Shown here in pieces: positions 1 through 64,000 of a stretch of DNA of 64,000 nucleotides. Position 1 is the first letter of the stretch; the number at the start of each line of letters is the position of its first letter. The notes beneath the pieces were generated by a model. That model saw only the letters and a list, made by a program, of their open reading frames with translations. It ran no database searches and had not been told where the DNA came from. The stretch covers positions 189,831 through 253,830 of the forward strand of contig KQ965803.1 of assembly GCA_001574975.1 (NCBI GenBank), written 5' to 3'. The stretch comes from Gonapodya prolifera JEL478 (taxonomy: Eukaryota > Monoblepharomycota > Monoblepharidomycetes > Monoblepharidales > Gonapodyaceae). The position numbers were made by a program, and so were the translations under genes.

Positions 1-120
1 TGATGCACCGGGATGCTCCCCCTGCCTCACGGAGTAATGCGCGGGGCAGGGGCACGGGCAGGGCCTCCGAGCGCTGTCATGATTGGACGGACCTGGAGTC
101 ACCTACCAAGACCGAGACCA

Positions 121-150
121 ACGCCTCGGCGCGATAGCGCTGACCGAGGT
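121..150 (-). repeat. boundary motif of the intron-resident repeat
   Basis: On the minus strand this stretch reads like the ends of the roughly 120-bp element found in the introns at 25531-25651 and 44187-44302: a cctcggtcagcgct box followed by atcgcgc and a gaggc box. Loosely related cgaagcgg and cgcggagcgg words follow downstream to about 240, as in the intact copies. Only a degraded or partial copy can be recognised, and the host gene, if any, lies left of the window. Similarity was judged by eye. Confidence 0.45.
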
Positions 151-324
151 TGTCCGCCAGAGGGCAAGCGGATTACCTGCCGCGAAGCGGTTATCGCGCA
201 GTGCGCTAGGCAGATGCACCGCGGAGCGGAACGGATGAATCATCGAATGTTCATCGCTGAAGGGCATGTATTTGTTAGAGCTGGGTTTGATCCGGACAGA
301 CCTTGTACTTCAATGGATTTGAAC

Positions 325-541
325 GCGGAGGCGGCGCATGCGACGCCCACCCACCATTCACCATGACGCAGCGCTGAGTCGACACGGGGCGGGAATGCAC
401 TGGCGGCGACCAAGGACCACTTCGACCGGGTGGACGCGGAGGTGCAAGCGAAGCAAACCCGCCATTCGCCATGACGCAGCGCTGAGTCGGTCTCGGGGTC
501 GGAATGCACTGGTGGGGACCACGGATGCACAGTCGACCGTA
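325..541. repeat. two-copy tandem repeat, 111-bp period
   Basis: Two units follow each other, 325-435 and 436-541. Each starts with gcggagg and shares ccattc-ccatgacgcagcgctgagtc, then cggaatgcactgg. An extra copy of short parts may lie upstream. The period is a multiple of three, and minus-strand translation gives a repeated DSALRHGEW peptide, but no gene could be assigned. The repeat lies just upstream of the pyrimidine-rich stretch that precedes the small-gene exon at 735, where that gene's first exon would be expected. Confidence 0.7.
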
Positions 542-734
542 CAGGTTGTGCGTTTTCGTTCTCGTTCTTACTGTTCCTTTCTTTTCTCTCTTCTCCCTTT
601 CCCTATCTCTACCCCCTTCCGTTGCGTCGTCATTGCCCCCCTTCTCCCTTCCCCTCTCCCCTTTCTCCCTCGTCCCTGCTGCTCCCCTTTCTCTCGTTCA
701 CCACCTACCTACCCCCCGCCACGCCCCTCCCCAG

Positions 735-926
735 CTCTCAACCCAAATCGCCGGTGACCCATCCTACCGCTCCCCGCTCTCCTTCCTTCCGCTCTCCTTC
801 ACACTCACCCCGAATTCCTCGGCGCCCAACGGGTTCGTCCTGGTCCTGACCGACGGCGACGGCAAGCAGGCCACGCTGGAGAAGTCGGGCGTCAAGACGG
901 TCGAGGTCGGGGATGACGATCAGTAG
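735..926 (+). CDS. last exon of a small gene, paralogue of the gene at 3478-4151
   Basis: After a long pyrimidine tract ending in CAG at 732-734, this exon encodes about 63 residues and stops with TAG at 924-926. It contains GDPSYRSPL, then PLSFTLTPN, then an LTDGDG turn and an acidic C-terminus (KTVEVGDDDQ). The gene at 3478-4151 has the same order (GDPSYRSTL, PLSFSLSPN, LIDG, KTVVVEEGEY), so the two are paralogues. The family is not recognised. The matching first exon with its signal-like hydrophobic stretch was not found upstream, where a tandem repeat sits. This copy may be truncated at its 5' end, or its first exon may be too diverged to see. Confidence 0.55.
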   Translation, partial: LSTQIAGDPSYRSPLSFLPLSFTLTPNSSAPNGFVLVLTDGDGKQATLEKSGVKTVEVGDDDQ

Positions 927-1270
927 GCGGTGGTGACGGTGGGGCTGGGGGGGGGGAATTCGACGAGGGGTGGGGCTCGTTGGCGGCAGTCGGATGGCGA
1001 AGGAGGAAAAGACAGACGTGTGGGAAGGCGTGGTTGGAATCTTTTTTTTTTTTTTGGACATGGTAGTGCATTCAGCGAGAATAAAAACATTCCGTAGTTT
1101 CATCCAAACTGGGATGTCCCGTCGGGTGAGGGTTTTACTGACTGGGCTACAAGCCCACAATTGATGATATCCTGTTCCAAACGAAGCCGACGCGGCATCT
1201 TCACTCTCACATTCTCTGTGAGAGAATTGCAACAGACACTACCGTACTCTCAATACAAGCGAACTAGTTA
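927..1270. other. intergenic, no gene seen
   Basis: This is 3' flanking DNA of two convergent genes. It holds a G run near 950 and a T run near 1043. Nothing else was recognised. Confidence 0.5.
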
Positions 1271-3134
1271 TCACCACCACCAAAACGATATCACAATTGG
1301 GATGGCCCATTGTCCACCGACGGTACCAGTGACTTGCACTTTCTGCTGCAAGGCGTCCAGTCTTTCCTCCAGCTTTGTCTGGTACGGGCGAACGGGGAAA
1401 TGTGAGGGAGGTTGTTTGTGCATGACGTTCCAAGACAGTACCTCTTCCGACATGTACTCGCTCTTCAATTCATCCAGGCGTTTCTCAAGCTCTGCCACTG
1501 CTGTCTTTCGCCGCTCCTCTGCGGCGTCACTTATGATCTATTGACGCAACAGTTACCTCGTGGCTTTCCTGACGAGGCGCCTCACTTCATCCACTCACCT
1601 TTTCCGCCCGGAACCTCTCCGCCTCCTCCACGCGTCTTGTAAGGTCGCTTTGCATCTGCGCCACGCGCGCGGTCAAGTCCTGTTGTTGCTCGTGCTCGCG
1701 AATGTGAAGCTTCGCGAATTGGGCTCCGAGGAGCGCCTTGTCGGCCTGGACTTTTGCGAGTTGCACTTCAAGTCCGGATATTTTCAAGGGCGCTTCGGCT
1801 TTCAATGTGGCGAGTTCCTATTGTATTCGTTGTGATTTGTGATTGTGATGTGTCATAGAACAACCACAGACTGCCGAATGGCAGAATGAGAACCCACTTG
1901 CTCGATCTTAACGCTTTGTCTGTTTGATATATATGGAAACTGAAACAATTCTTTGTAGCCTTGACAGTAGATCTCAAATTGTTTGATTGTTGAGCGAGTC
2001 ATGGTGTCCCATCGTTCTGATGTCGTGCAGGTTAGCGGATGCCGATACCTAAGATTTAATTCCGTTCCAGTCCATGACAAGGATGAAGAAGATATTGAAA
2101 TCTGAAGCTCAAACGAACAAGACTTACGTTGATCAATTTAGGAACCCTTGCGTTCGTTATGTGGTGTTGAATTGCACTCCGAACAGCGTCAAATAAATCC
2201 CACTGCAGTCTTATGTCACTGCAAATTGTTATCCACTTCTCGGCAAACTTTTGTGCCTCTCCTGCACCGTCCACGGGAGCTGGCTGGTTGACCGGCGTAG
2301 GAACCATTGTTGTCCACCTGAGAAGTGTGCCTTCTCAACTCAGGGTATTGGTCTAACGTTGACTCAAATGGTTTTATCTCCCTTTCAAGTGAGGTGTAGA
2401 GATCTTTCTTGAGCTTATCTAAAAGAGTTCTGTGCTGAAAACGAAGTCAAGAAAAATATTGTTTTTAGTCATTGTAAAAACAAGCACGTGACAGTACCAT
2501 GTCCACACGAAGGCCAGACAGCATGTCCCCCTGAAGGCCAGGTCGGCTCCAGTGACCGTACAAGGTTCCTCTGTATTTCTCAGCCAGCAAATCCCTCAGC
2601 GCTGTTAGAGTCTCATCCTATGCCCCCAAAAATGCGTTTGACAGCTACGACATGTTTGCACAGAGTGTCTCACCTGTTCTCTCAGAAGCACAGGTGTAGG
2701 TGTCCTCAAAGAATCACCAAGACCACCTTGTCGCTCTGATTCATACCACGTGGAGTATTAATCACATATCTTACATTCTGATATATGACTGTACCGCCTT
2801 CACTGTTACTTCGAAATGATTGTGCAGGCTTATTCAAAGCCAAAGCAAGGAGACTGGAATATTTGAGAGTTTCCCAACAATAACTTTCCGTCCACGGAGC
2901 GCCCCCATAATTGCCATGGTAGCTCCATTCAACTCTGGTGTTTGAAGGTTCAGCGTCTGTCATGGCGTCCAGGAGCATCTTCAAAAGATCTGCATCGCCT
3001 CTAATAATTACGAGCTCCAAGGGAAACTCTCCATCCGCAATGAGATCGCGATTATTATTTTGGAGCGAAGCTATGTGGTCCTGCGGATATCATTTGGGGA
3101 GGAAGTGTTGTAATACTCGTTGTAATATACTCAT
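1271..3134 (-). CDS. multi-exon protein with C-terminal coiled coil, unknown family
   Basis: Exons on the minus strand join into one frame. A likely start ATG is at 3132-3134 (MSILQR), followed by an acidic globular part (DLIADGEFPLELVIIRGD), a helical middle (LLDKLKKDLYTSLEREI, then AQKFAEKWITICSD) and a long coiled coil at the C-terminus (EVQLAKVQADKALLGAQF, RRVEEAERFRAEK, ELEKRLDELKSEY, KLEERLDALQQKV). The stop is at 1271-1273. Later introns near 1560 and 1390 are ordinary, but several upstream joins need introns of only about 26, 34 and 36 nt, which is odd for a fungus. The family was not recognised. The coiled coil suggests a structural or scaffolding role, which is inference. Individual exon borders in the middle are uncertain. 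Confidence 0.6.
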
Positions 3135-3477
3135 TGTATCTTTGCAATGCTTGAGAGGCAGCCAGGGAAGACCGGAGGCACATGGAGCAGTTGCTCGCAA
3201 AGAAAACAGTCGCTGTCACCCTCATGCAAATGTGCCAAGAAAAACACGCGGGTTGTTTTCTGGGATCATTGTGCTCCCAGCAATTACTGAGTGGGGTACG
3301 ATTGGGTTGGGAAAGCCTCCCACCCTATTCAAAAATTAAGTAGTCCGCGGAGCCCTTCATGGGGCCATCGTCGTCGTGCCCACGTTGCGTTTCACGTGAT
3401 GGTCTCGGGATGAGGAACGAGGAGGCGGCCACAGCGTGGGAGGCAATCGCAACCACAACGAAGGCCAAAATCACAGC

Positions 3478-4151
3478 ATGACGCGATTTCGATCGTGCTC
3501 CTGCTCTCCGCCCTCGTGACGTCGGCCATCGTCGCCGCCCTCGCGTTTGATCCCCTCTCTTACCCCATCCCGCTGTTGGGCACATGGTCGTTGACAAACC
3601 CCACGCCCACTGCCAAGTCCGCACCACCGCACATCGCATCCTGCGCGCCGGAAACGCTCTCTGCCGAGAACGAGCTCTTTGTGACGCTCAGAGGTCTGAT
3701 CATGAACGATGCCGTCAACGGTGTCACCTCAAATGTTATGGTGTGCAGGTGCGACAAGGGGGATGGGGGCGATTGTGGGTGCGCGCGGTCTCACTGGGCT
3801 GTTTGCAGCCTGAAAATTTTGACGGCGATGAGGAAAAAGGGTGGAGCGGGGAGGTGGTGGTCGTGGGGGAGTTGATGAGTTTGCGTTGTCCAGACCAGGA
3901 CCAAGCACATACGGCTCCACGCCGCTCATCTTTTCCCTCTCCAACTCTCCAGGCTTGTTCCAAGATGGCCGGCGATCCATCCTACCGCTCGACGCTCACC
4001 ACCTTCCCTCTATCGTTCTCGCTCTCCCCCAACCCGCACGTCGTGGGCGGGTACTCGTCGCTGACGCTGATAGATGGTGAGGGAAACGAGGGGAGGCTCA
4101 CGAGGGGGTCAAAAGGGGAAGACGGTGGTTGTTGAGGAAGGAGAGTATTAA
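3478..4151 (+). CDS. small secreted or membrane-type protein, paralogue of 735-926
   Basis: Exon 1 carries a strongly hydrophobic signal-like segment (VLLLSALVTSAIVAALAF), then FDPLSYPIPLLGTWSLTN. It joins through an intron from about 3740 to 3951 to an exon with GDPSYRSTL and PLSFSLSPN. A 39-nt intron after LIDG leads to KTVVVEEGEY and TAA at 4149-4151. No ATG lies in frame just before the hydrophobic segment. The ATG at 3478 is in another frame, so the true start is probably in an upstream exon and the left end given is approximate. The family is unknown. The paralogue at 735-926 confirms that the C-terminal exons are coding. Secretion is inferred from the hydrophobic stretch. Confidence 0.5.
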
Positions 4152-4307
4152 GAGATGGTGGTTGGAGTGTGTGAATGGCTTGAGCGAGTGCTTTTTTATT
4201 TCAAGAATTGGTTTGCAAGTGGTTTCAAAATCAAGAACTGCGTCGCGACGCTGAGAATACGTGATTATGCAATGAATCCAAATCTCCTCCCCTGAGCGAC
4301 AATAGAT

Positions 4308-5106
4308 CTACTCCACGTTAATCTTCACACCATTCCCAGTCTCGCTCACATCCTACCAACGTAACCAAAGCAGTGTCAGTACTCCATCTCCCACCCACAC
4401 ACCAACGTGCAAGCATACGTACCTTTGGCACCGTAACCAGCAACACACCGTCCTGGACTTTGGCCTTGATGTCCTCGGCGCGCACGCGGACCGGGAACTG
4501 GAACACGCGCTGGAAGGTGCCCACCGTGCGTTCACTGGATACGACGGTAGGGGAGGTGGTTGTGCCGTTGGTGGTCGTCCCGTTTGTGCTGGTTGTGGAA
4601 CTTTCGGAGGTCGATTGGACGGCGGCGACCGCGGGGGGTGAGGACTTTTCGATCTTGCCTCCTGGAAAAAGCAGCAAGGTCGTCAGATGACGCGGCCCCA
4701 GCTCGCGCGATCAAGAGCAGAGTGATGACTCACGGATTGCGATCGTGTTGTCGCCCAGCAACTCCACTTCGATGTTCTTCTTCTCCACTCCAGGCATCTC
4801 AGCCTCGATACGGTACTCCTTTTCCGTCTCTGTTCATCAACGAAGGGCCAAATCAGTATCCTCTATATACTTCATCGCCCCCCACACACTCCCTCACACA
4901 CCTGTAACGTCCGCCAACGGAGTCCGCTCCCACACCGACCTCGCTAGTGTCCCTGTCTCTCCAGGGTGCTGGTGCTGCGGAGTTCCAAGCAGGGCGCCGA
5001 AGAAGGGGTCTCGCTCCAAGAAGGGTGTCGTCAACGTCCGAGAGAACAAGGGGTCGGAGAGGAATGCGCGGCGGAGTTCGGGGAATGCGCGGTGGATGAG
5101 TGACAT
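4308..5106 (-). CDS. small heat-shock protein (Hsp20, alpha-crystallin domain)
   Basis: Four exons were placed: 5106-4902, 4829-4734, 4661-4423 and 4352-4308. The product starts MSLIHRAFPEL. The alpha-crystallin domain begins TEKEYRIEAEMPGVEKKNI and runs through VELLGDNTIAI. A Ser/Thr/Asn-rich insert (repeated TTTNG) follows, then the second half (FQFPVRVRAEDIKAKVQDG-VLLVTVPK). The C-terminus is KINVE, not the usual IXI tail seen in many family members. sHSPs form cytosolic oligomers that hold unfolding proteins without ATP. The family assignment is firm. The low-complexity insert between the halves of the domain is typical of fungal Hsp20s. Upstream there is a TATA-like box and a heat-shock element, so heat induction by Hsf1 is expected. 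Confidence 0.93.
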
Positions 5107-5159
5107 GTGTGACTTATGTTGAGTTGGAAATGTGGGAGGTGGGCTGTAGGGTCGGGGTG

Positions 5160-5188
5160 TATTTATAGGGCGGAAGAAGGTTCTGGAA
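5160..5188 (-). promoter_or_regulatory. heat-shock element plus TATA box of the Hsp20 gene
   Basis: At 5176-5188 the sequence is GAAggTTCtgGAA, three alternating nGAAn units in perfect phase. A further GAA lies directly next to it at 5173-5175. About ten bases nearer the gene, the minus strand reads CTATAAATAC (5160-5169), a TATA-like box some 55 bases upstream of the start codon. This is the standard Hsf1 binding layout. Confidence 0.85.
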
Positions 5189-5301
5189 CCCTGTGGAAAT
5201 GCTATGACGTGGCACAACGGCATGCTTCCACATCGGTTTGTCCCTTTTTGCCCTTTTTTTCTTGACCATATGATGCAGTACTATTATTTTGAAAGACCCA
5301 G

Positions 5302-5330
5302 ATCACATGAATTAGAGCTATTCATGTGAT
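5302..5330. promoter_or_regulatory. perfect 11-bp inverted repeat in the Hsp20/SDR divergent promoter
   Basis: The arms atcacatgaat and attcatgtgat flank a 7-base loop, and tgacgtc follows immediately. It lies about 195 bases upstream of the Hsp20 start and 550 bases upstream of the SDR start. It could be an operator for a dimeric (for example bHLH or bZIP) factor, or a cruciform. Only the symmetry is seen; the role is inference. Confidence 0.45.
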
Positions 5331-5882
5331 GACGTCCCAAAAGTGGGTCGTGTGGGTGAATGGAGCAGACACCATTCAGCAACATGAGACAACGAACAAC
5401 AGCAAACCTGTCGATACATAGTGTCTACAGGAAGAAAGGCCGAGATTCGGACGGTTTGCTTCCCGGTTGTCAATATATGTGGTCTCATTGACAGCCGGGA
5501 AGGATGGATCGCATTCAGCACCTCTCTATCGGGAAGGAGTCCTTACGACTATAAGCGTGAAGTGTGACTGAACAAGCAACCAATGTGTTGTGCCCACTCT
5601 TCGGGAATTTATGTGACGACATGGCGATTAACACCGGGAACTCTTGACGGCGAATTACCACGTTGTTCATAAAGACATCTACTCCATCGCATATCGCAAG
5701 TCGCTTAGCAACATGAAAAGAGAAAATGCGCGATGGCGTGCGGGGGGAAGAATTGAGCACCCGGCTGAAGGTTCAAATCAAAATGCTTCCGGGACCCGTC
5801 TTCCATTCCACCCCCGTCGCCACCCGCCCGGTCTCGCTTCATAGAACTCCATCTCTGCGATCCATCTCGATACTTTGCAAAA

Positions 5883-7680
5883 ATGTCGCTCATTCCTCTC
5901 CGGGCTTCTGAGATCCCCGATCTCATCGCATGGTGAGCCTGCCACGGGCTTTTCTGCCTTTCTCCCCCTCAGAAGCGATGCAGAGTGACACATCGCCCTC
6001 TCCGTTACCAAATCGTCTCGGGAAACACTGACTGCAGGGCAAAGTTCATGTTCTGGGTTCCTTACTATTCGCTGCTCAACATGTACTACAAGTGGCGGAC
6101 GATGCCCAAAGTCTGGACCGCAAAAGGCAAGGTTGGTGATTTCTGAAGGATTGCGCTGTGATTCATCGAGGATTCACGGCATCTTCGACCTCGCGACTCA
6201 GGTTTGCGTCATTACCGGTTGCAGTGCTGGTCTGGGGTTAGTAACTCGTAAACATCTCTGAAATATTGTCCATCGATCTAAAAAACTGTTGCGAATCTCC
6301 ATAGAGAAGGTCTCGCGAAGCTCTGGGCGAAGCAAGGCGCCCACCTTGTGATTTGCGCTCGACGTGTGGAGCCCCTCACCTTGGTGGCGAAGGAGTGCGA
6401 ATCGCTGGGCGCCGCTTCCGTGACGACGGTACAGGTGGATGTCAGTGTGGAAGCGGACTGTGAAAAGCTCGCCAAGGTTGCCGGAGAAAAGGTTCGTCGG
6501 CAACCCCTGTTTCAACAATCGGGGATTTTCCGACGGTTTCTTTTGTCGAAAGTTTGGAAGGATTGACTGTCTCGTGCTCAACGCGTGAGTTTACGTGTTT
6601 GTTGGGTCACTTCATGACGACTCACAACAGAGTAACTCCCCTGTAGCGGTATCTCACTCGGCGACATCTTCGAGAAGCTGCCGCTCAGCGCAGTCCATGC
6701 CGTAAACCAAGTCAACGTAAGATATTCTCCTGCTGAACTGTTCAAAACGGTTTAACCAACTTCTCGGTAATTTCTGATGGCTTACAATCACAATTAGTAC
6801 ATTGGGTAAGTCACAATAAAACCGTCTCCGCCTCACAAAAGCGCTCGACTAACTGGCGTACTTTTGCAGAGCTGGTGAGATCTCGCACCTGGTTTGTTTG
6901 TCCCGCGGCCAACTTTGAACTCACCCAACCTACTTCCAAACGAAAGTCGACTGCACGTACTACGCCCTCCCCTACCTCAAGAAATCGACACAACCCAAGA
7001 TCGTACCGATTTCGTCCTTGGGCGGTCTTGCGGGATCCCCGACCCGAACTGGGTACTCTGCGACAAAGTTTGCGCTCAAGGTGGGTTTCAAACTGTCCTC
7101 AAGAAAAGCGAATACTTTTTTCACAAGAACAAAACAACAACAAAAGGGATTCTTTGATGCTCTGCGAAACGAGTACCCGGGCTTCCTCGAGGTCACTCTG
7201 ATCTATCCTGGACCAGTGCAAACAGGTATGCGAGTGTCCAAAGACTCCACGAAATCTGGAATCCCAATCCAATTGACTCGCCCACTCTCGTAGATCTCAA
7301 CCGAACCCGTGTTGGCTCGATGGACCTCAGCTGGAAGGGTGCCATGAGTGTTGACGAGGCGGTTCGCTTGATCAACAGAGCTGTGGGGGACGGGAAACTC
7401 GAAGAGGTGAGCCAAGTGTCCTGTCGGTGGTTCCTCTTTCCGAATCCCCAACTCACTACATGTCTCGCTTTTCGCTACAGGTCTTCACTGATGCGGGCAA
7501 GAGGACGTTCTGGCTGCGCGATTGGTTCCCGTACGTCCGGAACCAACTGATAGTTGAGAAGTTCAATGTATGTCTTCTCGACAAGATTCCATTCTCGTTA
7601 CGCTGACCACGCAATTTGTCCCAATGCAGCGGCTTATGGTTGTCAAGGGTGCTGACGGAACGGAAAGCAACAAACAGTGA
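5883..7680 (+). CDS. short-chain dehydrogenase/reductase (classical SDR, membrane-associated type)
   Basis: At least nine short exons give a protein of about 315 residues. An N-terminal hydrophobic/aromatic stretch (FMFWVPYYSLLNMYYKW) is followed by the NAD(P)-binding motif TGCSAGLG, the CARR turn, a VDVS acidic motif, the LNAG motif, the catalytic Ser in VPISSLGG and the catalytic YSATKFAL (Tyr-x-x-x-Lys). YPGPVQT follows, and the stop is at 7678-7680. The overall pattern resembles DHRS7/11-beta-HSD-like and 3-ketosphinganine-reductase-like SDRs, which reduce or oxidise lipid carbonyls at the ER. The exact substrate cannot be read from sequence. All catalytic residues are present, and every intron joins the frame cleanly. 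Confidence 0.9.
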
Positions 7681-8252
7681 TAAGGGGTGTTATGGAAACA
7701 GGAATGGATAATTCGGAAAAGTTCACATATCTGTGTAGGAAATTATAATGCAACAAGACCTGCCGTCTACATATCTCCCTAAAGCAAATTCATTAATCGT
7801 GAGGGGGGGGGGGGGCGGTGCAGTGAGGGATGGAGGCCCTTAGCAACCGACGCAAAAGCATCCACTCTTTCTCCACTCTCCGTAACTTCACCATCAGTAG
7901 CTGGTCTTTACGACATGGATCCTCGTCCTCTTCCTCCTGGTCAGTGTGGAACGGATCATGGCTTTGAGAAGGGGTTATGACTGAATCGGCTAATCGTTCC
8001 ACCTTGTACTCAACCACTACTGCACTGGGAACTTCGGAACAAAGGCTGGATCAGTCAGTACGATGCAAACTCTGCAAGGTGAGGGAGAAAGAGCCGTTCG
8101 CATTAGGTTGTGCTTCACTCCACGTCTCTGATCGTTCTGAAAACGATCACGCAACAGATACTACTTCGGTAACGCTGTTTTGCGCATGATTCGACGTTTG
8201 ACCAATTAAAAATACGAGCGCATTCAGTGAACACGGCCACCGGCCAATCCAC
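7681..8252. other. intergenic, no gene seen
   Basis: This is the 3' flank of the SDR gene and the promoter side of the next gene. It contains a G run of about 14 bases near 7803. No coding signal was recognised. Confidence 0.5.
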
Positions 8253-8803
8253 ATGGGTGCGTTCCTTCAGTGCTGCACTGTTCTGAGCACCCAACTGATT
8301 TTCAGTTCAGACCGATCCTAGAGGTCCACCTCTACCGCCGCCGCCACCTCCGGGATATGGATACCCAGCCTACCAACAGCCTGCTGTTGTTGTTCAAGCT
8401 CCACCTCAACCTCAAGTTGTTTATCAATCGGCGCCTCCAGTTGTCGTCCAGCAACCTCCGGTTGTCGTTCACCAAGGTTACGGCTATCACCATGGTGGAT
8501 ACGGGGGCTACGGGTATGGTGCAGGTAATGGTCTCCAAATCTATGGTTCTACATGTTGAGAAACTGAAAATGTAATACCGTTTGATAGGCGCAGGTCTAG
8601 CTGGAGGTCTTCTTGGTGCCTATGCTCTCGGGAAAATTCTGGTGAGTTCTGTTGGATCCATCTGTATGGCGACACCTTTAACTTTATTGGCGTACTTCAA
8701 TAGGACGGGTAAGCCGATTCTCTTGTGTTTGATTACAGCCAATCTTCTCATTTCTTCGACATGTGCCAGGCCCAAGTTCGGATATGGGTGGGGTTGGAAA
8801 TGA
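8253..8803 (+). CDS. small Pro/Gly/Tyr-rich protein with a hydrophobic glycine zipper
   Basis: ATG at 8253-8255 plus one base is spliced (GTGCGT donor) to an exon at 8306. That exon encodes a TDPRGPPLPPPPPPGYGYP head, a Gln/Val/Pro-rich middle and a His/Gly/Tyr-rich run (GYHHGGYGGYGYG). The next exon (8589-8641) gives AGLAGGLLGAYALGKIL, a Gly-rich hydrophobic helix. The natural end is PKFGYGWGWK with TGA at 8801-8803. Reaching it in frame needs either retention of 8642-8769 or a 5-nt micro-exon (GACGG) between two introns. The composition resembles fungal glycine/tyrosine-rich membrane-associated or cell-surface proteins (XYPPX-like). Function unknown. Confidence 0.6.
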
Positions 8804-8899
8804 GGTCGGATGGAAATGATTGTTTGAATCGAGGACGATTCAGAATTACTTCGATGGTCTAAACAATTGTAAACATGTTGCAACAGTCGTTTTGGCGAA

Positions 8900-11190
8900 A
8901 TGGATAATTTTTGTGTCGATTATATTGACTTTATCAGGAGGTCAGAAGTTGTCTTGGCAGCGTTTGTTCCACAAATGATACCAATGGCATTCCCGTCGCC
9001 CCCTACCGTGGTTTTCAATGTTTCCACTCCAACCAGCCCAATCATGCCCTCTCTGGAACAGAGGATCCCCAATCCAGAGATTCCGACGATCGCCACCACT
9101 CCTGACCTTACCCCACGACCAACTGTGAAGCTTACGGCGGTAAAGCATCCGCCATCAAAGTATGACGATGTAACGGTTCTCGAGGGCGAGGAAGGAGAGG
9201 TTGTTTGGCAGATGGAAACACGGGACAAAGCAACTTGTCTCTGCGGGTGCTCGGATCCAAGCAACTTCACACGAGAGACCTGCTTGAAACGACTTGAACA
9301 ATTTGGAATGCGGCATAGTTCGATTTCGATGAGCGGTGATGAGGATGGCGACTCTCATGTCCACGAAGTCGGAAAGGACGTTGGTTTCCACAGTGGTGCC
9401 AAGACTCTGAGCGAACAAGGTTACTCGCAAGGGTGCGTTTGAACGAAGCGGATTATTTGGAGAAATGTGCTGCCTTCGCGTTTGCAAGTTCGTATCGTAA
9501 TCTTTGCCTGGTTTCCGCCGTTTGGTAGAAGCGGCAAGATGAAGGCTCTGCTTGTCGGCATAAACTATTTTGGATCGGAGATTGAGCTTTCTGGTGGGTG
9601 AAGGTGAAGGCGTCGCGTTATCCCTTGATGTGTCTTGCGAGCAATGCAACCGCCGTTCCTAGGTTGTATCCAAGATGTGGAGAGGACCTACAACTGGCTG
9701 ATGAAGAAGTACAAGTGCCGAGACGAGGTAAGTCGAAACGGTGATTGTTGTATTGCAGTTTTGTTGACCTCCTTTCTCTGAAAGAACATTTTGATCCTCA
9801 CCGACGACTTGGACGATGAGAAGCAGATACCAACACACGCTAATATTTTGAAAGCATTCAACTGGCTTATTGATGGAGCAGAGCCTGGGGACTCGCTGTT
9901 CTTCCACTTCTCAGGTATGGCCACTGACACGATTGCTTGCTGTTGGCGTTGCTGATCATAACCGTCTCTGATTGAAATCTGAAGGACATGGAGGCTCGGT
10001 GGAAGATGAAAATGGCGACGAGGTAGATGGTCGGGATGAAACGATTATGCCTGTGGTGGGTTGGTTTCACAATTCTCGCAACACCAAAACCATGACCACC
10101 TTGTGAAAGGATTTTGCAACTGCTGGCCATATCGTCGATGATCAGATCTACGACGTCCTCGTTAAACCCCTTCCGCGAGGCGTTCAGCTAACTGTTCTTT
10201 TCGACTCATGCCACTCTGGTACGGCGATGGATCTGCCGTTCTCCTATGCTCCACGCCGATTTCCATATCGCTCGCGCTTCATTCGGCGTATCACGGAAAT
10301 AAATACCTTCCGTAACGCTATCAGGAAGAACCTTGAAAAAGGATTGGTGGATGAGAAAGACCTTCCGGATGGGCTTAGATTAAGCGACTTTGATCTCAAG
10401 CCCGAGGATGTACGACCCGAAAGACCACCGTCAGTGGCATCGTCAGTGTCAGCTGCATCTGAGGCTGATGGAGAAGTCTACCGAGAGTGGAGAGGACGGA
10501 CCATTCCACTTCCCTCCCCTTCTCTGGAAGTTGACATCGATCCGTTTCGGGGCCGAAAGTCATTGCCGAACATTGCTGTCAATGGAAGTATTGGCCGACT
10601 CACGGCTGACACAGATAATCTGACTATCAACCCACTTGTGACGGGGAACGTTGCACGATCTCTTTCTCGGACTAGAGCAAGCGCATACCGGCACAAAACG
10701 AAGAAGCAAGTGAACGTTCTCGATACTATTCAGACAAAGCTTTGGCCAGGTTGTAATGACGGAGTCTCCAAAGGGCTGGTTATACAGTTTGCCAGCTGCA
10801 GGGACTTTGAAACTGCAGCGGACGCTGAAATATCTGGTACGGAAATCATCCCGAACCAATGGCCACATCAACCATACTCAACTCTCCATTTTCGAAGGAA
10901 AAGGTCAATTGGGAGCCATGACGTGGGCGTTTGTAACAGGTATGTAATTATTACGACGAGAACAAATGGGACAAAGTACTCATATTATATTTTGAAGCCA
11001 TGGACCGCCTTCATCGACCTTCCGTTGGGCAGCTCCTGTTTCACATTCGGGACCTCCTGGCAGAGAACTACACCCAGAAACCCCAAATGAGCGCGGTAGG
11101 TGCTTTTGAGAGCGTTCTTTGTTTACCGCTTGACTTCAGCTGTGCACGCAGTCCTGTAGGGTCGATTTAGATATGCCCTTTTCTCTGTGA
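8900..11190 (+). CDS. MCA1: type I metacaspase with N-terminal prodomain
   Basis: The caspase-fold p20 part begins [11 protein letters not shown]. It carries the catalytic His in FHFSGHGGS and the catalytic Cys in [10 protein letters not shown]. The p10-like part has [17 protein letters not shown], then [10 protein letters not shown] and [10 protein letters not shown], with TGA at 11188-11190. The open frame from 8900 joins through a GTGCGT donor (9433) and TAG acceptor (9528) to give [15 protein letters not shown], the usual prodomain-to-p20 junction, so it is read here as the prodomain. It is Pro-rich and then has a Cys cluster (CLCGC, later TC). The true start may be a later ATG than 8900, and the p20 alone could start at 9539. 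The linker between the Cys and the p10 part is unusually long (roughly 190 residues, Arg/Ser-rich). Metacaspases cleave after Arg/Lys, with Ca2+ activation, in stress and cell death. Confidence 0.9.
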
Positions 11191-11551
11191 AATATTTATC
11201 GCACTCAGTGATTGTACATATCGATTTGAATATTCCCTCAAGGTTACCAATTTTTTTTTGGAATTTTGAAATTACTGTAAATTTAGTTCTTGTAAAACGA
11301 GCACTCCAAACACACCACTTCATCACTCTTCAAATCATTAAACCAAGATGCATATTCAGAAAGGGATACCAGGTTTCGATAATATTACTTATAAGTTATG
11401 AACACAATGATCTAAGTAAGTCCCATCGACCATCAGTTGGCGCGTTTGTACGATTACTGCATTGTCCCTAATCTCAACTGAAGTCACCGACGTCAGCCGT
11501 CTAAATACTCCAAGTAAATACATGTCCAGCTCTCCCACCACGACTCTTCCG
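11191..11551. other. intergenic between convergent genes
   Basis: AT-richer DNA between the metacaspase stop and the stop of the minus-strand secreted protein. No gene or repeat was recognised. Confidence 0.5.
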
Positions 11552-12741
11552 TTACAACATTGCTTGGGAAAAAGTGATAAAGATCGTCGCAGCGATGTAC
11601 ATCCACGTCCCAAGCGCGATAGATTTCCCACTCCTACCAGGCTTAGCAGTTGATGTGGACCCCAGTTGTGCAGCTGTGGCAGTACCACTTGCGGACGAGG
11701 CGGTCCTTGTACCTGTACCAATGGTGAAACCCGCCGCTGCGGTCGCGGAGATTGTGGAGGAGGTTGTCGTAGTGTTCCAGTATGCGGAGGTCACGCATAC
11801 GGCGCTGATGGTGCTTCCCACCACGCCTGTGGCATTCTCACCGAGGCACTGCCCCGTGGGATAAGAGTTACAGGACCCACAGACAGAGTCCTGTTGTGGA
11901 TTAATCAAAAGTAAGATCAGTAAATCTTTTAAAATTCCTTGACGAAGTTCGGAACTTACGTTGCACTGCGATACCGTTTCACAGTTCATTTTAATATACA
12001 CTGGTGGTGCGGTAGTTGCTCGCCACGTGGTACTGTTGGCGTTCGGTGCGGTGACGGAGAGAAGCGGTTGGCAAATGTCATTCGCGAAGTAACCAGTGCG
12101 CACAACATAAGGGATCGCGGTGGTGCAGTTGGTGACTCCGGAAAAAGTATCGGTAACCACTGCCCAGGCTGCAAGTGTAAGTGTTGTATTAAATCCAATG
12201 ACATGAAGAAAAGGAGTTTGCGGGACTCTCACGGCTTCCGGCAGGGAGAGTGACCAAATACTAATTAGAAGTATTGGTCCAAGGCGCGATGGAAAAGAGA
12301 GAAGATCCGCCGTACGATGGCAATAGATGTGTTTTACTTGAGGACGCGGAGAAAACGCAAGGATGATAGTACCTGGATGTCATACCAACGAGCGTTGGGT
12401 ATATTCTGAGCACACCCCACTTTGACGCTCGCAACCGCGTTAATTCCCGCTGAGTCCAAAACTCCCGAGCACGTCATTTGTTCTGGCGATGTCACAACGG
12501 GCCAGTTGTTGCAAGCTGTCCCCTGATAGAACATCCACGTTTGTGGGTAGCCTGGTCCAGCATCGGCACAGGTAAATCAACACTATCGATCGAGATGGTA
12601 GCGAAGCTCGATTCGCTCACCTGTGCAATTTGGGGAGGACCATTGGATAAAAACCCCCACTTGAGCACTGACGGATCGGGCGGCGACGAGAGCAATCAAA
12701 GCCACCAGTGCAAGTCGATAAACTGAGAATAACCGGACCAT
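11552..12741 (-). CDS. secreted Cys-rich protein with Ser/Thr-rich stalk and GPI-type tail
   Basis: The start at 12739-12741 is followed by a signal peptide (MVRLFSVYRLALVALIALVA, then ARSVSAQ). Exons then give a Cys-containing ectodomain (VFIQWSSPNCTG, YPQTWMFYQGTACNNWP, GVTNCTTAIPYVV, VCGSCNSYPTGQC) with several N-glycosylation sequons. A Ser/Thr/Ala-rich stalk follows, and the protein ends in a hydrophobic tail (TWMYIAATIFITFSQAML) right before the stop, as in GPI-anchored fungal surface proteins. Five exons join in frame through consensus donors (for example GTGAGC, GTACTA, GTAAGT). The family was not recognised. A cell-wall or plasma-membrane location is inferred. Confidence 0.8.
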
Positions 12742-13075
12742 GGCGGTAAGTCCGATGCTGTCTTGGGTACTAAGTTGGCTTCCACTCCAGGGAAGGGAAG
12801 GAGAGTGGGTCCGATGGCAGCCACACGCAATTCCATCCAAAAACAATCTTTTTGCGTTATCGAAGGGAAACAATTACTAGTTAGCAAGTCGCTACTATTG
12901 AAATTGAAATGCGAATTTCTGGTGGGATGCGGTTTGTCCATGTGTGGAGCATGGTGAAGTCATCGACACATGGTGGAGAGAGCACACCAACACTTCTGAG
13001 TCAAAATAGTACAGGTACACATAAGCTCTTCATAATCATCAAACCATGTTGTACAGACTTCCAAGCAAGATTACG
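12742..13075. other. intergenic, promoter of the secreted protein and 3' flank of SLA1
   Basis: Two minus-strand genes lie on either side. No further element was recognised. Confidence 0.5.
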
Positions 13076-16000
13076 CTACCGCCGATACCCCATTCCAGTG
13101 AGGCCAAGGGCCCCCTGCTGCTGATTTTGCCCCATAAACCCTCCTTGCATGCCCTGCATACCGCCCATCCCCTGCATGTTCGACATCATTCCAGAACCCA
13201 TGCCCATGCCCATTCCCGGCATCGCACCGCCCATACCTTGCTGTCCCTGCTGCTGCATACCTTGCATGCCACCCATACCCATCTGTCCAGACGTGCCGAA
13301 ACCTCCATGCATGCTGCCTTGCAAAACACTTTGCATACCGTTCTGCATACCTCCTTGCATTCCACCCTGCATTCCATTCTGCATTCCGCCCTGTATTCCA
13401 TTCTGCATTCCCCCTTGCATTCCAAAGGACCCGGGTCCCATCGACCCACCCAACGACGGGGACATACCACCCATTGAGTTACCCCCCATTCCCCCAGATG
13501 TGGGGGGCAGAGGCAAAAAGGTTTTTGGAGCGCCAAGGCTTGGCGCACTTGCTGGCATGCTGGACCCTCCGGCGATACCAGCGGCCAGATTTCCAAAACC
13601 GCTCGCAACAGCAGGAGTGAGCGGCTGACTTTGAATGCCCCTGTTCGTCGATTGCGTTCCGAGAATGGATCCAGGACCTGAGGTGAGAAGTGAACCGCCC
13701 AGGGTAGGCTGCGGTTGCATACTGCCCATTCCTACTTGGCCGACACCACCCATGTTGCCCAACCCTCCCTGCATTTGTCCCCCGAGCCCGGCTCCAATGT
13801 TCATGTTTCCCGCGTTCATACCCATGCCCTGCTGATTCATTCCTCCACCCATGACCGGGGTTGCCATTCCGGGTGTTCCACCTCCCGGCGTTCCGATGGG
13901 GGATTGACCCATGCCACCCATGTTGGAGTTCATGCCACCCATAGATGTGTTCATGCCCCCCATTCCCATATTCATACCATTCATACCAGGATTCATGCCA
14001 CCCATCCCTGGATTCATACCACCACCCATACTACCGCCCATGTTTCCCATGACTCCTCCACCTTGTCCCATCATGGATTGCTGGCCCACGGGCCTGGGAG
14101 GAAATGAGGTCGACGATGTTGGGATCAGCGGTGCAGGTAACGGCCCAGCGGATGGCTTGGTCGCAAGTGAGGGTGGAGGTGGAGGTGGACCAAGGGACTG
14201 TGTTGGCATGAAAGAGCCTCCCGGCTGCTGGAACTGTGGCTGGAAGCCCGTACCACCCATCTGGGGCCCCACCTGCTGATTCATCATGGTTGATCCCACC
14301 CCAAATTGTTGGGACGACGGCGGAGTCGAGAAGCTTGAGCTTGGCGGTTGTTGCTGCCATGTGGCAACAGAAGAGATCGACGAGGGCACCGGGGAGGCTG
14401 CTTGAGGAAGAACGTAAGGCGACATCCCACTTGGAGGGAGCGAAGTCTGCGAGATCCCACCACCAGGGAACTGCTGCTGAGGAAGCGGGGGCGCAATGTT
14501 CATCTTTGGGGGCTCGGGAGGAGCTGGTGCTGATGAGCCGAAAGAAGACGGGAAGCCCGAAGTTGGCGCGGGGGCACTAACCGCACCCACACCCTGAACA
14601 AGACTGGGTTGGAATGACTGCGGTGCGGCGGGCGCAGATGGACCCTGCGAAGACACCAGTGTGGGCCTGAAGGATGGTGGAGGGCCTGAAGGTGCTGGGG
14701 GCATTGCCGGCATGGGGGGAGGTGGTGCAGGTGGGGGAGGTGCAGCTTGAATGGGGGCTGGACGTGGAAAGGATTGGGAAGGACCATGTAGCATGGCGGG
14801 TCGTAGTGCAGGTGCGGGGATGAGTGGCTGTTTTGGTGGTGGCGTAGCAGCAGCCGGTGGTATTGCTGTACGTGCCGGTTGTGTGGGCGGAACAGAAGAC
14901 GACCTTGCAGCGGAAGCCATAATAGCAGCGCTCGGAATGGAAAGATCTGCCTTAACCCCGGGCTCTGGTCTCTTTCGCGCCGCACCGGGGGAAGACGGTG
15001 GAGGTGTCCCAAGGCTTCCATGGGACGACGAAAGCACTCTGGTATTAGTGAAGTCGTCCGCAGGGGGGAACGCGCTTGAGCCTGGCGTCATTGCAGCTAC
15101 ACTGGTGGTAGCTTGCGGGATTGATGCTTGACTCGCGGTCTTGCGAATGGCACCGTTCGTGGGAGCCGTCGTGGCGTGGAGGGGAGTTTCCCAGTCGTTG
15201 ACAGGGAAGTTCGTGGCCGGGGACGCTGGTGATCCAACAACCGCATTCGAGCTGGCAGGCCGGCGAGGTAACGCGGGTGACACGGCTGGGCTGGTGGAAG
15301 CGCTGAGCTTTTGTTGGGCTTCTCGAACGAATGCGGCATCGATGGTTGCAGGGACCTTGGTTGTGCCGGATGCTTGTGGTTCAAATGTCAACACCATCGA
15401 AACAAAGTGAGGAAGTCCCTCCAACAGCCACTTACATCGTCTGGGCACGGCTCCCTGTTTCGCAGCAAATGCCAACGCTGGCTTACTCGACCCTCTGAGA
15501 GCGGCGTAGGGATCAGGGGACTCCGATTTCGGGTGCAGGATTGACGCAGGAGGAACTTGACCGACCGCGCGGTACTCATCCTCTTGCAGACGGCGGGCAA
15601 TCTCTTCGTCATTCTTAAGCTGAATATTCGCTCCCGGTTCGAGCTGGTGACGTTCCAGGCGCCGTAGTCGGAGAAATTATAACACCACCAATCATAATGG
15701 GATCAAGCGGCTAGCGACTCACCCCAAGCTTTGCCAAATTTCTCTCCGCCGCCTCCCTTTCTCTCCTACCGTGAGCGTCACCCAATGCTGGCAACGGGCC
15801 GAGCGCCAAGCTCTCCAAGCTCGATTTCGGTTTATCTCCCTCCCCAGCCTTTTCTGCCGCCTTGCGCACTCGTATGATATCGCCACTGGCCACACCCATA
15901 CTCTTCAGGATGTCCACATCCAGCCCGTTGAGTGTAAACGCATCAATCTTCTCCCGTACGAACGTCGCAGCATACATTTTGGCGTCGCTTGGCGCAATTG

Positions 16001-18287
16001 CGGCCTTATTGGTCAGGAACTCGTACCAGTCGAACCCATTATAAACAAACGATCCCGAGGCCGCACCGCCGTCCCGCGTGGGCAGGGACGGTCGGTCAGG
16101 TACCGGAAGGCTCGCGGTGCGAGCGGGAAGTTTTGGTCCGGGTGAGGAGGGGCGGGAATGGGCAGCACCGGGATTGATCGAGCGGACAAAGTCCTGATCC
16201 GCAGGGCAGAGCTTCTCCAGTGGAACGGCAATCTTGACGCCGTTAGTCTTGTGAAGGTGGACCTGGGTGGTTCAACGGAGTAATGGTTATGTGTTGCGCA
16301 GACAAGAAAAAAGGTGGCATGGGATCAGGGAAACAACGGAGGATTAGACCTTCACAACACATTCAACGAAGCCACCTCGTTCTAGTCCATCCAATACCTC
16401 TTCTCCTCCGCCCCACCCACGCCACGCCCCCACTTCCCCCTCCGTACACACACCTTGCCCTCACCAAACGACAAATACTCTGCATCAACTTTAAACGTTC
16501 CCGACTTATCCGTCCACGTGCGCACTTTCGCATTATCAGGCAACGATTCTGCTCACCAAAACGTAAGGTCACCCGCCATCTACATACTCTTTGCAATCAA
16601 AAGTACAAACTCACTTGTTCCACCAACAGACGGACTCCCAGCAGCACTGATCGGACTGCCCATCCCTTCATCCGTACCCCGCCTCGGCAAAGCTGGCGCT
16701 GCACCTCCATCGGGACTCGCCGGCCTCCTCGCCGCAGCCGCAGCCGCCAATCCCGCTAAACCAGCGGGCGCGCCTCCGTATCCGGGGTTCGGGCTCTCGT
16801 CCGCCCCTCCAGCCCCAGAGCGCTTCACCTCGACGTAGGTTCGGGGAACGACACCCTCGCCCCCGCGGCCATCCTTGGCCACCAGGCGCACCCGGATCCA
16901 GTCGGGGTCGTCGTCGGGACCATGACCGGCGTCCGTTGTTCCGTCCAGCACAACAAGGATGTCGTTCTCTCGTACGGAAATCTCGTCGGGTGCCGAGGTG
17001 GACGCATCGGGCGTGTAGGCGTACAGGGCTGTTGCGAGTTTGGGTGCGTTCGGTGCGGGCGCGGGCGGGGAAGGAGGGGCGACGACGGGTGGCGGGGAAG
17101 GAGCGAGCCCCGCCGCGCGGGCAGCGGGAGAGGGGCCAAGCACAGGAGGGGCGATCTTCGGTCCGGCCGAGGAAGGAGGCGATGGCATCGAAGCGGGGAT
17201 AGCGTGCGGTGGAAGCGCGGGCCGAGGTTGTGCGGGAGCGAGAGAGCTGACGGTCTGGTGATACAATGTACCAATGTGGATGTGCTCGAGGTGGATCGTG
17301 AACAGAAGAACGGAATGGACACCCACCTTTTTCAGCCGCGCCATCTCCTCGACCTTTGCTAAAAGCTTTTCTGCGTCCTTCTTATCCTTGAGCTCGAATA
17401 TGCGTTCCTCCCCTCCTCCAAAGTGCAAGTGGACACGTTTTCCCTTCCTCTCTCTTTTGCTCAAATCCGCAAGTGCCCACTTGAAGTAGACGGTGAGTTT
17501 GGACTCGGAGACGAACCACACCGAAACGTCCGACGCTCCGAGTAAACCGTCCCGCACTTTCTTCTTCTTCTTGGGGTCGAGCTCCTGCACAGACCAGTAG
17601 GATATGTCGTTGGGGGCATCCACGTCCGGCTCGTCTCCAAACCGCGATTGCAATTGCGTGGGGTCCGCACGAGGCGAGGAAGCATAGTCAGCCGCAGGAG
17701 CGGAGTCGGCTTGATCTTCTTGTGCGGCGTCGTCGTACGTGTCGTTTGCGGCGTCGGCGGCTCCGACGAGGTAGGATGTTGGGGCGAGACCGATTGTGCC
17801 GTTGAGGGAGCAGATCCACCAGTCGGGGTCTGAACGGTCGAGAACGATGAGCGAGTCGCCCTCGGCGAAGGTGAGCTCGTCCGCGTCGTTGGCGGTGTAG
17901 TCAAATGAAGCTGCAGTTGCGTCGTGTTGAGAGGGCACGAGCTACAAGAAGAGATGGAAGACGAAAGGAGTATGAGTGAATACCCGTGGAGAGGTGGCGA
18001 TACATGAAGTGTTCTCCGGGTTAGACAGTGACCAGTGTCCGGTGCTTGGCCAGCCTTTCCCATCACCACCGATCACGTCTCTTCATAACGCGAGCTCCAT
18101 CACTCACATCCTCAACGTAGCTGCCCGGAATCAGCCCACTCTGCCCAGTCTCGACGTCCTTGCACCGCCACCATCCGTCGTCGCTCTTGCTCTCCACCAA
18201 CACAACCTTGCCCTCCCGTACACCAAGCTCTTCGTCACCCTGCGGGTCGTAGTCGTAAACTACCCGCGCGGCGCTTTCGTATCCCAT
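13076..18287 (-). CDS. SLA1: SLA1-like endocytic actin-assembly adaptor
   Basis: The start is at 18285-18287 (MGYESAARVVYDY). Domains in order are: SH3-1 (about residues 5-58, DDGWWRCKD); SH3-2 (about 65-120, DPDWWICSLNG); a PH-like SHD1-type region (DISYWSVQELDPKKKKK, then VYFKWALADL); SH3-3 (LATALYAYTPD, PDWIRVRLV); SHD1 (RTWTDKSGTFKVDAEYLSF), which in yeast binds NPFxD cargo signals; SHD2/SAM-like (GFDWYEFLTNKAAI, LNGLDVDILKSMGV); and a long Pro/Ser region ending in Met/Gly/Gln-rich repeats (GGMQNGMQ) and ALGLTGMGYRR. Most coding sequence is in two long exons. A 72-nt GTGGGT...CAG segment inside exon 2 keeps the frame and is probably an intron. SLA1 couples cargo, clathrin and Las17/WASP at endocytic patches. 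The domain order is diagnostic. Confidence 0.95.
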
Positions 18288-20550
18288 TGCACCTCAGCAG
18301 CCTTAAGCGACAGGCAGGAATGGGTGTTTCTGGTCGCCTTTTCTACTTTCGCTCGCCTCGACAATAAATTCGCACTCGTCCCAAGTCGCTGTGAGCGCTC
18401 GACGGTCGATGCTGTTGACTTCGACCTGTTGCCGATCCGATGCCCGAGTGCAGCGCCCTTTCCCTCGTCCCAGTCAAGTTTCCTCCAAGATAGACTACAC
18501 TTCTTCGCGTGGGCCAATCAAGCGTTTGGCTCTGCCGTGTGCAGTGTCCTGTGTCGATTGCGAGGGTGGAACGCAGTGTGGCTTCGGTGGCAAACGAACC
18601 AGCTGCGGCCAATTCTGCAATCACAGCGTGGCGTGAAGTCTCCGTTCGCCACGAAATTGAGAGCGCAGCACGAGATTCGAGAGAGTTGAGGAGTGGAGTG
18701 ACAGGAATCGATGACGGTACTGAGCGGAACGGTGAGAATGTTGGGTACATACAAGTGCTACACATAATCATTCTTCTTCTTTCCTGCGGGCCCCGTGGCT
18801 GGCCAAGGATGCTGCTTCGACATCAACACTTCCAGTTAAAATATTTTGCTCTACTTGCTTGATCGAGAAACGGAGGAAGGTGGTCAGTCAATTGGACTTC
18901 GATATTTGATCCACCCGTTGTTCTGTGACCGATCGCATTGAAATACATCTTGCTTTATTAAACCTCGTCCTAAACACGCTATCGATTTGGTCTGCTTCAT
19001 CAGGAGCGTCCACATTGGATAATACTGTCGATCTCCGTTGCACAGTCAAAAGAGCAAAGTTTCTGCAGTTTACAAGGACCGAAAAAAGAAGAGTACCCAA
19101 TTTGAGAACACACGGCTGATGCGATCTCGCATCAAAGGACAACTGTCGAGTGGCTTAAATGAAACGACTTCTCCCTGACGACTCTACCCCACCCCACGCC
19201 GTTGACTTGTCACCACCCAACAACAACCGGAACCTAATTGATCTCTTTTAATCCCTATCCACGACAAGCCGACCAAATATTTTCGTGAGACGTGTGAATG
19301 GTCGAAGGTATTTTCCATCTTGTGCTGAAATTCCAAGCCATGTCTCTCCAGCAATTTCACCAATACCCTACACCGAATCACACAGACCAAAATATTTGCA
19401 AAACAATCGCCCAAAGGTCGTTGCTCATTCATAAGAATGTTGATATTTCTATAATGGACTTCATGATCAGAGTTAATTCGTGTTAGACAGCTTGATAAAT
19501 GTTCATAGCTTCAGCCTCCCGAAACGGTATCAGTCAACCATGAGTCCTTGTCTGTTTCAATTTTGCTTCTGTGGCGCAGAAGCCCGACCAAATCAGGGAC
19601 CATTCCGAAGTGCCCCGTTCCCCACCAACCGGCACAATCGAACCACCGGCATCCCCCCAAGGCGAACAAGCAGAGATGGCATCTTGGCGACCGGGGCTGC
19701 CTTCGGGTAGTGCCCGGCGTCCCGTCCACCGCGGGGCAACACCCCGACGTCCAACATGGGCGGTCAACAAGACGGGCGGAAGACGGCGAGCCCCGCTGGG
19801 CGACTACGGGCTCAACGCTTCTACCACCCATGTCGTTGTGAGGCGGCGTGGCTTTCTCTGCCGGCCGCCAAGCTTTATAAATATTTGAGCGCGGGATGGT
19901 CCAGGTGGGTGAGAGTCCATTTTTGCGGCAACGCCACGATGAGGGCTTTGTTTGGACAGCACGATTGGCCGATGGCCGGGGATGTGGTGTCTGTCACTGT
20001 CTACGTCGTGCTCTCCGCTCCCCGGGGCCATTTCCCATCAAGTTCTTGGAGGATTTTGTGATTGGAGGAATGAGGGAGATGTTTGGAGGGGCGAGTCTTA
20101 TTTTTGCCCGGAGCTTGTATTTTTTTCTTGAATGGCAATGCTTTCTGTTCATAAGACGGGCGACGGAACCACAGGGGGGTGAATCCGGAGAATATTTGCA
20201 AATGTTGTCGTTGACTCTGCCTAGTTTGCCGTCACCTCATTGAATATCTCAGATGGCGGTGGTAGGTTGTCCAATGAATGCACAAGCGACAAGTCTCCTT
20301 GTTCTTCCACCACACTCGCTTGCTTTGGGAATTTGAGAGAGATGTCTCTCTTAAAAACACAAGCATCACTTCTCATAATCTTGTGGGAACGTTTAGCAAA
20401 CACGTCATCACTTATATTCGGGATAACCAATCCTTGTTCCTCCCATTTATCCTTGTTACTCAATCAGAATAGCTGGGACATCGACTTCACCAAGCGAAAT
20501 CCCCCATCACCTGTTGCCCGACCAAAAAGATGCCGCCGACCACCATATAG
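18288..20550. other. intergenic, no confident gene
   Basis: This is upstream DNA of SLA1 and then about 2 kb without recognisable genes. 19560-19900 is GC-rich. On the minus strand 20227-20460 shows an open acidic stretch (SLVHSLDNLPPPSEIF) that could be an exon of an unknown gene, but no start, partner exon or family could be given. Confidence 0.4.
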
Positions 20551-21332
20551 AAGCCCACTCGTTTTCACACCCGGACCGCCAGTGTAACTGGATGGTGGCT
20601 TCCTGCCACCTATGCAACATCCGCTCACCGCAGTTCTTCCTCTTCTGCTCCCAAATTTCAAGCCTTCCTCCCTGCATCCAAATCTGAAGCTGCGTCTTGC
20701 CTAAACCCACAAGCGAAAGCCTACGAAAGTTTGGAGCTATGGCGCAGAGAGTGGGAGGTTCCAAAGATCCCCGACCAGCTTGTAGGATTGGACGAGGCAG
20801 GGAGGGCCTCTGCACGCGAAAGACGCCTAGCATATGCATCGAGACTTCTCCAGTCTGAATCGGAACCCTATGCTCTATCCTTCAGGCGCACCCCCGTTGT
20901 ACCCAACGACAACCTTGTAGAGGAACGACTTGCGGCGTCTATTACAAGGAGGGAGAATGACGGACTTACAGTCCGGTTCGAGGGAAGTCAAGAGGATGTG
21001 GAATTAAGGCCGTGGACCGAGGAGGAGGACGCAGTCTTGGACAAACATCTTTCCGACCCAGACAACTTATCCAGCATGAGTGTCTTATCTGCCATTCTGC
21101 AAAGACCCACCCAAGAAGTAGTCGCCAGGGCTTACCTGAAACCTATACCCCGCGCCGCAACTGTTGGTGTGGGAGGACGGTCAAAAGCTCCAAGAGACAC
21201 CCCGGAATCTTCAGACGGAAACATGGAAGGTAAGCCTCAAAGCCAACGAGTTTGGCAGGTTCAACGAGCAAACTGGAAGAAAATGCTGCTTCTGGTGTTC
21301 TAGAGGGTACCGACCAATCAGAGAGGGCTTGA
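20551..21332 (+). CDS. unknown protein with Myb/SANT-like segment, possibly mitochondrial
   Basis: An open frame follows an AG acceptor at 20550. It begins with an Arg/Ser/Thr-rich stretch like a mitochondrial presequence (WWLPATYATSAHRSSSSAP), then AKAYESLELWRREWEVPKIP, a charged middle and RPWTEEEDAVLDKHL, which resembles the first helices of a Myb/SANT repeat. A GTAAGC intron after NMEG leads to the last exon, ending EGTDQSERA with TGA at 21330-21332. The start codon was not found and should lie in an upstream exon, so the 5' end is partial. The acidic N-terminal half and single SANT-like motif do not settle nuclear versus mitochondrial location. Function unknown. Confidence 0.5.
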
Positions 21333-22096
21333 AGCGGAAGAAAGTGTCTCAGCTTCCATGTGGATGTGGGTATCCATGTGAAACAACTGAAACCCTGGCT
21401 GGACGTTTTCTTTTATACCCTATCCAGATCCCGGCTGCACCACCACCGCCACGAGACGCCATGATCTCAATCAACATATGGCGAATAAGCATGGTCACTC
21501 GGTGAAGGATAAGGTCAGAAACTAACCCCCAACTGAAACAAGCTCTAAAGTTCCGTTCAAAATGGCGGCGGCTGAAGTGGATGATTCATAAAATGACGAT
21601 ATCCAGTAGAAAATTTATTTTGTAAACCGCTTTGGCGTTGTAGACTACGGAGATTGAAGGAACAAATGAGAGTTTTCTCCGAAACTGGACAGCGATTTTA
21701 CAGACCCAAGCAGTGGAGCCAAGCTACCAAAACCAACTTCATGTGGATGGCGGTGGGTCGGCGACCCGCCCAGGAAGTGCCATCACCAAGGTTTGAGACA
21801 GGTGCGGTTGTGAGAATTTCTTGGGGCTCAAAGTGGGCCGATCATAATATGTGATTCATTGCACATTTCGGGGGATGTTGTTCCTCTTCTTGACATAGAT
21901 ATTACCATAATACAATCGAATGGCAATACCAATAGAAAAGAAGATTGGTCGCACTCGCAGTTTCCATGTGGCCTCGCTACTATTATCCGCTGCAAGATTA
22001 TTCCTCTTGAGTGGGGGTTCGAACTTTTCTCCAAGTTGAGGATGTCGCGTTGTGACGTGTTTCCTGTAGTTGCACAGAAGGAACAGGCTCAAGACC
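21333..22096. other. intergenic, no gene seen
   Basis: This is 3' flanking DNA between convergent genes. A ggggttcgaa word near 22014 looks like a tRNA T-loop, but the flanks do not pair. Confidence 0.4.
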
Positions 22097-23689
22097 TCAG
22101 CGTTGTTTTGTGATTTTTCCCTTGATGGCTGCAAGTGCCCGGAAAGAGTTCTTGTCCGTCCGACGCAAGTTCACGAGCTTCGGGTGGAGGACGTGTTCTG
22201 ACTGAAAGAGACAAAAATCTCGTGCTTGGAAGTCAATCCGTTAGTATTGCATCATTCAGAAGTCCGCACTCATACGTCCACGCGCGGGCAACGTTGGCGA
22301 TAGTGTAGCCACCCCCACCAAGTACAAGCATGGGTAAATTGCGGGTCTTTAAATACTCAATGCACCTCCCGTGTCCACGAATCGACAGATTGAAGGTACC
22401 CAGTTTGTCCCCGGCGATGGAGTCTGCACCAGTCTGGACAACGATTGCGCTCGGTTGACAGTGGGTCATCACCAAGTCCATTACTTCACAAAAAGTTTCA
22501 AAGTACGGTCCGTCGCGAATGTGGTCATCTAGGGGGATGTTCACGGAGAATCCTTCCCCTTGCCGCAATCCGGTCTCTCGTTTGGACCCCGTGGTAGGAA
22601 AAAATTTGCCGTTGAAATACGTTGATTCGTAACAATCATGTTCGGTAAGTCTTCAGTTCAGTTCCTCATGCAAAATTGTTGCTTTCATAATCACACACCT
22701 GGACTCCATCGCCGTGGTGAACATCAATGTCCACGTAGAGAACGCGAGGAAACATTCTTTGTTGGATGACGCATCAAAACGTTCAAAGAAGACGTAACGT
22801 AGTTTCATCAAGAACACACCTTAACAGCTCAAGAGTTGCCAAAACAATATCGTTGATGTAACAAAACCCAGATGCACTTGACCTCCGGGCGTGATGAATG
22901 CCCCCTGCATAGTTTATTGCGATATCGGCGTTTCCTTCAGTCAGCATTCGACCTGCCTCCACAGACACGCCGGAGAAATGCTGGCACCATTTGTACACGC
23001 CATTGAATACGGGGCAGTCGGATTTTTCTTCATCATTTCCCGCATCCAGTCCGAATTGATCTAGATAGGGACCCCAAGCTGAGGTGGCGAGCTCTGGCGT
23101 TACATTGCCATTGAATGCAAGTTTCAACATTCGGTGAAAGAGGCAATAACCCCAGTCGGAATGCCAAAGTGAAGCAAAACTCACCGCTTGAGGAAATTGA
23201 TGTACTCTATGTCGTGAAACTCGACCAACTCAACATCGTGCGCCTTCCGGGGAACACTCCCATTTTCCTGTACAGCGCATAGCCTTCAATAAGTGCGTCT
23301 GCGATTGCCACTCGAGCGGGTTTCATGGCATGGTCATCGCCCAAATCGAATGATGCAACTGACGGATTGAAGAAGTAGGCAATTTTCGCTTTTGGGATGC
23401 CTTGAAGCGGTTCATTTTCAAATAGGCTAGATGGCAAAGGCGAAAGAGTTAAAGATTTCTGAACCGGACCGCCTCTGTCATCCTCCAGAAGCTCTGGTCC
23501 AAAGGGACTACCATTCGAGGACTCTCTGGTGACGTTCGCGTGCGATTCATCCACGGGATCCGCTTTGTAGACCATTGTGCATTTCCTGGCATCAAAAGGT
23601 GAGTCGAGCATATTTGTCCGTGTCCGTTGAAAACAAGTGCGGAGATAGCAACGGCGTATGGTGCTTGCTTCTTTGGTCACACCAGGCAT
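22097..23689 (-). pseudogene. class I histone deacetylase (HDAC3/HOS2-like) with broken reading frame
   Basis: The translation gives KIAYFFNPSVASFDLGDDH, the FLK end of exon 1, [66 protein letters not shown] and a C-terminal VLHPKL. This is the class I HDAC order with the zinc ligands and the catalytic Tyr kept. The frame is interrupted: one base seems missing between GVFP and RKAHDVEL. No AG acceptor in the right phase precedes VTPE. A stop lies between DGVQ and LTEHD. The join to the C-terminal exon has no usable donor. Other introns (for example GTGTGT...AAAG before MFPRVLYV) are clean. It is either a recent pseudogene or a working gene with base-call errors. The N-terminal extension of about 100 residues is also unusual. 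Confidence 0.75.
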
Positions 23690-24185
23690 GATACCAATAT
23701 AGGAAACAACTTTCAAATTTAAGACTACATCATCTACACACTGCTGGTGCTCTTATCATTGGCTCCAGACGACTCTACATCAAACCATTTTATGTTCCTA
23801 TCAGTGCCGTGTTTATTGGCCTGAACTTGAGTTCTCGCGAAGACGTAGTTGGGGTTGAGCTACTCAACAAGACTCTCTGTCCTGGGTCACAGGTCGAATT
23901 GGCATGGACCCGCCCCTCCAACGACTGGTCAGACCGAACCACGGTTTGATCAACATAGGATTCGTGGGACCGAAGCTCACCCCCGCGGCCCATTTGCTGA
24001 CTCTGCACCGAAGAATCACTGCAAGACAAACAAAAGGAGTTTCCTCCCTTTTGCACATTTATTTCCACACACCGCACCCGATTGTTTGCAACAAAATACA
24101 ACAATGCAATTACATATTAAGAATGTGACGGATCGGGATGATCTAAGTGACACGCTCTACTCCACTCCGCTCTCCCATAAACCCA
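23690..24185. other. intergenic between the HDAC start and the transporter stop
   Basis: Upstream region of the HDAC gene and 3' flank of the FHS transporter. No element was recognised. Confidence 0.5.
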
Positions 24186-26052
24186 TTAAACTTCAACCTT
24201 GTTCTCCGCGATGGGCTTGAGTTCCGGGGACTCTGCCTCGTCCGACTTGAGCGCGAGGAACCTGCGGCCGTCCTCGTTCCACACGTACACGGCCCAGAGC
24301 GCAATATAGGCGAAGCAAGGCACGACGAGGAAGTAGGACACGCGCGTGGTGTGGTGTTCGGCGATGGCGGCTTGGATTGGCGGGAAGACTGCACCACCAC
24401 TAACACCCATCTGCGGAGGGGAAGGGGGACGATCAGATGTGGAACGAGACGGAAAAGGATGAGTGGCAACACGTACCACGAGGAGGGCAGCTGCGCGGCG
24501 AGTGTGGCGACCGAGGTTGGAGGTTCCGAGCACGAAGATGACGGGGTACATGATGGACTCGAAGAACATGATGAGGATGAGGCAGACCTGAGCGGGTTTG
24601 GTTTCTCGTTAATCATTTGCACATAGAGCCTCCGAACAGCGAACGCAAGACTCACCACGCCGGCCATTCCTTGAGTGGATCCGATGAGCACAGCCAGAAC
24701 TGCGGCGGCGACCGAGTAGATGAAGAGCACGACAGGCGCAGACACGACGGCGAGGACAGCAGTTCCGATGAATCGGCCGACGGTGAAAGTGATGAGCCCG
24801 TACGACAACAGCTGGGACCCTTCCGAGTCAGCAATGTTCGCGTTCTCAGCGGCGTAGTTGAGGAAGAAGGTTCCGATAGTGACCTGCGCGCCGACGTAGA
24901 GGAACTGGGCGACGAACCCTCCGATGGCGCGGTACTGCTGCCAGAACGGGCGAGATGCCCTCGACTCGTGACCCGCGTCCTTCTCGTCAGCGTCGGCTTG
25001 AAGCGAGTCCTCGGAAACTTCGGGGATGTCCGAGAAGAAGAAGAGGGTTGCGACGAGGATTCCCATGAGCGAGACGGCGAGGTAGACCCATTGGACGTTG
25101 TCCAGGTTGTCGTTGTTGGATTCGGAGAAGAAGTACTTCGAGGCGATAAGCGGGCCGGAGAAGGATGCGACGCCGTTGAAGGATTGGGAGAATTGGAGGC
25201 GGAAGTTGGCCAGCTTGATCGGGGGCATAACCGAGACGTAAGAGTTTGCCGCGACCTCGAGTGTGGCGAGACCGCACGCGATGACGGCCGTGCAGACCAC
25301 AAAGCCGCCAAAGACGCCGCCTGGGTTGCTAGAGCCGACCGAGAACTTGGCCACGGGCCAGAAGAAGATGGCTCCGATGGAGTACAAGGAGAGACCCATG
25401 ATGATGGCGACTTTGTAGCCCTTGCGGCGGAGGACTTCACCGGCGATGGGAGAGTAGCTGTGACGCGGGAGAGTGATGAGGGGGACGTTGTCAGTCATGT
25501 GTCCTTTGAGCAAACATCCGCGAAAGAGTCATCGGTCAGCGCTGTCGCGCTAAGGCGTTGATATACGCTCCGCGAGAGTATATTCCGCTTCGTGGATCAC
25601 TCGCCAGCGGCGAACAGCATCGGTCAGCTCCTAGCGACGCTTAGGCCTCGGAAAGCTCGGTCTTCCGTGCTTCGCACTCCAGACCTCGTAAACCCCCAAC
25701 CAAGACTCACAGGAAGTACCCAACACCGAAATAGGCGACCTGCAATCCCGTAGACTGGATCTTTGAAATACCAAGCACGTTCTGGAAGTGCTTGTTGAGG
25801 ACATCGAGCAGACCGTACGCGAAACCCCAGAGGAAGAAGAGCGAGGTCACGAGAATGTAAGCCCAGACTTGAGTGGCGCGAGTGGTGGGTGGTGGGAGGG
25901 TGGTGGAAGGGGGAGGGGGTTGAGAGAAAACGAGTGAGCGATGGAAAAGGAACAGTAGGGCTAACGCGATAAGACTCACGGAATCTGCGAGTGATGAATC
26001 CGTTTTTGAAGGGGTTTCCGCCTCCGCCCGTTGCGATTGCACCTCCAGCCAT
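24186..26052 (-). CDS. FHS-family sugar/H+ symporter (L-fucose permease-like MFS)
   Basis: The start at 26050-26052 (MAGGAIATGGGGNPFKNGF) is spliced to TM1 (VWAYILVTSLFFLWGFAYG) with LLDVLNKHFQNVLG, which is the FucP signature. The long third exon has SPIAGEVLRRKGYK, the usual loop after TM2, and TM3-TM10. It also has LATLEVAANSYV and NFRLQFSQSFNGVAS, both strongly conserved in FHS transporters. The last exons give MFFESIMYPVIFVLGT and MGVSGGAVFPPIQ. The C-terminus is cytosolic and ends ENKVEV. The product is about 480 residues with 12 predicted TM helices, usual for the family, and acts at the plasma membrane as a proton-coupled hexose or deoxyhexose importer. Substrate specificity cannot be told. 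Intron 2 (25703-25471) contains the intron-resident repeat. Confidence 0.92.
25531..25651 (-). repeat. intron-resident ~120-bp repeat, copy in FHS transporter intron 2
   Basis: The plus strand reads atcggtcagcgctgtcgcgc, then gctccgcgagag, ttccgcttcg, a spacer, then atcggtcagctcc and gcttaggcctcgg. The same ordered blocks occur in intron 4 of the RraA-like gene (44187-44302), in the same orientation relative to transcription. The two outer blocks resemble each other, so the element is bounded by imperfect direct repeats of about 27 bp. It lies entirely within an intron with good GT and AG ends. Confidence 0.65.
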
Positions 26053-27515
26053 GGCAGTGTCAAGTTACGGTTCAGGTGAGTGGGTTGAGCGAGTGTTTGG
26101 CAGACGACCGTGTTGTGGAGGCGAGAGAGGCAAGTGATCGACAACTGTTCTGCTCGAGGCAGCGAGGGTTTTATAGGGGAGATAGGAGCGTGCGACCGAC
26201 ATCAGTGTCCAGCGTGTCGTTGGAGGAAATAGGAGCTGAATAGGACTGAGGGTGCAGGTGAGGTGGAAGTTCTGCCACCGGCTCTTTTTCTGACAGGGCA
26301 GACACCCTCATCTCGTCTCCACGCAGGATACCCGCATCGGGGCGGAGAGAGAGCGCAAAAAGGCGGCAGAAAGAGTGGAAAAGCGGTTTCAGCTGGCGTT
26401 AGGGTGTGCCTCGGCCGGTGCGGGTTTGGGCGAGAGGACGGTGCCACCAACCTCGCACACTGCTCTTTCCCACTTATCCACGTTCGAATCACTGTACGCA
26501 CTTTTTCTTTTCTTCACCGAGGAGCTCCAAAGGTACGGGCGGTGCACAGCCGAAGCCTTGCTGTGTCACGGCGCAGGGTCGTTAGGATCCCCACCAGCCG
26601 GCGAATTACATCACACGCCCTTGGCGCCGAGAGACGAGAGGGGCCGGATGGAAGACACCCGCGGACAGGAAATGCGATCGCCGGGCGGATAATCTCGCCG
26701 GTAGACAGGTGCCTCATTTCTTGCCTTGTTGCCCAGCAGAAAAGATCCGCCTGTGTGCCCTGATTGGCCTTACAGCGCATTATGAAAGTATAAAGGTTAT
26801 TCGCGCAGGGGTGGAACACGTCAGCGTAATGTCAGAGCATGACTTTGGAGAAGCAGAGAGATGCATTCCTTGGCACGCGGTGCATAGGGCTGACCCTCTG
26901 TGCCCTGATGCAGCCCAGGTATGAAAAGTGCAAAGGCTATTCGAGCAGACCTGGGCCACGTCCTACCACGTCAGTGTGGCAACTGAGAGCATAAATTTGG
27001 AGAAAAGCAGAAATGGAACCTTGTCTTTCTTTGGTGGTGCGGTGTTGCAACATGTCCCATCAGAAATCCTGTAAGAGCGCCCATGTGCAAGTCGTACACG
27101 TCCGTGTGACAACAGAGACAGAGCATAACTTCGGCGAAAGGCAGAAATGGAACCTTGTCTTTCTTTGCTGGTGTCGCATCATGTCACAGAAAGCCTAAAC
27201 TGAGCGGCACCGAACGAGTTAACTCAGGAGTTGGCTCAAACCTTCTCGGTGAAGGGAAGAGCGCGGCCGAACGCCGCCGGGGGCCAAGCGCGAGTTTTTG
27301 GTTGCAGGTGGTACTGTACCCAAAGGGCTGGTGCTGTGTGTGTCAGGTGACATGAGACGAATCTTGAAGGGTTGAAGGTCATTTTTACGTAAATTGTGAC
27401 AGAGAACGGTTCGTGAGGTAGCCGTCAGTGTTAGGAGGCCTCCATACAGTTGAAGGCTTGCGGCATCGGCATTGGTTCAGTTGGTCCGTTCACCAAACAC
27501 AACACCACCACCAAA
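26053..27515. other. intergenic between divergent transporter and CoA-ligase genes
   Basis: About 1.46 kb with no gene. It contains the diverged tandem repeat at 26745-27190, described separately. It is the shared upstream region of two divergently transcribed genes. Confidence 0.55.
26745..27190. repeat. diverged tandem repeat, three units of roughly 145 bp
   Basis: Units start near 26750, 26895 and 27068. Shared words are ctgtgccctgat, then aaggctattcg/aaggttattcg, cacgtcagtgtg/cacgtcagcgta, gagcataa/gagcatga, ttggaga, and (units 2 and 3) gcagaaatggaaccttgtctttctttg. Identity between units 2 and 3 is highest at their right ends. The repeat lies in the shared upstream region of the FHS transporter and CoA-ligase genes. 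Confidence 0.6.
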
Positions 27516-30500
27516 ATGGCATCACCAGACCCACCACACCCACCGCTGTCCCAAACGACAACCACATCCCTCGCCGCCCTGCTCTCCTTCGTTTCAACCC
27601 CGCTCGATGCCATCCTGGCACATAACGACGGATCCACCATGCCGGACGAGGCGAGGAGGAGGTTCGAGAGGATGGTTCGAGATGCGGCGGGTGCCGGTGG
27701 AGGTGCGTCGAGCTGCAATCGCAATTGGAATTGCCGGCCATTGGAGAATGAAATCGATAACATCATGATGCTTCACTTGACTTGTTCATGGGCACCATTC
27801 TCACTCGCTCCACTCCGGCATTTTCCTGCCAACTGTCACCTGCCACCTGCTGGATACGATTGTTTTCATGGCTCGAATTCAATCGATACCATGGTCCCCG
27901 GCCCGCCACCTTGCCCTTGCCAATGTCAACATCTTCACGGTCACCCAATCCCACCCGCTCTGGCATTCTTCTGCCACCTGCCACCTGCGAACTGACAATT
28001 GCCAACTGCTGCACATGATTTTTTTCATGGCACGAATTCAATCGATACCATGGTCACCTGCCTGCCACCTGCCACCTGCTTCACCTCAACATTTTCGTGG
28101 ACATGTGATGCACGCCCACGCTCCCCTTCCTTGCCTTTGTTCCACTACCACGTCGCGAATCGCGTCAATCAGACACACCCGTCCCCGCATACCGGTCCCT
28201 GCTCTCATCCCTCTCCTCGCCACCGACTGCGACCGACCTCGCCACCCTCCCGTTCGACGACCTCCTCCGCGTGCTCCCGCTCGTCGATAAGACGAATTAC
28301 ATCAACTTGTTTACACCAGAGGAGAGATGCTTCGAGGGCGGTGAGTCGCCTGGTCATTCGGTTGTCTGTCTTGCCAATGCCAATCCCCCTCCCTCGCTCA
28401 CCCACTCAACCCCCAACAGCACCTCCCCCCGACTTCCTGCACCTCTCATCCGGCTCCGGCGGCAACCCGACCCTCTGGCGGCGCGCTCTCGCCGACGAAC
28501 TCTCCGTCGCGCCGCGGTTCGAGCAGGTTTTGCGGGATAGTTTCGGGTGTAGGCCCGGGCCGGGGGGAAAGTCGTCGCTTTGTATAATCGCCTTTCCGTT
28601 GGGAAGTTGGGGTGAGTTTGAGGGACTTCAGAGTGTCGGGTGGGGGTGAGCGCGGGATTTCGAAGGGGACGGAGGGACAACGATGACACAAAGGCATGGA
28701 ACACAACTGTTTGACATGCACCGATGTGGACTGGAGTGTGCTATGGACGCCAAGTGTTCCCACCCACCACACCTTCCCCCCCTTCCACTCACCACCAAGT
28801 CGGCGGTCTCTTCACCACCCTCTGCCTTCGCCACCTCGCGCTCAAGGGCTACCCGCTGGCCATCCTCGCCCCGGGCAATGACCCACTCGAGATCCTGCGC
28901 TGCTGCGAGCGCGCCGCGGGGGCGTACGATCAGACCGTTATTTTGGGGTAAGAGTGAGGTGCGCCCCGGGCCGGGGGTTGGGGGTTGGGGTTGGGAGGGG
29001 TTTTGAGGACCGCAGGAGATGAAGATTCACCNNNNNCCCCCCCTCGTGCGGGATTAGGTACCCCCCGTTCGTCAAGACGGTCGTGGACTTGCACAACCAC
29101 CGCCGCGCGCAGGGCTTGTCGACGTTCGAAATGCGCGCGATAAAGCCAAAGTTTGTCTTTGCGGGGGAGGTGTTCAGTGAGAGTTGGAGGGATATGGTGG
29201 GCGAGCGGAGGTGAGATGGTGGTTGGTGGGACTCATCGCTTGTGCTCGTCATCTCACCCCGTCCCTTTCTCCCATCCCCCAGCGGCGCCGAAAACGTCAT
29301 CACGGACATGTAAGCTGATGAGCCCAACGTCGTCTATGAACACCCACTAAACCACTCTTGGACTTGGGACTGCCTCTCCCCACCCCACGCCTGCACCGTG
29401 ACCACAGCGTCAGCATATACGGTACCGCCGACGCCGGCGTCCTGGCATGCGAAACACCTCTATCAGTCGTCATCCGGCGGTGGTTAAGTAAGTTCCCTTT
29501 CCACCTTATTGCCACTCCAATCCTCAACGACACGTCCCGTGGTTTCCTATCTTAGGCGCCGACCCCACCCTCTCCCGCACCTTGTTTGGAAAATCCCGCC
29601 TTCCGTCGTTCCTCCAGTACGACGCGTGTACGCGCCTCATGGAACTCACATCCCCCGCAACCTCATCTGCCCCCTCCGCGGCGCAAGAAAAGACCCCGGC
29701 ACAAACGGGTGCGGGTCCCGCGCCGCCGAAGGAAGACGAAGGACGGACCCTGTGCTTCTCGACACTCCCTGGGTGGCGTGGGGACGCCGCCAAAGGGGAA
29801 TGGGATAAGGGGGTCGTTGCGCCGCTGGTGGGTGTTGATGGTTGTGGGGGGATGTGGTCAGTAGTGAGAGCGTATAAAATTCTACTTGCGTCGTTTCGTG
29901 TCCCCACAATGTACCCCCCTCGATTCTTCGTCCCACCTACACGTGCCGGCAATCAGATCCGCTACAACATCCACGACTCTGGTGGCATCATGGCCTTTGA
30001 CGACATACTCGACTTTTGCCGCAAAAACGGGTTCGACCCAGTCGCGGCTCTTCCCGAGTCTGCCAGGGGATCTGTGCGGAGGTTGCCTTTTGTATGGGTG
30101 TTTGGGTATGTTGCGGTCGGAGGGCGGTTAGGGCGGGTAGGGTAACACTACGGTGCGCTAAACTTGTGTTGCTTGGTTCGCTAGGAGGTCCATGTGGACA
30201 GTCTCGCTTTACGGAGCGAATGTCTACGTGGAGAACATCATGGTGGGTCTTTATTGAACTGGTTGTAAAATCCTGCCATTACCGAACAAGCACAACGGAA
30301 TATTAGGTCGGCTTGGAGTCCAACGAGGTCAAGGAAGGAGTCACGGGCAAGTTCGTCTTGCTCACCACGGAGGACGAGGCGGGAGATACGGTCGTCAAGG
30401 TCATTGGTGAGCATCATTCTTCTCACACTGTCCGGAAACGCCCACGTCGGTCAAGTAAAGTTCAACCCTCACCGTCGTGGCCCGTCACCCCCCCACCAGT

Positions 30501-30699
30501 CGAACTCGCGCCCTCCCACGCTCCCTCGGCCGCCTTCGCCCTCGTGGTCGGCACGAGCGTTCACGCGAGTCTGGTGAGACTCAACAGCGAGTTCGCACAC
30601 TACGTGCCCAGGGAAAAGCAGCGGCCCGTGATCGAGCTGCGCGGGTATGGCGATAAGGAGTGGTTTCCGGTTGGAGTGAAGCATAAGTATACTGTTTGA
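27516..30699 (+). CDS. PaaK-type AMP-dependent CoA ligase (phenylacetyl-CoA ligase-like)
   Basis: The start is ATG at 27516-27518 (MASPDPPHPPLSQ). About ten exons give a product of around 550 residues. Markers are: LPLVDKTNYINLFTPEERC; an adenylate-binding GSGGNPTLWRRAL, corresponding to the Ser/Gly-rich loop of ANL enzymes; IVSIYGTADAGVLACETPL, the A5-type motif in its PaaK form; IRYNIHDSGG, the motif with the ribose-binding acid; and a C-terminal SLYGANVYVENIM domain ending VGVKHKYTV. Such enzymes activate aryl or acyl acids through an acyl-adenylate to CoA thioesters in the cytosol; the substrate is unknown. Intron 1 (about 460 nt) carries a tandem repeat, and NNNNN at 29032-29036 falls in another intron. 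The short exons around 29330 and 29420 rest on few residues. Confidence 0.82.
27780..28090. repeat. tandem repeat of ~159-bp period inside CoA-ligase intron 1
   Basis: The block ttttcatggc-cgaattcaatcgataccatggt occurs at about 27862 and 28022. It is followed each time by a Pro-codon-like ccacctgccacctgc run and a ctctggcattc-type block, giving a little over two units. It lies wholly within an intron bounded by GTGCGT and CAG. Confidence 0.65.
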
Positions 30700-31301
30700 T
30701 TGAATGTGTCGTCACAGAAGGTTGAGGTCGCTTTTATTATTATTATATTATTCTCGCCAATAAAAGTCGCGTGCATCCGGCGTGAAGTTGCACCTCGCAA
30801 TAACGAGCACGTTTCGAACGATAAATGAAATTACGTTTCCCAGTTCACGAGTCACGGCTTCTGTAGCAACACCGCATTCGTACACCCATGCGTGGCCATA
30901 AACCTCCTTCCCGGCACCTCTCCACGCATGCCCTGCAACGTCCAATGGTCCGTCCACAGGACGCCCCCCTTGCCGCTGTTCCGTCCGGCGGTGGACATGT
31001 CCACGAGGAAATTGGCTAGGGCTAGGAAGTGGATTCGCGCGGGGAGTTGCACGAGAGGAGGGCGTCGGTGAGGACGAGGTCGAGCGGCAGCGAGGGTGGC
31101 GGGGATGGCGTGCGGAGCGCGGTCCGAGGCGTCGTCGGAGGTGCGGTCGATTGTTAGCGACAGCCGCGAGAGGTTCGAGGTTCGAGATTCTCGGTGTGCA
31201 TCGTGGCAGTCGGGTGTGGGGCGCGTCCTGTGCTGCGGCCTGCGAAGGGCGGTGTCTTCGCCGTTGTGCGTGTGGCCACAGCAGCCGCTCCCACCACACA
31301 C
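30700..31301. other. intergenic or minus-strand exon candidate
   Basis: This lies between the CoA-ligase stop and the start of the next plus-strand gene. On the minus strand the open frame from 30852 upward contains a region that reads like protein (FLVDMSTAGRNSGKGG, then DHWTLQGMRGEVPGRRF), ending at 30852-30854. Its only ATG (31346) overlaps the neighbouring gene and no family was recognised, so it is not called as a gene. Confidence 0.3.
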
Positions 31302-32842
31302 ATGCCCGCCCCGCCGACAAAGGCGCCCGCGCTGACACCCGCGCAACTGGGCGTCGTGTCCAACCCAGCCCTGCGCACTCGCCTGGACGCCGCGGGCGAC
31401 TCCGAGTCAAACATCTCCAGCGTGGGCAAGGATGTGCTCGCATTCCACCAGAGACTCCTCTCTGAGTCCCATGCCAGGAGAGACGAGATCGCTCTCAAGG
31501 CTGCCCACGGTGCAGGCGCTGATCTCGCTGCGCAGAGGAAAATGCCCAGCGGGGCAGAAGCGCAGGTCGACTTCAGGAGCGTTCTGAAAAAGAAAGATTC
31601 AAGCACTGGCGCTCTACAAGGAGGAAGAGGAGGAGGAGGAGACGCTGCGGGCCCATCCCCTGGTGCGGATGGAAACTCGAACCAACTCTTGAAAGACCTG
31701 CCAAAACCCGAGATACCATTCAAACCCAAACCCTCTTCTCAAAGCGCCCCTACCGACTTTCAGGCAGGATTAATTCGAAAACCTACAGCCGGGCCGGGGT
31801 CTCTTCGTGGTCGCCCCACCATAGCGCGATCTGTAGATTCGCTCAAGGTCGATTCCACTCCGACTCCTTCTGGGTCCAATGGAACAGCCCCGAGCCCAGT
31901 GATATCTGCTGAACCAGCGACATCGTTCAGAGCTAAGCTCGCCAAGTTCAGTTCACAGCCGGAGCTCGAAACAGCCGCGGCGGCGCCACCCGTCTTTGTC
32001 CCTCCTCGCAAAGTCGAACCCGCCGCATGCGCATCCGCATCAGCATCTTCGCCAGAGAACAAGCCAACCTCGCCATTCCTGGACGCGAACAAGCGATTCA
32101 TCGCCGCCCCAGGTACAGATGTAGACATCTCCAAGGTCAATGCGCCCCACGTGCAAGCCTCGCAGTCCCAGTCCCTCTCCCCCTCTCCCGTCATTGCAAA
32201 CGGCTCGGAGACGCAGACGCCCTTCACAACAGCTCCCAACTCGGAGCAAACCTCGACACGGACGTCCATCGCCACGACGACGACGCCTGTCTCGCGACCT
32301 GCTCCTGCTCCTGCTGCTGCCGCGTCACCTCTCATCGCACCCCAACTCCAACTCCCGCTCCCCCCGCCACCAGCCTTGCCCGCCCACGCGCATCGCACGG
32401 CGTCGACGCGCTCGAAAGCATCCACGGCCTCGTTCGCGTCGGCCATGTCAGCTATGTCGGCCATGTCGGCAACGTCGGGCACGTCCTCTGAGCAAGCGCG
32501 TGCAAGTGCAAATGCTTCTGTACACAACGGAGGAGGGCACCCACCGCAACCGGTGCAGAGACGGAACATGCCCGGCGTCATCATTCCCCCACCTCCTCCG
32601 CCGAGAGCCAAGCCCGACGCCAATGACGATGTCACACCAACACCAGCATATTCTCGCGACTGCGACCGCGACCGCAACGGCAACGAAGCGTCCACGTCGA
32701 ACATGGCCCCTGCCCCTGCCCCAGCTCAGACGACCACCGAGGACCCGGACCCATCCCTGGCCTGGTACGACGTCCTATCCATCGACGGCCTCTCCGACAG
32801 GACCGATCAGCCCGGTCCCGCTCCTGCCCCTGCTCCTGCTCT

Positions 32843-32874
<32 letters not shown>

Positions 32875-33251
32875 TGACCGTAAGCAGGACGACGTCGCGG
32901 AAACCCTCGCTCGGACTCGGCTCGGCGGCGGCGGCGTCGTCGCGAGCTACCTCGTACACCTCGGCGCGCTCGTACACGTACCCTGCCGAGATCGACTTGC
33001 CTACTCCTTCCCCGGTACCCTCCCGCGACCCGTCAACCACATCCCCCTCTCAAATCAGCATCTCGACGTCACATCCTTCTTTGACGCGCCCCGCAAAGTT
33101 CGGGTCCGCCACGCGACCGCCCAAGGCGGCGTCCCCGTGGGCAAGAGGCGTGGGAAGTGAGCCGCCCGTTCCGCCGTTGGAGAGGAAGCCCAGACGCGGG
33201 AGGACGGTGAGGGTTGTGAAGGGAGTGAATGTGAGTTGTGTGGGAAGTTGA
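31302..33251 (+). CDS. large disordered Pro/Ala/Ser-rich protein, unknown
   Basis: ATG at 31302-31304 (MPAPPTKAPALTPAQLG) opens a single long frame of about 650 residues. The N-terminal 100 residues are charged and conserved-looking (SVGKDVLAFHQRLLSES, then QVDFRSVLKKKD). The DFRSVLKK motif occurs in some actin/cytoskeleton-linked proteins, but that link is weak. The rest is low complexity: Ala/Ser/Pro runs, MSAMSAMSATSGTS, PPPPPPRAKP and an alternating Pro-Ala tract near 32810. The last codons read through a good GTGAGT donor near 33231, so one more exon may follow. No enzyme or membrane segment is visible. Codon bias and lack of stops over 1.9 kb support a real gene. Confidence 0.6.
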
Positions 33252-33604
33252 TGTGGTGACGGTGGAGCATGAACTTTTAATGACTTTTTTTGGGGGTGTT
33301 GGTGTTGGTGTTCGGAAGTGTTAGTGTTGAAGGTTGAAGTTGGAAAGTCCACCACACCGGTGAAGCGAGACATGAGGGTGTATCTGCGCGCATGAAACGA
33401 TAAGTAATATATAGCTCTTTGCTTGTAAATGCTCCGGCCCATGTACAACTATGCCCCAATGCACCGTGTGATACGATACTACATGATTTACCATAAACTC
33501 AAAAAAACACAATTCAATCCGTCGTCCACGTGATTACCCTAAAGACATGTTGCCGTCCACGAGTCCACCCATGCCCAACCGCATCACACCGCGGTGCCGC
33601 ATCA
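33252..33604. other. intergenic between convergent genes
   Basis: AT-richer DNA; no gene seen. It may hold a last exon of the gene at 31302-33251. Confidence 0.4.
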
Positions 33605-35142
33605 TCATCGCTCCGCCTTCTTGTTCATGAAGTCCTGATAATTCACATCTTCTTCCATAATTCGCGTGAGATCCTCAAGTTCGGCCTGGAAGGATCCATA
33701 GCTCGGGATAGACGGGGAATTAAGCGGCGAATGAGAGTGGGAGTCCATCGGAGACAGTAAGCGAGGCGACCGAGTCGGAGTTTCCGGAGAGGATGGCGCC
33801 ATGCTGTCATCATCAGCGTCATCGAGTAGGATGACTGGTGAACTCTATGGGTGTACAAAAGGTTACCGTGCCACGTAATAGAAAATCCCCCGTACAATGC
33901 GATCCCACCTGGAGTGCATCGAGAGTGATAGACCCCACCTCCTCATCAGCGGCTGCGACTTGAGCATCAGCATCTATTTGTATGTCGTCGTCGGCGGTGG
34001 GAAGAGCCACCTTGGATGACTCAAGTTTGATTTGTGTCGAAAGGTGCGGTTGGTGCTTTAAATCCGAACTCACCATCACAGCGGAACTCTTGGGATCCAC
34101 CGCAGATTCGCAGTCCGTCTGACGTCGTTCTGCTTGCCATAATGACAACGTTTCGTCCTCGGGACCCATGCCGGTATTCCCGTTTACTTCCACAGCAACA
34201 TTGTGGGAAGTATTGAAGTCCTGTGCGTAAAGCAGAGTCGCGCAAAAGTCTTGGTTGGTTGCGACGCAAAACAAGTCGGAATGACCAACCCACCACCCTG
34301 GGTGTATCTGTTGGCAAAGCTTCGGCGTCTACCAGTTTGACTTCCTGGATTATCATTGAGGCGGAGATTGGAGGGGACGACAGAGCATTCGAAGGGCAAT
34401 CAGATGTGTTTGTCGAGCGACTTGGTGAAGCTGGTGCTGAAAGGTTGACCGATGTGTCGGGAGTCCGTTTTTGCCCCAACATCGCTCGTCCTGTGGTTCG
34501 CGGGGAGCGTCGCAGGGACAGAGAGGCGAATGTTGCCGATTCTTGCAAAGAGGATCGCGTACTTTGGACCTGTGTGATCGAGATGGGAGCATCGCCCAAA
34601 GAACGTAGTCCGATATTGTTGTGTTCGTGCGTGGGTTGTGTCACCACTGACGAGCGTTTGGATTGTAGCCGATTATGCCTCCCAGATAGGTTTTTCCTCA
34701 TCGTAGGAGTTGACGGTGCTTGCAAAACATTGCTTGAGTTGGATGGGACTGAAGGTGTCATTACATTGTCCTCCCCGTCCCCTTGTACAACCCCACCACG
34801 TGCCAAACCAATGGCCACTTGAGTATCGGAATTCAACGTTTGTTGAAGACGTTTTTCCATTTGCCCCGTAGATCCTCCCGTCCCAAATCCACCTCCCAAC
34901 GGCAATGTTCCCACATCGACCACTTCATTCAAAGCATCTGCAGCTGGAACGTAGTATCTCGTTTCTCGAAACGCGCGCAAGGTTCCACTCTTGTACAAGG
35001 CACTCAAACTCCCGACATCGTGGCTTCGAACAATGTTCGACCTTGCGCAGGATGGCAGCAATTCATCACCCAGGGAGCCAGCCAAGGGTGCGAGAGGAGG
35101 AGAAAGAGGCACCTGTTCAAAGTCTTCCGTTGAAGAATGCAT
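33605..35142 (-). CDS. unknown Ser/Pro-rich protein with a central conserved segment
   Basis: ATG at 35140-35142 (MHSSTEDFEQVPLSPPL) opens a long frame with LSALYKSGTLRAFRETRYY, Ser/Thr-rich and basic stretches, then SMIIQE. To continue, a very short intron (34 nt from a GTCAAA donor, or 25 nt from GTAGAC, ending CCAACAG near 34311) joins to IHPGWWVGHSDLFCVATNQD and FCATLLYAQDF. An ordinary intron of about 60 nt at 33908-33846 then leads to SSPVILLDDADDDS, many SP dipeptides and the end FMNKKAER. The SP-rich regions suggest a nuclear or cell-cycle phosphoprotein (inference). The family was not recognised. If the short intron is wrong, the alternative is a one-base sequence error. Confidence 0.6.
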
Positions 35143-35473
35143 CTTTTAGCACATGATCATGGCCATTCTCAAATTTGCGGGAAAAGGACCATTTGCATCC
35201 TCACTCAGGCATTGTTACAAACTGGTGATCAAGCCATATTGCTCAAAGTACTCTCTGTTGTACCTTGCATTTGTATCGTCTCTCTACATTCACCAAAACT
35301 TCAAGTGTCCTTCCGAAGAATATTTACAGGCAAGGCATTTCCGGCGAAACATCAATACCACACATGCAAGCCGCCAATTGCATCTCGGGAGTACCCAAAA
35401 CAAAATACGGTACTTTTTTTTATGCAAGTGCGACCGAGGTCCTGCTCGGCCAGACATGGTGTTCCGTACGACT
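35143..35473. other. intergenic between two minus-strand genes
   Basis: 3' flank of the PSP1-domain gene and promoter of the 33605-35142 gene. Nothing else was recognised. Confidence 0.5.
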
Positions 35474-37979
35474 TCACCTCCGAAGCTCCCCCATTCGCAT
35501 CCGATACCCGTCACTTGGGATATACGGCATTGCTCCTTGGAAACTGTCTCCAATTCCTCCTGGTCCTGACCCGAAACCACCCATTGAGTTGCTGAAGCCA
35601 CTTGCGGTATTCGTCTGCCCCAACCCGACATTTGGCCCGCCAACCAAACCGCCGAGTGGGTGCGAACTCTTCTGGGTGTAGCCACTCATGCCATTTCCCG
35701 ATGGTCCCTGAGGAAGAAATGGAGGACCCATCGCCATTCGATAGTTCTCCTGGCCTCCCGCACGCCCTGGGGATGACGGGGTGAAAGAACTCCCAGCAAC
35801 TGACGCGACGGCGGGAAGAGACACATCTTGATCTCCACCACACGCACAAAGCCAAATACGTGTTTTGTAGACTTTGAACAGTTCCCTCACTAGTTCTCGG
35901 AAGTCGATTCGGCGCTCGGCAACAAAGTAGAACGTCAGCTTTTTACGATCCCTGATGTTGCGTTAGATAGTTCTGTTTTGGTTATCCAGATCAGTTCGAA
36001 AATGCGAAAAGATCTCCTACCATTGAAATTCCGCATCCACTACTTCCATCGGCAAGCGTCTCTGTCGGGCCTTCTGTTGGCACATGATCAACGCCAACTC
36101 CTCGTCGTGCATCTTGGTGGCCAACATCGCTAATTCCGCAGTTTGTGCCTGCCTAAAGATTCGTTTTGGCTGAACTTCACCCCTGGGTGATTGGTCGACA
36201 AAGCTGTCTGGGTATTGTGACTGGTAAGACTGGACTTGCGAGGCATTCGTAATGTTTTCTTCCACGACCTTTCCCAAGTCCCTTCCACGGTCTGCCTCTA
36301 CGATTACAAAGTCACCCCTCCGAATTGGCGGACTGGGCGCATCCGGAGAGAAGTAGAAAAAGTCCTTCCGACCAGCTTTAAACTCAACCACAAAGAGAGG
36401 CCAACGGGGACTATACTGGTGGTACTGAAGGTTCCGCGCGCCTTCTGCCCATGCTCGGGCACGATTCTCGGTATTCTCGAAGTAGTCGTTAATCTCATTC
36501 TGAATGAAGGATTCGATCCCCGTCGGCGATGTGTTCACACCCGGAGTATTAACGCCCCCATTGCCTCCAACTATTGATTCCATGTATGAGTTAAACCCTG
36601 GACTGGGTCCTTCACCGATTCGCATGGTTGTCCGCATTTGTTCTGCTAACTCCTCCGGGTCATCATCAAGGTGCAATGGCGTGGGTACCGAGTGACGGCG
36701 GCGGATCTCTGTTTGACCGTTGGTGTTAACAGAATTGGTCGCAGGCAGAATATCGTCGTCGCCACCCGGCCTGCATTGTGAACGGATTAGAATATCAAGC
36801 GCAATAAGAGTGGTGCATGGTCACCTACCGATTGGGCACTGCGGTGTGGTCAAAGTACATTTGCGGAGAATGTGAGTATCGCCTTTGCATTATTTTTGGT
36901 CCAATTGCGCCAAGCACTGAAGATTCATCTCCTCCGGAAAGAGGTTTTGTGCTTACGACTCTTGGTACCGAATATTGCGCCGTTTCCGGAATTTCCAGTT
37001 CGTCGACGCCAGAGAATGCTTCCCACTGTAGCGATTGGGTTAATGACGGCCTCCTTGGATCGGATGGGAGATGTCGAACGGGTGACGGATCATCTTCAGA
37101 GCGAGTGCCCAGCAAAGACCCTGTGGCATGAGAGCTGAACGTAGCGGAGCGAGACCGAAAGTGCGCTTGAAAGCCGTTGGAAAGCGTGGGTAGGTTGTCT
37201 GGCATTTGAGCACCACGAAGTGCCGGTATACTCTCCGGAGAGTGGGTTGCAGGTCCCACTGGCATAATTCCAGGGCTATGACTGCGACTCCGCGGGGATG
37301 TTTGGATGGGGATGCCACGACTGGGCGTTGGAGGGATTGGAGCGATGCCTTGCCGTTGGCCTGAGAGGAGATCAAGTGGGGCCCCTGCCTGTCTCATATC
37401 AAGTCCCGGAGCGGGTCTCGTGGAAGAACCGGGAACATGGATGTTTGGCGTCATGGAAATGCCCAGCGTGTTGGAGTCTGCTGGCACCCAAGGCATTAAG
37501 CGTGGAGTTGCACCCCACTCAATGTCCAAGCTGGCTACGCCCGGTGATTCTGCACCAATAAGGGTGCTGGTACCACTTGTCGGAGAGCTTGCAACAAGTG
37601 GAGACATCCCTATGTGAGAATCCGGGAGATATGCGGTTGGTCCACTTAAGCTACGCTTTCGGAATTTTGGAACCAGCTCAGCGCCAAACGCTGTCTCTTG
37701 CAGCAGATTTGGGAAGTTTACAGGTTCGTTTGTCATATCTGGGGTTCGAGGTGGAGTGGTCGAAAACCCTTGTCGAGGGGTGACTGACCCTTGCCAGTTG
37801 TCATCGGGAGAAGAAGAAGAAGAGCTGAGGCGTTCGGTTGATCTGGTGATTTGTTGGTTATACTCTGCTGTGATATCTTTGTTTGGTGGCAGTGACATGG
37901 AGGCTTTACGATGGAGTAAAACAACGAAACAAAGACACGGGCGACTCACTAAAGCCACCTTTGTCAAGCCTTGAAACAC
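35474..37979 (-). CDS. PSP1: PSP1-domain protein
   Basis: The N-terminal half is disordered and Ser/Pro-rich ([16 protein letters not shown]; short repeated SHSPGIMP-type motifs; [12 protein letters not shown]). After introns, [17 protein letters not shown] and [19 protein letters not shown] begin the conserved C-terminal PSP1 domain. It continues through [30 protein letters not shown] and, in the next exon, [20 protein letters not shown]. It ends KTRIWLC plus a Gly/Ser tail. The start may be 37979 or the ATG 27 codons further in (MSLPPNK). The domain occurs in yeast Psp1 (suppressor of DNA polymerase alpha/cdc mutants) and in trypanosomal and bacterial YaaT proteins. The biochemical role is unclear in fungi. 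The domain assignment is firm. Confidence 0.88.
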
Positions 37980-38618
37980 TGGCTATGTCGAGCGAGTCCA
38001 TTTTAGAAACTGAATGACCAGTTTGACAGTTATCAACACCTCGTCAATCTTCGGCACCTGCTGCAAGCAGAGTCTTCGGCAATCGTCAGAGGCCCAACCT
38101 TTCAGAACTCCATTCCAGGTCGCCGAACGACCTGTACGATGTGCGAGTATCCAAGGCCCAGGCTAAGAAGAAGTCCCGAGTGTCCAAATGTTGCAGGACG
38201 AATCCTCGCCACTATCCGCCGTAGTCGAAGACCGTTCGCCTTGAGTGTCGAGATCCACCCGCGTCCGATGAGTTGGAATCACTGTGGAGTGTTTGCCCAC
38301 TGGAAGAGGAGCCAGCCAGGTTTTTGTGTTGCAAGGTGCCTGCCGGGAGACAATTGGAGACAGTATTTTTCCTTTTCCCTCTTTTCCCCGTTACTTTCCT
38401 TTCATTCTTCTTGATATAGTATCATTACCAGTCAATCAATTGTGATTGGATTGCTGCTTCCTACCTCAATAAGCTGCGTAATTTACTCTTGATTTGCAGC
38501 ATTCGCTGCCCGCTACCTTCCAAGACAATGCCGGGAAAAAAAATGCTGCCGACATAAGTTGTGGGTTGACTTGTGACCAAAGCCACGACAGAATCCGCAA
38601 GTCTTTCGCTGTCACGTG
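37980..38618. other. divergent intergenic region
   Basis: Upstream region shared by the PSP1 gene (minus) and PPP4R2 (plus). A plus-strand frame near 38080-38410 is open but shows no family, so it is not called. Confidence 0.45.
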
Positions 38619-39932
38619 ATGGCGGCGATTGCCCAGCCCGCGAACGGAGCGAATCTCTCTGATGGGATGGAAGAGGAGACGCCTTGTTGGTTTTTTTGTC
38701 TTTCATCTGTATCTCTGTCTGCCCCGTTTCTGAACGCAGTCACGGCGCCCATACTCCAACCTTCGCGGTACCGACAAAAGCTCAAGACGAACTTCTAGAA
38801 AGAATCGCGCTAACATCAGAACTTAAGTGCGGAAGAATCCGAGTCTGTCGCGTTCTTCAATGCGTCTGACATTTTCGCATGTCTTTCGTTATGGCGCGCG
38901 TCACGGTCCATTCCTTAGAGTTCCTTGGACACTGGCGCGCGACGCCATTCGGCAGAAGCTCGAGGCCATCATTCACGATTTCCGAGATCCAGTCACCCCA
39001 ATCCCCAACCCCATCGACTCGAACAAACCCGTTCCGGCGAACCCCGACGCATCCCCGATCCCACCTCCACCGATAACCCCTACGCACCCTCCACCGGCTC
39101 ATTCAGATGCGGTGAACGCTTCAGTGACGAGTGTTCAGAATGCCGCAATCGGACCTCACGGTGAAACAGTGGGAGAGTACGAAACTCGACTTCTTGATGC
39201 TCTGGATTACTTTGATGAGTGAGTTATTGAAATTTCATTTTTTTTTTTGGTGTCAAGTCATCTGGATGAAAAGAAAACTTCCTCAACTCTCAAAACTTCC
39301 GTTTCTGACAGCCGACCGCCATTCACAATCCAACGGTTGTGCGAGCTTCTTACCATACACCGGAAACAATACAACTTCTCCCGTTGGAAGTACCTCGCCG
39401 CTCTGGAGAAGGTGCTCTCCGTCACGTCAGCTTTCGAGGACCCTCCAGGCCCACCAGGTGGAGTTTCTGTGGAGTCTGACCTGGACGACCACGGTCTCAA
39501 TCGAAGCAGCGTCGAGCGAGAGATTAGTCTACATCGCGACGATCTAGAAGCGAAGGATCATTCTGTCGAGCTGGAAGGCTGGGATGGCCCGCTCGATCGT
39601 AAGTTTTTGCTATATTCTGGCGCAGTTTCCGTGTCGTTTGGTTTAACGCTCTCCCAACGCCCGTCGTGAACTCGGGAAATAACTCTTTAGCCACTACCCG
39701 TGTCCCTCCATTCGATCCAACTGCCCGAACAACTTCTGCACCGAGCTCTCGCCTCGACTGGTCCACTGTTGCCGATGGGGACGACGAGCCTGGTCCGTCG
39801 ATGGAGGAGCTCCTTGATATGGACAGCTCCCCGGCGTCTGATCAAGATCATGAACGTAATGGAATGATGGTCGGGACTGAAACGACAACGGGATCAAGTC
39901 GAGAAGAGGAGGAAAAGATGGATTTGTCGTGA
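38619..39932 (+). CDS. PPP4R2: protein phosphatase 4 core regulatory subunit R2
   Basis: ATG at 38619-38621 (MAAIAQPANGANLSDG) with a GTTTTT...GCAG intron leads to AQDELLERIALTSELK. A second intron leads to VPWTLARDAIRQKLEAIIHDF, which matches the PPP4R2 N-terminal helical repeat. A third exon gives PPFTIQRLCELLTIHRKQY and ALEKVLSVTSAF, the diagnostic motif. The C-terminus is acidic and Asp/Glu/Ser-rich (MEELLDMDSSPASDQ), with TGA at 39930-39932. PPP4R2 (yeast Psy4) targets PP4 catalytic subunit to histone gamma-H2A and recombination/checkpoint substrates in the nucleus. The intron phases fit, which supports the first two exons despite their low complexity. Confidence 0.88.
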
Positions 39933-40180
39933 AAGCATTACAATAGAGAGGGACCTCACAGCGTTACCGTTACCAATCTTTTGTACTTGCAAAGACTTCT
40001 GCGAACAAGACATTCCGCAATCAAAGCCATGTCCGTTCCAATCATTTCACGCTTGTAAACGTTCGAGATGGTATCAGAGCTTTCATTATATTGCTAATAA
40101 CTGCTTTGTTTCGATCTTTTTCTTCGACACGTTTATCGTCTAATCACATCACATGAGAGATGAAATTCGGGAACCTCATA

Positions 40181-41743
40181 TTACAACGTTTCCTTTGCCT
40201 CCGAGTCGACATTATTCGGCTCTCGCCAGATAGTCTCGTACACTTGCAAAACGCTGCCGACTAAGAATGCCCACGATCCTAAGAAGATAGCTCGATTTGT
40301 TCGACTGTGTGGTGAGTTTAGAATAGTGACATCTCACCCCAGAAAGTCGCCCATCCGCTTTGTTCTATCCAGTACTGTTCCGTACTGTAGCCCATAGCAC
40401 CGCACACCGTAAACCCAATGCCGCCGACAAGGTTCCAGAATCCCACTGGAATAATGACGTCGTGCAGTCCATCAACAGGTCGATTGAGTCTCAGAATCCC
40501 TCAGAAGATACAATGCTTCATGAGCGCACTCACCGTGCCAGCCGAGGTCGGAAACGTTGGGGATGTACCAGTGCTTCTGAACTTCCAGCATCAGGAGGAG
40601 CGAAGAGATGATGAATCCGGTTCCACCGACAACTGTATTGGATGAAGTGAGACTTTTCAATCGTATAATGTCACCAGTTTTGTTACCTTGCGGCGTCCAG
40701 AAAAATATAACAGTAGTTGCGGTGGGTGAAGCTCCCGGAAATCCAGGAATAACGCCTGGTAGACCGGTTCTTTGCTTCCTGATAAGTTGACGTCACATTT
40801 TTCTATCTGCATCTGGCAAACTCACATCGTGGCAATGTAGAACACTGTGGCGGCCCCAAATTGAATGATGCTTGCCATCCAACCAATGTCGCGCCACATC
40901 GGGGCGCCCCACCAGACGAAGTCCTTTAATCCAGAATTTTCATTCCTCCGCTCTCTTTCATGCAAGCCTGGTGACCCATTGCCAGTGAATTGATGGATTT
41001 CCGGGGTTTCTGTCTCATCATCGAACAGGCGCTCCAGTGCTTCTCCGATTTCATTCTCACGTCCACTAAAGTAGTAAAACGAAATGAAGCGTTACCCGAA
41101 ATACAATCAACGTTCCAAAAATATCATGCTCTCACCGATTTAGGGCTTCAACTACCATGAGGTAAGATCCCACCTCAAACAATGAGCCGCCGACAAACGC
41201 AAGACTCGCAGAGACCTTGTAGTATAACGTCGTGAGGTCCTCCGAGGTAGAGATATACGAAAGATAAAGGGGAAGGCAGACTGTGAAGCCTGGCTAACAG
41301 TATCTGCTCGTGAGGAGAAAAAACATCAACTGTATGGATACTGAGAGCTCACCGTTCATGACCCACACAACAGACCCAAGAGTAAAGATAAAGGCAACCC
41401 AAAAGCTGATATCAGCTTCGAGGTGAGGTTTGAATTCGGCTTCCAGTCGTCGAAGTCGACCTTTCAATGTAGTGAAAGGCGCGCCTTCCCTCACCGGTCC
41501 GTAGTGCGCCTGAAACGCTCTGCTCTTCATCCGTCCCTTGCGAACCATGCGCGAATTGTACGTGAAGGTGTGTTTTCCGTCTGCATGGGTCACAATGACG
41601 GCTCTCGTTGGATGGAATCGGCCCAGCGAGGGATGAATTTTCTGCACGTGAATCATTCTGCCCTGTGGGATGAATTCAGCCATCGATTGATCATCTTCAG
41701 GATTGATGATTCGCCCCGGATCGTCGAACGAGGGTGCACTCAT
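40181..41743 (-). CDS. multi-pass integral membrane protein, unknown fungal family
   Basis: The start is taken at ATG 41741-41743 (MSAPSFDDPGRIINPED). A soluble N-terminal part has a FIPQGRMIHVQ/KIHPSLGRFHP region and a Phe/Tyr-rich strand. TM1 is ISFWVAFIFTLGSVVWVMNG. Later exons encode further helices: ASLAFVGGSLFEVGSYLMV, ASIIQFGAATVFYIAT, TTVIFFWTPQ, TGFIISSLLLMLEVQ and NLVGGIGFTVCGAMGY. A last exon gives AFLVGSVLQVYETIW and SEAKETL, with TAA at 40181-40183. Between TM3 and TM4 lies a long acidic loop. At least six TM segments are seen. The family was recognised only as a fungal membrane-protein type without known function. Exons are short and several borders are approximate. Confidence 0.68.
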
Positions 41744-43593
41744 GTTGGGATGTGGAGCGGCAAAACTGTTTTCAAGCGACGCCAAGTTGGTTTCTTCGTC
41801 TCGAAGGAAAAGAGAGGGGAAAGGAGTGAAAAAGAAAAGAGTCGAACATTATCATGGAGGGATGGCATCTCCGTCCACTCCATCCTGCTTTCATACATAA
41901 TTGAATAAAATGTCTTCTTCCCATCCCAAATCAGTCGCGTTGGTACATTTCAGAAGCACTCATTAATTTTGAGTGTCAAATACCACCAATACACGCTTGC
42001 ATAAGGGGTGCAGCCGTGTCTCACTTAAACTACACATCTACTTATCCTGTTTGTATCCGCACTCTCTCACCTTCCGGTTTGCTCCACTCGTATGGCCGGT
42101 CATTGCCATAGTTTGCACTTCTGGACGCTCTTGTGCGGGAGAAGGGTCAGCGCAAGCTCAAACCACACATGCGTCTTCAACATGATCCTGTTGCCTCTGT
42201 CACTGGGACGTTTCACTTTCTCATTTGTTTCTCGGCCGGACGGCTCAGTTCGTGCACCGAGGTGAGAAGATTTCACTGTCGCGTCAGCGTGTCTTTCACC
42301 TTTCTCGAATCGCGCCATCCACCCAGTGGAAAAATCCAAACAGACCCGAATGTGCAAAACTTCTCAGATGGTGACAAGCTGTGGAGCGCAGGTAGAGAAT
42401 TTTTTGAGGACCGCGGCGCAGGACCCGAGTAGAAGGAACAACTCACAGTGTACACCAGAGCACCAACATTGAAATCAGAAACAGGCGACAGCAGTGCGGA
42501 TCGCTGATGTCGTTTGAGAACAAGAAAATACGAGAAACCAATGAGGCGTTGACGCTTGCCGGTCATAGCTGCTCCGAAAGCTCTACGAGAATTACATCCA
42601 AAGCGGCTGCGGGGCTTGTTTTCCACCAGCAAGTGAATGGTTCATCGAGCAAAACTTTATTCTTTTGCAGAGCTCCAAAAAAGCGCAAACCACTGTTTCG
42701 AAAATACTTGAAGAGTATCGTCGGTGTTGTTTGAGTGGTACTTGGTAGCGTCAAAAGACAATTTCCTTTAAACGAAGAACGGCCTGGAGCACTATGGAGT
42801 GGTCGAGTAAGCTTATCGACAGGGGCACAGTGACTTGCAACTCACCAGTGGGGGGACTTTCTCAACGAAAACACACCAACAGACGCGATTTTCCCCGTAC
42901 AAGTCCACATTGCGCAGTCGACGCTTCCCACCATCGACTCAGTAGAAGAAAAAACGCGATTTTCCCGCCGAACAACCGCGTCTGGGGTCGATGGGCACCC
43001 CCCGGCGCACCAAAGGGGTGGCAGTTTCTGTGAAGATGGACGTGCGAACGACGCGTCCCGTAACTTTTGTGCCGCATCGCAACTGTCACGGTACGTGTAT
43101 GAGTGGAAACTATCGACAGAACTGACTGACGGTGTTCGCTGCGTACCATCTAGTGGACAAGAGCATCCACTCCTCTGAATCGGGCCCGTGGGCTGTTTTT
43201 CATGTCGGTGGCGTCGCTTTATCGCCAATGAGTTTCATCTGGGCTGTTGAGCCATCGCTCGGAGATTTTGACCCTTCAAGAGCCTTGCGGCGTGAATGAA
43301 ATCGCTGTTCGTGTTTGAGCTGAGAGTCGGCTTCGGTCATGTGCGCAATCACCTCCAGGACACAGCAAATATTCAGCGTCCCACCGTATAGCACGCAAAC
43401 AGCCCGTGTGTTGTGGACGGCGTCCGGTGTTACATAGGGTCCGTGTGAGAACGTGGCCGTAGACGTTAACGTTACACAACACCTCGCATCGCAAAAAGTC
43501 TGTACAGTTGCTCAGATGGCCTGTCATCAGGAGCATTAAAATCATTCAATTTCTCCACCTCATATTCCCAATACAAAAAAAGCACGATGAAAA
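41744..43593. other. intergenic, weak minus-strand gene candidate at 42110-42632
   Basis: The only protein-like signal is on the minus strand. A frame from 42632 with GKRQRLIGFSYFLVLKRHQ and SDFNVGALVYT stops at a good GTGAGTT donor. A frame downstream ends HKSVQKCKLWQ near 42103. They could be two exons of a small unknown gene, but no start or family is convincing. Two copies of acgcgattttccc lie at about 42883 and 42954. Confidence 0.3.
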
Positions 43594-45363
43594 TTAGCCC
43601 TTGTACGTCGACAGGGTCTCGAACTGCTTGAAGAAGTCAGGCGACCGGATCGCTTTCAGCATGTCATCCTCCATAGCCTTGAACTAGTGGGTTTGGGGGT
43701 GGGCGGGCGGGAGTGAGGGGGGGGGGGCAGGAGGAGGAGGTCAGAGTGGGGAAGATGACGAGCCGGACGCAACACTCACATCAACCGTCGCCTGGTAGAT
43801 CTTATCCTGCAGCTCCCTCGGAATGACCACCACACCGTTCTCGTCTGCGTGCACCAAGTCCCCCGTCCGCACGTACATCCCGTTGATGTTGGCCGGAATG
43901 CCCACGTCGTAGATTGTCGGGCGGCCGTGTGCGACGACAAGACCTGGAAGGGCAGCGGACCAGAGGCGAGAGGGGAGAGGTGGGGGGTTCAGATATCAGA
44001 GATAATAGGAAAAGAGTCGGGAAGGAGAAGAGCAAGACGCGTCAAGATGACGATTCCACTCCGTCACGCATTCAGATGACTATGCCTCTCCGCAGTTGAT
44101 TCACCTCCATCGAGGGAATACGCTTCGCGTGAATGATTTGCGTCCGGTGGAGAGATGACGACCGCTTCGACACAAGGTAATTCGCCTTGGTCAGCGCCAT
44201 CGCGCTTAGGCCTCGAGCTCGCTCCGCGAGAGTGTTCCGCTTCGCGTAGAATCCCCCTCCAGCAGTCACCTCGGTCTGCGCTTCGGCGCTTAGGCCTCGG
44301 GGTTCCCATTCCGCTCCCGTCCTCGCCGTGCTCGCAATGTTTCGCTCCCTCCGTTCTGACCGCTCTCTTCGCCCCGACTCACCTCGCGCAAAGTACCACA
44401 AATCCCCCATCTCCCGCACCTCATCAATATCCCTGACCCCTCCATCCGTCACAACCCCGACAGCCCCACAGCGCCTAAACGTCGTAGCCATGATCTCGCC
44501 CAAATGGCACGACCAGTCGATCCTGCTCGGGTCGCCGTCGTCGTCGATCACCACGACCACGGGCAAAGGGTTGGCCTCACCGCCCGATTGGTGTAAGGCG
44601 TGCACGGCGGCGTACAGTTTTGGGTGTTGTGGGATCCCAGCTTTGTATTCAGAGGTGGAGTCGCCGCGGACGGTTACGGCGTAGGCGACCTGGGAGGATT
44701 GGTGGGGTGGTTGGTGGGTGGTGCGTGGTGGTGAGTGTGGGGAAATGTGTAACAAAACTGAAAGGGCTGCAGCGTGGTCGCACATATTCTTCGAGCTCGC
44801 TGCACGATGAGGCATGTGTGTTGCCCTCCGGCGGACTCCTCGGTCCGTGCTCCCACAAATAGTCCTCGTCCGGCGCTCTGTGATGTGACAGGAGTTCTCC
44901 GAACCCGCCTCCGGCAGACTTTTCGGACAGCGCTATCGCGCCCAGGCCTCGGTGTCCTCGGTGTGCTGGGACTGCTCGCTCCGTTCGGAACGCTTTCGTC
45001 TTTCGCGTTGACACACGTACCATTGCCTTGCCCTTCCCCTTTGCCAGCAGGCGCACGCCGGTTCCGGTGTACCCCTGCACTCTGGGCTGGACCTTGAACG
45101 TCTGCGAGTAGAAGCACAGGGGGAGGGATCGATTAGAAAGGTGATAGAAGGGAAGGACGGTTTCAACCAACCTCGATTGCATTTGCGATTGAGGGCGAGT
45201 CGATTGTGCTGAGCTGCTCGAGCTGCTCCTTTGACAGGGGTTTCCAGCCTGCAAGCGGTGGGCGTGAGGGGGATTGAGCAGGGGATCGGGGGAGGGTGGA
45301 CAGGAGGAACACTCCACCTTTTGGCAGCAGCTCGGCAATGGGGCCTTGGACAGTAGATGCCAT
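43594..45363 (-). CDS. RraA-like protein (HMG/CHA aldolase or oxaloacetate decarboxylase type)
   Basis: The start at 45361-45363 is MASTVQGPIAELLPKG. Exons continue WKPLSKEQLEQLSTIDSPSI, TFKVQPRVQGYTGTG, AYAVTVRGDSTS, IDDDGDPSRIDWSCHLGEIM and GAVGVVTDGGVRDIDEVREM. The GxxxDG-x-RD signature holds the metal and substrate residues of the family. The last exons give LVVAHGRPTIYDVG, VIPRELQDKIYQATVD and FKQFETLSTYKG, with TAA at 43594-43596. Despite the name, fungal members are not RNase E regulators. They are Mg2+-dependent pyruvate-type aldolases or decarboxylases that likely act in the cytosol. Introns 3 and 4 (about 330 and 440 nt) are much longer than the rest and both carry repeat blocks, described separately. 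Confidence 0.9.
44187..44302 (-). repeat. intron-resident ~120-bp repeat, copy in RraA-like gene intron 4
   Basis: The plus strand has ttggtcagcgccatcgcgct, taggcctcg, gctccgcgagag, ttccgcttcg, a spacer, then cctcggtctgcg and cggcgcttaggcctcgg. The block order and orientation match the copy at 25531-25651. The copy lies between a GTGAGT donor and a CAG acceptor. Confidence 0.65.
44924..44953 (-). repeat. single boundary block of the intron repeat in RraA-like gene intron 3
   Basis: The stretch cggacagcgctatcgcgcccaggcctcgg is read here as one outer block of the intron element, without the central gctccgcgag core. It may be a solo remnant. A cgctccgttc word follows, as it does near the donor side of intron 4. 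Confidence 0.5.
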
Positions 45364-48300
45364 CAGATTGATGCGAGAGTAGAGCGCGAGAGTGTAGATG
45401 CGGGAGTGTAAGAGTTGATGTTGGAAAGTATTGAGTTTTCGGATGCAAACTATTTGAAGCCGACCGACAACTCAGAAGTCACCGAGACAAGAAAGGACGC
45501 TGGCCATTTTCTGTGGCCGCACTCTCTGGGCGACACCGGCATCGACCCTACGCGCTGGGAGACGAGGGAATCAGCAGATGGAACGTGTGTGCGTCGTCTT
45601 CACCTTCGCGTTGTGATGGCTGGCGGCAATCCATTCACTCTCACATGTCTCTCACTCTCACTCCCATTAGCATCGCTCGCTCTGAGCTCACTCTACGATA
45701 ATTCCATCGCTGCCAGTCCACGCTACACACCCACCTGTACCAAGTACACGACCTTCTCCTCTCTCACCTACACGCCAACTCCCCCACGCACCCTCCACTC
45801 TTCGTCTATCATCACAGTCGCTTGAAACACCGCACGGTCCAGTCCGCTAATGCCCTCTTTGGGCCTTCTTTCACCGAAATACCCTCCTCAACAACCTCCT
45901 GCCCCCCGGTGTACAACTCTTCGTTCACTCTTCGCACGCGCGGTCAGTTCGTGAACGAAAAGAAGAGTTCTTCTAATAGGTGCGTGCTACCGCCACTGCA
46001 AACGCTCGGAGCAAACCGTCACAGTCCCACTCATGTCACCATCGATCCACAGGAACGCTTGTTTCTACCCAGGGGAATCTCGCCCATCCCATATCGCCAT
46101 GGACCAACTTCTGCTCACAAACCATCCCTCTCGATCTCGCTCACGTGGACCTGACAACGCCGATCCACGTCTTCAACGGTTCACAAATCCCGGAATTCGG
46201 ATTCAGTATTCACCCACGCACACCACGCGCAGCGAGCCGAGGAGGTCGGACCGACCCGTGCACTTGCCCTCACCTTCCCCGACTCCTTCACTTCTCCTCG
46301 TTCCTGGTCGTCCCGACTGACTCAGACTGACTCCAGACGGCGACCAAAGCTGGCATGACGCCAAATAGAAGCGTTGAACAATTATATGAAATGTGTATAC
46401 ATAATTGACAACATTGCGCGAAATCACCAACATTGTCAACTGGCGTAAAACACGGTGTGGTCCCCGTTGGAGCCCATCCTCAAATATCTCGAGCTGCATT
46501 GTGATAGAACTCCCCCGGGCTACTGCGCGTAAATGTCGGCATTTTTAGCACCTTCCATCCAAACAATTAACGTCCACAGTGGTCCTCGTCGGCCAGCTTA
46601 GTCCAGATCCAGATCCGCCTCAGGTTCTCCAATGTCGCTCATCCGCGTAAGGACTCTCGCGTGCACGCACGCACAAGCCACTGCTCTCTGTACCATTTCG
46701 AACAGGAAAGTGCCACTCGCGGTCCCCTTCCGTCGGCCATCTGCACCACGTCACCATCGTAGCGACCTGATCACCGATTGTCGCCAACCTCAACGGCGTC
46801 GGACTTGCATGAGTCGGGACCTGGTCATCGTTGTCCTGATCATGACGCTCACCATCCCAAACATCTTCATCGTCACCAGCCTCGTTCCCCCGCTGCGCCG
46901 GCGCCTATGGCACTACGCCGCACCACAAAGTCCGAACCGGCCAACTAACCAAATCTCCCGCGCCGCTATCGTAGCATTCTAGATCCATCGCTCCGCCCTC
47001 TACAAATCCAGTTCGGATCTGAATCCCGTCTGCGTCGCCGGCCGAATTCATGAACGCAGTAAGAATTTACCGTGATCGTGGTCCCAATTCTGTTTCCGAG
47101 GTACGTGGTGGAGGTGCACACCGGCGGAGTCGTCAACTTTCGAGTCCTGCGCGGATGGATGTTCGTCGTCATTGGTGGGTGTGTGCATACCAGTGGTTGA
47201 GAGTCCACAGAGCGAGGATCTGCCTTCGATTGAGGGTACTGAATCATGTGTTGGCCGCGTGGGTCGCGGTAGCGATGCAGACACGAATGAGAGCGACGAT
47301 CGCGTACTTTGGCTCTCGAGAACCCTGGAGCCTTGGTTTTACCCGGGTGGGAATGATCAGTTCCGCACTCTGATTTCGCATACTTCATCTACCTCTGTAC
47401 CCACGACATCGTTGAAGCCCTTGGCCTCCTCTGCTCACTGTTGCGTCTTCCATCTTCACCCCCGACTTCCACGGCGACAGCGATGGGGCCGACGTGATAA
47501 ATATGCCATCGCGCGATCGGGGATCATGGACAAGCCAAGGGCTTGGTGCTTTCCAAGAGCGAAAGATCGGCAGCGCAGAGGTAAGGACGATCGTGGCGAG
47601 GAGTAACAAGGGCTGGTGTGTTTGGAGGAAGGGCAGGGGACGGCATCTGGTGCGAGCGGTGGATTGGAGAGCGAGACGACTACCGTAGCCGGAGAGTGAG
47701 GGTGCAAGAAGTCGGAGTGCAGTGAGCGCGATAGTGAGCAGCAGTTCCGACACGGTGAAGATGTTCGTGGCGTCCGCGCAGGTGTGGGTGGATCGGAGTC
47801 GTGCCTGGCCGCCGAAAGTTGGAGGCCACGGCAGTTGAGTACCATATGACACGTGGAAAGTGTCGAGGGGGAAGGTTGGGAGTTCCGGCACCGTGCGTTA
47901 TGGCAGAGGAAACTGCCAGGCTGGGGGCTCGGATTGGGAGGAACGTTGGAGTTGTAAACGGGGTGCCAGGACCGGCTTTTTGCCACATGCGATGTGGCGG
48001 ACTCCGTTGGCAGAAGAACGGAAACGACAGTAATGGCGGCAAGTGATACATCGACGCGGTGAACCTCCACCCCGCTCGTACTAAAGTACGGGTTGGAAGT
48101 AGTCCACGTTGGTCAGGTCGGGATTCGGCTCCAGCGCAGATCCTCCCACGACGCCAATCTACCGCGCCAGATCTCTTTCGGGTCTCTGCGCGAGCACACC
48201 GGCACACCACCACACCGTTTCCAACATCGACGAGACACTGGCAGTCCCCATCCGTCATCTCCACAGCGGGCCTATCATAATGTCCCGGTTCCCCGTCCCC

Positions 48301-51300
48301 ATGTCGCCTCGTCCCCTGTGCGTAGCGCACGCCAGTGCTCTTTCATCGCGAGCCAATAGTATCATCCGCCAAGTTTCCTTCCTTGGTCATGTCCATCTCC
48401 GGCACCGGCACCTGAGCATCGAGGGCGGAGATAGTAGGATGCGCGGTTTGAGTGTGGTGGTGGTGTTTTTGGGGGCGTGACTAAGTCCCTGGGGTTTGTC
48501 GGTGATGGTGAAGGCGGGTTCGCGAAACGTGGGGAAGGCATTCGGTGAGCACTAGTGGAAGACCGCAAGACCGCTGTACGATGACACGCTCTGACATCCA
48601 CCTCAGTCTCCAACGTCGTGACCCTCGGTTGCGTCTCAGCGGGGCTCGCTTCATCTCGCCCTCGTAACATTTGCTTCGACGATTGATGCGCGGCCCGTCA
48701 AGGTACACGAGTGAGAAATTGCATTTATCGATTTCATTGCTGGAATAAAATGTGAGCGGTGAGGCGAGGCGGAGAGAGAAAGGCATACGACATCGACAAC
48801 AGCTCACCGCCACAGAATGGAACCAGACACCAGCACGCTCCGCTCCTGTGCCACGGCAAGTCCACGCGGTAAGTCCATCGCAGGCCATAGGTAGGCTGCC
48901 GCGATCGAATGTGGTTCGACTTCGGAAATGACACAAGGCTCGGAGAAAATTCAACCTCCCCATCTCCCCTCCTCCATCTCCACCCATCTTCCCTCCGTCC
49001 CACTCGGCCAACACGCCTCAATTCAAAACCACGTCGCTGAAGCCCTCGTCGACCTTCACCCGATATGAGCCCTACCCACTGTTGAATGCCGGGTGCACAT
49101 GAGGTGAGTCCTCACTTACAAATTTAATTGCGTTAGAGGGTTGATTTCAACCACTAACGAGTACTCGGAGCCCAGAGTTGAATTCGGAATAGCAAAGTAC
49201 AGAAGGCAAGGGAGATGAATGAATCGCTGTCACTAGGCAACATGAGCGAGACTTGTGCGGGACTGTACGACATTGATTGCCAACAGAACAGAGTGCTGAA
49301 CTTTTGCAGTCTAGCGGCATGGTGCTCTTGTGATGCACACAATGTCGTTTGTCGTATCAAATACCATTACCGATGCTTGTTGTCAACTGGGGTTTACAGT
49401 CCCGCAGAACAATTAAAGGGACGAATGTAATAGCTCAGCACAATGAGGTGTGACAGAGCAGGTTGCTGCCTGTTTGACAACACATGAACTTGGGTTCAAG
49501 CGAGGGACCAGTCGTTGAACACGTTGAACCATGTTTTTTGGCGTTTGCAAATTTTCAGATATATGATCTTCCACCAGCAACCAATCCAGTGGACGGGTGG
49601 GGCGTGTAAGCACTCTGCCAAATTTCGAGACCCGTCGGACTCTTCCACCTTCCGAATTCCATCTTTATCTCTAATTTTGAAACCCCCAAATGTCGAGCTA
49701 TCAGGGGAAGGCGATGAGAAGGGGCAGGTGGGCACGTGGGGTGCATATTGGCTGCTGCGCCACTGCTCTTCAAGGCTTCGTCACGTTCCCAATCACGGCG
49801 TCATCTTGGTGACCAGACACAGCGCCTCCAGATCCGCGACGCCGCACATGTGCGTTTGATGCGGTAACCGTCACGTGACTGCGACTGCGATTGCGACATT
49901 CTCATCCTCGCCGTGTTTTCTCCACTCCAGCAAGTGCCCCCCTCTCTTGTCACGTCATCCAGAACGGTCTTCAACGACATCGACACCTGGGCGCTCACCA
50001 TCGACATTCAACCCATCGAGACCTGGGCCTTGGCAAAGCCATCATCCACAACGCAAGACTCACCCTCCCTCCCTTCCACCCTCTCCCCACCCCTTCTCTC
50101 CCCCTCCACCCGCCCTCCCCTTCCCCATCACCCCCTAGCGCTCGCATCGAGATTCCAAGTCCGAGAAACCTTGCCTGGCCAGATCCATCCCAGGTTTCAA
50201 GCACCCCTGGCCCCCCCACATTCCGACTCCGGCCCCCGTGGCAGACCGCAGGAGATACCCGGCTCCCTGCACCTGGACACGGCGCGCCCTATTGCCGAGT
50301 GTGGATGACATGTCCAAAGGTGCATTTGTTGATGCCTGGCGTCGGGCGAGGTTTCGAGAAGATCACATCCACTCGTCGAGATCACTTCCACTGGTCAAGA
50401 TCACTCCCACCGCCTAATCAAGAGAAGGGGGAATGAGAGACACGTAAAAGGGGGACAACTGAAAGGTTTGTAACTATTGACATTACGTGCAATATTTGGA
50501 TCGAACATTGATGTCCCATTCGTTCCGCTTTTCAGGTGGGGCCTCCACGTGGCGTCTCCTGGGCAACGGCGTGTCTTTCTTGGCATGCCGGTGAACATCC
50601 ACCTTTCCATTTTGTGTCTGTCGGACGATGGTGTCGTACCTGAGAATTTCACGTTGTATTCGACAGGAGAAGTAGTTACGTTTACTTTTAGTATCGCTTT
50701 GTTCGCAATCCGACTGAAAATATAATACGGTTAACTGAAACATGAAACATTGTGCACTCTCCTACGATTTGATATGCTTGAAGCAACTCCAGAGTCGTGT
50801 ACCTGAACTACTTTGCTTTCCTAGATTTGGTAAGGTATGTTATCGATCTAACAGATAGATAGATCAGGAAAAATGCTATTTGGGACTGGGGTGTTCGCAC
50901 ATCATCTAGGCTATGTGGTCTTCCAAACTCTATCAAGACAATCAATGAAGATAGAGAAAAAAGAAGATACATACACCCAAATCCCCAATCAACGAGGGCC
51001 GAGACGGCGAGGGGGGCCGACGGGGGACCACAACGATAACGGGCACCGACGGGTTACTGGGACCGGGACCGGGCCGGGCGTCAGCAAGAACGCGGCGTGC
51101 GGCACTGATGGGGGGACGAAAACGTGGATCGTCGCCGAGGTGGTGGTGCGGGAGACGACCGATCCGCCGCGGAGGAGAGCGTTGCTAAGGTGAGGGGGTG
51201 CGCGACACGGAGCGACCCTGCCGTGTGGAGGACGAACATGACGACCAGTGCGAAGCCCGGTCAACCCGACGAGAGGAAAACCGTCTCCCCAACGTGAAAG

Positions 51301-53527
51301 CATCCCTGTACCGGCGCCCTGGGGAGGGAGAACAACGAAGAGGGAGAGAGGTGTCGGAGCGAAGTGTACCGCGATGAGCGGGGCGGGGTGCGGCGGTGGG
51401 GCGATGAGCCACGAGAGCAAATCCACCGTGAAGGCGGACGGCGCTGAGGGTGGCATCTCCGACGACTGTTTTCGTGAATGACGGTTGAGAGCATTGATCT
51501 TCCCCTGGTTTCCTCAACCTCAACGAGCCTACCACCACAGGCCAGGAGGACAAAGGGGAGGGTGGTCACCTTCTGGATGTTTTAGTCTAATGGACAGGAC
51601 AGTCTCTACCCTCTTGCGATTGGAGTTCTCCCGAGAACCGAGCAGCAGTCAAGGACAAACTTATCAGCGTCGTGTTCGAAATATCAAGTCTAAGTGACGC
51701 CAAGTGGGATGCGGAGAGCTCACGAACCAAAGCGAACGACTCCGCGTGCACCATTCGGGTAAATTCTTGGGTGGATACGAGGACCCCGTCCGAGCGCACG
51801 GTACAGATCTATTTCATTTCTTACGAGATTCACGTCGTCATACGCTCCCCGTCTGCCTCATCGGTGACGCGCTGGTAGCACTGGGGTTGCAACCGTGCGA
51901 CATACCGCACGCGATAAAACTAGGGAGCTGTTGTCAGTAATGAATGACTTGACTTCGTGCTGAGGTTGATAGAAATGAACGCCTTGAGAAGGACACCAAG
52001 AATATGCCGTCGAAGCTGAGGAGCAAGCTTGTTCCTGATGCGTCAGCAGGAATTGGTAAGTGGATGTGGATTCTTACGCTTCGGCAACTTTAACAAAACA
52101 TTTTGTAATCGTGGTGCAGCTCAGCCATCTCAACGTTCAAAGCTCCGTGGAAGTAACCTGGTTCATTGGTGGCATTGTCGACATTGTTTTGCTCGTGGTC
52201 TCGGCATGCAAGCGGCGTCTCTCAAGAAAGCTTGTTCGGGGTTCAACATGCGGTTGTCGTAGCGCTTGCTTTCTTCGTGGCACTCAGCGTCCTTGTCACA
52301 CTATCATGACCGTGTTGAGAGCGCGCATCTCAGAATAAAGATGTCGAATCTTGCAAGACAACAAACGAAGAATACGTCTCAACAGCAGAGCTGGGCACCG
52401 GTGAAGTAAGTCAAGCGTCTATGTACAAGGCATATGGAAAGGTCAAGCAGCTCGATTATGATATTCAAGGCTCGAACCTGGAACTTATTGGCCAACTTTC
52501 AAATCTACCATTGTCGTGTATCCAAAGTTTCATCGCATTTACTGGATTGGGAGCTACAGACGTGACTCCAAAACTGAAAATCGGGCTTCAACTTCGTGCA
52601 CAGGAAATGTAACAAGAAGTTGCGACAATGGCAGAATCAAAGTTACAGCCTCATTCGTGTTGCAGGGAACTTTCCTACGCTCAAACGGGGCACCAGACCA
52701 AACGACTCACGCAGAGCACTACAAGAGTCGATTAGACCACTTGGGATACAGCAATCTTGCACGGAGAGTCGCCAATACCGTGAGAGTGGATCGTAAGAAG
52801 AGGGGCAAGGATCGCCAGCGCGATGCCGATGGTCTTTCGAGTAGCACTGCCACGCCGGCAAGAAGGGCTGGTGGGACGAGCAGGATGGCCGGTCTACTGC
52901 TGCCCCTCTGAAAGACCTGCTCAAGAGATTGCTGAATGGCTGTCTCCCCTCGTCTTAAATTCATGCCGCCACCCGCGCTCGCATCTCTAGCAACATGTAG
53001 TATTTGGTATCTCTGAGCTTGTCTGCCTTGACAGTTCTCAAGCGAAGGCGTCGAACAAAGATGGCTGTGCGGAGGGCAAGGAGGTATCGGAGAAACCCTG
53101 ATTGACATGTGGAGTGTTGTCCACTCTTCGGACGTGACTTCTTGACTTGAGAGAATTCGATACCAACAGATACCTGTTCTATGGAATCTTATTGCGATAA
53201 CTGTATGGCGGTTGAAAGGGTGGTCTTCGGCAACACAGTCATGAGTATGATTGGAAGATATAGCTGCAAACTTTAGACAACTCAAATACCTCTAGATAAA
53301 GCTGAAAAACTGAGACCCGTGAATAACTCTCATTTTCCGTGAGATGGCCGGGCGAAAAAAACGTCTGACCAAAGTCGCTCATAAACACTCACTGCTTCGT
53401 TCCGGGTGATTCAATCATTTTGCGGAGGCAAGCAGTGTTTATCGAGGTGAGCCAGCGACGTATTGAACAGGTGGAGGCCTCGCTGACGGAACTCCTGCCG
53501 GTGCGAAAGAACCCCAACCAATCAGCA
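45364..53527. other. gene-poor region of about 8 kb
   Basis: No gene could be supported by family or by clean exon chains. Weak signals: 46809-46982 plus strand, a 57-codon frame with one hydrophobic helix (LVIVVLIMTLTIPNIFIV); 45980-46320 plus strand, a protein-like DLAHVDLTTPIHVFNG; 51590-51800 minus strand, a Leu-rich repeat-like LASLRLDISNTTLISL; 52400-52610 plus strand, a Lys/Tyr-rich stretch. The region holds one copy of the dispersed repeat (49730-50640). Confidence 0.5.
49730..50640 (+). repeat. dispersed repeat of about 0.9 kb, copy 1
   Basis: The stretch matches the reverse complement of 56735-57672 along its length. It starts gtgggcacgtggggtgca, then ggctgctgcgcc. It shares gcctccagatccgcgacgc-type sequence, a C-rich tract, a gaaaccttgcctggccagatc block, cttttcaggtgggg, and ggcgtctcctgggcaacggc near the right end, ending near gacgatggtgtc. 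By eye the right third is over 80 percent alike. No transposase or reverse transcriptase reading frame was seen, and no clear target-site duplication. Confidence 0.75.
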
Positions 53528-55327
53528 ATGGATCCGTCAAAACCCGTCAGCAGCAACACGCGCGACGATCGTACTTGGCGAGACGCCCCGAACTCGCAGA
53601 AATTGGACCGGAACAGGGCAGGGCTCAAAGCATCTGCGCAAAAAGGCGAAAACGTTCGGGACCCCGGGGACCATCGCCCAAGTGGAAGCGGGCCAAATTC
53701 TCGAGATATGCCAGTGCGGAACTCTGGTAAAACGAGAAACCGCTCGCTGAGTCCTCCAAGTTCAGCCGTCGTGGGTAGAGGAACACGTGACGTCAGCGAT
53801 GTCGACGTCGGTCGAGGACGGGACTACGCACTCGATCAAGAAGACGACAGACGCCGCACGGAAGTCGTTCCACCGAAAAACTTCCCGCCCTCTCCTGACC
53901 GCGACACCTATTGTCCCGATAGAAGGAGACTGGAACCTGCGGAGCGGGAGCGAGTCCGTGACGATCGCAGCTCTGGGAACGATGGAGACACAGCACCCTC
54001 ACCACCTCGCAATTTTTTTGGGCGTTTTGGAGATCATGGACGACGAGATGTCTACCCTCCTGTCGGCGGAGAGCGCCTTGGAGGCGGTACTTACCCTCTG
54101 GAGCGTGCGCCCCAATCGTCCTACGCTGGTCCCCCATCTGACGGGCAGCACGCGGCGAGATCTGTGGAGAGCGGATCGCGTGGATTGCCTGAGAGATCTG
54201 GGGAGGGGGCTGCTCAGCTTCAATATCGTGAGTGTTCTACTGATCTTGGTCACGGAGACAGGAGCTACCCTCCTTATCCTACAGGAAATGAGCGAGGATA
54301 CGGCGAGCCCTGCGGGACAAGCGGAACGTATTATGATCGCGATTTTGGGAGCGGTCCCCGCGGCGGATACGGGTCCACTGGCCGCCACGGACGAGGGTAC
54401 AGCGACCAAGAATTTTGGTCTGGATATGGAGACGATTTTGCCTCTACTGGTCACAGTCGAAGGGGGCACGATGGCCAAGCGCAAAGTTTGGGAGGTTTAG
54501 TAGGGCAGAGCACCCCACAGCATTCGTAAGTTGTATGACGGACTCCACGCTCTCGCTGTGCTCTTCTCATTGGCTGTGACTTGACGATTTGGTTCGTCGG
54601 ACGCGGTATTATCAGGGGCTCAGGTCAGTGTCTACACAACTTCTTTCACGTTTTGCGCCGCCTAACCTATATTGCCCTCACAGTTGCGAGGTAAGCATCA
54701 TCAGATACTCTTGGGATCACAGCTACAGGTGGATCTATTGTGGAATCTTCCACTTCTTTTCTTGATGGCAACGGATGGACCAGTACTCGGCAGCAGGCAC
54801 CGACATGGATTTCTGGTTGTCGATTGTGTGGAAGATCATTGACTCATTCTTACTTTGCCGAGTTGATAGTGGAGCTGCAGATACGCGCAGAATGGTTCGC
54901 ATCAGGAACATAAACCACACAACACAGGACCATGAAGTGAGAATGAACTCCTTCCCTTCTGTGAATGTATTTGTCTCAATTCTTCAGGAACGCAGATTGG
55001 AGCGCTCATGGAGCGCTCCGGTAATGTGGTGTCAGTGATCATTCCAAGATACCATGCAACTGGAATAAGTAAAGGGTGAGTGATGGGAAGGCTATCCTGA
55101 TTGGCATGCAGTGACTCATTTCATTATCCTCTCGCAGACACGGCTATGTGACATTCCAAGCGCATGAAGAAGCAGTAGATGCCATCGAAAGGCTTGACGG
55201 GCAGGTGTGTTTCTGTCCTTGTGACGATTCCAAGCACCATCGAAATCCTGTTTGTGTTCAGGAACTTCATGGTCACATATTGAACATCGACTGGGCCCCA
55301 AGCCAAGATGGTACAAACGCAAGATAA
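53528..55327 (+). CDS. RRM protein with long RG/RD/Ser-rich N-terminal region
   Basis: ATG at 53528-53530 (MDPSKPVSSNTRDDRTW) opens an exon of about 330 codons rich in Arg, Asp, Gly, Ser and Tyr, with FGDHGRRDVYPP- and GYGSTGRHGRGYS-like RG/YG motifs. After a GTAAGT donor, and around 54775-54950, an RRM begins with MVRIRNINHTTQDHE. It continues in the next exon with GALMERSGNVVSVIIPRY and after an intron with KGHGYVTFQAHEEAVDAI (RNP1 is GHGYVTF). It ends ELHGHILNIDWAP, with TAA at 55325-55327. One canonical RRM after an RGG/RS-like tail suggests a nuclear splicing or mRNA-binding protein. The exons between 54530 and 54890 are uncertain. Confidence 0.75.
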
Positions 55328-56333
55328 TTGCAGGTGGTTGAATTTTAGTCTCTTGCGTCATGTGATAGCGAAGCTTTCTTTGGGTGGCACTTATTGTTGA
55401 TTGGAGAGTTTGTCAGTTGAAGAATACACAAGTTTTCAATGTCAAGAACCAGAGTCAGATCCTTAGAGCAGCGAAGAGTTTAGAGCTGTTCATCTCCATG
55501 TCTCCATCGTGCTTCTCCGCTCCATCCCAATGAAAATCTTGCGGGTCTAAGTTGCGTGCAGAGGAAGGGAGACGGAATGGCAGAAGGCGCTTTGACGTAT
55601 GGGCGATGGCGTCCCAAGTTCCCGACCTGGAGGTCCTGCCGATCCCCCATCAGATGCAAACGGCAAAACCAACACACCAGGACTGCCAATATAACTGCAC
55701 TGCTCATCTTTCGTGACTTCGCACGTTCCCTCCCTACGGTCCCTGACGTGAAAGATTTAGGGTGACATGAAGTAGGAATGGACCTCGGGGTCACGATGAA
55801 GCGCCGGTGCGTGAGCACGGAGGAGCTCCGGCAAGAGACAGGGCATTGGATCGTGGATGGGAATGGTGGCTTGATCTGTAGTTTGGGCGGCTCCGCTCGT
55901 GTTGGTGGTGTCGTGCAACAATCGGCAAAGTAGATCTGGCAGCTGCCTCCTTCAAAACATGGTGTAACGCTCGCGCCGCAACATGTTGATGATACTTCCT
56001 CTGATCGGACTGTTTGCAGAGGGGCTGGTGGTCTTCATTGTGAAGAATTTTACAGGGTGGTAGAGTCGCGCGCGGTAGGTTTGGGCTTTGGTGGGGATCG
56101 GCATGTTGGGTGGCCTGACGTGCGATCAGGCGCAGACCCAAAAGTCGTCATTCACCCAAGCGTCCTCAGTCTAACTGGAAGTCTGCAAAGGGCATCCCGC
56201 TGAACATTTCAACGACACAAGCCGAAGGGGTGCCAGTAATGGAGAGACACGGAACTCGTGAGGGATGAAAGGGCGGGGAGGGGGGAGGAGGNCCGTTGGA
56301 GGCGAATATCCAGCGCGAAGCGCGAGGATGAAA

Positions 56334-56363
56334 GGGGGGGGGGGGGGGGGGGGGGGGGGGGGG
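56334..56363. other. 30-base G run next to an N, probable assembly weak point
   Basis: The run follows a G-rich stretch, with an N at 56292. It is likely a collapsed or miscalled homopolymer, so distances across it should not be trusted. Confidence 0.8.
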
Positions 56364-56734
56364 CGAGGGTGAAGGATAGGTGCTTGTGGTGGATCAGGAA
56401 GTGAAAGTGATGTATATTATTGGCTGTGAACCTGTACTTTTGGAGTTCATCTTCAACGTCTATATGTCAGGAAACCAAGTCATAGTTATTATCAAACCTT
56501 ACTTTTCCGCGACACTGAAAACCTTCCCGAGCCCCTGCGCAAGCTGTTTGGAACAGTTGACCGTAACGAGTACTTAGGACGAGAGGATGAATGATACCTC
56601 TTTTGAGTGGCCACAGTAATATTGAACATTGAAGAAAGTGTACAACAACTCATCGAAATGTATTCTGCAGTCAGAATTTGAAACAGGGACCCCAAGCAGA
56701 CGCAAACCCTTCTCGATTACATAACTACAAGACA

Positions 56735-57672
56735 GACACCATTGTCCGAGCGACATAATGGGAAAGGTGGATGTTCGCCGGCATGCAAAGAAAGACACGC
56801 CGTTGCCCAGGAGACGCCACGAGGAGGCCCCCACCTGAAAAGCGAAACAAATGGGACATCAACGTTTGATCCACCAAATATTGCACGTCGATAGTAACAC
56901 ACCTTTCAGATGTCCCCCTCTGGCGTCTACCCATTCCGGGGTAGTGGTGAGTCTTTGCCAGTGGTCGAGAATCTTGACCAGTTGCGGAGAGACTTGCCCA
57001 GAGTTGTCTTCTCGAAACCTCGCCTGAGGCCAGGCATCAACCTAGACCACGTGGTGGTCATGCCAGCCACTGTCTGTGAGGAGGGCGCGCCCGTGTTCAG
57101 GTGCAGGGGAGCCGGGTATCCCCCACGGTCTGGCACGGGAGGCCCGAGGCAGACAGTCTAGGAGCCAGGGGCGCTTGAAACCTGGGATGGATCTGGCCCG
57201 GCAAGGTTTCTCGGTCTTGGAATCTCGATGCAAGCGCCTAGGGGGGTGGGGGGCGGCGAGGCGAGGGGGGTAGGGGAGAGGGGAGAGTGGAGGGGGGCAG
57301 TGGGCAGGGGGAAGGGGGTGGGGAACTTGGCCGAGTTGTGGATGAAGCTTTCCCAAGGCCAGCGTCTCGATGGGTTGAACGTCGATGGCGAGCGCCCAGG
57401 AGTCGATGGGGTTGCAGGCCGTTCTGGCTGACGGGACGAGAGAGGGGGGAACTTGCNAGGGGCGGAGAAAATGGGGTGGGGATAAGAACGTCGCGGTCGC
57501 AGCGAACGGTAAGCGCATCACACGCACACGTCCAGCGTCGCGTATTTGGAGGCGCTGCGTGCTGGAGACCCGCGACGACGCTGTGCTTGGAGGAGGTTGG
57601 GCAGCGGCGGAAAGGGTCATGAGACCTGGAAGAGTCGTGGCGCAGCAGCCCACGTGCACCCCACGTGTCCAC
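56735..57672 (-). repeat. dispersed repeat of about 0.9 kb, copy 2 (inverted)
   Basis: Read on the minus strand, this starts gtggacacgtggggtgca and follows the block order of 49730-50640, including ggcctccagca-type, C-rich, accttgccgggccagatcc, cttttcaggtggg and cgtctcctgggcaacggc blocks. An N near 57457 interrupts it. The two copies are about 6 kb apart, in opposite orientation, flanking the RRM gene. No open frame with a mobile-element protein was recognised in either. Confidence 0.75.
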
Positions 57673-60600
57673 TTGCCCGATTGAAGCTCATTCGCGTACA
57701 CACATTTATTGGCTCGTTATGATTTCATAGAAATTATTGTTAGTATCGACCATCTATAAGGTGGCTTTTCGGCCACTGGCATAACGCAAAAACATGCAAC
57801 CGTTGGGACCAAGGACTTTGGAGTTTTGTCCCATTTAGGCGAATTACGAACTTTCTTGAACTTCAGTCTTTTCGGTGGCATAGTACAATTTCGATTTTAC
57901 ATGTGTTTAGGTGTGCAATCCCTGTTGGGAGACTTGCAACATCGGATTGTGCGGCGCTCTTCAGAAATGACCTCGGTTTCAAGTGCAAGTGCGTCTTATC
58001 TGGCGCGTCGCAGCCTAAAGCTTCTTCTGTGCATTGTGTGAGCTCCTCGCCGATCATACTCGGCCTCTCTGTCCTTCAAAATCGAGGGGCACATCATGTA
58101 CTCTGTGTTCTGTGTTCCCGTTGCGAACAGACAGGAGGAGAACTCCGGGAGAGATTTCACCAACTATCTATGACATAATCTTTCCGCAGTCTTCATGACG
58201 CGATACTTCCGGCGGGGTTGTCTCCCTTGACCGAAAAGTAAACACCTAAATATATGAAAAACCGAAAGACAGAAGTTTTCCGATTTCTCTCAAATCTCGG
58301 AAAACATGAAAATGGTGAAAGGTAAGAAAAGGTAAAATCTAGCGAGGTATTTCATGTGGACTTTTTGCAAAATTATGCCCGGCCGAAAAGCAATGGGGCA
58401 TACCATCAGAAAATAATATTTCATCATTGATAAAAAGAAGAAAGGTAGCTCATCTATCAGCTTGATCAGCTTGAAAAACGGCCAGGTGTTTTTTAACTTT
58501 GATACATTTCGTTTTCGTTTTATTCTTTAAGCATCGCAGCCAGCCCGCAAAAAGGTTAGCACACTTTGGAGTTCCGGTTCCGTTTCTCCAGGAGTGGTGT
58601 TGCTCTAAAGTGCCGCAGTCTGGAACAGTTCCGTTTCGTTTTTAAACTTTGACCACCCCGACAAGGCCCATCCTCCGCACACCGTCTGATGACAGCATAC
58701 TGGTCCAACTTAAGGTGACTCACCTTGCTGCTTTTCTAACCGTGCGCGTGGGAGTGCAAGGCTTCGTGTCGGTATGTCCCGCGTCCGACTCGTATTTCGC
58801 GTCCGTCATTGAAGTCGGGCTTGAGGCAGGGGGCCAGCCAGGATGAGCAAGCGGATCAGAAAAGGCTGCCTGGTTTGCGGGAAATTGATATAAGAAGGGC
58901 GACGTGAGGATGAGAACGGTGGGGCTTTGACGTGACAGACGACTCACATGTGCAGATAGACCAGATACAAGGTTCGCTCCTTTGGCTTCACAGCAGATTC
59001 ATACGTGCGCCCACCGGTCAAGCCAGAACGAAGATGCCGGGATGGAATGCTGCCCGAATCGCGAATCGACCGGTGAGGAGGTTCTTGGGGGAACCATCAC
59101 AAGGGGAGTCGGTGGGGCGAGGGAGAGAGATCCCAGTGGTAAATTGGACACGTGGAGGCGTGAGAGGACCGATGAATAGACGCTGGGTGGGGATGTCGGT
59201 CCGTCCGATGTGTGGGTTATCGCGAAGAGCAGATTGACGACAGAGTGGTGATTAGGAGAGATGAGATGGGATGGAGGACAAAAACAAGTAGACTTACATT
59301 ATAGAGAGACGATAGGTGAACTGAATCATACCTCGGATGTTCTTTTCCGAGAAATCGATGGGACGAATGGGTGGAGTTTGGTTCATTCACACAGGCGACG
59401 CGGGCAGTCCGAGTGAGAGGGATCGCCGGAGTAAATTGAGTGGCATGAGTTGGCAGAGTGACGAGCGCGCTCAGTTTGCGTTGACCCATCGTGCAGTTTG
59501 GGACAAGGTTGAATACACCGCGCTCAGGTAAAGTTCATCCGACAGGAACGATTTGAGTTGGCCCACACTCACGAAATCGGACACGAGTCGAAACCTGATG
59601 GTTGAGTATTGTACCAAGGAAGTGATGAGTACCCGGGTGCGTATGCCAGAGACGTCATCACGAGGCCTCTTGTCGAAGGCTGGACAAGAGCTCACCAAAG
59701 GTATCCAGACACCAAAGGGGAACACTGCCTTCCCGTGTCCAAATCGCGGTCAAGTGTTTTTCGGGCCATAGAAATTGAGACTACATCTGGAGTGCCGGAG
59801 GCGTGGGGATGTCGATGTCGAATGAAACCTGGAAAACTACACCACATTGGAAGGAAGGGGACGACGCAAGATGCGCTTCAGACTCGTTGATTTTCCAGAA
59901 CCGACACGGCATCGGCGTTGGTTCTGAGATGTCCATGGGGTTGAAGCAGGGCGAGACTGGCGTTCCTCTCCAATGAGTCTGTATGGGCACCTGTGGGACG
60001 TGGGACCACATGGAATTTCACGTCACACCTGGCCGTGACCATCTACATTGTTCTGTTGTGTCCAAAATTACGCCACTTCATGCGCGGAGTGCTCTGGAGG
60101 GAGGTGCATCCGGTCTCGGTGCTCACACACACTTCTGGTGCCTTCTCGCCTCGACTGCTCTCTCTTACAGCCACCAGACGTACATTTTTCTCTCTATCAT
60201 AGTAACGTACACTCTCAAGTGTCAGTTTACTCACGATTCTTCTCACTTTTTCTTTGCATCTTCTGCAGCTTCTCTCCAGGGAGTCAAGCCTCAAGCCCAG
60301 TGGAGAGTGGTGAGTGAGGGACCTGAGCTTGGTTGGGCCCTTGGTGTCTTCTGGGGTGTGTTGGGCTTGGGGTTGCGGTGACCGTGAGTTTGGGCTTTGA
60401 GCCACCGCGACAGTCTCCGTGGCTAGGGTACAGGCAGATGGATCGATTTTAGAAGGATTGCATGTATATAAGGGTGATGGGAGGTAAAACAAGACGGTTT
60501 CGAAGAGTGACATGCGGTTGGAAGTGTGCAACATCGCGCAGAAGGGGCTCCAGCCTGGTTCAGCGTGCCGAACTGGGACGATTTTGTCGGCAGCGTAGGC

Positions 60601-62798
60601 TGGAAGTGTAGGACGATTGTTCCCACGTCGTTTGGGGTTCCAAGGGGGAGGGAAGAGGGTTTGAGTTCCCGGCATCATCGCGCCGAAACGCTGCTCATGG
60701 CTCAGGGTGCCCAGGTGACTGGGCCAGATTTTCAGCAGAGTGAAAAGAGTCGCGCTGGAACGCGTGTTGGGCGTCGGTCGTGGGAGTGCAAAGGTGGTAA
60801 GTGGTCCAGGCGGTTGAGGTGGTTGGGAGGCAGGAAGAGAGCGAAGGACGCGACGGATGATGACGGGCGAGGGAAGTGGGTGTACTCTCGAAGGTGGGAG
60901 AGTTTGATGGCAAGAGGTGTAAGCGTTGAGGTGGTGTAGGTAAAAATGATGGGGGTGGGTGGGTTGTGTGTTTTGCCGGTCCGCGCGGGAGCGAACGTCA
61001 TCACGTCGAAACAAAGGTCGGATTTCATCATAGAACATCATTTTCGATCGTACTACGAGTAAATGGGGGACGGTGAATTGAATATATTAAATGGGGGACA
61101 ACACTTGGGGACGAAATCAGTGAGAGTGTGGGATGGTGGCCTGTGACAACCAGACGCCAGCAGCGCAGAGGAGAGACGATAGGAGGCGGAATGGTGGTGC
61201 AACTGATCCCAGAGTATGGCCAGAAGAGAGCGGGAACAAGTATTGCTGATATATATGTGTCCTTTGATGGTGAGACCGTGCCATGACGCTATGATTAACC
61301 CCATGCTTTTTGCACTGACCGCAGACAACCCAGACACTCCCCCGCCTCAAGCTCCACAGGCCACAAAACACCATACAAATCCTGTTAGATGATGGCTGGG
61401 CTGGCTGGGATGAGATGCGGGCACCATCGTGACGGAACGACCCCCACCCTCGCCATCCCCGGGCCATCTCCTCGCCTGCCAACCCGACTTCGGCCAACGG
61501 CAAGCCCACTGGACTCCACGCACAGCTTCGCTACGATTCCCGTGCGAGCTTATCTCCTCTCTCCTCGTCGCCGTCTTGTGTGGCGTGATGTCGCCACCTG
61601 TTGTCGGCGATCGAGCGAGGTACTCTGTGGGCCGCAGGACCGAGCAGCGCGCGCTGATGCTGGTCGCCGGTGGACGGTCGGACGTGGGCGCGCGCGAGAC
61701 TCGGTGCCAGAAGGAGTGTTTGTGCGGGACCTTCGTTGCCCTATGGCAAGTGCAGCACCACAAATAGTGGCTTCTAGAAAATGATATCGCGATACTTTCG
61801 GTGAGAAAGCGAATGCAATTCTCTATCAACGCTACGCTGACTGCACAAACAAATGCCAGTGCATGTGCCATCTTGCTCGCTGGGCCCTCTTTCTTCCACC
61901 AGTAAAGATCATCAAGCCCGCCAAACGTGAGTATCGCATCGCAAAAGCGTGGGCAGCACGCAGATGGCACAGAATCGGCCCCTGCTGCCTCAGATTCAGC
62001 GACAGTCGACTCTCTCGCGCCACGTCTCCGTGTGTCATTTTATACTCACTCCTGTTCCTCTTTACCCCTTCAACCGCCCCGCCCTCTCCCTCCACAACCA
62101 TTTCCCATCGATACGCCCCGTTTCCGCCTATCAATCGCGCTTGTCGCGATGTCAACGAACCCCATGATATTTGGAACATCCATTTCACCATAACCACTCG
62201 ATGGCTTGGCACGCCCATAAACTCATCGTATCTAATACCCTTGGCGCTCTCAATGTTGCCTTCGCTGCCTCTCTCCCCTCGGCGTGTCTCCCAAAACAAT
62301 TCACCACCTTGTCTCCCAACACCATCCCCAAACGACCCCTCCACACCTCGCCTCGCATTCTTATTGACAATGGATAACTCAAAATTCTGTTTATCGACGC
62401 CCTTGTCCGAATATTTCGGTGCACTTTTGGAATCGTGCTTCGGCGACATGCACAATGTTTTGGAATGTCATTCGTCTGTTTCGACTCGGACGTCTCGCCT
62501 GTCCACACCATCATCGAAAATCATCAATTGGGCATTGTTGTTGTCGAATCTACACCTGTTTCCTCACTCCCTGTGGAAAACCTCACTCTCCCACCTCACT
62601 CCGAAATACCTCCCTCGTCTCCAAAATACACCCCCAACTTGCACCATCGGGCGTTTCGCTCGCAAATTTGATTCTATTCGCCTCACTCTTTGCATGCTAC
62701 ACTTCCATGATCGCTTGGATCGGTGTACTTGAACGTACCTCGACATTGCACAATTGGTCCACAAAGACATCAAGAATCACCGCACACGGTTCCGCAAC

Positions 62799-64000
62799 AT
62801 GCAGATTTTTGTCAAGACTCGTGAGTAGCATGTCTCGATGCAATGGAGATGCTCGGACGGCGTATTGTCGTCCCGCTTGTAGCGAGGATATCTGCGGGAA
62901 TTTTTCACGNAGTACCCCGTGCTGACGCTTCTAAGACACATCTAAGCTTCGATTCTTTCCTCTCTTCTTATTTGCACTCACATTGACCCTCGCCGCGTCC
63001 AGTCACCGGCAAGACCATCACCCTGGAGGTGGAGTCGACCGACACCATCGAGTACGTCCAGACCAAAATCCAGAGCAAGGGGGGCATTCCTCCCGGCCAA
63101 CAGCGCCTCATTTTTGCCGGAAAGCAGCTTGAGGACGGCTGCACCCTCGCCGACTACAACATCCGGAAGGAGTCCACCCTTGGCCTTGACCTCCGCCTTC
63201 GCGGAGGAGGGCCGGTAGATGGTCGAGAGAAGTGGGGGAAGGCGGTGGATCTCGAGGGCACCATGCCGCGCTCCCGTTCCAGGTCACCACCTCGACGCCT
63301 TCCCCCGGGCTTGCGCCGGCCTGGCGATCGCTCGATGTCTTCCCGGAGGGAGCAAGATCGGGACAGAGCGGTTCCGCGGGATGAGCGGCGAGACCGGGAT
63401 GAAGACAGATGCGAACGCGACCGAGGGGAGGGTAGACGCGACAGGGACCGATGCGACCGGAGTCGGCGGGCTGAGGAGATGTCAAGGTCGCCTCGCCGCC
63501 CCCCAACCGCCTCCCATCGCACACCGCCACAGCACACGCTCCCCCCTCCACCAACGCGCACGGACGCCCCGCCGCCACCGCAAATTGCCATCGCCGCTCC
63601 TCCGCCCCACACTCCGGTCCTGCCCCCACCACAGCGCCAAACCCCCCCTCCTTCGCCGCGCTCGGCCGCACCGACGCCGCAGCAGAGCGAACCCCCCGGT
63701 CCTCCGCCGCGCTCCGCCGCGCCGCCTCCGAAGCATCACACTCTCCCCCCTCCTCCTCCGCGCTCCGCCGCGCCGCCTCCGAAGCATCACACTCTCCCCC
63801 CTCCTCCTCCGCGCACTGCCGCACCGCCGCCGCAGCAGCGCGCTCCCCACCCTCCTCCACCGCGCTCCGCCGCACCGCCTCCAAAGAATCACAATACCCC
63901 CCCTCCTCCACTCCCCGTCCCTCCGCCGCCACCGCAGTCTCTCGCCCCGCCACCTCGTCTGCGACCATCGCTCGCCGCCGCGGCCGGGCGCTACCATCCC
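62799..64000 (+). CDS. divergent ubiquitin fused to RS/RD-rich and proline-rich tail (3' end beyond window)
   Basis: Exon 1 (62799-62820) encodes MQIFVKT and part of the next codon. After an intron (GTGAGT...CAG) exon 2 starts at 63003 and completes a 76-residue ubiquitin fold ending LRLRGG, then GPVDGREK. All lysines are kept except K27, which is Q. Differences from canonical ubiquitin include N25Y, D39G, R54C, H68G and V70D. The last two change the Ile44 hydrophobic patch used by most ubiquitin-binding domains. A basic RS/RD region ([12 protein letters not shown]; repeated RDRDR) follows, then a Pro-rich region of 17-residue repeats (core [17 protein letters not shown]). The frame is open to the window end. 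The fusion type is not one of the ribosomal ubiquitin fusions (eL40/eS31). A splicing- or RNA-linked role is inferred from the RS tail. Whether the diglycine is cleaved is unknown. Confidence 0.85.
63570..63930 (+). repeat. 51-bp (17-residue) tandem repeats in the ubiquitin-fusion tail
   Basis: Units start roughly every 51 bases. Two adjacent units are nearly identical: the gaagcatcacactctccccc block begins at 63730 and again at 63781. Flanking units diverge ([44 protein letters not shown]). A GC-rich bias and high homology are expected to favour copy-number change. Confidence 0.8.

Follow-up and report, generated by a model that had tools for sequence, protein, structure and literature searches.

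In the ribosomal fusions Ub-eS31 and Ub-eL40, ubiquitin serves as a cis-acting chaperone (PMC8122580). Fusions beyond the ribosomal ones are rare, though found in animals, fungi and plants alike, and zf-AN1 and zf-RRN7 are their commonest partners (PMC8122580), and two algae carry 22 and 10 ubiquitin fusion genes, the ribosomal ones included (PMC6332867). Plasmodium and other protists have fusion genes whose ubiquitins are divergent (PMC10457151). In Sde2, an N-terminal ubiquitin-like domain is removed by deubiquitinases at a GG-K junction, and ubiquitin itself can replace the native leader (PMC9508853). Against this background, the premise of the original prediction for the locus described here, that natural fungal ubiquitin precursors are either ribosomal fusions or polyubiquitin, proved too narrow: PMC8122580 and PMC6332867 report others, and this genome itself carries a Ub-Ub-AN1 gene as well as a divergent ubiquitin immediately upstream of a ZZ finger in an overlapping frame.

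We analysed a window of 64,000 nucleotides (C73:189831-253830) from the genome of Gonapodya prolifera JEL478 (47.56 Mb in 207 contigs), the window being the whole stretch of DNA under study. Near its end lies a gene of three exons that begins at window position 62799, extends beyond the window end and encodes 514 aa, opening with a divergent ubiquitin (Table 1). The frame is open from ubiquitin into the tail inside exon 2, so that ubiquitin is joined in frame with an unrelated protein.

Table 1 Features of the ubiquitin fusion gene; positions are those of the window unless prefixed by the contig (C73)
Feature	Position	Strand	Basis
Start context common to polyubiquitin genes	62779..62798	+	blastn
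Exon 1: MQIFVKT plus first base of Leu8	62799..62820	+	frame/translation
Intron 1: 182 nt, phase 1 within Leu8, gtgagt...cag, single N at 62910	62821..63002	+	homology to polyubiquitin intron 1
Exon 2, part coding ubiquitin residues 8-76: LRLRGG end, without intron at residue 58	63003..63208	+	
Linker, residues 77-93 (17 residues); predicted cleavage site before Gly77, cleavage putative	63209..63259	+	
RS/RD stretch, residues 94-176	63260..63508	+	dipeptide count
Proline-rich region, residues 177-394 (residue 394 at C73:253992, outside the window)	63509..64000 onward	+	
51-nt/17-residue proline repeats	63642-63909 (= L009:973-1240)	+	repeat search
Rest of exon 2, beyond the window	to C73:253992	+	open frame
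Intron 2 (predicted): 132 nt, in-frame TGA	C73:253993-254124	+	prediction
Exon 3 (predicted): C-terminal domain, residues 395-514, TAG stop	C73:254125-254487	+	prediction, codon usage

The gene belongs to the known class of ubiquitin fusions, within which its RS/RD-proline partner and broken receptor patch set it apart. Like Ub-eS31 and Ub-eL40 it has a single ubiquitin leader, a GG junction and a basic partner; the partner in those two is ribosomal, whereas here it is not, and the genome has each of those two as a gene of its own (C14, C80). Like the non-ribosomal fusions Ub-AN1, Ub-NiSOD, Ub-actin, Ub-P1 and Ub-membrane protein, it places an N-terminal ubiquitin in frame with an unrelated partner; several of the known partners are lineage-specific (PMC6332867, PMC8122580). 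The portions of those two reports consulted name no RS/RD-proline partner, and 11/76 residues here differ from the genome's ubiquitin. Escape of a fusion ubiquitin from conservation is shared with the Plasmodium RPS27a/RPL40 fusions, in which at least 15% of sites have changed in UbL40 of two lineages (PMC10457151); according to the same source, patch positions 8/44/70 are kept in UbL40 save for V to L, whereas in our gene the patch is broken by V70D and H68G.

Other RNA-linked proteins also pair a ubiquitin-like domain with low-complexity sequence. SF3A1/Prp21 resembles our gene product in this combination (Prp21 domain, PMC1949818), but our 514-aa protein has no SURP match in Pfam, and its ubiquitin is N-terminal and 65/76 identical to the genome's true ubiquitin. 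Sde2 is the candidate for a system that works alike: here too a ubiquitin fold forms the N-terminus, joined through GG to what is presumed to be an RNA-processing protein; it differs in that its junction is GG-K (PMC9508853) and ours GG-G, and in that our domain is a copy of true ubiquitin. Membership of the Sde2 family was rejected for this protein, as Sde2 is absent from the four families that Pfam gave for the 514 aa (E up to 10) and the junction is GG-G. A genome search for PF13019, the Sde2 N-terminal family, gave no match, and since its control gave none either, it does not speak to absence. Among the open-licence papers listed by our searches, judged by title and opening of the abstract, we recognised no description of a fungal ubiquitin fusion of the RS/RD-proline form.

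Intron 1 has a position and phase identical to those of intron 1 in the polyubiquitin genes C44 (194 nt), C32+ (184 nt) and C32- (189 nt), and in the C153 Ub-Ub-AN1 gene a gtgag donor likewise falls within the Leu8 codon. Compared with intron 1 of C32-, it is similar both left and right of its single N (scores 44 and 49; 0/500 shuffles on each side); compared with those of C44 and C32+, it is similar left of the N (0/500 each) and weakly so to the right (9/500 and 30/500 shuffles). When 1.8 kb of upstream sequence together with exon 1 and intron 1 was searched by blastn against the four ubiquitin loci only (plus strand, E <= 0.01), similarity started 20 nt before the ATG, with 84 nt at 85.7% to the C32(-) polyubiquitin (E = 3.8e-20), and nothing within the 1.8 kb beyond those last 20 nt matched any of the four loci. 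Because intron 1 matches polyubiquitin intron 1 in position, phase, near length and, best for C32-, sequence, the predicted junction of exons 1 and 2 is supported. The same homology indicates that the ubiquitin part is built from a polyubiquitin 5' end.

The sequence beyond position 64000, to which the original prediction had pointed, holds no early stop or frame change: exon 2 stays open to C73:253992, and the frame ends at C73:254487, 549 bases short of the end of the contig at 255036, with an AATAAA about 28 nt after the TAG stop. Under a dinucleotide model, the probability that an exon 2 this long is free of stops is P = 0.013. With a codon-usage table trained on seven long open frames in the window, which are not verified genes, the predicted frame of exon 3 scored best of six and was reached by 25/2000 shuffles, and L009:1539-1625, within intron 2, scored negative in all six frames. 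This measure is blunt: the ubiquitin exon, whose coding status is certain, was reached by 185/2000 shuffles, and one of its reverse frames scored higher. By codon position, G+C of the C-terminal codons (0.61/0.36/0.74) follows the pattern of the ubiquitin exon (0.58/0.40/0.79). The open frame of exon 3 has no ATG until MHMM well inside. Taken as modelled, the anatomy of the gene is probably right.

The ubiquitin domain matches the PF00240 profile at E = 4.9e-23 (residues 3-73; profile positions 1-71 of 72) and differs from the genome's own canonical ubiquitin, without insertion or deletion, by S20T, N25Y, K27Q, A28T, D32S, E34G, D39G, R54C, Q62R, H68G and V70D. The initial reading of a ubiquitin fold with a GG end and with H68G, V70D and K27Q thus holds, those being three of the 11 substitutions. 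Canonical ubiquitin, or polyubiquitin, with sequencing errors was rejected, again in line with that reading: the comparison with the C32+ repeat L002 shows differences at 35/228 nt, 22 of them synonymous. When the ubiquitin piece was run against NCBIfam, rad23 appeared at 41.9 bits, far below its cut-off of 207.3 bits.

The processing and activation tail, C-terminal LRLRGG, is intact. Leu8, Arg42, Ile44, Lys48, Arg72, Arg74 and the GG are all retained, as are 6/7 lysines (K27 being Q), and the net charge of the ubiquitin part shifts from 0 in the canonical protein to +1. The Ile44 patch (L8, I44, H68, V70) is not intact: L8 and I44 are kept and the other two residues are changed. Since H68G and V70D break this patch, the domain is, as far as its residues tell, ubiquitin-derived and not a functionally standard ubiquitin. 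In yeast ubiquitin, Arg42, Ile44, Lys48, Gly75 and Gly76 are the positions sensitive even without stress; stress adds Leu8 and Val70, and most of the face opposite the patch tolerates change (PMC4862753). The chance expectation for keeping all five of the most sensitive positions is 0.45, and that for 11 random changes to hit at least two of the four patch residues is 0.098. With the exceptions of H68G and V70D, most of the 11 changes presumably lie on the tolerant face of the structure. A natural ubiquitin with a broken receptor patch and an intact processing tail offers a natural test of the contacts that a deubiquitinase needs.

We compared the variant at synonymous codons over residues 9-57 (147 nt) with all 14 exactly canonical stretches, from C44 (5), C32+ (4), C32- (3) and C153 (2); the ribosomal fusions have no full stretch for this comparison. 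The nearest are the two last C44 repeats (7/41 each), then C32+ at 2430 (8) and C44 at 2265 (9), and the first repeats, which bear intron 1, show 18-23 synonymous differences from the variant. An intron at residue 58 is lacking from the two last C44 repeats, from C32+ at 2430 and from the variant, and is present in C44 at 2265. Unlike the ubiquitin body, the stretch from the start context through exon 1 to intron 1 finds its best match in the first repeat of C32-. A mosaic formed by recombination between a first and a last polyubiquitin repeat would explain both affinities, and gene conversion among repeats can blur such a signal. With start context, intron 1 and body all traceable, this one genome illustrates how a new fusion gene can be seeded by polyubiquitin.

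Against the canonical copies, pN/pS of the variant is 0.11-0.31 in 14/14 copies over residues 9-57 and 0.15-0.29 in 15/15 over residues 58-76. Fisher tests against the nearest copy gave p = 0.0086 (residues 9-57) and 0.00025 (both segments together); when the synonymous changes were halved, placing half on the canonical side, the values were p = 0.35 (residues 9-57) and 0.10 (9-76), which are not significant. The ubiquitin part is therefore probably, not certainly, constrained, and less surely so than the raw pN/pS ratios suggest.

The tail was originally described as RS/RD sequence followed by proline-rich 17-residue repeats, and both elements were recovered. The 83 residues of the RS/RD stretch contain 30 dipeptides of the types RS, SR, RD, DR, RE and ER, a count that shuffling these residues (18.9 +/- 3.2) attained in 1/5000 cases, and the proline repeats have a period of 51 nt with 5.3 copies and 81% matches. 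Codon usage does not single out the frame of the RS/RD stretch (1149/2000 shuffles as good) and gives a slight signal in the proline-rich region (57/2000). Among the repeat copies, 21 synonymous stand against 58 other codon differences, and one reverse frame does better (30 vs 54), which lends no support to selection. No source of the tail emerged within the genome. The idea that it was copied from elsewhere was dropped, the one match at E <= 0.001 in the genome search being the tail itself, and the C-terminal domain has no second genome copy either, its only match beyond itself being at chance level (E = 0.31). Kinship of the tail with an RD-rich neighbour at window position 53369 was likewise rejected (best BLASTP E = 1.6).

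The proposal that the fusion partner is an RNA-processing protein fared unevenly. RS/RD composition speaks for it, and from this composition we infer such a role; a Pfam search of the 514-aa protein found no RNA-binding domain such as an RRM. For the C-terminal domain (about 120 aa), in collections that hold few fungi, 0 PDB sequences were returned up to E = 10, and NCBIfam and PHROGs gave 0 each. Among contig collections, which are viral and prokaryotic, 0 of 4 pattern matches (viral contigs) and 0 of 41 (prokaryote contigs) were confirmed as relatives. A 132-aa query that opens with residues of the predicted intron 2 gave a weak match to the OB-fold family tRNA_anti_2 (14.0 bits, E = 0.062, cut-off 27 bits; match 39-109, in exon 3), a family not listed for the 514-aa protein. 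By eye, the alternating hydrophobic stretches of this domain read like an OB fold, which we regard as a lead.

Our preferred reading, held tentatively and at somewhat under an even chance, is that of a chimeric gene whose product is a precursor from which ubiquitin would be cut off and the RS/RD protein freed. A copy of the native polyubiquitin 5' end (start context, exon 1 and intron 1) with a ubiquitin body, the part whose origin homology shows, would have landed in frame upstream of a unique region coding for the RS/RD, proline-rich and C-terminal parts. In the product, which we infer to be translated over its whole length, ubiquitin would be made first and would aid folding and yield, and a deubiquitinase would then cut after Gly76. 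The freed basic RS/RD protein would start with Gly-Pro-Val and, judging by its composition, would probably be nuclear. Because the freed ubiquitin would be a trivial part of the cell's pool, changes in its receptor patch (H68G, V70D) would have been tolerated, with tail and fold preserved.

Cleavage after Gly76, taken by itself, we place only just below an even chance. The residue after the GG is Gly, not Pro, and cutting is favoured because the LRLRGG-Gly junction is intact and because the ribosomal fusions and Sde2 provide precedents. Many deubiquitinases also grip the patch that includes residues 68 and 70, and cleavage may be poor because V70D and H68G sit there. Cutting and retention are near balance, with a slight lean to cutting, and both readings offered in the original prediction, a domain acting in cis or a precursor of a variant ubiquitin, still stand.

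Retention of ubiquitin as a cis domain is a possible but doubtful alternative. With the Ile44 patch disabled by H68G and V70D, neither ubiquitin-fusion degradation nor other receptors would read the uncut fusion, and the remaining surfaces would let the domain act in docking within a nuclear protein. Such a loss of the patch could pay because the UFD pathway degrades ubiquitin fusions that cannot be cleaved (PMC8122580); Giardia Ub-eS31 is an example of a ubiquitin-like fusion that stays uncut (PMC8122580), and the splicing protein prp21/splicing factor 3 has a ubiquitin-like domain (PMC1949818). Two of the four patch residues are changed, one of them to a charged residue, but this enrichment is weak at the chance level given above, and the intact GG-Gly junction should be cut unless the patch changes block cutting.

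We consider it unlikely that the gene is a recent chimera with weak or absent constraint, its frame open yet functionally unimportant and derived from a duplicated polyubiquitin 5' end. The absence of a second genome copy of tail and C-terminal domain, the lack of a relative of the latter in collections poor in fungi and the faint sign of selection in the tail codons would all fit such an origin. Synonymous divergence of the variant from the nearest repeats is no greater than that among canonical repeats, and another ubiquitin copy of this genome (C27, 63%) carries a TGA in its tail. Against it stand the 514 stop-free codons, with exon 2 alone already improbable under the dinucleotide model, the consensus gtgagt donors and the homologous intron kept, the codon usage of exon 3 and a ubiquitin pN/pS well below 1.

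A further reading would make the gene a case of Sde2-like control newly built from true ubiquitin, which we judge quite unlikely. Here a nuclear RS/RD factor, possibly with an OB fold and acting on RNA or DNA, would be synthesised in an inactive form behind a receptor-silent ubiquitin; it would be regulated either by being released or by the silent ubiquitin that it keeps. If true, ubiquitin-fold activation would have been assembled convergently from a polyubiquitin 5' end, and should cutting regulate the fusion, the function of Sde2 would have arisen independently here.

An artefact of assembly or gene model, with two loci joined at the N of intron 1 or exon 3 taken from another gene, is very improbable: the N at 62910, the nearby contig end, the weak intron 2 acceptor (taaag) and the TGA that the unspliced frame meets at L009:1536-1538, shortly after the donor, would allow for it, but both sides of the N resemble C32- intron 1 at similar length, and exon 3 is in frame, gene-like in codon usage and devoid of an early ATG.

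Further ubiquitin genes were seen elsewhere in the genome. The Ub-Ub-AN1 fusion gene (L012, G000:C153:40500-45500, minus strand) has its zf-AN1 at E = 2.4e-12 on a typed exon join. At L010:2140-2867 (G000:C10), a 63% ubiquitin with an RLRGG-Met end is followed by the ZZ finger (E = 1.3e-7) in an overlapping frame, and the two probably form another divergent ubiquitin fusion. The C27 copy (L011, G000:C27:48358-48588, minus strand), whose TGA falls within the LRL-GG end, looks like a decayed relative, and the sequence after it resembles by eye that after the C10 copy. A further divergent ubiquitin with an RLRGG end (L018, G000:C5:661000-661188, minus strand) runs into a 97-aa open tail, for which Pfam gave no match up to E = 0.1.

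Within the window, an RD/RS-rich frame of 386 aa at 53369-55327 (+) leads, across introns, into a partial RRM (RRM_1 E = 5.9e-5, typed 44-aa join). This predicted RNA-binding protein lies about 7.5 kb upstream of the ubiquitin fusion and is unlike the fusion's tail. An SLA1-like PH domain is encoded at 16580-17941 and a PSP1 domain at 36017-36820, both of which we take to be fungal in character. Searches for DUF6533 and for hydrophobins gave no match, nor did their controls. A run of 30 G occupies 56334-56363, with single Ns nearby at 56292 and 57457.
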